This document shows, in pieces, positions 1 to 36,896 of a stretch of DNA of 36,896 bases. Made by a program: the position numbers and the translations under genes. The stretch's first letter is position 1; each line of letters starts with the position of its first letter. The notes below the pieces were generated by a model that worked only from the letters and a program-made list of their open reading frames with translations, ran no database searches and was not told the DNA's origin. Source of the DNA: a virus; the IMG/VR virus record IMGVR_UViG_3300020394_000244, positions 1 through 36,896 of that record, one strand, 5' to 3'.

Positions 1-416
1 ACATGCAACCATATATCGATATGTGTGCCGACTTATTCCCCCAAAAACAACAGGCATTCCAGAGACTAATCGAACAGAAATATGTAGAATGGATGATTAC
101 ATCATTCGTAAGGGGAATTACGCTAGATAATTCTATTATTATTGTTGATGAGTGTCAAAATATGAATGACATGGAGATTAACTCTATCATAACTCGCGTG
201 GGACACAATTCTAAGATTATATTCTGTGGAGACTTCCGCCAAACTGACCTATATAAGAAGGGTGATTTGAGTGGATTGCAGAAATTCATGGTAATTGCTG
301 AGAATATGCCTTCATTTAGGATGTTTGAGTTTAGTGAGGATGATATTGTCCGTTCTGACCTCGTAAAAGAGTACTTAATATCAAGAATCCGCTACGAAGA
401 GGAATATGGGACTTGA
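1..416 (+). CDS. phoH: PhoH-like P-loop ATPase, C-terminal part
   Basis: This is the C-terminal ~137 residues of a PhoH-family ATPase, cut by the left edge of the window; the first Met in frame is internal, not the start. The Walker B region reads IIIVDECQN (about residues 44-52), followed by the family blocks ITRVGHNSKIIFCGDFRQTD and DDIVRSDLVKEYL, which match PhoH proteins of T4-like marine phages. The Walker A loop must lie upstream of the window. Phage PhoH proteins are common in marine myoviruses and often treated as auxiliary metabolic genes, but their biochemical role is unsettled; they are predicted RNA- or nucleotide-dependent ATPases. Its stop codon (TGA, 414-416) lies inside the -35 box of the next promoter, so the downstream gene has its own transcription start. 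Confidence 0.9.
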   Translation, partial: MQPYIDMCADLFPQKQQAFQRLIEQKYVEWMITSFVRGITLDNSIIIVDECQNMNDMEINSIITRVGHNSKIIFCGDFRQTDLYKKGDLSGLQKFMVIAENMPSFRMFEFSEDDIVRSDLVKEYLISRIRYEEEYGT

Positions 417-441
417 CATTTGCTTCAAAGGCTAGTATAAT
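413..441 (+). promoter_or_regulatory. sigma70-type promoter, exact consensus, for the nuclease gene
   Basis: TTGACA at 413-418 and TATAAT at 436-441 are separated by 17 bases, an exact match to the bacterial housekeeping promoter consensus. Transcription would start near 448, giving a leader of about 22 bases before the ATG at 470. The -35 box overlaps the phoH stop codon. A promoter this strong and host-like suggests early expression. Confidence 0.85.
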
Positions 442-469
442 GGTCACATAATTATAGGATTTTTACATA

Positions 470-1129
470 ATGTTTACACATATTGACAAAAAACATGATT
501 TTCCCCAGTTAATGAGGGAGAATTTTGAAGGAAAGAGGACATATGTAACGGAAAATGGTGATAGATACCCTTCTATCACCACCGTTCTTGGATATAAGAT
601 AAAACCCGCCATAAAAGCATGGAGAAAGAAGGTAGGAGAACAGACAGCGAACAAAATATCGCGTCAATCATCTGTTCGGGGAACCAAAATTCACGGTGTT
701 TGTGAGGATTATCTTAATAATAAGGAACTTGATACTGAAATGTTGTCCTTTGTAGAGGAAGATATGTTCGATAACATGCGCCTCTACCTTGATAAGATAG
801 ATAATATACACGCGATTGAACAATTTTTGTACAGCGACCACCTAAGACTCGCTGGACAGGCGGATTGTATCGCTGAGTTTGAGGGAAAATTGTCTATTAT
901 TGACTTTAAGACCTCTGCTAAACCAAAAACCAAGTCATATATAAAGAACTATTTTGCTCAATGTGCTGGTTATGCCATCATGTTTGAGGAAAGAACAGGA
1001 ATACCCATTACAAATTCAGTAATTATCATTGGTGTAGCGAATGAAGAACCACAATTATTCATAGAACATCGTGATAATTACACAGAATATCTGCTAGAAT
1101 GTCGAGATTTGTACGAAAATAACGCTTGA
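470..1129 (+). CDS. PD-(D/E)XK nuclease, RecB/Cas4/MGME1-like
   Basis: A 219-residue protein with the layout of a PD-(D/E)XK exonuclease. Visible motifs are a conserved His in RGTKIHG (H75), GQAD (D132), the IIDFKTS motif with D145 and K147, and a following YFAQCAGYA segment corresponding to motif IV (Q164). This pattern is typical of phage single-strand-acting exonucleases related to RecB C-terminal, Cas4 and MGME1 domains. I see no cysteine cluster that would indicate a Cas4 iron-sulfur site. It probably acts in recombination, replication fork processing or host DNA degradation. It has its own consensus promoter, the only gene between phoH and the tmRNA, and a weak ribosome-binding site (AGGA about 9 bases before ATG). 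The exact substrate cannot be read from sequence. Confidence 0.8.
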   Translation: MFTHIDKKHDFPQLMRENFEGKRTYVTENGDRYPSITTVLGYKIKPAIKAWRKKVGEQTANKISRQSSVRGTKIHGVCEDYLNNKELDTEMLSFVEEDMFDNMRLYLDKIDNIHAIEQFLYSDHLRLAGQADCIAEFEGKLSIIDFKTSAKPKTKSYIKNYFAQCAGYAIMFEERTGIPITNSVIIIGVANEEPQLFIEHRDNYTEYLLECRDLYENNA

Positions 1130-1154
1130 CTTTTGGCCTGTGATTTGGTATTAT
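1126..1154 (+). promoter_or_regulatory. sigma70-type promoter of the tmRNA gene
   Basis: TTGACT (1126-1131), a 17-base spacer and TATTAT (1149-1154) form a near-consensus housekeeping promoter. The -35 box overlaps the stop codon of the nuclease gene. Predicted start is near 1161, just upstream of the acceptor piece of the tmRNA. The same region also contains TATAAATA (1152-1159), the T4 late promoter sequence, so the RNA could be made both early and late. Confidence 0.8.
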
Positions 1155-1159
1155 AAATA
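1152..1159 (+). promoter_or_regulatory. T4-type late promoter TATAAATA overlapping the tmRNA -10 box
   Basis: Exact TATAAATA. It overlaps the sigma70 -10 hexamer of the tmRNA promoter by three bases. If used by gp55/gp33-modified polymerase, transcription would start about six bases after it (near 1165), still upstream of the tmRNA acceptor piece. Confidence 0.5.
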
Positions 1160-1160
1160 A

Positions 1161-1426
1161 ATTAACTCGATGAAACAAATTGAACGGTTAACAGGACGGG
1201 GGTGCAAATCCCCCCGCCTCCACCAATCAATCCTTATAGACTCGACTAAGGGGGCGAATAGGATCGACTGGAACTTATTAGGGGAGTGGAGAGTTCGGTG
1301 TCGGAGCTACCGTAAGTGCGACAAAACTATAAACGCAGAAGATAATACTGCTTATGAGGGATACGCTTTAGCGGCGTAGTCTGCTCGGGGTTCGGGGACG
1401 CCTATCAACAGAAGTCCCCATTTTTA
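1161..1426 (+). ncRNA. ssrA: circularly permuted (two-piece) tmRNA
   Basis: tmRNA rescues stalled ribosomes: an Ala-charged tRNA-like end plus a short tag reading frame. The 3' acceptor piece comes first: GGAC, a T arm GGGGG-TGCAAAT-CCCCC (around 1198-1214), then CGCCTCC (1215-1221), A and encoded CCA (1223-1225). After a 24-base spacer (1226-1249) the coding piece starts with GGGGGCG (1250-1256), which pairs with CGCCTCC in seven pairs, including the G3-U wobble that is the alanine identity element. A D-loop-like GGATCGACTGG follows. An H-type pseudoknot (CGGT 1296-1299 with ACCG 1309-1312; GTCG 1300-1303 with CGAC 1319-1322) ends 12 bases before the resume codon GCA (1335). The tag is AEDNTAYEGYALAA, stop TAG at 1377-1379. 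The tag resembles alphaproteobacterial tags. The 5' limit of the acceptor piece and helix P2 were not resolved; outer limits are approximate. Confidence 0.92.
1394..1426 (+). terminator. hairpin plus T-run ending the tmRNA
   Basis: GGGGAC (1394-1399) pairs with GTCCCC (1414-1419) around a 14-base loop and is followed by ATTTTTAT. It may be the terminal stem of the tmRNA coding piece, a rho-independent terminator, or both. The loop is long for a terminator. Confidence 0.5.
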
Positions 1427-1449
1427 TCTCATAAGAGAAGGAGGAAGAT

Positions 1450-1560
1450 ATGTGGTTAATTACAGGACTTATTATCGGAGTCGTAGTTGGAGCATGGATT
1501 AAAGACCGAAAATCTTGGTTAGATTTTCTTGACACTACATTTGACAAGCTGCCGTTTTAA
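1450..1560 (+). CDS. small single-span membrane peptide (36 residues)
   Basis: A short open frame starts at ATG 1450 behind a strong Shine-Dalgarno (AGGAGGAAG about 3-11 bases upstream) and ends at TAA 1558-1560. It begins MWLITGLIIGVVVGAWIKDR: a hydrophobic stretch of about 16 residues followed by charged residues, then a soluble tail ending DKLPF. It is a plausible inner-membrane peptide. It sits 17 bases before a SleB-type cell-wall hydrolase, so a role in lysis (small holin or lysis regulator) is possible, but nothing in the sequence proves this; holins with one span exist but are usually longer. The quality of the ribosome-binding site and the clean membrane segment are the reasons for calling it a gene. 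Confidence 0.65.
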   Translation: MWLITGLIIGVVVGAWIKDRKSWLDFLDTTFDKLPF

Positions 1561-1577
1561 CAAACTAACACTTTCAA

Positions 1578-2129
1578 ATGTACAGTTGGTTTTTAACCGC
1601 CGTGGTTGCAGTGTCATTATGTATGATTCCTGTACCCGCCTCGGACTATATAATTGAAGACAGGGATATCCGCCATTATGACCCAGTAAAGGTCATTGAT
1701 AAACAGGAAATTGCTTGTCTTGCAGTTAACATTTATCATGAAGCAAGGGGCGAAAGCAAAGATGGACAAATCGCAGTTGCTTTCGTAACCTTGAATCGTG
1801 TTAAAAATAACTCATATCCAGACACAATTTGTGGTGTTGTTTATCAAGGATACCACAAACCGTCTTGGAGAGATGAAACAAAGATGGTTCCAATCAGGCA
1901 CCGTTGCCAATTTAGTTGGTACTGTGATGGTAAACCCGACATGGTACTAGATTTCGACATATACGAAGAAATCATAGAATTGGCAATTGATGTAATGGTT
2001 AATAGATACGAAGATAATACAGAGGGAAGTTTGTTTTATCACGCGGATTATGTGGAACCACACTGGGCGCAACACATGGCGAAAACAGTAAAGATAGATA
2101 ATCATATTTTTTATACCGCGAGTTATTGA
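1578..2129 (+). CDS. SleB-type cell-wall hydrolase, probable endolysin
   Basis: A 183-residue protein with the Hydrolase_2/SleB fold signature: EIACLAVNIYHEARGES (catalytic Glu likely E55), VAFVTLNRV, ICGVVYQ and the QFSWYCDG motif. SleB-type enzymes cleave peptidoglycan glycan strands as lytic transglycosylases. The N terminus (residues 3-20, WFLTAVVAVSLCMIPVPA) is a hydrophobic segment followed by small residues, which looks like a signal peptide or signal-arrest-release anchor, so export could be holin independent. The catalytic domain fills residues ~44-180. It has no obvious Shine-Dalgarno. As the gp5 homologue in this window lacks the T4 lysozyme domain, this is the only recognisable murein hydrolase here. 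Its TGA overlaps the ATG of the epimerase gene. Confidence 0.82.
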   Translation: MYSWFLTAVVAVSLCMIPVPASDYIIEDRDIRHYDPVKVIDKQEIACLAVNIYHEARGESKDGQIAVAFVTLNRVKNNSYPDTICGVVYQGYHKPSWRDETKMVPIRHRCQFSWYCDGKPDMVLDFDIYEEIIELAIDVMVNRYEDNTEGSLFYHADYVEPHWAQHMAKTVKIDNHIFYTASY

Positions 2130-3046
2130 TGTCGAAAGTTCATAATTTTATCGTTACAGGCGGATGTGGATTTATAGGTTCACATCTCGTAGAGGCATTA
2201 GTCTTACACGGACAAAATGTTCTTGTAATTGATGATATGAGAACTGGCAAATATAAACTCAAAAGTAATCAAGTTGAATATCTACATCAAGATGTTGCAT
2301 CCGCAATCCCAGTAGGGAAGTTTGATGCGATATTTCACCTAGCCGCCACGCCTAGAATTAGGTTATCTCAGAAAGACCCATTTGGGACTATCACAAATAA
2401 CTTTAATTCAACTATGGTTGTTGCCGAGTATGCACGAAGAGAACGAATTCCTTTGTTTTTCGCTGCCTCTTCTAGTACTCGGTTTGTTCATCACCAAGAA
2501 AACCCTTATACTTTTTCTAAGTGTGTAAATGAAGAAGTCTTACAACTCTATCACAAGGAATTTGGTTTAGAATACCATAATCTATATTTCTACAATGTAT
2601 ATGGCCCGCGAGAAGCTGACTACGGAGAATATAGTACAGTAGTTCGAGCATTTAAAAAATGCGTGGAGAATAATGAACCTTTAAGAATTTTCGGTAGTGG
2701 TAGAAAACAGAGAGACTTTACTCATATACATGATGTCATTGATGGCATACTTCAATTGTTAACTACAAAGAATAAACCAAAGAATGTACATCTAGGCACT
2801 GGTAATCCAGTGAGTATAATGGATATTGCAAAAGCATTTGACCATGATTTTATTCACGAATTCGATAAGAAGGGTGAGGCAGAAATAACTGAGTGTGAAA
2901 AACCTTACATTGATGCTCAGTATGATGTTATTGGATATATCAAAAAATGGAAAAGTGATTTTGAAGAAGAACGAATATTACATAATGTAAACAAGGATTT
3001 AAGAAAAGTGGAAGAAAAATATGCCAAAATTGATAGTGGACAATGA
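2129..3046 (+). CDS. NAD-dependent nucleotide-sugar epimerase/dehydratase (extended SDR)
   Basis: A 305-residue extended short-chain dehydrogenase. The Rossmann motif TGGCGFIGSH (residues ~10-19) binds NAD(P), D36-D37 follow strand beta2, HLAATPR marks the loop after beta4, the catalytic pair is Y127-xxx-K131 in NPYTFSK, and NVYGPRE and QRDFTHIHDV are family blocks of UDP-glucose 4-epimerase/dTDP-glucose dehydratase relatives. The substrate cannot be read from sequence. I choose ATG 2129 (overlapping the hydrolase stop TGA at 2127-2129) over the upstream TTG 2126; there is no clear Shine-Dalgarno, so translational coupling is likely. The last 26 bases overlap the next gene. Phage sugar enzymes of this type are usually linked to modification of the cell surface or of glycosylated virion or DNA components; a glycosyltransferase at 36122 could be a partner. 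Confidence 0.87.
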   Translation: MSKVHNFIVTGGCGFIGSHLVEALVLHGQNVLVIDDMRTGKYKLKSNQVEYLHQDVASAIPVGKFDAIFHLAATPRIRLSQKDPFGTITNNFNSTMVVAEYARRERIPLFFAASSSTRFVHHQENPYTFSKCVNEEVLQLYHKEFGLEYHNLYFYNVYGPREADYGEYSTVVRAFKKCVENNEPLRIFGSGRKQRDFTHIHDVIDGILQLLTTKNKPKNVHLGTGNPVSIMDIAKAFDHDFIHEFDKKGEAEITECEKPYIDAQYDVIGYIKKWKSDFEEERILHNVNKDLRKVEEKYAKIDSGQ

Positions 3047-3308
3047 CAAACAAGAAGAAAAGGTTAGTGATGTATTTATGGTCACTAAAGAATTTCACAC
3101 ATCAGCTGAGTTCTCACAACACATAGAAAAGAAAGCCGTTCAGGCGGGAAACTATATTGATGTTCTTGTTGAATACTGTGGTAGAAATGAAATCGAAATA
3201 GAGAGTGTTAAGAAATTACTTACAGCATCTCTAAAAGAAAAAATCAAAGCAGAAGCAATTGGACTTAACTTAGTTAAGGGACAGAAGTCTTGTAAGTTAC
3301 CTATATGA
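3021..3308 (+). CDS. 33: late-transcription coactivator gp33
   Basis: A 95-residue protein that matches the shape of gp33 in T4-like marine phages: a variable N terminus, a helical core (FSQHIEKKAVQAGNYIDVLVEYCGRNEIEIESVKKLL in parts) and an ending EAIGLNL...LPI. In T4, gp33 bridges the sliding clamp, the late sigma gp55 and RNA polymerase beta-flap, and is needed for transcription from TATAAATA promoters. Position supports the call: as in T4, genes 33, 59 and 32 are neighbours. The start (ATG 3021) lies inside the epimerase gene with a weak GGAAG upstream; the TGA overlaps the ATG of gene 59 (ATGA). A gene for gp55 is not in this window. Confidence 0.75.
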   Translation: MPKLIVDNDKQEEKVSDVFMVTKEFHTSAEFSQHIEKKAVQAGNYIDVLVEYCGRNEIEIESVKKLLTASLKEKIKAEAIGLNLVKGQKSCKLPI

Positions 3309-3883
3309 TTGAACCCTATGAAGTTTATAAACTGTACCTAGCGATTAAACTTCATTTCACTACTAAGTCATATGATGTAGTGAAGTATAAGGGTAAAGTT
3401 AGAGTAAAACCAGAGACCTTTCGTAAAAGGAAAGACATGGTATCTATAAAGAAACTTGCTAGGGATTATAAACGCGAGGAAATAATAGATTTTTTAGTCG
3501 CAAATTTTGTATCTGGAGAGCGATGGGGTGGATTGTTTGATATACAGGCATCCAAAAGATATGAAGATTGGAAGGCAAAGAAGAATCAGAGAGAATATCT
3601 CTTTCAAAGGGATGTCTCAAAGATACTACTAGAGATGGAAAAGCAAAAAGTTGGCGCTTTTTTTGAAAAAAATGGAAAACAGGGCTTGACTTTTCGTCTG
3701 TACTTTGGTAGAATGATCGAAATTGAAACTCTTGTTATATTAGATAAGATTTTCGATTTTGTAGAAGAAACGGATGATATTTTACTAGAAGATGTTGTAT
3801 TGCTGGTTAAAAAATATCGTCCTTTCATAAAGGTGACTGACTCTATGAGAGAAGTCGCAAAAACGCTTACTCAACCTGTATAA
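3305..3883 (+). CDS. 59: replicative helicase loader gp59
   Basis: 192 residues, close to the 217 of T4 gp59. The N-terminal block EVYKLYLAIKLHFTTKSYDVVKYKGK aligns with T4 gp59 (VYKLYLMIKQHMNGKYDVIKYN) and is followed by an RKRKD segment, matching the RRDK stretch. The all-helical C-terminal part contains the LVILDKIFDFVEE block corresponding to LLDSFLNIID in T4. gp59 loads the gp41 helicase on gp32-coated forks. The gene overlaps gp33 by ATGA at its start, and its stop codon TAA (3881-3883) is embedded in the TATAAATA of the next late promoter. Protein is basic and contains no zinc or nucleotide motif, consistent with a structure-specific DNA binder. Confidence 0.88.
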   Translation: MIEPYEVYKLYLAIKLHFTTKSYDVVKYKGKVRVKPETFRKRKDMVSIKKLARDYKREEIIDFLVANFVSGERWGGLFDIQASKRYEDWKAKKNQREYLFQRDVSKILLEMEKQKVGAFFEKNGKQGLTFRLYFGRMIEIETLVILDKIFDFVEETDDILLEDVVLLVKKYRPFIKVTDSMREVAKTLTQPV

Positions 3884-3886
3884 ATA
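3879..3886 (+). promoter_or_regulatory. T4-type late promoter upstream of the small gene before gp32
   Basis: Exact TATAAATA overlapping the stop codon of gene 59. Predicted start is near 3892, which would place the GGAG Shine-Dalgarno (3887-3890) of the next gene outside the transcript and leave a leader of about seven bases before ATG 3899. Confidence 0.5.
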
Positions 3887-3898
3887 GGAGTGTATATA

Positions 3899-4081
3899 AT
3901 GAGTAGGAAACTACGCCCTCAAGAAGATGAGAAGCGTATGCGGAGAGTACCTAGTGAAGATAAGACTAGGCTTGACAAATACAAACATCTCGTGTATAAT
4001 GAGGAAATGTATGAGTCTGAAGAGTTCTTGGACGATTTAGACAAAAAAAGTAAAATACAACGCAAACATAAACCAATATAA
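3899..4081 (+). CDS. small highly charged protein between genes 59 and 32
   Basis: 60 residues starting MSRKLRPQEDEKRMRRVPSE, rich in Lys, Arg, Glu and Asp, with no hydrophobic segment and no recognisable motif. I choose ATG 3899 rather than the GTG at 3890 because TAGGAG (3885-3890) is spaced eight bases from the ATG. It lies between the helicase loader and the single-strand binding protein in a replication and transcription cluster, so a small accessory role there is plausible, but I do not recognise the family. The gene contains an exact consensus sigma70 promoter (3972-4000) that reads into gene 32, so part of its sequence is under regulatory constraint. Confidence 0.6.
   Translation: MSRKLRPQEDEKRMRRVPSEDKTRLDKYKHLVYNEEMYESEEFLDDLDKKSKIQRKHKPI
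3972..4000 (+). promoter_or_regulatory. sigma70-type promoter, exact consensus, for gene 32
   Basis: TTGACA (3972-3977), 17-base spacer, TATAAT (3995-4000). It lies inside the small upstream gene; transcription would start near 4007, about 90 bases before gp32. It gives gene 32 an independent early promoter. Confidence 0.8.
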
Positions 4082-4098
4082 CGCACAAGGAGAAATAT

Positions 4099-5004
4099 AT
4101 GTCGTTTAATACTATAGAAGAGCTACGCAAGTCGCGTGGCAACTTTGACACCCTTCTTAACCAAGTTGAGAAGATGTCTACAACTACTACTGAGTCTAAT
4201 GACGATGGTAGGGAATGGAAACCAACTGTTGACCAAGCTGGCAATGGGTATGCAGTCATCCGATTTTTGCCCCCAGCAAAAGGTGAAGACCAATATTGGG
4301 CACGACTCTGGACTCATGGTTTTCAAGGGCCTACTGGTAAGTGGTACATCGAAAACTCTCTCACAACACTAGGAAAACAAGACCCTGTTTCAGAACTGAA
4401 CAGCGAATTGTGGAATAGTGGTGTTGAGTCTAACAAAGACATTGCTCGCAAGCAAAAGCGTAGACAGTCTTTTTATTCCAACATTCTTGTTGTGAAAGAC
4501 CCATCCAATCCAGAAAGTGAAGGTAATGTATACCTTTATCGTTATGGTAAAAAAATCTTCGACAAAATTCAAGACTTGTTAAAGCCAGAATTTGAAGATG
4601 AAACACCAGTAAATCCTTTCGATTTCTGGGAAGGCAGAAACTTCAAACTGAAGATTCGTCAAGTTGAGGGATTCCGAAACTATGACAAGTCGGAGTTTGA
4701 GTCTGCACCAACACCAATCGGTGCTGATGAAGAAATTGAGGCAATTTGGGCGAAACAACACTCTCTTGCAGAGATTGTAGACCCATCTAACTTCAAGTCT
4801 TATGAAGACCTTAAATCCAAATTGGATATGGTTCTTCAAGGTGCAAGCAAGGTTCCTACTGCTTCAACTGTTGCAGCCCAGACAGGCGACATTGAAGATG
4901 ACTTGTTTGCGAAACAACATTCTGAAACTACGGTAGTCTCCAATGGTTCAGATAATGATGACGATGCAATGTCGTACTTTGCAAAACTTGCTGACGATAG
5001 TTAA
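4099..5004 (+). CDS. 32: single-stranded DNA-binding protein gp32
   Basis: 301 residues, the same length as T4 gp32. Blocks aligning with T4 gp32 include GYAVIRFLPP (~50-60), WTHGFQGPTGKWYIE, YSNILVVKDPSNPESEGNVYLYRYGKKIFDKI (in two stretches) and the FWEGRNFKLKIRQVEGFRNYD core. The N-terminal ~20 residues form the LAST-type region for cooperative binding, and the C terminus is acidic (DNDDDAM, ADDS), as needed for partner binding. The protein has no cysteine at all, so the zinc site of T4 gp32 is absent. It binds single-stranded DNA and recruits gp59. A strong AAGGAG precedes the ATG. It has its own consensus promoter (3972-4000) and a rho-independent terminator (5026-5057). Confidence 0.95.
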   Translation: MSFNTIEELRKSRGNFDTLLNQVEKMSTTTTESNDDGREWKPTVDQAGNGYAVIRFLPPAKGEDQYWARLWTHGFQGPTGKWYIENSLTTLGKQDPVSELNSELWNSGVESNKDIARKQKRRQSFYSNILVVKDPSNPESEGNVYLYRYGKKIFDKIQDLLKPEFEDETPVNPFDFWEGRNFKLKIRQVEGFRNYDKSEFESAPTPIGADEEIEAIWAKQHSLAEIVDPSNFKSYEDLKSKLDMVLQGASKVPTASTVAAQTGDIEDDLFAKQHSETTVVSNGSDNDDDAMSYFAKLADDS

Positions 5005-5025
5005 TATCTCAGATTAGTTATGCGA

Positions 5026-5057
5026 GGGGCGGCATAAATAGTGTCGCCCCTTTTTTT
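5026..5057 (+). terminator. rho-independent terminator of gene 32
   Basis: GGGGCGGCA (5026-5034) pairs with TGTCGCCCC (5042-5050) in nine pairs with one G-T, with the seven-base loop TAAATAG, followed by seven Ts (5051-5057). The next gene's ATG is the very next base. The loop and stem hold CATAAATA (5033-5040), a late-promoter-like octamer. Confidence 0.88.
5033..5040 (+). promoter_or_regulatory. late-promoter-like CATAAATA in the terminator loop
   Basis: CATAAATA followed by GTG, one base from the TATAAATA consensus. If active, transcription would start near 5046, inside the 3' arm of the terminator, so the transcript would escape the hairpin and have a ~12-base leader before the radical SAM gene at 5058, with no Shine-Dalgarno. 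Confidence 0.45.
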
Positions 5058-6581
5058 ATGGCAGAAATTATGGATGGAATTATATTTGGTGGACAACTAG
5101 AAGACTTTGCTGGGTCAATTCATAAAGAAGATTCAAAAAACATCTCAATAAGAAGAAGTTCAGGCGGACACAAGATTGCCACTTTTTTAAGGCAGAATGG
5201 TTACAATGTTGAAGTTATAGATTATGTCCACAGATGGAAAATAGAACAACTTAAAGAATACTTAAAACCTAGAGCAGAGAAGTGCAAGTTCTTTGGATTT
5301 GGTTCTACATTCTTTTTAGATAGTCCAGTTGTTAAAGAACTGGTTGAATGGTTAAAACAAGAATATCCAAATATACCGCGTGTCGCTGGTAGTCAGAATG
5401 ATAGTATGCGTAGTCTGGACATGGATTGGTATGTCTATGGTTATGGTGAAAATGCCATGTTAGAATTGATGAAACATTTCGATGGTGGGCCAGAACCAAT
5501 ACACTTCAATAAAGTAATTAACTGTTATGTAAATTACAAGTCCTTCCCCAAAGATGACTTAACAGTATCATATCAAGAAACCGATTTTATGAACCCAAGA
5601 GAAATACTTCTTTTGGAGTTTGCTCGTGGATGTAAGTTCAAATGTAAGTTTTGTAGTTTCCCCATACTAGGTGTTAAGGGTGATTACTCTCGTACAGCAG
5701 AAAGCGTCTATGATGAGATGTTAGAGAATTATGATAAGTGGGGAACAGAACATTATATTGTCCTAGATGAAACATTCAATGATAGTCCACAGAAGATTGA
5801 GAAGTTTGCTAATGTAATAGAAAAACTTCCATTCCAACCAAAGATGACCGCGTATATTCGCGGTGATTTAATTGCTTCGCGTCCTAAAGATTGGGATAAC
5901 CTAATCAAGATGGGAATTACATCTCACTTCTATGGTATCGAGAGTATGAACCACAAGGCAGCTAAATCTGTTGGTAAAGGGATGAATACTGGTAGGATAC
6001 AGGATGGACTGTTAGAAGTAAAAGAATACTTTCAGAAAAATGCTGGATTTTATAAAGGTCACATATCACTAATATCTGGACTTCCATATGAAACTATTGA
6101 TAGTCTACGCGATACAGTCAAATGGTGTTCTGAATACTGGGCAGACCAGAGTTATCATATGAATATATTGATGATTAAGTTACTAGGTAAACCATCTCTT
6201 AATCATAGTTCAGAATTTGATTTAAACTGGAAAGATTATGGATATAGAGAGTCCCAGTTTCCCAAGGATGATATAAAGTGGGATATGAGTATCAATCCGT
6301 TCTATAAAGTCCTCTACGACTATGTGGCGACCTCTGGCGAGTACATTATGTGGGAAAATGACTACTCTAGCATGTATGAGTGTTTTAAATTCTGCGTGGA
6401 AGAGTTTAGTCAGGCAAAACTAAAGAATGTATTAGACCCATTCATGTATGATAAGTTCTTTATAGACCCTAGTGTAAAATGGGATGATTTTCAAACACAA
6501 ACACACATGGAAAGAAGAGAGAGTTTTATCTTAGACCATGTTGATGGTTATATTCAAAAAAAATTAGCTTCTAACTGCTAG
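5058..6581 (+). CDS. radical SAM enzyme with B12-binding-like N-terminal domain
   Basis: 507 residues. The central radical SAM domain starts with EFARGCKFKCKFCSF: C192, C196 and C199 form the CxxxCxxC motif that holds the 4Fe-4S cluster used to cleave S-adenosylmethionine. Downstream blocks (VLDETFND, MTAYIRGDLI, FYGIES, GHISLISGLPYET) fit the TIM-barrel of B12-binding radical SAM relatives. Residues ~30-140 resemble the Rossmann-like B12-binding domain (GGHKIATFLRQNGYNVEVID, VYGYGEN) but lack the DxHxxG cobalamin motif. Substrate unknown; C-terminal ~150 residues are not recognised. The gene starts directly at the end of the gp32 terminator without a Shine-Dalgarno and ends tail to tail, overlapping 18 bases, with the minus-strand tape-measure gene. 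Confidence 0.85.
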   Translation: MAEIMDGIIFGGQLEDFAGSIHKEDSKNISIRRSSGGHKIATFLRQNGYNVEVIDYVHRWKIEQLKEYLKPRAEKCKFFGFGSTFFLDSPVVKELVEWLKQEYPNIPRVAGSQNDSMRSLDMDWYVYGYGENAMLELMKHFDGGPEPIHFNKVINCYVNYKSFPKDDLTVSYQETDFMNPREILLLEFARGCKFKCKFCSFPILGVKGDYSRTAESVYDEMLENYDKWGTEHYIVLDETFNDSPQKIEKFANVIEKLPFQPKMTAYIRGDLIASRPKDWDNLIKMGITSHFYGIESMNHKAAKSVGKGMNTGRIQDGLLEVKEYFQKNAGFYKGHISLISGLPYETIDSLRDTVKWCSEYWADQSYHMNILMIKLLGKPSLNHSSEFDLNWKDYGYRESQFPKDDIKWDMSINPFYKVLYDYVATSGEYIMWENDYSSMYECFKFCVEEFSQAKLKNVLDPFMYDKFFIDPSVKWDDFQTQTHMERRESFILDHVDGYIQKKLASNC

Positions 6582-6587
6582 AGAAGC
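6554..6587 (-). terminator. minus-strand rho-independent terminator inside the last codons of the tape-measure gene
   Basis: On the minus strand GCTTCT (6587-6582) pairs with AGAAGC (6572-6567) around nine bases, followed by TAA and eight Ts (6563-6556). The stem encodes the final residues ASLAVRS and the stop codon lies between stem and T-run. The stem is only six pairs. Confidence 0.6.
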
Positions 6588-8405
6588 GATAACATCTTCT
6601 TTACTCTTATCTATGACCAGAACAGGTTGAGCGGTATTAGCTTGTCTTCCGCCACCAGCGGCTGAACCACCTGTAGGTTCATTAACTGAATTTGCAGCCA
6701 TTTGTCCTTCCGCAACAGCACCCGCTAATTTATCTGATTGAGACTGTTCCATTTTAACTGCATTTTCACTAGTTGTTAGTTCAATTTGGGAAGAACCTCC
6801 AACTGCATCTTTTGGTTCGGTTGGTGTAGATAAGTTAGCAGAAACATCGGTTTCCACTATATCCATTCCAACATCCATATCCTTTGGACTGCCATCTGGG
6901 TTGTGAGTATTACCAAATTTTTCGTCCCAAGTTTTTTGGTCTTCTGCTAATTGTTTCATGTCTTGATTTCTTCTTGACTGACCAGTTTTCTTTTTGGGTC
7001 TTGGTTCTACTGGTTCAGCTGATTCCGCCCACCCTTCTTGGATTTTTCTTAGTTTGTCTTTTACAAAATCCAAAATCTTCGCGTAGTTTTCACCATATCC
7101 ACTGCCTTCAGTGTTCATATCGGTATCATGTGGAAACTTCTTTTTCGGGTCTTTAGAGTCTGGGTCACCAAAAACATCATTATACATATCTCTCGCTAAT
7201 AGACCAGCGTCTACTGTTAATCCACCAGCAATACTTGGAATGAATACTCCACCTAATTCCGCAGCCGCACCCGCCTTGTCTCCTTGGAACAATCTCCACA
7301 TTGCCATACCAGCACCAGCAACTGCTCCTACAAGTGGTAATTGTTTTAAACCATATTCACCCATGTTTCTGGCAAATGCCATCGCAAGTTTGCCTTGGTC
7401 TAAAACTTTTTTTCCTACATTTGGAGCTTGTATTTTTACATTATCTGGTTTTACCATATTTGTGGTTGCGTTCCCATCTGGGCCCGCCACTGTTAAATTT
7501 CCTTTTTTGGATTCTACTACAGGTTTGCCAGCATCTGGGCCGTCAGCGACAACCATCTGTCCAGCTGTGTCTACACCTTGGGGTCTTATATTTACCTTAG
7601 ATGCATCAATAGCACCATCTCTGGCTCTGCGGATTGTGTTCATTGGATTTTCCATATTTAGAAATCCTCTTTGACCTTCCACCACTCTATTTCTTATTCT
7701 AGTACCCAACATAGCAGTTGATTTAGCCGCGTTTGCAAGAGTCATATCACCACCTTCAAGGGTCAATAATCTCTCTTCAATATTTTTTCTTTGTTCTTCT
7801 AAGGCAGCTGCAGCTTCTTCGTCATTTGGATCTGCTACACCGCCTTTTCCACCATCGAATAATCCGAGTTTCAGTAAAGCTGCTAATGCTCCAAGACCAG
7901 CTGCACCGCCAGCTCCCATTCCACCACCGCCAGACTTTCCACCAAATGAAGCTTTTACAGCACTCTCATCTGGTGGTTGTGGGGTAGTATCAACACCAGT
8001 TAAACCAGCAGCCATGGTTACCGTGTTGCCTTGAATTTTTGTGAGGATTTCTTTTATGTCTTGTAGTTGATTAACTACTGGATTACTACTGTCACCATCT
8101 TGTAACGCGGATGTAGCTTGAGCAGCTGTTGCCATGTGGTCTTGGCCACCACGAACACCACCCATATTACCACCCCTAAATGGTATAACATTATTGCCAC
8201 CGCCTGCCCCCATGAACCCTTGATTCTGGTCTAGCGCTCCACCCATCAATGCACCAGCACCAAAACCACCAGCACCTCCACCTTTTCCACCCTTGGAAGG
8301 CGCCTTGTATCCACCTTTTGATTGCCCGCCCTTTCTGGTTAAAAAGTTTCTGGCTCCAGAAAATATAGATCTACCTTTAGTTGCTATATCATAAAATATT
8401 TTCAT
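6564..8405 (-). CDS. putative tail tape-measure / tail-length protein (gp29-like)
   Basis: 613 residues, close to T4 gp29 (590). The N-terminal ~80 residues are basic and extremely glycine rich (runs such as GGKGGGAGGFGAGALMGG), residues ~155-190 are a second Gly/Ala-rich stretch, and residues ~355-415 form a hydrophobic Ala/Gly segment (LPLVGAVAGAGMAMWRLF, then GGLTVDAGLLARD), a pattern I associate with tape-measure proteins of T4-like marine phages. Position is the main support: it directly follows the gp26-type genes and the short ORF reached by a likely -1 frameshift, the place where tape measures sit in other tailed phages. The start at 8405 has a good GAGAGGGG ribosome-binding site. The 3' end contains a terminator and overlaps the convergent radical SAM gene. 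A different baseplate hub role remains possible. Confidence 0.62.
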   Translation of the reverse strand: MKIFYDIATKGRSIFSGARNFLTRKGGQSKGGYKAPSKGGKGGGAGGFGAGALMGGALDQNQGFMGAGGGNNVIPFRGGNMGGVRGGQDHMATAAQATSALQDGDSSNPVVNQLQDIKEILTKIQGNTVTMAAGLTGVDTTPQPPDESAVKASFGGKSGGGGMGAGGAAGLGALAALLKLGLFDGGKGGVADPNDEEAAAALEEQRKNIEERLLTLEGGDMTLANAAKSTAMLGTRIRNRVVEGQRGFLNMENPMNTIRRARDGAIDASKVNIRPQGVDTAGQMVVADGPDAGKPVVESKKGNLTVAGPDGNATTNMVKPDNVKIQAPNVGKKVLDQGKLAMAFARNMGEYGLKQLPLVGAVAGAGMAMWRLFQGDKAGAAAELGGVFIPSIAGGLTVDAGLLARDMYNDVFGDPDSKDPKKKFPHDTDMNTEGSGYGENYAKILDFVKDKLRKIQEGWAESAEPVEPRPKKKTGQSRRNQDMKQLAEDQKTWDEKFGNTHNPDGSPKDMDVGMDIVETDVSANLSTPTEPKDAVGGSSQIELTTSENAVKMEQSQSDKLAGAVAEGQMAANSVNEPTGGSAAGGGRQANTAQPVLVIDKSKEDVIASLAVRS

Positions 8406-8418
8406 TGAACCCCTCTCT

Positions 8419-8610
8419 TTATTGACTCCATTTATTTGACTTCATTGCTTCTGTCTTCTTTTTTAAATGTTGGACTAACATCGAAATGTACACTTGCCTT
8501 TCCCACGGAACCCAACTCTCTATTTCTGTTAAACTATATTTATGTTCTTGCATTAATAGAAAGTTAGTTTTAAAGTAATTTTCTAAATTTTCATGGAAAA
8601 GGCTTATGCG
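8419..8610 (-). CDS. -1 frame extension of the second gp26 gene (tail assembly chaperone-like ORF)
   Basis: The second gp26-like gene ends GAT TTT TTC GCA TAA on the minus strand. T TTT TTC (8616-8610) is a classic X XXY YYZ -1 slippery heptamer one codon before the stop. Slipping there opens a frame that runs without a stop from CGC (8610) to TAA (8421-8419), adding 63 residues and giving a fused protein of about 295. The extension holds FHENLENYFKTNF, SLTEIESWVPWERQVYI and a Lys-rich tail, resembling the short distal ORFs of tail chaperone pairs. An internal ATG (8553) could start a free 44-residue protein, but it has no Shine-Dalgarno. I saw no strong downstream stimulatory hairpin. This layout parallels lambda G/GT, directly upstream of the tape-measure candidate. 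Confidence 0.72.
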   Translation of the reverse strand, partial: RISLFHENLENYFKTNFLLMQEHKYSLTEIESWVPWERQVYISMLVQHLKKKTEAMKSNKWSQ

Positions 8611-9305
8611 AAAAAATCGTAGTACCCATTCATATACACGGTGTTTTCTTTTTCACACTCCCTACATGTATATTTTATTTCATTTTCTATCGCAGGCATT
8701 GTTTCAAAAAAGTCCTGTAACTTTCTGAATTGTTCTGAAGTTAAGTTATCTACAAAATCAGTCTTTTCTTCATCACTTAAATCAGAACTTTCTATGATAC
8801 TGTCTCCATAGTAAATAATTTCTATACATTGTTCTGCAACCGCGTAGATATCTTTTTCTGTTTCTGAATGACCCAACGCAATCATTTCGGTAACATCTGG
8901 ATATCTCATTTTTACTGTTATGTCATCAGCAAGAGTAACATCTAATGAATGTCCCTCTGTTTCAATTAACTCAAAAGTGTCAAGATTGATATCCATATCG
9001 GTTGGCGCTTCACACGCTCCGCATTGCAGTCTTACACTTACTGTATCTGATACTGAAACCTTTCTAAGTTCTAAGAAGATTTTTTGCATGTCAAATATCG
9101 GGAGTTCATCTCCCTGTACCTTACCAAAAGAACAATTGGTTATTACCTGTTGGGTGGCTTTAACCATTTCCTCTTGGTCTTTTGATTCACTGGCCAAGAC
9201 AAGCAGTTTTTCCTCTTTTACTAGGAAAGGTCTGAACTTAACACTCTTGTTGAGAGAGTGTATGTGAACATCTATCAGAGGATGTTCTGTTTGTGGTAGT
9301 GCCAT
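8604..9305 (-). CDS. 26: gp26-like baseplate hub/chaperone protein, copy B (with slippery 3' end)
   Basis: 233 residues of the T4 gp26 type (T4_baseplate family). It shares a common plan with its upstream neighbour: PL-D-hSLdk-h-fR-flVKEEkLL at the N terminus, NCSfGkvqgdeLPIFDmq, MRYP around the middle, and a shared C-terminal YMNG. Two CxxC pairs (C95/C98 in CGAC; C214/C217 in CREC) look like a zinc ribbon. gp26 takes part in assembly of the T4 baseplate hub and tail-length machinery. Start 9305 has a clear GGAGG. Unlike copy A, this copy ends at a T TTT TTC slippery heptamer that can extend it by 63 residues. It belongs to a minus-strand operon gp4 - unknown - gp54-like - 26A - 26B - tape measure. 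Confidence 0.8.
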   Translation of the reverse strand: MALPQTEHPLIDVHIHSLNKSVKFRPFLVKEEKLLVLASESKDQEEMVKATQQVITNCSFGKVQGDELPIFDMQKIFLELRKVSVSDTVSVRLQCGACEAPTDMDINLDTFELIETEGHSLDVTLADDITVKMRYPDVTEMIALGHSETEKDIYAVAEQCIEIIYYGDSIIESSDLSDEEKTDFVDNLTSEQFRKLQDFFETMPAIENEIKYTCRECEKENTVYMNGYYDFFA

Positions 9306-9319
9306 ATTATCCTCCAGAC

Positions 9320-10003
9320 CTATATTGCTTCGCCCAAAAACCCATTCATATAAGCGGTATTTTTGGTTTCACAATTTACACAATTAAACTCTATTTTGTT
9401 ATTAACCACTGGCATGTTTGCAAAGAAGTATTTTATCTCTTCAAACTCACCTTTAGTTAAATTATCTACAAACTCTATTTTTTCTTCATCATTTACATCC
9501 AAGAATTCGTCTTCATATAATATAGCCACTATACACTTAGTTGCTATATCATAAAATTCTGCGAATTCTTTTCCTTCAGCTGTTTCAAATATTTCTTTCG
9601 CGGTGGGATATCTCATAGTAACAATTAAGTTTTCTCTGAGTTCTATAACTGGACTGCTAAACTTTCCGCGAGTTATATCAAAGTTTGATAGTGATATTTC
9701 TACTTCATTTGGTTCACCGCACTCCTCACAGGCAAATAACCAATTTGGTATTTCTGTTTTTGAGTATTCGAGAAGTTTTAAGAAAATTAGTTGTAGGTCA
9801 AAAATAGGTAGAGTAGTCCCATCTATTTCCCCCAATGAACAATTAGACACTACTTCACACATAGACTCCAAAAGAACTTTTCTTTCTGTGTCTGGTGATT
9901 CTAGTAGTCTTTCTTCTTTTACTAGTAGTTGTCTAAAAGGAATGTCTTTATCTAACGAATAGACAAATATATCCCTCAAAGGATATTTCACCTTTGGTAA
10001 CAT
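9320..10003 (-). CDS. 26: gp26-like baseplate hub protein, copy A
   Basis: 227 residues, clearly paralogous to the next gene: VKEERLL, SNCSLGEIDGTTLPIFDLQLIFLKLL (in parts), VTMRYPTA, EKIEFVDNLTKGEF (compare EKTDFVDNLTSEQF) and a terminal TAYMNG. It also keeps both CxxC pairs (C92/C95 CEEC; C208/C211 CVNC), so zinc binding is likely conserved. It ends FLGEAI without the slippery sequence of copy B. The tandem arrangement, 14 bases between stop and next start, indicates an old duplication followed by divergence. One copy may be the structural hub component and the other a tail-assembly chaperone, but which is which cannot be decided from sequence alone. Confidence 0.78.
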   Translation of the reverse strand: MLPKVKYPLRDIFVYSLDKDIPFRQLLVKEERLLESPDTERKVLLESMCEVVSNCSLGEIDGTTLPIFDLQLIFLKLLEYSKTEIPNWLFACEECGEPNEVEISLSNFDITRGKFSSPVIELRENLIVTMRYPTAKEIFETAEGKEFAEFYDIATKCIVAILYEDEFLDVNDEEKIEFVDNLTKGEFEEIKYFFANMPVVNNKIEFNCVNCETKNTAYMNGFLGEAI

Positions 10004-10020
10004 TACAAACCTCCATCAAT

Positions 10021-10653
10021 TTAATCAATCCAATCATTAATATTATGAGCAATCTTACTCTTAATAGCGTTTTTGAAACTATTCTTACGGAAATTAAGAA
10101 TACCGAACAACCTTTCTGAATCTCTGGAATCAACTCCCCTAGATGTCCATCTCCTAAATGCGAATGTTACATTAACTCTGACAATACCTTCAGCACTTTG
10201 ACCCATAGGTAAAATGTTCATAAGTCTTGGAAACGCATCATATAGTTTCCACCGCGTGACTCTGTTGTCTTCTCTATCCAATGTGTATACTTCTACTGTC
10301 CCTACATGTTCATCTGGAAAACTTACCTCTTTTGATATGGGGTCAGCGATTATAGTCATCCAGTTTTCAAAATATGTTCTTACATCCCAGTTATCGTCAC
10401 AGAAAAATGTAAACGCTGCTGTATCACCAAAATACTCAATACCATGAGCTCGTTGTTCTGTCCATGTGCTTATTTTTGTTGGTGTCCATTGTATCTGTAA
10501 GCCGGGTATCTGTGCTTCTTCACACAGTAATGATACTTCTCTATCAGTTGAGAAGTTTGATGGGCCATTGATTACTATCTCAAATCTGTTAGACCTCGCA
10601 AGGTCATTCTTTCTGACCTTAGCAATAAAGTCACTTGTTTTAAAATATGCCAT
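10021..10653 (-). CDS. 54: tail-tube-fold baseplate protein, gp54-like
   Basis: 210 residues with the tail-tube-like pattern shared by T4 gp19 and gp54: DLARSNRFEIVINGP near the N terminus, SLLCEEAQIPGLQI, FTFFCDDNWDVRTYFENWM, then a beta-rich half ending VNVTFAFRRW. In T4, gp54 and gp48 form the junction on which the tail tube starts to polymerise. gp19 itself normally sits next to the sheath and portal genes, which are not here, so gp54 fits better. The protein is shorter than T4 gp54 (320). The start ATG overlaps the stop of the upstream gene by one base (10653). A C-terminal basic tail (KNSFKNAIKSK) is present. Confidence 0.62.
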   Translation of the reverse strand: MAYFKTSDFIAKVRKNDLARSNRFEIVINGPSNFSTDREVSLLCEEAQIPGLQIQWTPTKISTWTEQRAHGIEYFGDTAAFTFFCDDNWDVRTYFENWMTIIADPISKEVSFPDEHVGTVEVYTLDREDNRVTRWKLYDAFPRLMNILPMGQSAEGIVRVNVTFAFRRWTSRGVDSRDSERLFGILNFRKNSFKNAIKSKIAHNINDWID

Positions 10654-11222
10654 TAAATCATTCTCCTAGACTTTTGGAACACGGTGTTCTTACTAACATT
10701 AAAGTCTTCTACTGGTAAAAATATAGCACCTTTCCAATCTTGCGGATTGATTTCAAAAAACCTAGACCTTATTTGTTTTGTTAAATATCTTTTTACGCAT
10801 GGTTTTACTTCTGGGAATTGTGCAGAGTTTGACAATAGTTCCCAGTTATATCTCATTGTAGTTTTATCATCTATTGCTCTATCTTGTATCGTTTCCATCA
10901 ACTTACCTAGTAATTGAGCTCTCATCATGTAAGGTAGATAGTGTAAATTTAATCCCCAGAACCCATTGTTAGTTGGTTCAAATGGAAGACACAAAGGAAA
11001 CGCATCAAAGTATGGCAGTTTATCTTTGAATTTTGCATCATATCTAAACAAATACATTGAACCTATATCAAACTGACTCACTGGTTTACCAATATCATTT
11101 GATATAGCGCTTGAAGGATTAGTTACGCCACGCATAACTTGCCTTACTTGATTCATATACCAATTAAATGACTTCCGTCCAGAGTCAGAATTTGGTCTTA
11201 TTTGTAGAAATGGATTCGCCAT
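10653..11222 (-). CDS. T4-like virion structural protein of unclear identity
   Basis: 189 residues. A conserved-looking core reads GSMYLFRYDAKFKDKLPYFD, then FPLCLPFEPTNNGFWGLNLHYLP and MRAQLLGKLM; I recall this pattern from T4-like marine phage virion proteins placed beside gene 4. In T4, gene 2 (DNA end protector) lies near gene 4, so a gp2 counterpart is possible, but a baseplate role is equally possible; I do not assign it. The N terminus (MANPFLQIRPNS) starts at 11222, six bases after a TATAAATA late promoter on the same strand, and no Shine-Dalgarno precedes it, so the main transcript may be practically leaderless. It is also reachable by read-through from gene 4. Confidence 0.7.
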   Translation of the reverse strand: MANPFLQIRPNSDSGRKSFNWYMNQVRQVMRGVTNPSSAISNDIGKPVSQFDIGSMYLFRYDAKFKDKLPYFDAFPLCLPFEPTNNGFWGLNLHYLPYMMRAQLLGKLMETIQDRAIDDKTTMRYNWELLSNSAQFPEVKPCVKRYLTKQIRSRFFEINPQDWKGAIFLPVEDFNVSKNTVFQKSRRMI

Positions 11223-11227
11223 AGCGA

Positions 11228-11668
11228 CTATTTATAATACATTCCCAATTCTTTCTCAGTAATTATTTTAAATTCCCATCCTTTATCGAGACAAAATTCT
11301 TTTGCTGATTTCCACTTTGCTTCATTGATACCATAGTTGGCAATCTCTTGTAAATACTTTTTTGTTTTCTTTCTTGGTTCTGGGGGTTTGGTAAACCGTT
11401 CTGGTTTGATTTCTATCAAATATGTGCCACCAACTGTTTTCAAATAGAAGTCAACAAAGTAACGATGTATTCTTCTATCGATTGGTGACCTGTAGGGTAT
11501 CGCTATAGGTTCAGATGCCCACTCTAAAACATCTTGGTTCTTGTCGCACCAATTCATAAATTTTAGTTCGTAGGCAGACCGATAAATAACTTCTGAAATA
11601 TTCCCTCTATACTTTTTTGCGTTTTTTGGAATAAATTTTCCTTGATGTATATCTTTTCGGTACGGCAT
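11228..11668 (-). CDS. 4: head completion nuclease-like protein gp4 (gp50)
   Basis: 146 residues, nearly the length of T4 gp4 (150), with strong block similarity: KYRGNISEVIYRSAYELKFMNW, VLEWASEPIAIPYRSPID, then HRYFVDFYLK. The fold is TnsA-like (restriction-endonuclease superfamily) and the motif residues are present: E34, D73 and E86-x-K88 (IEIKPE). In T4, gp4/gp50 acts late in head maturation before tail joining. It is the first gene of the minus-strand tail operon and divergent from gp48. A late promoter on the minus strand (11700-11707) would start transcription about 25 bases upstream of the ATG. Confidence 0.9.
   Translation of the reverse strand: MPYRKDIHQGKFIPKNAKKYRGNISEVIYRSAYELKFMNWCDKNQDVLEWASEPIAIPYRSPIDRRIHRYFVDFYLKTVGGTYLIEIKPERFTKPPEPRKKTKKYLQEIANYGINEAKWKSAKEFCLDKGWEFKIITEKELGMYYK
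11229..11236 (-). promoter_or_regulatory. minus-strand late promoter TATAAATAGTC at the end of gene 4
   Basis: TATAAATA on the minus strand, formed by the last codons of gene 4 (TAT AAA TAG). It is followed by GTCGCT and then the ATG at 11222. With the T4 rule (start about six bases after the octamer) the transcript would begin within one base of the ATG. Confidence 0.7.
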
Positions 11669-11670
11669 GT

Positions 11671-11678
11671 TATAAATA
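11671..11678 (+). promoter_or_regulatory. late promoter TATAAATAGTCC for the gp48 operon
   Basis: Exact TATAAATA followed by GTC. Predicted start near 11684, leaving a ~37-base leader with CGGAG before the ATG at 11721. It forms an inverted repeat with the minus-strand late promoter at 11700-11707. Confidence 0.75.
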
Positions 11679-11699
11679 GTCCAGTAAAATCATAATTAC

Positions 11700-11707
11700 T
11701 ATTTATT
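11700..11707 (-). promoter_or_regulatory. minus-strand late-promoter-like AATAAATAGT for gene 4
   Basis: AATAAATA followed by GTAAT on the minus strand, one base from consensus. Predicted start is near 11694, ~25 bases before gene 4. It faces the plus-strand promoter at 11671-11678, so the two predicted transcripts overlap by about ten bases at their 5' ends. Confidence 0.55.
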
Positions 11708-11720
11708 ACGGAGTTCACGC

Positions 11721-13085
11721 ATGAGTGTTTACAAATGGTTAGATACAAAACTAGGAGGCATTTTGCCTGGCGGAGTGCCATTAGGCGGAAGCCGAAATGA
11801 AGGTTCTGACCCAGAAAACACAGCAAATGCAGTTTCTAAGTCGGCTGGAGCTGGTGATAAAAACGACAACTCTGGTAAAAAATCAGAACAACCCGAAAAA
11901 CCAAAAACATCATTTGTAAGTTATTCCTATCCAGATGGATTAGATAATACAGATGAGTTCCCACATCAAATTATGTTTAATGTCTTAATCAGACAGACAG
12001 AAGCTGAATATACCGCTAATGTAGGTAATTTACCAGACGCTGGTAGGGGTGAAGATTTAGCGAGTAACTTAACAAATGATCAGGCGCGGGCTTTAGTAGC
12101 AGATGCTGGTGAGTTCGCAACAGTAGCTGCTACTACTACATACGGACTGAAGAGAGGAGATGCTACTGGTGCTTTTGTAGCTGGTGCGGGCCTTTTAGTA
12201 GCCGATGAATTTGGAAACAAAATCTCATCTTTAGTTAAGGCAAAAACTGCAAGAAGAAATGTAGCAAGAATTAGAATGGCGATGCCGATGTCACCAAAGA
12301 ATGAAATGACTGCTGAATGGAATGTTACTGACTTTGGTGCTATCATGGGTATGATGATGAGTAAACAAGCAACAGGGAGTATACAGGATGTAATTTCTAA
12401 TGCTGCTAAACATGGTAGTGATGTACAAGAGTCCTTGTTAAGAACTGCTGCTGGTACATTGAATATCGGTAAACAAATGGGATTGAATATACCGTTGCAA
12501 TCTAGTATCGAATTGATGACTCGTAAAGTTGGTAACCCATATAAAGAAACACTTTTCAAAACAATGAATTTTAGGGACTTTCCATTTGTATTTAAATTTG
12601 CTCCAAAAAATAATAACGAATTATTACAGGCATTAAAAATTGTTAATATATTTGAAAGATATATGACACCCAAAAAATCTAAATCAACAATGTTTTTAGA
12701 ATACCCCGCTGAGTTTGAAATAATTTATCAGTATAAAAATAAGGAGAATGTTTATTTTACAAACTTCTTTAATGATACTGCTTTAACTAACTTTACAGTT
12801 GATTATGGTAATGGGGGCATGTATACCTCATTTAGAGGCACAGAGGGTGCTCCATCCGAAATTACTATGAGTATGAATTTTAAAGAACTTACTCTTCTTC
12901 ATAGAGATTCTATTGTTGATATAACAGACCAAAATGAAGTGATGGGTGGATTCCAAGGGCCTGGCATTGGTGCTACAGTACAGGGAGAAACACCAGATGA
13001 TGCACCAGTAGAAAATAAAAATCCAAATGGAGAATCTACTACAATTACTACTGAGTCAAACTCAGAACCAGATGGGAGCGATTAA
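11721..13085 (+). CDS. 48: baseplate tail-tube cap gp48
   Basis: 454 residues. The C-terminal half has the gp48/gp54-type pattern: NPYKETLFKTMNFRDFPF, FAPKNNNELLQALKIVNIF, MFLEYPAEFEI, then NFTVDYGNGGMYTSFRG and EITMSMNFKELTLLHRDSI. The N-terminal ~130 residues are low complexity and charged, and residues ~150-200 are Ala/Gly rich (AGEFATVAATTTYGL, AGAGLLVADE). In T4, gp48 caps the hub and starts tail-tube growth together with gp54. The last ~45 residues are acidic and Thr/Ser rich. It is longer than T4 gp48 (364). First gene of the plus-strand baseplate operon; its TAA overlaps the ATG of gene 53. Confidence 0.8.
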   Translation: MSVYKWLDTKLGGILPGGVPLGGSRNEGSDPENTANAVSKSAGAGDKNDNSGKKSEQPEKPKTSFVSYSYPDGLDNTDEFPHQIMFNVLIRQTEAEYTANVGNLPDAGRGEDLASNLTNDQARALVADAGEFATVAATTTYGLKRGDATGAFVAGAGLLVADEFGNKISSLVKAKTARRNVARIRMAMPMSPKNEMTAEWNVTDFGAIMGMMMSKQATGSIQDVISNAAKHGSDVQESLLRTAAGTLNIGKQMGLNIPLQSSIELMTRKVGNPYKETLFKTMNFRDFPFVFKFAPKNNNELLQALKIVNIFERYMTPKKSKSTMFLEYPAEFEIIYQYKNKENVYFTNFFNDTALTNFTVDYGNGGMYTSFRGTEGAPSEITMSMNFKELTLLHRDSIVDITDQNEVMGGFQGPGIGATVQGETPDDAPVENKNPNGESTTITTESNSEPDGSD

Positions 13086-13597
13086 TGGCATTTTTTAGAC
13101 AATTTCCTAGAACACTTTATACGGTAGATGATACTCTTATAAACATACCAGACATTTTCCGCCGTGTTGCTCCAAACAGCATTACAAACAGTATGATGGC
13201 TATGAGCACATATGATATTCAAGATGGACAAAAACCAGAACATCTCTCGCATGATGTATATGGTACAGTAGATTATTATTGGGTGATATTGATTGTTAAC
13301 AATATCGTAGACCCATATCATGACTGGCCAAAATCCTCAGAAGATTTATTAGATTTTACAAAACAACGGTATGGTGCAGAGAATATACATAAGATTCATC
13401 ACTATGTAGATGGAACAAATGCAGATATCAGAGTTGACTTTGACCAGACAAAATTTAATACTGGGGAGATAAAGTCTATTTCCAATATAGAACATGAAGA
13501 AAAAGTAAATGAAGAAAAACGACAAATAAAAGTTCCCAAACCAGAATTTATTGAGGAAATAGCAGGACAGTTTAGAAAATTAATTAGAGGAAACTAA
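13085..13597 (+). CDS. 53: baseplate wedge protein gp53
   Basis: 170 residues (T4: 196). N-terminal blocks FFRQFPRTLYTVDD, NIPDIFRRVAPN, then YDIQDGQKPEHLSHDVYGTV and YYWVILIVNNIVDPYHDWP are characteristic of gp53, where a LysM-like domain follows an N-terminal segment of this kind. gp53 cross-links adjacent wedges during baseplate assembly. The gene starts with the TAATG overlap at the end of gp48 and GGGAGCG serves as ribosome-binding site. The C-terminal ~40 residues are charged and predicted helical. Confidence 0.9.
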   Translation: MAFFRQFPRTLYTVDDTLINIPDIFRRVAPNSITNSMMAMSTYDIQDGQKPEHLSHDVYGTVDYYWVILIVNNIVDPYHDWPKSSEDLLDFTKQRYGAENIHKIHHYVDGTNADIRVDFDQTKFNTGEIKSISNIEHEEKVNEEKRQIKVPKPEFIEEIAGQFRKLIRGN

Positions 13598-13603
13598 TAT
13601 ATT

Positions 13604-15085
13604 ATGGCCGCCAAAGATGTACCAACTCCAGGCTCGATACGAGTAACAGAAGTATCTCTGCTAGCTAGAAACGCAACAACTTTTTCAACAAAAGATTCTA
13701 AGAGAACAATTGACTTGTTAACACAGGGTTATGTTGGTGATATTACTATTAAACAAAGTATGCATACCAACTATCTAACATGTGATATTAGTATAGGTGA
13801 CGCTAGAAATCTATTGGGTAATCTTCCTATTTTGGGCGGAGAAGCTATAACAATAAAAATGTGTTCATCTCATTTGAATGACAATAATCCATTGCATGTT
13901 ATAGAACAAAGTTTTATTATTCATTCTATTTCAAATAGAACATTTAAAGATGATAGAGAACAAATGTATAATCTGCACTGTATATCTCCAGAAGGATACA
14001 AGAATAATACAGTTGTTATAAGTGAAAGGTTTAGTGGGCCACCAAAAGAGATTTTTAACGACATATACAAAAGGTTTTTATCAGAACCTAGAACTATGCG
14101 AGAAACAGGGTCAAAAGATTTAAAAAGAGAATTGGAGTTTTGTGATGTTTCTGGTGGACAAACATTTAAAAAAGATAACATATGTTTTATTGCTAATTAC
14201 TGGACACCTTATGAATGTATGAATTATTTAGCAAGTAAAGCTGCCCCAGCACCAGCTGGTGGAAAAGAATTAATGCCAAATGTTAAATACTTTCAAACTC
14301 ACAGAGCACATTATGTTGCTAGTCTTTCTAAGATAGCTGCATTTTATAAAGAACAGGGTGTAATTTATGATGAGTTTACATTGTTGCCTCAACAATATGA
14401 TACCTTTATGTTGAATGAAGATAGAAAAAATAGAAGTGGGTTTAAATGTATATCGCCGTTTGCATCTAATAAGCATACTCAGATTAGTAAACTTGCTATT
14501 CCTTTTTACACAGATGATTTAAATGACCAAATATCTGGATACCAAGGAAATTTTACGGTTGGATTTGATATGACAACCAGACTTCCTTATCACATGGAAT
14601 TTGATTATACTTCAGCACATGAACAGAGACTTAAAGACAATCAAAGGGTTATCCCAGCTGGGTACAAAGATTTTTTTCATATAGATAAAACATCTCCAAT
14701 AAAACCAGATTTATTGACTAACCCAAGGTCTGCTATGAATGTGCAAATGGGTTCTTCTCAAATGTGGACTGACAACGACTTTGGACATGATTGGAGATTT
14801 TTACTGGATACAGCTTATAGAGATACCGCGACAGCAGAATTAGAAAGATTAGAACTTTCAATTGATATACCAGGCCGAACAGATATTGAAGTCGGACAGT
14901 TGGTATGGTTAAATATTCCAAATACAGGTGAAAAGGGTGACAACCCTTCTCCAGATGAATTGTTTGATAAAAAAATGACAGGACTTTATTCTATCACAAG
15001 AATAAGACATGAAATTGATATAGCATCTTCTAACCACGAAATGTCCATAGATGTGGTAAGAGATAGTTTAGGAGCAGACACATGA
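13604..15085 (+). CDS. 27: baseplate hub protein, gp27-like
   Basis: 493 residues. The N-terminal third has the tail-hub pattern seen in gp27-type proteins: a first beta domain around YVGDITIKQSMHTNYLTCDISIGDARNLL (in parts), LPILGGEAITIKM, then SFIIHSISNRTFKDDREQMYNLHCISPE. T4 gp27 (391 residues) forms the trimer that joins gp5 to the tail tube. The C-terminal domain contains DIPGRTDIEVGQLVWLNIP, a typical second-barrel motif. It lies between gp53 and gp5, and its stop overlaps the gp5 start by ATGA, suggesting coupled production of the two hub proteins. Confidence 0.75.
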   Translation: MAAKDVPTPGSIRVTEVSLLARNATTFSTKDSKRTIDLLTQGYVGDITIKQSMHTNYLTCDISIGDARNLLGNLPILGGEAITIKMCSSHLNDNNPLHVIEQSFIIHSISNRTFKDDREQMYNLHCISPEGYKNNTVVISERFSGPPKEIFNDIYKRFLSEPRTMRETGSKDLKRELEFCDVSGGQTFKKDNICFIANYWTPYECMNYLASKAAPAPAGGKELMPNVKYFQTHRAHYVASLSKIAAFYKEQGVIYDEFTLLPQQYDTFMLNEDRKNRSGFKCISPFASNKHTQISKLAIPFYTDDLNDQISGYQGNFTVGFDMTTRLPYHMEFDYTSAHEQRLKDNQRVIPAGYKDFFHIDKTSPIKPDLLTNPRSAMNVQMGSSQMWTDNDFGHDWRFLLDTAYRDTATAELERLELSIDIPGRTDIEVGQLVWLNIPNTGEKGDNPSPDELFDKKMTGLYSITRIRHEIDIASSNHEMSIDVVRDSLGADT

Positions 15086-17076
15086 TGAAAGAAAGATATC
15101 CAAATTTTTGTTGGTGGCAAGGTGTAGTAGAAGATAGAAATGACCCAGAACAGTTTGGTCGTTATCGTGTTCGTATTATAGGATACCATACATTAGATAA
15201 AGCAGTTTTACCGACAGAAAGTTTACCGTGGGCAATCCCTATGCAACCAGTTACCTCTGCTGCTATTTCTGGTGTTGGTAGTTCGCCCAGTGGATTGGTA
15301 GAGGGTTCAAGTGTAATTGGATTCTTTGTTGATGGCGGAGATGGTCAGATACCAGTTATCATGGGTTCATTTGGTGTGGAAGATAATGTTCCCAGTGTTC
15401 CAAATTTAGAGGATGGTAGTACAACACCAGAACCACCAGAGTCATTAGCCCAGAGAGGATTTTATGACCCCAACGGTGTCTATCCACGCAGAAAACATTT
15501 AAAAATAGAAGATACTGCTTCCCCAATGGAAATAGATAATTTTATTGAGGACGGATTAGGAAAAATCACAGACCTTGATGGTAATCCTTTGTCCGCTTTA
15601 GCGTCTGGTATTGAAGAGGTAGATGTTGGTAAAAACATTCTTGAGGAAGCTTCTTCATCTCGACTTTCAAGGGGTGCTACTGCTTCAGAAAATCATTATT
15701 CACTAAAAGCAAAAAGAGACACTAGAACATTAAAAATTCCACGCGGATTTGCAAGTAAAATATCTGGATGGAATAATTTAGAAATACCTTTTGACCACAC
15801 CAATGAAGGTGAGGATGAATTTGGCAATAATATAAAAGAAGTAAATTCAGTTAAAACTGGAATATATGAACCAACTTTTTGGGATGAACCACATCCACAG
15901 GGTTCAGAACAATCAAAATCCAAGTATCCATATAACCATGTAAGGGAAACCGAAAGCGGACATGTATTCGAGGTTGATGATACACCAGATGCAGAAAGAA
16001 TACACGAATACCATACTGCTGGAACATTTAGAGAAATCCAACCAGACGGAACCAAGGTAGAAAAAATTGTTGGTGATGATTATGTCATTGACTTAAAAAA
16101 CCGATACATGTATGTTAATGGAAACTTTGACCTTATGGTTGAGGGGGATTATAATCTTAATGTTAAGGGAAACAAATACGAACATATAACTGGTCACTCA
16201 TACACTACTGTCATGGGTAATAGATTAAGTAAAATGCAAGGACATGAATTAGTTGATACTCAAAGTTCATATCTATTAATGACTGCTGGTAACTTCAATT
16301 GTCAAGTAGGACAGTCTGACAAAGACCAAAAGAAAATAGGTAATTATCGTTTGCGTGTCTTGGGACAAATGAATGAAACGGTTCAAGGCAAACACAAAAT
16401 AATGGGTGGTAATGATTTTAAACATATTGTCAAAGGTGACATAGGATTTACTACCGCACTTAGAACAGGGCTTGACCCAACTGCAGCTTTAGAGGCTGCT
16501 TCGGCTGGGGCAGCTCCATCTCCAGATGCACTTGTTCAAGGTGGTTCAATCAAATTAGAGGCAATTCAGAAAGTTGACATTGCAGCTGCTCCGACTGATT
16601 TCCCGAAAGTGCCTGGCATGCCTCTTGGTGGTGTTGTTTCCATAGTTTCTGATAGAATTAATACAACCGCGAGAGTTGACTATGTAGAGAGAGTTGGCCC
16701 AGTTTCGGTTCCCCTACCAGCTCAAATTATCGGACTCAAAACAACACAAGTTATGTCTGCTCTGCCTGCTGGTGGTATCTTTGAAAATGTTCTTGGAGTT
16801 GGTAATATCACTAGAACAATTGTTGGTGAAGGTAACATTGTTGACCTCGCAACCCTTGGTACTGTTACTTACACCGCTGGTGTTGGAGCTGCTAGTCTTG
16901 TTGCCCTTGTTGGTGCTGCTAATGTTACTGCTAGTGGAGCTGCTACTGTTAGTGCTGGTGGTATTGCTACGGTTACTGCTACTGGAGCTCTTGTTCTGGT
17001 CGGTGGTACAACTGCATCATTGGCTGCTACTGCAGCTACTACAATTACTGGTCTTACGATTTCACTAAACGGATAA
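15082..17076 (+). CDS. 5: baseplate central spike gp5 without lysozyme domain
   Basis: 664 residues. The N-terminal ~110 residues form the OB-fold of gp5/VgrG (FCWWQGVVEDRNDPEQFGRY, LPWAIPMQP, VIGFFVDGGDGQIPVIMGS). A linker follows, and residues ~290-430 hold short repeats (YVNGNFDLMVEGDYNLNVKG) expected for the triple-stranded beta-helix spike. I see no T4-type lysozyme domain between OB-fold and helix. The last ~130 residues are Ala/Thr/Val/Gly rich (AATVSAGGIATVTATGALVL), also helix-like. Start 15082 overlaps the hub stop; a second ATG at 15085 is possible. With the PAAR protein it would make the membrane-piercing tip. Confidence 0.85.
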   Translation: MMKERYPNFCWWQGVVEDRNDPEQFGRYRVRIIGYHTLDKAVLPTESLPWAIPMQPVTSAAISGVGSSPSGLVEGSSVIGFFVDGGDGQIPVIMGSFGVEDNVPSVPNLEDGSTTPEPPESLAQRGFYDPNGVYPRRKHLKIEDTASPMEIDNFIEDGLGKITDLDGNPLSALASGIEEVDVGKNILEEASSSRLSRGATASENHYSLKAKRDTRTLKIPRGFASKISGWNNLEIPFDHTNEGEDEFGNNIKEVNSVKTGIYEPTFWDEPHPQGSEQSKSKYPYNHVRETESGHVFEVDDTPDAERIHEYHTAGTFREIQPDGTKVEKIVGDDYVIDLKNRYMYVNGNFDLMVEGDYNLNVKGNKYEHITGHSYTTVMGNRLSKMQGHELVDTQSSYLLMTAGNFNCQVGQSDKDQKKIGNYRLRVLGQMNETVQGKHKIMGGNDFKHIVKGDIGFTTALRTGLDPTAALEAASAGAAPSPDALVQGGSIKLEAIQKVDIAAAPTDFPKVPGMPLGGVVSIVSDRINTTARVDYVERVGPVSVPLPAQIIGLKTTQVMSALPAGGIFENVLGVGNITRTIVGEGNIVDLATLGTVTYTAGVGAASLVALVGAANVTASGAATVSAGGIATVTATGALVLVGGTTASLAATAATTITGLTISLNG

Positions 17077-17086
17077 AGGATAAGAA

Positions 17087-17713
17087 ATGAGTTGTAAAGG
17101 TATAGGAGCACAGTTTGGGGAAATCGCGGATAAGATTGACCAACTACAAGATCAAATTGACATGGTTGTTGATACTACTGTTGATGCGATTGCGAGTGAA
17201 CTGGGTATCAAAGGTCTTCAGGCAAAATTTCTTGCTATGCAAGGAGAGTTTGAAACGCTGTTCCAAAAAGAATTTGGTAACCTAGAAAACTTTCTTGAAC
17301 AATTAAAAGATGGTATACCTTTTTCTGAAGATATTCAGAACTTAATGGCTTTTGCTGGCCAGGGTGTTGAGTTTGTTAATAAATTAGAAGATTTAAAAGA
17401 CAAGTATGGAAATGATTCAGCAGTAGAAGATATTCTAAGAGACCCAGCAGGATTCTTGGATACTTTAGGAGCTGACTTAGAAAAATTATGTGAGGCTTTA
17501 CCTAACTTTGAAAAAGCAAAAGATGGTAAGATAAAAGTTACTGCTGCCAAGTTTAACCTTGACGCTGGTGAGATAGATGCTGAAGAATTATTGAATGAGG
17601 GTGTATCTCCATTAATAAAAAGAATTAAAGAAGCTTTGAGGAGAATGACAATAACATTTGAAGAGGACAAAGTTTCTTCATTAAATAAAGCTACAGACAC
17701 GAACTTCGGATAA
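17087..17713 (+). CDS. helical baseplate-associated protein of unknown function
   Basis: 208 residues, almost entirely predicted alpha helix with heptad-like stretches (IADKIDQLQDQIDMVVDTTVD, in two parts; FETLFQKEFGNLENFLEQL) and an acidic middle. No catalytic or membrane motif is visible. It lies between the gp5 spike and gp25, with a good AAAGGA ribosome-binding site 10 bases after gp5, so it is probably a structural or assembly component of hub or wedge. I do not recognise the family. Confidence 0.7.
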   Translation: MSCKGIGAQFGEIADKIDQLQDQIDMVVDTTVDAIASELGIKGLQAKFLAMQGEFETLFQKEFGNLENFLEQLKDGIPFSEDIQNLMAFAGQGVEFVNKLEDLKDKYGNDSAVEDILRDPAGFLDTLGADLEKLCEALPNFEKAKDGKIKVTAAKFNLDAGEIDAEELLNEGVSPLIKRIKEALRRMTITFEEDKVSSLNKATDTNFG

Positions 17714-17719
17714 AGTTAT

Positions 17720-17727
17720 TATAAATA
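17720..17727 (+). promoter_or_regulatory. late promoter TATAAATAGTC five bases before gp25
   Basis: Exact TATAAATA, then GTCAA and ATG at 17733. With T4 spacing the start point would fall on or next to the A of ATG. The 19-base intergenic region has no Shine-Dalgarno. Confidence 0.72.
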
Positions 17728-17732
17728 GTCAA

Positions 17733-18128
17733 ATGATTAGGAAACCTACTACAATATACAAAGATTTTGATTTGAGTTTTACTAAAAACCCAAACACAAA
17801 GGATATTGCTCGTAGAGTAGATGTTCAGGCGGTTAAGCAAGCTTTAAAAAGTCTATTATTGACTGATTACTATGAAAAACCGTTTAACCCGAATTATGGT
17901 TCTCCAATTAGAGGACTGTTGTTTGAACCACTCGATCAGGCTACTGGTACAAGTATGGCTACGGAAATAAAAAGAACCATACAAAACTTTGAACCGCGTG
18001 CTGTTGTAGAAGAGGTAGAGGTTTACCCAGATGTAGACACTAATACCTTTAACTGTAAAATATTTTTTTATGTTAGAGGAATAAGAAGACTACAAGAATT
18101 AGATTTAGTTTTAGAGAGGTTGAGATAA
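17733..18128 (+). CDS. 25: baseplate wedge protein gp25
   Basis: 131 residues, the same as T4 gp25 (132). It is a GPW/gp25 family protein: FNPNYGSPIRGLLFEPLD (residues ~51-68) and the family's EPR motif at residues 87-89 (NFEPRAVVEEV). gp25 attaches to gp6 in the wedge and initiates sheath polymerisation; it is also the homologue of TssE in type VI secretion. The ATG is five bases behind a TATAAATA late promoter and has no Shine-Dalgarno. The stop overlaps the ATG of the PAAR gene (TAATG). Confidence 0.93.
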   Translation: MIRKPTTIYKDFDLSFTKNPNTKDIARRVDVQAVKQALKSLLLTDYYEKPFNPNYGSPIRGLLFEPLDQATGTSMATEIKRTIQNFEPRAVVEEVEVYPDVDTNTFNCKIFFYVRGIRRLQELDLVLERLR

Positions 18129-18460
18129 TGCCAATAGCTGCTGTTATAGGAAATCTTACTACAAATACACATGGGTGTAATACATCGGTTGCAATTGATA
18201 ATTCCACTCATTTGGCAGCCAACACTACTCTTGCATCTGGTGTAACAATTGGAGGCATACCTGTCGCAGTAGTAGGTTCCAAACTTGCAGACCATACAAT
18301 TTTGACAGGTGGTAGTTGTGTTCCTCACCCATCTATGACTGTAACACAAGGTTCTGCTACAGTAACAGTTGGTGGGAGTCCTTTAGCTTATCAAGGAGCA
18401 ACTGTTTCTTGCCCAGGCACAATAACTGGTGCTGCTGGAACAGTTAGTGTAGGCGTGTAA
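18128..18460 (+). CDS. PAAR-repeat spike tip protein (gp5.4-like)
   Basis: 110 residues of the PAAR family. Typical short beta repeats are visible: TTNTHGC, VTIGGIPVAVVG, DHTI, SVTVGG-type PSMTVTQGSATVTVGG, and the C-terminal ASVSCPGTI-like stretch. His and Cys residues positioned along the repeats (H16, C18, H66-region, C98-region) would bind the tip metal ion. PAAR proteins sharpen the gp5/VgrG spike. The gene is coupled to gp25 by TAATG and has its own GAGAGGTTGAG ribosome-binding site. Confidence 0.85.
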   Translation: MPIAAVIGNLTTNTHGCNTSVAIDNSTHLAANTTLASGVTIGGIPVAVVGSKLADHTILTGGSCVPHPSMTVTQGSATVTVGGSPLAYQGATVSCPGTITGAAGTVSVGV

Positions 18461-18483
18461 ATAGATAAAAAAAGAGAGAAGAG

Positions 18484-20418
18484 ATGTCAGTAAAAAATGT
18501 AACAGAATTAGATTTTAGTACAATAAAACAAAACCTAAAAACACACTTGCAGAATCAATCTGAATTTGCAGATTATGATTTTGATGCTTCTGGTATCTCG
18601 CAACTAGTGGATTTGTTGGCTTATAATACACATTACAATGCAGTTCTCGCCCACATGGTATCTAATGAATCTTTCATTGACTCTGCTGTAAAAAGAAACT
18701 CCGTTGTATCTATTGCTAAGACTATGGGATATGTCCCAAGGTCTGCTCGTTCAGCAAAAGCTGTCATAGACTTGACCGTACAACCAGACCCAGCTTACAA
18801 TGTAACTGCTTTAACTCTCAGTAAGTCCAAAGTTTTTAGTTCTAATGTAAATGGAAGAAATTTTTCTTTTGTACCAGATAAAGATTACAGTGTAGATAAG
18901 TCTGTTGTAAATGGTGTTTCTGCTTTTAGATTCACGGATATCAATCTTATTGAAGGAACTAGGGTAACAACATCTGAAGTCATTAGTACAACAAATAGGT
19001 CTGGGCCAGTAATACTTCCAAACGATAATGTTGACACTACCACACTTACAGTTAAAGTTCAAAATTCTGCGACAAACTTAAATGCTGAAACATATAGTCA
19101 ATCAGAAACAATCGCTGGTGTTAAGTCAACTTCAAAAGTATATTATCTTGAAGAAAGAACAGATGGATACTATCAAGTAGTATTTGGTGATGGTGTTCTC
19201 GGTAAGCAACTAGATGTTGGAAACATTGTCATATGCGAGTACATAATTTCTAATGGTACAAGGGGAAATGGTGCTAGAGCATTTTCTCCACCGACTAATA
19301 TAACTGGAAACCAAGAAACACTTAATGGAAAAACGAAAGCAGTCGCTGCTGGTGGATACGAATTAGAAACTACTGATAGTATTCGTTTTAATGCACCAAG
19401 ATTTAATTCTGCGAAAGGTAGAGTTGTGACATCTACTGATTACGAAACAGCGATTAAACAATCCAATCCAAATATCAAATCAGTTACGGTGTGGGGTGGA
19501 GAAGATAATATACCGCCTGTTTATGGTAAGGTTTATATATCACTACAACCTCAATCTGGATTTGTTATTACAGAGACAGAAAAAAATGAAATTACTAACA
19601 ATGTTATAAAACCAAAACTACCTGTGTCTTTGGTTACAGAATATGTAGATGCAGAAGAACTGTTTATTGGATTTAACATCGCGGTTACTTATGACCCGAA
19701 ACTTACTACATCATCTTCAGACTTTATCAAAACATCTATATTGTCACAAGTAAGTAAACACTTTAATGCAAATGTTAATGAGTTAAAGAAAAATTTCTTC
19801 TTTTCTAAATTAACTAGAGAACTTGATTTGGTAAATGATTCTATTTTGGCAAACAACATAGAAATGAGATTGATGAAAAAGATTTCACCTACTCTTGGTA
19901 CTCCTACTCGGTATCAATTAAAGTATAACAATAAACTATTAGCTAGTTCTGTTAGAACAAATTATTTTACTGCTAATATAAACGGTTCACAAGATGAGGT
20001 CTATATAACAGATAAACCAGACGAAACATTTACTGCGTCACAACAATATAACGGACAAAGATTTAACCTTGCGAAAGGTGACCTTATTTTGAAAACAAAA
20101 GCAACAAACACTATTATAGGGGGAACCGTAGGAACTATCGATTATGACACTGGGTCATTGGATATTTCATCTTTAAGAGTTGATGAAGTTAGTGGGTCTG
20201 CTAATACTGACATTAGGGTATACATAACTCCGCATGAAAGTGCTAAAAATATTTCTACAGATTCCTTGGTGCGGGCAACAGAAGAACAATCATATGCTGT
20301 TACCGCTTTACCAGCAAGAAATATAATACTGTCCCTTGATGACTCTCAGATAGACACTACTAACAATGTTAAACAGGGTGTTGCTGTCACTATGATATCA
20401 AGGGTACAGGATGACTAA
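18484..20418 (+). CDS. 6: baseplate wedge protein gp6
   Basis: 644 residues, close to T4 gp6 (660). The N terminus shows the Baseplate_J-type pattern: FDASGISQLVDLLAYNTHYNA, then SNESFIDSAVKRNSVVSIA and MGYVPRSARSAKAVI, which is shared by gp6 of T4-like phages. The central VFGDGVLGKQLDVGN and TSTDYETAIKQSNPNIKSVTVWGGED stretches are the J-type motifs. gp6 dimers form the inner iris of the baseplate whose rearrangement triggers sheath contraction. The gene follows the PAAR gene by 23 bases with an AGAGAGAAGAG ribosome-binding site and overlaps the gp7-like gene by eight bases. Confidence 0.93.
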   Translation: MSVKNVTELDFSTIKQNLKTHLQNQSEFADYDFDASGISQLVDLLAYNTHYNAVLAHMVSNESFIDSAVKRNSVVSIAKTMGYVPRSARSAKAVIDLTVQPDPAYNVTALTLSKSKVFSSNVNGRNFSFVPDKDYSVDKSVVNGVSAFRFTDINLIEGTRVTTSEVISTTNRSGPVILPNDNVDTTTLTVKVQNSATNLNAETYSQSETIAGVKSTSKVYYLEERTDGYYQVVFGDGVLGKQLDVGNIVICEYIISNGTRGNGARAFSPPTNITGNQETLNGKTKAVAAGGYELETTDSIRFNAPRFNSAKGRVVTSTDYETAIKQSNPNIKSVTVWGGEDNIPPVYGKVYISLQPQSGFVITETEKNEITNNVIKPKLPVSLVTEYVDAEELFIGFNIAVTYDPKLTTSSSDFIKTSILSQVSKHFNANVNELKKNFFFSKLTRELDLVNDSILANNIEMRLMKKISPTLGTPTRYQLKYNNKLLASSVRTNYFTANINGSQDEVYITDKPDETFTASQQYNGQRFNLAKGDLILKTKATNTIIGGTVGTIDYDTGSLDISSLRVDEVSGSANTDIRVYITPHESAKNISTDSLVRATEEQSYAVTALPARNIILSLDDSQIDTTNNVKQGVAVTMISRVQDD

Positions 20419-23400
20419 TCGAATACCATCATATTTAGAGTATATTAAAACCATTGCTATTACTAGCGCTGGTTCTGGGTATACTTCACCTGTCACACTT
20501 ATAGTAGATGCACCTACTGGTGATAATCCCATACAAGCTACAGCAACTGCTACGATTGACTTTGCTGGGTCTGGTGATATAACCTCTATTACAATTTCTG
20601 AGGCGGGAGATGGATATGATACCGCACCATCGGTAAAGATTACTGGTGCTGCTACAACTGCTTCAAGTACAACTACGAACACGGGTCTTGATGCTGGAAC
20701 ATATAACAATGTTGTTCCAACTTCTACAAGTGGTATTGGGGAGTTCGCTACATTTAACATTGTCATTGATGCAAATGGAGATGTTACTTCAATAGTACCA
20801 TCAGCAGGAGGACAAAAATTTGTTCAAGGTGATACTGTAACATTTCTTGCTACTGCTCTAGGTGGAGTTGGAACTGAATCAGATGTTGTTGGAACTATTA
20901 CTCACATTAATGGTGGACAGGGAGGACTGTTAACAGCAGAGATTGATAGAATCGCAAAAGCGGATGTCTATGCTCAACCCAAGATTTCAAAACAGGTATC
21001 AAATCAATTACCAGCATTTATTAAAGATGACCATGCTCTATTTGTAACATTTATTGAAAAGTATTATGAATTCTTAGAACTTAATAATACAACTGACCCT
21101 ACCAAACACGGGCCTTTAAAAGTACTACAAGATTTTTTATCTAAATTAGATGTTGATTTTAACGATGATGGAAGTATTAATACAGATGACAACTTCCTAA
21201 AAGAATTTTATAAAGACTATGTAAAAGATTTACCTCTAGGACAAAGTGCAAAATTAAGTCTTGTTCTAAAACATATCAATGACTTCTATACTGCAAAAGG
21301 TAGTGCTGAGTCAATCAAACTTTTATTTAGAATACTTTATAACGAAGAAGTAAATATCTTTAATGCACAAGAATTTGTTCTTAGACCCTCTTCTAGTAGA
21401 TGGCAACAAGATTATGTTATCAAGGTTTATGAAAGAGGAACATATATTAATGCTGGTACACCAGATTATAATCCAGAAAACTTTGTAGGACAACAAGTTG
21501 ATATCCATTATTATCAGTCAACTGGTTCGGTTACAAATTCTTTTACTAAACGAGCAAGTGTTCAATCCGTTAAAAAGATTGCCTATACAAACCCACAAGC
21601 ATATGAACTTGTTTTAGGTGGAATTGATAATACATTCTCTTTACCAGGCCCAGGCGCCGCTAGTGTTTCAAATGATGAAATACTACAACCAGAAGTTGCT
21701 GGTCTTATAGGAGATATAGTAGGAACTGGAGGTGGCGGTGCATACGAAAACCCAGACCCATCTGTAGTAGATGGAACATATAGTATTACTGATTCTGATT
21801 TTACAGGATACATTGATGTTCCGTGGAGTATAGGACTCGCGGTTACAAAAGGAACATATGTAAAAGCAAACAACAAAATATATCTCGCGGTAAATACTGG
21901 AACTACACTTAACAGTGGAACAGGCCCAACTCATGAATCTGGTGAAGAAACAAATGGTAGTGTTAAGTTTAGGTTCATTCAAATAGTAACTGCTGACGGA
22001 CACTATACAACTGGAAGTTCTGGTGCTACATTTACAGTTGTTATCGCTGGTAACGCTGTTTCTAGTGTTACAAAGACAGGAAGTGGAACAGATTACTATC
22101 CAAATGAAATACTAGAAATACCCGCCACAAAGTTTGGTGGAACTGGAACTGGCGTAAAAATTAAAGTCGATAACATTACCAGTGGTAAAATTAAAAAGGT
22201 AATTATAATTGACGGTGGTTCTGGATTTGCTTCTAACCCAAATGTTCTTATAACTCCAAATAGTGCTGATACTATTACCACAGATGCTTTAATAGAAACA
22301 AGAGTCAGTGATGGTGAAATAACTCAGACTATATTTACAAACAATACGACAGGTGTTGGGTATAATAATTTACCACAACTAAGAATTTCTACTGGACTTA
22401 CTCTTACATTTGTAAGTTTAGCAGACGAGGTTTTCCCAGATACTACTAGTGGTGATACTTTCTCTGCTATGAAAGGTATTGTTAATAGGGTATTGAATAC
22501 CGCTAAATTTAATTCAATAAAAACTGGTTCTAGTGCCACAGCTGGTGGATTTAAAATTGGTGACTCTTATGTTATTAATGAAACTGGTGGAATTTTAGGT
22601 GTTTACGCGCTAGACTATTTTGCTGGAGACTATACACTAACTGGGGTATCTAACAATGCTTATGTGAGAGTTACATCACTCGATGCAAATGGATATCCTG
22701 CTACATTTGAAGTACTTGCTGTAGGACAAGGATTTAACAGAGAAGATTTCCAAATAGAACTAACATCACCTACAGGTAACATTGCTATTGTTGACTTTAA
22801 GACAGGATATAATGCAGTACTAGGTGGAGTTGCTGGAGATGCTGGTGGATTCCTATCAGACGCGAACAAACTATTTGATAATTTAGTTTATCAACCATAT
22901 GCATATCAGATACAATCAGAATTACAGGCTAGTGAGTGGAAGGAGTATGTTAAAAGGTCAGCTCACCCCGCTGGATTTGCTTTATTTGGTGATTTACAGA
23001 TTAGACAGGACATTGATTTTTCTGCTGGGTTTACAGTTGAAACAGATGTTTACATGTTCTTTGTATACCCAGATGTTGAAGAACTGTTTGTACAAGAAAC
23101 AGTTGTTAAAGATATCGCAATTACAGAAGCAGGGCCTGACTCAATTTTCCCAGGCGATGCCATCAATTCATTTGATGTCACAACTGCTTATTCTGATACT
23201 GTTGGAATTGCAGATGAAGAAGGCCCGTATACATTTGTTGGTACATCGGTAAGAGTTTACTACGCGACTTCAGATGGAACGGAATCTGGTGACCCATACT
23301 TTGTACAACACGCAACTGCATCGGATGACTATGTAGAAAGATTTGGTGTTGGTGACTACTTCTTAAATGACGGTGGCCCATATGTAGAACTTGGTAATCC

Positions 23401-24205
23401 ACAGAAACTAGTAGAGATTAACTTCAACTCTACGGATACTGGTGAGTACGCATTGGATTACTTTGCTAACGATGCTGGTAGATACACGGTTCTTGTTGCA
23501 GATGATGCCGAAAGAAGTACAGAATTCTACTTTGTCAATGATACACTAACATCACTTGAAGTTCAGGCTACTGCAACAGATAGTGTAGAAATGGGTGAGA
23601 CTGTATTGATATCATTTGTATTCTTCAGAGAACCGACTGACTCATTTACAATGCAAGATTCAGTAAGTGTAGAAAGAGGTGTTGGTGCTGTTGAAACTAT
23701 TCTGTTTGCTGACGCGGTTGACAAGTTTGATATCGGAGTTAACCCAACAGATACACCAACTGCCGATGAGTCAACAGTATTTGATGTAACTACTGTTAGA
23801 GCTGATACATTTACAAGTGATGATACTATATCAATAGAACCACAGTTAATTGGCACTGATACAATACTAATGCAAGACGCACCGTCTGTAGAACACGGTG
23901 GTGTATATGCAGATACATTTAACATTGCTGACGCGGTAGATAAATTTGATATAGGTGTGAATCCTTCTGATACAGGCGCTACTGCTGACAGTATAAATAA
24001 TTTTGATGTCACAACTGCTCCAACGGATAGTTCAGATACCGCAGATTCAATTAATAAATTTGATGTAGAGATAGACCTCACAGGTTCTTCCGTGGACGAA
24101 GATGTTGCTATGGGAGACAGTGGTAGTCTTATATCACAGTCATATACAGTCGATTTAACTTATTTTGCCGAAGATTATGTTGCTGATACTGTAGTGAATT
24201 TTTAA
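20411..24205 (+). CDS. 7: large baseplate wedge protein, gp7-like
   Basis: 1264 residues (T4 gp7: 1032). Residues ~10-85 carry two GSGYT-type beta modules. Residues ~195-330 hold the conserved core: SKQVSNQLPAFIKDDHALF, FIEKYYEFLE, LVLKHINDFYTAKGSAESI, KLLFRILYNEEVNIF. Residues ~470-525 are a GTxx-GPTHxSG module also found in the giant protein, and residues ~590-620 another Gly-Ser module. The C-terminal ~190 residues are Asp/Thr rich with imperfect repeats (ADAVDKFDIGVNP twice; ADSINxFDV twice). Position between gp6 and gp8 is the T4 position of gp7, the wedge initiator and anchor. The repeat-bearing parts are accretions absent from T4 gp7 and may be exposed on the baseplate periphery. Confidence 0.72.
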   Translation: MTNRIPSYLEYIKTIAITSAGSGYTSPVTLIVDAPTGDNPIQATATATIDFAGSGDITSITISEAGDGYDTAPSVKITGAATTASSTTTNTGLDAGTYNNVVPTSTSGIGEFATFNIVIDANGDVTSIVPSAGGQKFVQGDTVTFLATALGGVGTESDVVGTITHINGGQGGLLTAEIDRIAKADVYAQPKISKQVSNQLPAFIKDDHALFVTFIEKYYEFLELNNTTDPTKHGPLKVLQDFLSKLDVDFNDDGSINTDDNFLKEFYKDYVKDLPLGQSAKLSLVLKHINDFYTAKGSAESIKLLFRILYNEEVNIFNAQEFVLRPSSSRWQQDYVIKVYERGTYINAGTPDYNPENFVGQQVDIHYYQSTGSVTNSFTKRASVQSVKKIAYTNPQAYELVLGGIDNTFSLPGPGAASVSNDEILQPEVAGLIGDIVGTGGGGAYENPDPSVVDGTYSITDSDFTGYIDVPWSIGLAVTKGTYVKANNKIYLAVNTGTTLNSGTGPTHESGEETNGSVKFRFIQIVTADGHYTTGSSGATFTVVIAGNAVSSVTKTGSGTDYYPNEILEIPATKFGGTGTGVKIKVDNITSGKIKKVIIIDGGSGFASNPNVLITPNSADTITTDALIETRVSDGEITQTIFTNNTTGVGYNNLPQLRISTGLTLTFVSLADEVFPDTTSGDTFSAMKGIVNRVLNTAKFNSIKTGSSATAGGFKIGDSYVINETGGILGVYALDYFAGDYTLTGVSNNAYVRVTSLDANGYPATFEVLAVGQGFNREDFQIELTSPTGNIAIVDFKTGYNAVLGGVAGDAGGFLSDANKLFDNLVYQPYAYQIQSELQASEWKEYVKRSAHPAGFALFGDLQIRQDIDFSAGFTVETDVYMFFVYPDVEELFVQETVVKDIAITEAGPDSIFPGDAINSFDVTTAYSDTVGIADEEGPYTFVGTSVRVYYATSDGTESGDPYFVQHATASDDYVERFGVGDYFLNDGGPYVELGNPQKLVEINFNSTDTGEYALDYFANDAGRYTVLVADDAERSTEFYFVNDTLTSLEVQATATDSVEMGETVLISFVFFREPTDSFTMQDSVSVERGVGAVETILFADAVDKFDIGVNPTDTPTADESTVFDVTTVRADTFTSDDTISIEPQLIGTDTILMQDAPSVEHGGVYADTFNIADAVDKFDIGVNPSDTGATADSINNFDVTTAPTDSSDTADSINKFDVEIDLTGSSVDEDVAMGDSGSLISQSYTVDLTYFAEDYVADTVVNF

Positions 24206-24232
24206 AAACTAATTTTAATTCTTATAAATAAG

Positions 24233-24240
24233 GAATAACA
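24233..24240 (+). promoter_or_regulatory. late promoter TATAAATA before the 24271 gene
   Basis: Exact TATAAATA, 30 bases upstream of the ATG at 24271, which has a strong GAGGAG ribosome-binding site. This is the conventional late-gene layout. Confidence 0.72.
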
Positions 24241-24270
24241 AGGCAATAACTAATTTTAGAGGAGATAAAC

Positions 24271-24720
24271 ATGTTGCAAAATAATGCCTTAAGCGCCAAG
24301 GGTCGATTGACCATTGAGCTCTTTGACAAAGAGGGTACTCTTCTTGAGACCCAAGAAGTAAAGAATGTTGTTGTAAACAACGGTCTTAATTATATCGCAT
24401 CTCGCATGAAAGATGCATCTGCCACCGCAATGTCACATATGGCAATCGGTTCAGATAATACTGCTGCCGCTGCTGGTAATACTGCATTAGGTACAGAACT
24501 TGGTAGGGTTGCTCTTACTTCCACTACTGTCACTTCAAACTCAGTCGCTTATGTTGGGGACTTCCCCGCTGGTACTGGTACAGGTGCAGTTGTTGAGGCA
24601 GCTATCCTAAACGCTAGTTCGGGTGGTACGCTACTGTGTAGAACTGTGTTTTCTGTAGTTAACAAAGCTGCTGCTGACACATTAAAGATCACTTGGACGG
24701 TTACTGTATCTGACTCCTAA
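24271..24720 (+). CDS. small beta-rich structural protein
   Basis: 149 residues. It starts MLQNNALSAKGRLTIELFDK and continues with a VKNVVVNNGLNYIASRM segment, an MAIGSDNTAAAAGNTALGTE segment and a beta-rich C terminus. This layout (short beta hairpin, conserved NVVVNxGLN block, M-IG motif, paired beta strands) occurs in small tail or fibre-associated proteins of many phages; I do not know its exact role. It has the clearest late-gene signals in the window: TATAAATA 30 bases upstream and GAGGAG six bases before the ATG, which suggests high late expression. It lies between gp7-like and gp8, a position not occupied in T4. Confidence 0.72.
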   Translation: MLQNNALSAKGRLTIELFDKEGTLLETQEVKNVVVNNGLNYIASRMKDASATAMSHMAIGSDNTAAAAGNTALGTELGRVALTSTTVTSNSVAYVGDFPAGTGTGAVVEAAILNASSGGTLLCRTVFSVVNKAAADTLKITWTVTVSDS

Positions 24721-24743
24721 GAGTTAAACTAAGGAGTTAGTGC

Positions 24744-26342
24744 ATGGCCATTCTGTTACTAGAACAGGCAAGGTTTCATCAGGCGAGGTCTTTCTATAGA
24801 GACATCTATAACGGCAATGATAAATTTTATCTTGCGGCCTCGCGTACTGAAACATGGACGGATGATACCGCGCCTGATACATCGGTAGATAATCGTGTCG
24901 ATGTACAGAATTTCAGAGACAAAGTACTTTTTGTAAAACGAGTGCAGTCTGCTGACACGGCCATGTTAGCTCGAAGGATTGATTGGACTACTGGTACAGT
25001 TTACGATAGGTATGATGATGCCTATAGTCCTACAAACACCGCGAATTCTGGTGCTACATCATTACAGACTGCAAACTATTATGTCTTAACAGATGATTTT
25101 AATGTTTACAAATGTATTGATAATAACAACAATGGACAAAGTACTACAAAACCAAACAGTACTGGAACCGAAATCTTTACAACCGCAGATAGTTACAAAT
25201 GGAAGTTCTTATTTCAAATAGGTGCTTCAGACAGAACTAAGTTTTTATCTACTGGATTTATGCCAGTTAGAAAAGTATCTGGTGCTGGTCAACCATCATT
25301 TGATATAAATGGTGAAATTGATAGTATTACAGTAAGTGCTGGTGGAAGTGGATATACTTCACCACCAACGGTTACAATAAACGGTGATGGAACAGGTGCT
25401 ACAGCACAAGCGACACTCACTGGAACATCGGTAACTGGTGTTACAGTTACTTCAGCTGGTTCTGGATATACCTTTGCGGATATTGTATTGACAGGTGGAG
25501 GTGGAGCTAACGCGGAAGCAGATGCTGTTCTTGGAAGTACAGACACACCTACACTCCAAACAAATGTGGAAGGTACTGCTGTAAAAGGAACTATTGATAA
25601 CATAGTAGTTACAAACCAAGGTTCAGATTATACATCTGGAGATGTGACATTAAAGATTACTGGAGATGGAGAGGGTGCAGCCTGTGCTGCTGTAGTGAAC
25701 ACCAATGGTAACATTACTGGTGTAACAATTACAAATCCAGGCTCTGGATATACTACTGCATCAATACAGATAACACAAGCATCTGGTGGTGGTACTAATG
25801 CTGCCTTTAGAGTTATAATCGCACCTTTTGATGGACATGGTTCACATCCACAAAAAGAATTGTTTTGTAAACGAGTGGGTGTAACAGTTTCTTTTGATAA
25901 CGATTCAAGAGATTTAATTACAGGAAATGACTATAGACAAGTAGGATTGATGAAAAACATAACTAAATATGGGTTAAGTAGTTTATTCGATGATGCAACT
26001 GGTTCTCCTCACTTCATCATTGGAATAAGTGACCCAAATAATTATGGTGCGGATGATATAGTCGAAACAACAAGTGGAGGTAACTTTACAGTAGCTCAAT
26101 TAAGAGATACAACAGGAAACGGAACAGATGATAGTGTCTATTTACAAGAAAACAGTGCTGGAATAAGTGTATCTGACACAATTACAAATTTAACAAAAGG
26201 TCTCTCTTCTTTACCTATAAATAGTCTAAGTAATCCAGAGATAGATCCTAATTCGGGAGATATTGTTTACTTTGATAATAGAAAACCTATTACAAGGGAA
26301 GAGGGTCAAGTAGAGACAGTAAAAATTATATTTACTTTCTAA
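24744..26342 (+). CDS. 8: baseplate wedge protein gp8 with inserted Gly-rich beta repeats
   Basis: 532 residues against 334 in T4. The N-terminal part aligns well with gp8: [65 protein letters not shown] and FMPVRKV. Residues ~192-350 are an insertion made of four GSGYT-type modules ([62 protein letters not shown]). The gp8-like part resumes around [19 protein letters not shown] and runs to the end. gp8 dimers sit in the outer baseplate. The insertion accounts for most of the extra length. Good ribosome-binding site AAGGAG. Confidence 0.9.
26216..26223 (+). promoter_or_regulatory. late promoter TATAAATAGTC inside the end of gp8
   Basis: Exact TATAAATA followed by GTC, the extended form seen at several other late promoters. 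It is 130 bases upstream of the giant structural gene at 26354 and inside the gp8 reading frame. It may be chance, but the extended match supports it. Confidence 0.5.
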
Positions 26343-26353
26343 GGGAATAAAAA

Positions 26354-29300
26354 ATGGCAATTGATTTAAATGTAACACCATATTATAATGACTTTTCGGC
26401 GGCTAAGAAATTTAACCGCGTAGTCTTTAAGCCTGGCGTTGCAGTACAAGCTAGGGAACTAACACAACTACAGGATTACCTGTTAAATACATTCAAGGAG
26501 TTTGGTGACTTTGTATTTAAAGATGGTGCAACTGTAAGAGGTGGTGCTGGTTATCCTGTTCTTGTTCCCTTTATTAAAATAAACGACACAGACTCATCTT
26601 CAGCTGCCGTATCAAATGACACTCTCGCAAGTTATGTTGGTGATACTGTTACAGGGTCTACTACAGGAATTAAAGCAGTAATTAAAGATGTCAGAACTGG
26701 GTCGGATGGTGATGCAGTAGAAAAGAAAACTTTATATATTAACTACACCAAAGGTAATGAATTAGAATCTGGTACTATTGAATCCTCAATTAGATTTGAG
26801 GCGGGAGAAACTTTAACAGTAACCAGTACCAACTCCGACAGAAATGGAGATACTTTTGTTGTAGATAATAATACAGACATCAATTCATTTACAAAAAACT
26901 TCTATGGTTATGCAATTGATTTTGTCATAGAAGAAGGTATCATATATGCCCAAGGTAAATTTATCTCACACGATACCCAAACACTTAGACTAGACCCATT
27001 TAATGTCAATGTAAATTATTTTGTTGGTGTAACAGTAAAAGAAACCATTGTGGATTCAGATGATGATACTAGTCTTTTAGACCCCGCTACTGGTGCATAT
27101 AACTATAACGCGCCAGGCGCTGACAGAACAAAAGTAGATACCGTAATCACTAAAGTTCCATATGGAAAAGATTACGAAAATAGCAAGGGTTATGAGTTAG
27201 GTGAGTTTATATCAAATGGTGATAATATCTATGAAGTTATCACTGCTGGTACAACTTCCGCTTCTGGTACTGGCCCGAATCATACAACAGGTAACGCTAC
27301 AGATGGTAGTGTGGTATTCAAATACTTTGAAATGCCTACAGGGTTCACTACTCTTTATAAAATCAAAAAGGGTAAGATTGAGAAAAAATACAATTCAGAT
27401 TTACAAGAATTAGCAGAACTAGGTAAAGCACTTGCTATAGAAAAGAAAGAAAGTGACGGAGACTATGTTGTTGAACCGTTTACTATTAAAATTGTAGAAC
27501 ATCTTAAAACAGTAAAAGGTGTTTCTTTTAACACATCAACAAATACAAATTATAGTTTAGGTCAGTTTGTAAATCATTTAGGGAAACTTTATGAAGTTAC
27601 TATCGCTGGAACTTCTGTCTTTGGTTCTCCTCCAACTCACACTAGTGGTGATGTTCTTAGTGGTACTGTAAAGTTTGGATATAGAGGGTCATCTTACAGG
27701 ATAGATAACGAAGGATATAACTTCAGTACAGACGCTACAGACCCAGGCGATGCAAACTTCCTCATGGCAATCGTTTCGCCAGGCGTTGCATACGCTGATG
27801 GTTTCCGAAGAGAATTTTATAAAAACACTCCAGTTAAAGTAAGAAAAGGAACATCATCTGAAACAAAAGAAGCAAGAGATGTTACCCTTGGATATGGTAA
27901 CTACTTCAATGTTAAAGAATTGTGTGGTACATTTGATATAGAAAATGGTGCTATATGTAACATTGGATATTATGGAAGTATAGGTTCACAAACAGGTGCA
28001 GCCGCAGTAACGGATGGAACATTTGGTGGACATGCTTCTTTGGGAACAACTATTGGTACATGTAGAGTTCGCGCTCTTAAAAGAGCATCTGGAACTGTAG
28101 GAACTGGGGCAGCTCAGTATAGGTTATTTGTATATGATGTAAGAATAAAAGACGGTGACCTAAAAGATGCAAGAACAATTCAATTCCCAAATTCCACTGA
28201 TAGTGGTTTTGCAGATATTATATTAGAAGATACGAGTGGTGATGGAACTAAAGACCACGCTTTACTACATGGAACAGAATATAATAAAATGGTTTACCAA
28301 GCACCTTGGCAATCAACCAAGACTCTTGCAGCTGCTGGTGGTGGTTCATATGATACTCAATACTATTACACAGAAGAGTTTAATGTAACTGTTTCTGCTG
28401 CTGGTACATTTAGTATTAGTACTTCCGCTTTAGGTTCAGAGGTTATATTCCCATATACCGATTCCGCGTTCACAGATGCTATTGCTAATAATAAAATTTA
28501 CATGGTTTGTAAAACATCTGGTGTTACAAATTTCGGTGGTGGTGCTATTTCAGGCAGTTCTGAAGGTAGAGTTATAGACCTTGCCTCTCTCAATAACAAT
28601 GGTATTGCTTCTGGTGGTGTTAGTAATGGACAAACTATGGAGTTTGATTTAGGAACACCTAGTGGTGCTTTTGATGCATACTTGCAAGTAGAAGTAAAAG
28701 TAGTAGATGCTGTTCCAGTACCAAAGTCACTAAATGTTGGTAGGTATGTTAAAATAGATACCAGAGATAATGTCGGTGGTGCAACTGGGCCATGGCCGCT
28801 TGGTCTCGTTGATGTTAAAGAGATTGAAGCCGTTTATGTTTCAGCAGATTTAAATAATTATCTTGATGATTCAGATAAACCAATAGACTACAAAAAAGAA
28901 TTTATTCTTGACAATGGACAAAACGAAAACTTTTACGGTCACGGAAAGATTGTTAAAAAACAACAAAGTTCTCTTGTAACACAAAATAGACTTATTACAG
29001 TTAAACTAAGTCACTTTACCGCTAACTATGGTGGTTCAAATGGTACATACTTTGCAAAAGATTCATATCCAGTAGACGATACTGGTGCTACTGGTATCTA
29101 CACATTTGAGATTCCAAAATTTGTTTCTAAGAAATTAGGAGTATTTAATCTACGCGATGCAATTGATTTTAGACCGAGAGTTAAACAGACCGCTGTGTCT
29201 GCTACAACCTTGGCCGCTGCTACTGAAAATCCATATCCAACTGAAGATTTTGATTTGCCTGCTAATGGTATTCAGTTCCCAACTCCAAATAGTAGTTTTA

Positions 29301-32300
29301 CCACAGATGTGGAATACTATCTACCAAGAATAGATAAACTTGTTATCAGTAAATCTGGTGACATGAAAATTGTTGAAGGTATTTCTGCAATTCCTGCTAG
29401 AGCTCCTGCTATGGAAGACGCGATGCAAATTGCTGAAATACAAGTACCCCCTTTCCCATCATTGTCGCCAGGCCTTGCAGAACGATATGGTGCAGAACTA
29501 AATGCTGTATTTCATAGATTGGCAGGACAACATAGACGATACACCATGCAAGACATCGGTGCTATTGAGAAAAGAATTGACCGCCTAGAATACTACCTCG
29601 CTTTAAGTTTGATGGAAATGCAGGCGAAAGACCAAGTTATTTTAGACTCTAACGGAAATGACAGATTTAAAAACGGAATCTATGTAAACGCATTTGATGG
29701 AGATTTGTTAAGTGACTTGACAGACCCAAGTTATGCTGCTTCATACGATTCATCAAGAAAAAGGTTAGGGCCTAACTTTGATGACTATCAAGTAGACTTG
29801 AAACTTAATCCAAATCACAACAGTTCTGGGTGGGTAAGACAGGGTAGTTCAATCACTCGACCTTATATCCTAGAGGCTGGAGTTGAAAATAGATTTGCAA
29901 CTAAAGTAAGAAACTGTGTCGGTGAGTTGCAGTTTAACTATGATGGGGATATGGATTTATATCCTCGTTCAGATAACGGTGCTACTTTTAAAACGCAACA
30001 ACAGAAACAAACAATAACACTTTCAAACGCTGGTGCTGTTGCTGCTCAAATTAACCAAGTTAACGCAAGTAAGAATGTTGTTGGATTTGAAACCCAAGTA
30101 GAAATGGGACAATTCAACCAAGAAAATAAAACTGTAACACCAGGCTCGCGTACTGTAGAAAACGAATCGATTACATTTGATGTAGGTGGAGATGCTTCTG
30201 GTACGATTGCTGGTGATGTATCACAGAGTATTACCACACTAAATGGTGGTGCAAGAAACGGATGGTTTGAACAAACTGGGCCCGGCAGTGTTAGTGGCAA
30301 TATCAGTGGAACTGTATCTGGAAGTGCTGAAGCTACAACTACTATGGAAGTACAGGATATTGTACAATCCACAACCTCAATAATTCAAACCGCAGAAGCG
30401 GGGCCTTCTACCAGTGAAAGACATGGTATGGGCAACTTTGTTAGGGATGTTTCTCTACTACCAAACATGAGAGGAAACAGAATTGGTGTTAGGGTAAGTA
30501 GAATGAAACCTAATACAAGGATATATTTTTACTTTGACGATGTAAGACAGGATGAAAGATGTTGTCCTTGTGACCCAGGCGGATTCGATGCTCTGATTCC
30601 AGAATGGAAAGCATCTGGTTCGAGGACAGGTCACATATTCTTGAGGTCTAGGTTAAATGCTGCTCCTTTGGGTGGTGTTGAAGACCCAACGAAAAACTAT
30701 TTGTTTAGTGCTGCTGCTCCTGCTGACATGGGGTCACCTATTGTTACAGACCAAAACGGTGATGCTGCTTTTGTTTACTGGTTACCAAGAGGTAATGATG
30801 GTTCATCTGAGTCTGCTGGACTACCTACTTTTGCTGTTGGTACGAGAAGGATGCGAGTAACAGATGACCCAACAGATAGATTTAATTTCGTAACAACTCA
30901 AGCAGAAAATATTTACTCTGCATTTGCCATGCAAGTATTCAAACAAAAAATAGACCTTATTTACGAACAACATACTATGGTACTTGGAACTACTAAAGGC
31001 GAAACTAAAGTAGAGAAGAAAGGTGAGGTTGTTACAGATATAGACATTCAGCCAGGCACGATGACTGTCAATACAGATTTGGATGCAAGTCTCGATATCA
31101 CCAACCCATCGTTTGTTAATCACCCACCGAGATTTAGAGGTGACCCAATTGCTCAGACATTTGGTATAGGTGATGCACCAAACGGAGCATTTGTTAAAAA
31201 GATAAGAGTATTCTTCAGAGACAGGCCAGGCCAAAGTGCTAATGTTTCAAATTCAGCCACTGATACTGGACAGGGTATCACTATGGAAATCCGCAAAGTT
31301 CTAAATGGATTCCCAACCAATACTATTCTTGCTGGTGGTAGGAAGTTCTTAAAAGCATCTGAGGTAAAAACAACCGCAGATATTTCTGGAGGCGCACAAA
31401 CCAATTACGCCTTTACTGAACAATACGCGACAGACTTTGAGTTCGATGAACCAATTTATGTTGCACCAAACGAAGAATATGCTTTCGTTCTTATGCCTCA
31501 GAGAAACGACCCCAACTACAATGTTTGGTGTTCTAAACTGGGTGAAAATAAAATAGGAACTAATGAAAGGGTTACTTCAGAAGAAACTACTATTGATGGA
31601 ATGTTATTCACATCTTCAAACAACAGGGCATGGAGTCCTCATCAAACTGAAGATATTAAATACACAGCATTCTTTGAACAGTTTACTCTAGGAAGTGGAA
31701 CCGTAGAATTTGTTAACGATGACTTAGAATTTATTACTGCTTCAGATTATCTAAACGGTAGACCGATTGATGGACAAGATGTTCATACATTTAAAGTTGG
31801 TATCGCTGGTGGTGGTTCTGGATATAGTGTAGGTGATATTATAACACTGAATAATGTTCTCAAATCAGTTGCTACTGCCGCTTCTTCTAATAAACTTTCT
31901 GGAAGTGGAATCAAACTAAAAGTAACTTCAGTAAATTCTGGTGTGGTTGATGGAGTAGAAATCTATGATGCTGGTATAGGATTTAGAATCCAAGCTGCTT
32001 CTGATTCTCCTGCTATTGTTGACCCAGATACTACAGGACAACTTAGTGTCGCTCCTACTGGTGGTTCTGGTGCTACATTTACATTGAAAATAAAACACGG
32101 ACAGATAGATGAAATAGACCCACGAACAGAAAAGATGGAAATCGTCTATGATAAACTAACTATTGAAGCTGCTCATAATGACTCAGATAGATTCTTTGCA
32201 GTCGGTGATGTCGTAGGAACTGGAGATTTAGTTACTGCTGACGCGGAACAAGGATTTAACAGAAATACTTCATTTAAGATTGCGAGTATCTACAACAAAG

Positions 32301-33469
32301 TATTTAACAATCTTAGAACTAACATGACAATTAAGGAGTTCCCAGAAGCGCCACTTACATACAAAGCATGTGTTACAAATTCAATAGGTGCTGGTGCAGC
32401 TGGTTCAACATTTACTGATATTCTACCAGTGGTTAGAACACCTACTGTACAAGAATGTGCTGTTTACTCTGCATCAAATGAGTATGCATTTTCTAACAGT
32501 GGTCAATTTGAATCTAAGAGTTACCGACATAGGTATACTTTAAATACTACTATCGAAGATTTAAGTCCTGTTGTACCGACATATCGTAATGCTGCTATAC
32601 TTAGACAGTATGATATTAACAATGATAGTACAAATGAAACAACAAATAACGGTAACGCGACTTCTAAATTTATCTCAAGGAGAGTTCGTCTTGCTGATGG
32701 ACAAGAAGCAGAAGATGTAAGACTTTCAGTTGCTTTAAGACAACCAGCTGGTTCGGAATTTAAGATTTACTTCAAAGGACAATCTCAAGAGGATGACGGA
32801 GATTTCTATGAAGATTTGCCTTGGATAGAAATGGAACTTGATGATACCAATCCAAAAGGTATCGCAATGTCACAGAGTCAGTTCATTGATTTTAACTTTA
32901 AGTTACCAAGTACTGCTCTTGACGCTAATGGAGTATTTACTCAAAGTACTAAGAGGGTTGCTAGTTTAAGTATTGGTACTGCTGGAAGTGGTATCTCCAA
33001 CACAAGTGATGTAGAATTTTTCTTCACTGGTGGTGGAACACCGACCAGAGTCCCCGCTCTAAAAGCAACCGCATTATCCGCTGGTGGTATCGCAACCATA
33101 GAAATTGTAGACCCAGGCCGCGGATACACAACCGCACCAACAGTTAAAGTATTTAGAGACCATGAAGTAAGTAAATTTTATGCAACAAATACAATTGTTG
33201 GTAATGCTGGTAACATATATCAGGCGACAGTCGCTGGTACATCTGGTGCTTCGTCTGCTTCTTCTGCACCTACACATGGTAGTGGAACTGCAACGGATGG
33301 AACGATTACATGGACTTACCTTGGAACGCGACCAGTTGTAACTGCTACTGTACAGGATGTAGAATTTAAACGATTTAAGTATTTCTCAAGTAAGTTAGTA
33401 ATGCTTTCATCAAATACTTCTGTAATTCCAGAAGCAAAACAATTGAGGATTATCGCCCTACAGGCGTAA
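26354..33469 (+). CDS. giant baseplate/tail-fibre-network structural protein (DUF4815-type N terminus)
   Basis: 2371 residues, the largest gene here. The N terminus (LNVTPYYNDFSAAKKFNRVV, FKPGVAVQARELTQLQDYLL) is the DUF4815-type start of large structural proteins in marine T4-like phages. Recognisable stretches: two GTxx-P-H-x-SG modules at ~residues 280-330 and ~400-445, DAIDFRPRVKQ, a helical part with IEKRIDRLEYYLALSLMEM, MKPNTRIYFYFDDVRQDE followed by C1403-C1404-P-C1406, ADGQEAEDVRLSVAL, GSGYS and GRGYT modules near 1815 and 2250, and a third GTSG-x-P-T-H module at ~2280-2325. Place after gp8 corresponds to gp9/gp10 of T4, so it probably builds the outer baseplate and fibre attachment. 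No protease or enzyme motif was seen. Confidence 0.75.
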   Translation: MAIDLNVTPYYNDFSAAKKFNRVVFKPGVAVQARELTQLQDYLLNTFKEFGDFVFKDGATVRGGAGYPVLVPFIKINDTDSSSAAVSNDTLASYVGDTVTGSTTGIKAVIKDVRTGSDGDAVEKKTLYINYTKGNELESGTIESSIRFEAGETLTVTSTNSDRNGDTFVVDNNTDINSFTKNFYGYAIDFVIEEGIIYAQGKFISHDTQTLRLDPFNVNVNYFVGVTVKETIVDSDDDTSLLDPATGAYNYNAPGADRTKVDTVITKVPYGKDYENSKGYELGEFISNGDNIYEVITAGTTSASGTGPNHTTGNATDGSVVFKYFEMPTGFTTLYKIKKGKIEKKYNSDLQELAELGKALAIEKKESDGDYVVEPFTIKIVEHLKTVKGVSFNTSTNTNYSLGQFVNHLGKLYEVTIAGTSVFGSPPTHTSGDVLSGTVKFGYRGSSYRIDNEGYNFSTDATDPGDANFLMAIVSPGVAYADGFRREFYKNTPVKVRKGTSSETKEARDVTLGYGNYFNVKELCGTFDIENGAICNIGYYGSIGSQTGAAAVTDGTFGGHASLGTTIGTCRVRALKRASGTVGTGAAQYRLFVYDVRIKDGDLKDARTIQFPNSTDSGFADIILEDTSGDGTKDHALLHGTEYNKMVYQAPWQSTKTLAAAGGGSYDTQYYYTEEFNVTVSAAGTFSISTSALGSEVIFPYTDSAFTDAIANNKIYMVCKTSGVTNFGGGAISGSSEGRVIDLASLNNNGIASGGVSNGQTMEFDLGTPSGAFDAYLQVEVKVVDAVPVPKSLNVGRYVKIDTRDNVGGATGPWPLGLVDVKEIEAVYVSADLNNYLDDSDKPIDYKKEFILDNGQNENFYGHGKIVKKQQSSLVTQNRLITVKLSHFTANYGGSNGTYFAKDSYPVDDTGATGIYTFEIPKFVSKKLGVFNLRDAIDFRPRVKQTAVSATTLAAATENPYPTEDFDLPANGIQFPTPNSSFTTDVEYYLPRIDKLVISKSGDMKIVEGISAIPARAPAMEDAMQIAEIQVPPFPSLSPGLAERYGAELNAVFHRLAGQHRRYTMQDIGAIEKRIDRLEYYLALSLMEMQAKDQVILDSNGNDRFKNGIYVNAFDGDLLSDLTDPSYAASYDSSRKRLGPNFDDYQVDLKLNPNHNSSGWVRQGSSITRPYILEAGVENRFATKVRNCVGELQFNYDGDMDLYPRSDNGATFKTQQQKQTITLSNAGAVAAQINQVNASKNVVGFETQVEMGQFNQENKTVTPGSRTVENESITFDVGGDASGTIAGDVSQSITTLNGGARNGWFEQTGPGSVSGNISGTVSGSAEATTTMEVQDIVQSTTSIIQTAEAGPSTSERHGMGNFVRDVSLLPNMRGNRIGVRVSRMKPNTRIYFYFDDVRQDERCCPCDPGGFDALIPEWKASGSRTGHIFLRSRLNAAPLGGVEDPTKNYLFSAAAPADMGSPIVTDQNGDAAFVYWLPRGNDGSSESAGLPTFAVGTRRMRVTDDPTDRFNFVTTQAENIYSAFAMQVFKQKIDLIYEQHTMVLGTTKGETKVEKKGEVVTDIDIQPGTMTVNTDLDASLDITNPSFVNHPPRFRGDPIAQTFGIGDAPNGAFVKKIRVFFRDRPGQSANVSNSATDTGQGITMEIRKVLNGFPTNTILAGGRKFLKASEVKTTADISGGAQTNYAFTEQYATDFEFDEPIYVAPNEEYAFVLMPQRNDPNYNVWCSKLGENKIGTNERVTSEETTIDGMLFTSSNNRAWSPHQTEDIKYTAFFEQFTLGSGTVEFVNDDLEFITASDYLNGRPIDGQDVHTFKVGIAGGGSGYSVGDIITLNNVLKSVATAASSNKLSGSGIKLKVTSVNSGVVDGVEIYDAGIGFRIQAASDSPAIVDPDTTGQLSVAPTGGSGATFTLKIKHGQIDEIDPRTEKMEIVYDKLTIEAAHNDSDRFFAVGDVVGTGDLVTADAEQGFNRNTSFKIASIYNKVFNNLRTNMTIKEFPEAPLTYKACVTNSIGAGAAGSTFTDILPVVRTPTVQECAVYSASNEYAFSNSGQFESKSYRHRYTLNTTIEDLSPVVPTYRNAAILRQYDINNDSTNETTNNGNATSKFISRRVRLADGQEAEDVRLSVALRQPAGSEFKIYFKGQSQEDDGDFYEDLPWIEMELDDTNPKGIAMSQSQFIDFNFKLPSTALDANGVFTQSTKRVASLSIGTAGSGISNTSDVEFFFTGGGTPTRVPALKATALSAGGIATIEIVDPGRGYTTAPTVKVFRDHEVSKFYATNTIVGNAGNIYQATVAGTSGASSASSAPTHGSGTATDGTITWTYLGTRPVVTATVQDVEFKRFKYFSSKLVMLSSNTSVIPEAKQLRIIALQA

Positions 33470-33475
33470 TAAATA
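33468..33475 (+). promoter_or_regulatory. late-promoter-like AATAAATAG four bases before the 33480 gene
   Basis: AATAAATA overlaps the stop codon of the giant gene and is followed by GAAT and ATG 33480. No Shine-Dalgarno is present. Predicted start falls within about one base of the ATG. Confidence 0.55.
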
Positions 33476-33479
33476 GAAT

Positions 33480-33704
33480 ATGGCGAGTAAATACCAAGTA
33501 TCGAGTTTAGAGTTTAATAGAGACCCAGAGTCGAGTGCTTTAGTAAGTGTAGATAACAATGGTCTATATGCTTACAAAAGGAGAAAATTTCTTGCCAATC
33601 AGAGGGCTAATGAAATATCTGAAATGTCAGATGATATAAATAGTCTTAAACAAGATTTCCAAGAAATCAAAGAATTGTTAACAACATTGATAAATAAAAG
33701 ATAG
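33480..33704 (+). CDS. small coiled-coil structural protein
   Basis: 74 residues: a basic N-terminal half with YKRRKFLANQRANEIS and a C-terminal helix with heptads (DDINSLKQDFQEIKELLTTLI) that should form a coiled coil. Small proteins of this kind follow the large fibre-network proteins in marine T4-like phages, but I know no function. It has no Shine-Dalgarno and a late-promoter octamer only four bases before the ATG. Its coding sequence contains another late promoter (33635-33642) reading into the fibre gene. Confidence 0.65.
   Translation: MASKYQVSSLEFNRDPESSALVSVDNNGLYAYKRRKFLANQRANEISEMSDDINSLKQDFQEIKELLTTLINKR
33635..33642 (+). promoter_or_regulatory. late promoter TATAAATAGTC for the fibre genes
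   Basis: Exact TATAAATA followed by GTC, inside the small gene, 71 bases before the ATG at 33714, which has a GGGAAGAGA ribosome-binding site. Confidence 0.62.
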
Positions 33705-33713
33705 GGAAGAGAC

Positions 33714-34559
33714 ATGTCAACTATAACACTAAGAGCATCTAAGGGTTCACCCCTCACTAACACTGAGGTGGATACTAACTTTAGTAACCTCAACAACGAC
33801 AAGTATGAGTCGGGTAATAATGTGTCAGTTGGTACTCTTACTGCGAGTGGCAATGTTACTTTTGGCATCGCTGCCACGGTATCCGCTGCTGGTAGTACAC
33901 AGGGTACTGCAACCGCATTAACCAAAACATACAACATTATATCTACCGCATCTGCTAACCAAGGAGTAGTACTCCCTTCTGCCGCTGCTGGTCTAGTAAT
34001 CAACCTCTACAATGTAAGTGGTAATACTATTAAAGTATATCCCGCTTCTACAGAAACCATCGATGGTGGTTCTGCAAACGCACCAATCGAAGTAGTAACT
34101 TCAAACGGTGCTGAGTTGGTTGGTGTTAGTACTGGTGGGTGGAGACAAGTAGGTTCTGGTGGAAGTAACATCGCTAGTTTAACAGTAAACGATTCCGCAG
34201 AATTGCTAGGTTCGTTGAAATATGGAGTTACTGCTTCAGTTTCAACTGCTGGTTCTGGACAAGGAGATGCAACTGCTTTAACTGAAACAATCAATGTGAT
34301 TGGAACAGTTGGTGGTAGTTCACAAGGAGTGGTTTTACCAACCGCTGCTGCTGGACTTCATGTAGTTGTCGCTAATATCACTACAACTGATTGCAACTTA
34401 TATCCTGCTACATCGGATACTATTGAAAGTGGTTCTGCAAACGCCGCTGTAACGCTGCCTGCAAAAACTACTATTACTTTAACATGTCAAGACGCGACTA
34501 ATTGGGTGAAACACAGGGGACTTGCAGTCTACAATTCATCTGGTTCGTTGCTAAACTAA
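33714..34559 (+). CDS. tail-fibre-like protein with a duplicated beta domain
   Basis: 281 residues. The N terminus STITLRASKGSPLTNTEVDT, NFSNLNNDKYESG is the leader common to fibre-type proteins of marine phages (a short attachment domain). Two similar domains follow: residues ~55-135 and ~172-260 share G-x-GxATALTxTxNxI, SxQGVVLPxAAAGLxxxxxN, YPAxxxTIxxGSANAxxxV. The similarity at both ends of the repeat indicates an internal duplication. No enzymatic motif was seen. It is in the fibre region downstream of the giant baseplate protein, so it is likely a distal baseplate or fibre component that contacts the host. Confidence 0.7.
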   Translation: MSTITLRASKGSPLTNTEVDTNFSNLNNDKYESGNNVSVGTLTASGNVTFGIAATVSAAGSTQGTATALTKTYNIISTASANQGVVLPSAAAGLVINLYNVSGNTIKVYPASTETIDGGSANAPIEVVTSNGAELVGVSTGGWRQVGSGGSNIASLTVNDSAELLGSLKYGVTASVSTAGSGQGDATALTETINVIGTVGGSSQGVVLPTAAAGLHVVVANITTTDCNLYPATSDTIESGSANAAVTLPAKTTITLTCQDATNWVKHRGLAVYNSSGSLLN

Positions 34560-34570
34560 GGAGAAATTGA

Positions 34571-35545
34571 ATGGCAGGGCCAGTCACACTAAAAGCAGGA
34601 TCATACCCGGCGCCCGTTGGGGGACTACAAGGTCTCAGAGAGTTATCAGCTACTGAGATTAAAGACCAAGTAGCTGGTGTTATCACGGCAAAGTTTGCTG
34701 CTGATACAGATGGTTCTGGTACTGCTGAGTTAAATGTTGTCACTGGTGGTTCAGCTGGTGGTGATGAAATCGGAACATTTACAAACAGAGAGAGAACTGA
34801 TTCTGTAGGTACTCACCCTTCTGGTGGAAGTACTACTGATACTGTTTACAGATTTAATCAACCAACTGCTTCTGTAAGTGAGTCTGGACAAATTAATCCT
34901 CTTAGATGGACAGGAACCGCTTTAGAGACTGCCACAGATACAGAATTAGATACTGAAGTATTAGACTTAGTTATAACTGCGATGGCTGCCGAAGACGCGA
35001 ACACAGTCGGACAATATAAAATTGGTACATCTTCACCTTCTGGTGGAACATGGACTTCAAGGTACACAATCACAGAAACACAAGTTGACGGAACAGATGT
35101 TGCATACTATCTCTATCAAAAAACCGCACCAACTACAAATGCTGGAACAGATTCAAACATACTATTAAAAGTTGGTGACGAAGGTCAACCAAACGAAATG
35201 TCAACCGCAAACTTGCAGACAATGGTGCCTGCATTTAGAAACAGAATTATTGCTGGTGGAGTAGGAACATATCTACTTCAAACTGGTTCACCATCTGCCA
35301 CTGGAACATGGGTACAGATGGGGTCAACGATGACTGACCAATTAAAAGATGTGTCATCACAGAACTATGCTGGAGACTACACAGGGTCATATACTGGGTA
35401 CTATGACCGATTCTTTGCTGGATTCTTAAATGGTGCATACGCTGGTTCATACTCTGGTACATATACTGGATACTATGCTGGTAACACCGTACAATCATCG
35501 AGTTCTACGCAAGAAACAAAACAGTTGTTCATTAGAACCGCTTAA
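34571..35545 (+). CDS. tail-fibre-like protein with Tyr-Gly repeats at the C terminus
   Basis: 324 residues. N terminus MAGPVTLKAGSYPAPVGGLQ, then a Thr/Ser/Gly-rich beta region. The C-terminal ~70 residues contain tandem YxG units (YAGDYTGSYTGYY; YAGSYSGTYTGYYAG), a glycine/tyrosine repeat common near the tips of fibre proteins in marine T4-like phages, likely to form an extended adhesin surface. Good AAGGAG ribosome-binding site and 11 bases from the previous gene, so cotranscribed. The receptor cannot be inferred. Confidence 0.7.
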   Translation: MAGPVTLKAGSYPAPVGGLQGLRELSATEIKDQVAGVITAKFAADTDGSGTAELNVVTGGSAGGDEIGTFTNRERTDSVGTHPSGGSTTDTVYRFNQPTASVSESGQINPLRWTGTALETATDTELDTEVLDLVITAMAAEDANTVGQYKIGTSSPSGGTWTSRYTITETQVDGTDVAYYLYQKTAPTTNAGTDSNILLKVGDEGQPNEMSTANLQTMVPAFRNRIIAGGVGTYLLQTGSPSATGTWVQMGSTMTDQLKDVSSQNYAGDYTGSYTGYYDRFFAGFLNGAYAGSYSGTYTGYYAGNTVQSSSSTQETKQLFIRTA

Positions 35546-35548
35546 GAC

Positions 35549-35578
35549 TTGACATATATAGTGGGGTAGGTGTACAAT
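35549..35578 (+). promoter_or_regulatory. sigma70-type promoter before the 35610 gene
   Basis: TTGACA (35549-35554), an 18-base spacer and TACAAT (35573-35578). Start expected near 35585. The -10 box is located in the loop of a GGGTAGG/CCTACCC hairpin (35564-35588). Confidence 0.72.
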
Positions 35579-35588
35579 AAGCCTACCC
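35564..35588 (+). terminator. hairpin after the fibre genes, weak terminator candidate
   Basis: GGGTAGG (35564-35570) pairs with CCTACCC (35582-35588) around an 11-base loop that contains the promoter -10 box. It is followed by ATTTAATC, not a T-run, so it is at best a weak terminator. It could be a regulatory hairpin. Confidence 0.35.
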
Positions 35589-35609
35589 ATTTAATCATGA
35601 GGAAATATT

Positions 35610-36122
35610 ATGACCGAAGAAAAGGCGAAATATCGCAACCCCCGATGGATAGATAAAGAAAACCGATCGCTATTCTGCGAGATTTTGGTTGGGCAAAGTT
35701 ATCGTCCAGCACAAATTAATGTTGGTAATATCGAAGAAGGTCTTGTTAACGAAGACTTTAATGCCATCATGGAAATCTTCACCGAAGAAGAAATCGATAC
35801 AAATACTGAGGCACACAAAGATGTTGTCATAGAACAAGAAGAGAAAGATGCTGAACAACGCGAGGTTCACAGGAACAGAGTGATGCAAGAAGCATTGTTC
35901 AATATGAAACTAGAAGCTTTTGAAATTCCTGCCATCAAGAACTCAGAAGACAAACGAATCAAAAAACTAATTCGTAAAGCAAAAACTCAATTGGAAGTAC
36001 AGGCATGGGTAACCACATTACTTCAAGCAGAAGCATTGTATGCCACTCCAAATATGTTTAAACCAGACGGTACACATCCAGAGTTTGCTCCAGATATACC
36101 AGAACCCCCAACGGAACCGTAA
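35610..36122 (+). CDS. acidic protein of unknown function
   Basis: 170 residues, starting MTEEKAKYRNPRWIDKENRS. The middle (residues ~50-95) is highly acidic and predicted helical, followed by a basic helix (KRIKKLIRKAKTQLEVQAW) and a Pro-rich tail (DIPEPPTEP). No recognised domain. It has a consensus-type sigma70 promoter and TGAGGAA ribosome-binding site and is coupled to the glycosyltransferase by TAATG. It follows the fibre genes, so it could be a virion or assembly protein, but early-type promoter argues for a non-structural role. Confidence 0.65.
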   Translation: MTEEKAKYRNPRWIDKENRSLFCEILVGQSYRPAQINVGNIEEGLVNEDFNAIMEIFTEEEIDTNTEAHKDVVIEQEEKDAEQREVHRNRVMQEALFNMKLEAFEIPAIKNSEDKRIKKLIRKAKTQLEVQAWVTTLLQAEALYATPNMFKPDGTHPEFAPDIPEPPTEP

Positions 36123-36826
36123 TGAACGGATATCTTTATGTCGCATCTCGTGATGAAAGATATCTAAAAGCTGCTGTCCAATCCGCTGAATCATTATTAG
36201 ACTTTCATCCTAAAGCAAAGATTACACTTTTTACAGAAGAAAGGTGGGATGGAACATATGACAGAAAACTTTTTGATAATATCATTTATTGTGATGACCA
36301 TGTGAGGGCAAAACTCTGGGCATTATCCAGAACACCATACGACAAGACAATGTATATAGATTGTGACACCTATATTCAACACGAAGATATAAAAAAAGTC
36401 TTTACTTTTCTAGGAAAAGATGATATAATATTCACGCGAAACAGACCGTACAATGCAAAGATAACTAAACTAAGCGATACTGAAGAGATGATATATCATT
36501 GTGGTATCTTTGTATATAAGAAGAAACCGATTGTGATGGATTTGATGGCGGATTGGTTTCAACAATACTGTGACCAGATTAGACCAGAATATGACCCATC
36601 GCCATATCCTAGAGAAGTATGTAAGTGGGATACATTTAGTATGTGGTATCTCTTAGAGAAAAAGTATAAAGATAAAATTAAAGTTGGAGACTTCCCATGG
36701 CCAGATGCTAGATGGAACTTTTGCATGGGACAACGACCAGAAGAGTTGGCGGGAATGCCTATTATCATAACACACTATACTTTGAATAGAGTATATAAAG
36801 AACAAGAATCCTTTCAGTTAAGATGA
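36122..36826 (+). CDS. glycosyltransferase-like protein (GT-A, family 8-type)
   Basis: 234 residues. It has the GT-A pattern of glycogenin/GT8-type transferases: an N-terminal beta-alpha unit with AVQSAESLLDFHP, KLWALSRTPYDKTMYIDCDTYI with the metal-binding DxD at D80-C-D82, an acceptor-side segment with MIYHCGIFVYKK, and a late DARWNF stretch and HYT. Enzymes of this type transfer sugars from nucleotide-sugars to protein or glycan acceptors. Acceptor unknown; it may modify virion proteins or host surface glycans. TAATG overlap with the previous gene indicates coupled translation, and its TGA overlaps the ATG of the next gene. Confidence 0.78.
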   Translation: MNGYLYVASRDERYLKAAVQSAESLLDFHPKAKITLFTEERWDGTYDRKLFDNIIYCDDHVRAKLWALSRTPYDKTMYIDCDTYIQHEDIKKVFTFLGKDDIIFTRNRPYNAKITKLSDTEEMIYHCGIFVYKKKPIVMDLMADWFQQYCDQIRPEYDPSPYPREVCKWDTFSMWYLLEKKYKDKIKVGDFPWPDARWNFCMGQRPEELAGMPIIITHYTLNRVYKEQESFQLR

Positions 36827-36896
36827 AAACAATAAAATTAGTAAATCCAGAGTTAATAGAAATCCTCGACAAATGGATGGACTTCTATAATGAAAA
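36823..36896 (+). CDS. start of a gene truncated by the window edge
   Basis: ATG 36823 overlaps the stop of the glycosyltransferase (ATGA) and opens a frame with no stop to the window end: MKTIKLVNPELIEILDKWMD and a few more residues. Too short to identify; it probably belongs to the same operon. Confidence 0.5.
   Translation, partial: MKTIKLVNPELIEILDKWMDFYNE

Follow-up and report, generated by a model that had tools for sequence, protein, structure and literature searches.

The window analysed here is an entire 36.9-kb IMG/VR virus record (GC content 37.7%) and encodes PhoH, a PD-(D/E)XK nuclease, a SleB-type endolysin, a sugar epimerase, a gp33-like late coactivator, gp59, gp32, and a radical SAM protein. 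Judged by these genes, it is a fragment of a marine T4-like myophage; in a gp32 comparison, the isolates closest to it are Melnitz (OM43) and HTVC008M (SAR11). Between the nuclease and the endolysin lies a circularly permuted tmRNA gene of the alphaproteobacterial type (Table 1). Bacterial contamination of the contig is ruled out, as the flanks are T4-like phage genes.

Table 1. Features of the tmRNA locus in the window, and the spacer ORF of Melnitz
Feature	Position	Strand	Remarks
PD-(D/E)XK nuclease	470-1129
Promoter	1126-1159	+	sigma70-like, overlaps T4-type late box
-35 TTGACT	1126-1131	+	followed by 17-nt spacer
-10 TATTAT	1149-1154	+	preceded by TG
T4-type late box TATAAATA	1152-1159	+	exact; three-base overlap with -10
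tmRNA gene	1164-1422	+	circularly permuted, alphaproteobacterial type
Acceptor piece, tRNA-like 3' half	1164-1225	+	RF04321 and RF01849 matches; precedes coding piece
Distal P2 strand AACTC	1164-1168	+	in acceptor piece
Proximal P2 strands	1187-1189, 1192-1194	+	in acceptor piece
T arm	1198-1214	+	T stem 1198-1202/1210-1214
Acceptor 3' strand	1215-1221	+	seven pairs with 1250-1256
A, then encoded CCA	1222, 1223-1225	+	end of acceptor piece
Spacer, 24 nt	1226-1249	+	no ORF; between CCA and G1 of coding piece
Coding piece	1250-1422	+	5' part 1250-1334
Acceptor 5' strand GGGGGCG	1250-1256	+	G3 opposite U70
P2 strands of coding piece	1268-1274, 1291-1295	+
Candidate H-type pseudoknot	1296-1322	+	ends 12 nt before GCA
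Pseudoknot stem 1	1296-1299/1309-1312	+
Pseudoknot stem 2	1300-1303/1319-1322	+	can pair in window; not conserved in nearest relatives
Tag reading frame	1335-1379	+	resume codon GCA at 1335; tag AEDNTAYEGYALAA; stop TAG
3' hairpin GGGGAC/GTCCCC	1394-1399/1414-1419 (element 1394-1425)	+	loop CCTATCAACAGAA, then ATTTTT
36-aa hydrophobic ORF MWLITGLIIGVVVGAWIKDRKSWLDFLDTTFDKLPF	1450-1560	+	Shine-Dalgarno present; next gene downstream, not part of tmRNA
SleB-type cell wall hydrolase (endolysin)	1578-2129	+	PF07486, E 4.7e-25; syntenic neighbour of tmRNA
Melnitz spacer ORF	L124:7096-7200		inside SsrA; unannotated in Melnitz isolates

In cmscan searches against Rfam, the gene scored well above the curated cut-offs of both RF04321 tmRNA_permuted (105.4 bits, E 9.4e-20, span 1164-1379; cut-off 47) and RF01849 alpha_tmRNA (94.4 bits, E 1.2e-24, span 1122-1422; cut-off 50). 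The beta and cyano models stayed below theirs (40.7 vs. 84 bits and 26.7 vs. 70 bits, respectively), and the tmRNA is of the alpha type, not beta or cyano. The E-values and the covariation described below rule out a chance match. An earlier sequence-only reading had proposed a phage-borne circularly permuted tmRNA and suggested searching with the Rfam models; the two scores, the T4-like flanks, and permuted tmRNAs in relatives confirm this identification, and the acceptor piece, CCA, G3-U pair, T arm, pseudoknot potential, GCA codon, and tag that it named could all be located. In contrast, ARAGORN reported no tmRNA in the window. It detected most close relatives and was also blind to the tmRNAs of contigs L085, L089, L091, and L094, the last of which carries the same tmRNA gene as the window; some of the detected relatives have the same T loop as the missed tmRNAs. 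With strong covariance model matches and several relatives also missed, the ARAGORN result was rejected as proof of absence.

The tRNA-like domain is fully represented in the window by a 7-bp acceptor stem, the G3-U70 pair, a T arm with the loop TGCAAAT, and CCA, and the gene as a whole is complete, unlike a relic. By analogy with known two-piece tmRNAs, the spacer between the pieces is predicted to be cut out of the precursor. The tag frame opens at the resume codon without an AUG, runs from GCA to GCTTTAGCGGCGTAG, and has a hydrophobic AA end. The alpha_tmRNA match extends to 1422, into the region of the 3' hairpin, which has the CAACAGAA loop that characterizes alpha-type permuted tmRNAs; this hairpin marks the 3' end of the RNA and may act as a terminator. 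The small ORF downstream has the same start behind the tmRNA in close relatives and no match in Pfam or PHROG; it possibly encodes a lysis-related small membrane protein.

A blastn search of the tmRNA gene against 50,697 phage records found no match, and relatives were therefore taken from IMG/VR, where viral contigs were gathered both via the neighbouring endolysin and via DNA patterns. Seventeen of the 34 contigs picked solely for their endolysin contain a permuted tmRNA, in 13 cases 0.2-0.65 kb upstream of the endolysin gene and on the same strand. As half of these hydrolase-selected contigs, many of them short fragments, have no detected tmRNA, the gene may be non-essential to the group. 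The pattern searches yielded a set of 227 genes, part of which was selected for long spacers; no more than 169 of them had a parsable tag. The G3-U70 pair was partly imposed on these relatives by the search patterns, but not on the window.

Across 16 distinct phage genes, both-side changes affect 17 of the 31 pairs of the window structure, compared with 9.1 in shuffles and 5-9 in slid versions of the structure, and 53 cells compared with 16.1 in shuffles. The T stem and the acceptor stem are 100% paired in these genes, with both-side changes in three of five and one of seven pairs, respectively, and the P2 helices are 84-88% paired, with such changes in eight of 11 pairs; in L391, for example, AACUC/GAGUU has become AACGC/GCGUU. 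Within the 227-gene set, whose proportions are not population frequencies because it was chosen by patterns, a C-G to U-A replacement in the acceptor stem is seen equally often on either strand (39 and 39), and the tag ends in LAA, IAA, or VAA in 162 of the 169 parsed relatives, YALAA being most frequent. Furthermore, 78 distinct 3'-hairpin stems enclose one conserved loop in 150 phage genes. The sequence-only reading had made its case depend on conserved pairing in related phages, and the pairs indeed covary far beyond both the shuffled and the slid controls.

The pseudoknot before the tag is less well supported. Two 4-bp stems are possible in the window, a result equalled by 10% of shuffles in a single-sequence energy test, and stem 2 is paired in just 43% of the cells among the 16 distinct genes. 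Four close relatives, L002, L003, L083, and L085, yielded no good pseudoknot and, from their sequences, seem to have lost stem 2 and retained all else. Thus, the H-type pseudoknot proposed earlier 12 bases before GCA stands as a potential fold, but the phages nearest to the window do not preserve its second stem.

Conservation also supports the claim that the tmRNA has its own promoter. In isolation, the TTGACT-N17-TATTAT match does not stand out from many chance matches in a scan and is not significant. Upstream of related phage tmRNAs, however, 67 of 148 dereplicated regions contain a sigma70 motif (0.9 in shuffles), and 91 contain TATAAATA (3.6 in shuffles), the late-promoter box known from T4-like phages. 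The late box lies mostly at the -10 position in these regions. In the Melnitz study, the late-promoter box is given as TATAAAT (PMC9004378). The conserved sigma70 -35 and -10 elements with an overlapping late box suggest both early and late transcription of the phage tmRNA, and relatives lacking the motif may be transcribed from upstream genes. This fused sigma70/late-box promoter, conserved before phage tmRNAs, is new here. The window also contains two perfect (12/12) sigma70 promoters of the form TTGACA-N17-TATAAT, at 413-441 upstream of the PD-(D/E)XK nuclease and at 3972-4000 upstream of gp32. Together, the conserved pairing, promoter, and tag indicate that the tmRNA gene is kept by selection and is not a recent passenger.

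Permuted tmRNA genes in phages have already been published, and the window adds one well-supported marine case. A 2022 study described a two-piece tmRNA in Melnitz, proposed both rescue and tagging roles, and found 53 two-piece tmRNAs in phage genomes with ARAGORN, 50 of them marine or aquatic (PMC9004378); a tmRNA database holds 79 phage sequences, and the merged model RF04321 is described with it (PMC11915505). Since ARAGORN misses the window and related contigs, counts based on it are probably low, and the published number of two-piece phage tmRNAs is likely an underestimate, the subgroup of the window being partly invisible to this program. Melnitz (MZ577097.1; PMC9004378) is, like the window, a T4-like marine myophage whose permuted tmRNA is of the alpha type, and it has the same neighbourhood (PhoH, PD-(D/E)XK nuclease, tmRNA, gp33-like coactivator, gp59, and gp32) and the same kind of promoter (TTGACA-N17-TATAAATA). 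It differs in its T loop (GGCAGTA vs. TGCAAAT), its tag (ANDNYVPVDYALAA vs. AEDNTAYEGYALAA), and its spacer, which is 142 nt long with a conserved ORF instead of 24 nt and empty; its authors also report a glutamine riboswitch (PMC9004378), whereas the window has no riboswitch match in Rfam. One-piece phage tmRNAs are likewise phage-carried but not permuted, and the tRNA-like fragment of mycobacteriophage DS6A (PMC4131195) is neither permuted nor equipped with a tag frame.

Compared to host genes, the phage tmRNA is of the same type yet distant. SAR11 (Pelagibacterales) tmRNAs, present in eight of 10 sampled genomes, incomplete ones included, score 209-232 bits with the alpha_tmRNA model vs. 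94 for the window. They share with it the permuted order, G3-U70, CCA, the YALAA tag end, and the CAACAGAA 3' loop, but their tag is ANESYALAA instead of AEDNTAYEGYALAA, and the T loop GGCAGTA common to SAR11 and Melnitz is absent from the window. The comparison with host tmRNAs advised by the sequence-only reading thus revealed a shared 3' loop and a shared end of otherwise different tags; in general, phage tags are mostly 14 aa long and differ from the SAR11 tag, with the degron end retained. Matches of the phage gene to 385 alphaproteobacterial genomes by blastn were found in only nine, over ~32-39 nt. Recent capture from a host was rejected on the basis of these short motifs, and the gene, although of the alpha type, has long diverged from hosts. 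The alphaproteobacteria-like tag had also been taken to point to the host. The tmRNA is indeed of the alpha type, but so is that of Melnitz, whose host OM43 is a gammaproteobacterium (PMC9004378); as this type is no proof of an alphaproteobacterial host, assigning a host from the tag was rejected as unsafe.

In many relatives of the window tmRNA, an ORF preceded by a Shine-Dalgarno sequence of its own lies in the spacer between the two pieces. Of 153 spacers that are at least 90 nt long, 26 have a closed ORF of 22 aa or more that begins within the first 45 nt, vs. 0.5 in shuffled spacers; if ORFs ending just inside the coding piece are included, 65 of 161 spacers of at least 60 nt have one. 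These shuffles and the codon-position patterns rule out chance ORFs: variable columns at codon positions 1/2/3 number 9/8/21 in the Melnitz family (MFKWLSKTRLVVITRDYFRERNRKADAKIPKYLSG in Melnitz itself; pairwise dN/dS mostly 0.1-0.4), 10/3/34 in the MDSK, 9/6/27 in the MISK, 7/2/12 in the MFDR, and 10/6/24 in the MDEV family. The spacer proteins thus appear to form several unrelated families, with purifying selection indicated in those tested. Of ten tested, only the MISK family had a Pfam match, to DUF6356 (E 5e-12), and none of the ten matched PHROGs. All 15 spacer-ORF loci checked are permuted tmRNAs by covariance model; spacer ORFs were noted in L124 (Melnitz), L018, L080, L391, L398, L411, L406, L432, L435, L507, L513, L529, L533, L537, and L541. 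Some spacer ORFs, in L398, L411, L440, and L513, end in MGAK* or AGAK*; their reading frames continue into the acceptor strand GGGGGCGAA, and the conserved TAG of the tmRNA serves as their stop codon. No such spacer ORFs were seen in 18 parsable alphaproteobacterial host spacers, some of them long, and a search among open-licence papers found no reports of protein genes in tmRNA spacers. In the permuted tmRNA genes of marine phages, the spacer is thus quite probably a slot for small protein genes, each with a ribosome-binding site of its own; various unrelated genes occupy it in different phages, and in the window it is empty. A single transcript would then give rise to a small mRNA in addition to the tmRNA. 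The spacer-encoded small proteins, which lie outside the window, are new here.

With a probability of roughly 70%, this marine T4-like phage has a complete gene for a two-piece tmRNA that serves supplementary ribosome rescue while mRNA is broken during infection. The sequences directly show an anatomy like that of a functional two-piece tmRNA, covariation, a conserved promoter motif, and retention throughout the clade. A single precursor would be transcribed by the host sigma70 RNA polymerase and, via the TATAAATA box, by the late polymerase of the phage. The CCA and G1 ends would then be freed by tRNA-processing enzymes of the host, with loss of the 24-nt spacer, and the acceptor stem and P2 would hold the two pieces together. 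Charged by the host alanyl-tRNA synthetase via G3-U70, the tmRNA would enter, with host SmpB, ribosomes stalled on broken mRNA; addition of the tag ending AEDNTAYEGYALAA would send the protein to host proteases and free the ribosome. The most likely benefit to the phage is that rescue capacity stays high while infection breaks mRNA, although hosts have a tmRNA of their own, as the SAR11 genomes show, which counts against this reading. The sequence-only reading had suggested that the virus supplies its own ribosome rescue or tagging and that smpB be sought elsewhere in the genome. This remains the best interpretation, but it would require host SmpB: searches for smpB (PF01668) that recovered their positive controls gave no match in the window or in 29 records of related phages with a tmRNA, most of the records being fragments (the longest 161 kb).

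The main rival to supplementary rescue, though an improbable one, is that tagging is the principal use, the phage tag steering which truncated proteins are degraded, for example to gain amino acids from recycled host proteins, an idea put forward for Melnitz. The Melnitz study proposed that host proteins are selectively tagged (PMC9004378), and the mostly 14-aa phage tags are unlike the SAR11 tag; their degron end, however, is identical to that of the hosts, there is no sign of substrate choice, and routing to the same proteases is expected. Considerably less probable is a decoy that titrates SmpB and thereby inhibits host trans-translation. Such an effect is reported for the tag-less tRNA-like domain of DS6A, a phage precedent (PMC4131195, PMC11915505), and no SmpB of the phage's own was found, but the clade-wide retention of a tag frame complete with resume codon, stop, and LAA-type end would be superfluous in a decoy. 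Least probable of all is a captured host gene drifting without function, to which the relatives with no detected tmRNA and the eroded pseudoknot stem 2 might point, as the compensatory pair changes, the promoter and tag conserved across strongly diverged phages, and the lack of a close match in 385 host genomes speak against it.

The tmRNAs of marine phages gain a well-supported member here, in a gene retained by selection. The conserved early-plus-late promoter provides a testable prediction on the timing of its expression, and the spacer genes can be tested directly in cultured Melnitz. If confirmed, they would represent a previously unreported means by which phages fit protein genes into an RNA gene.
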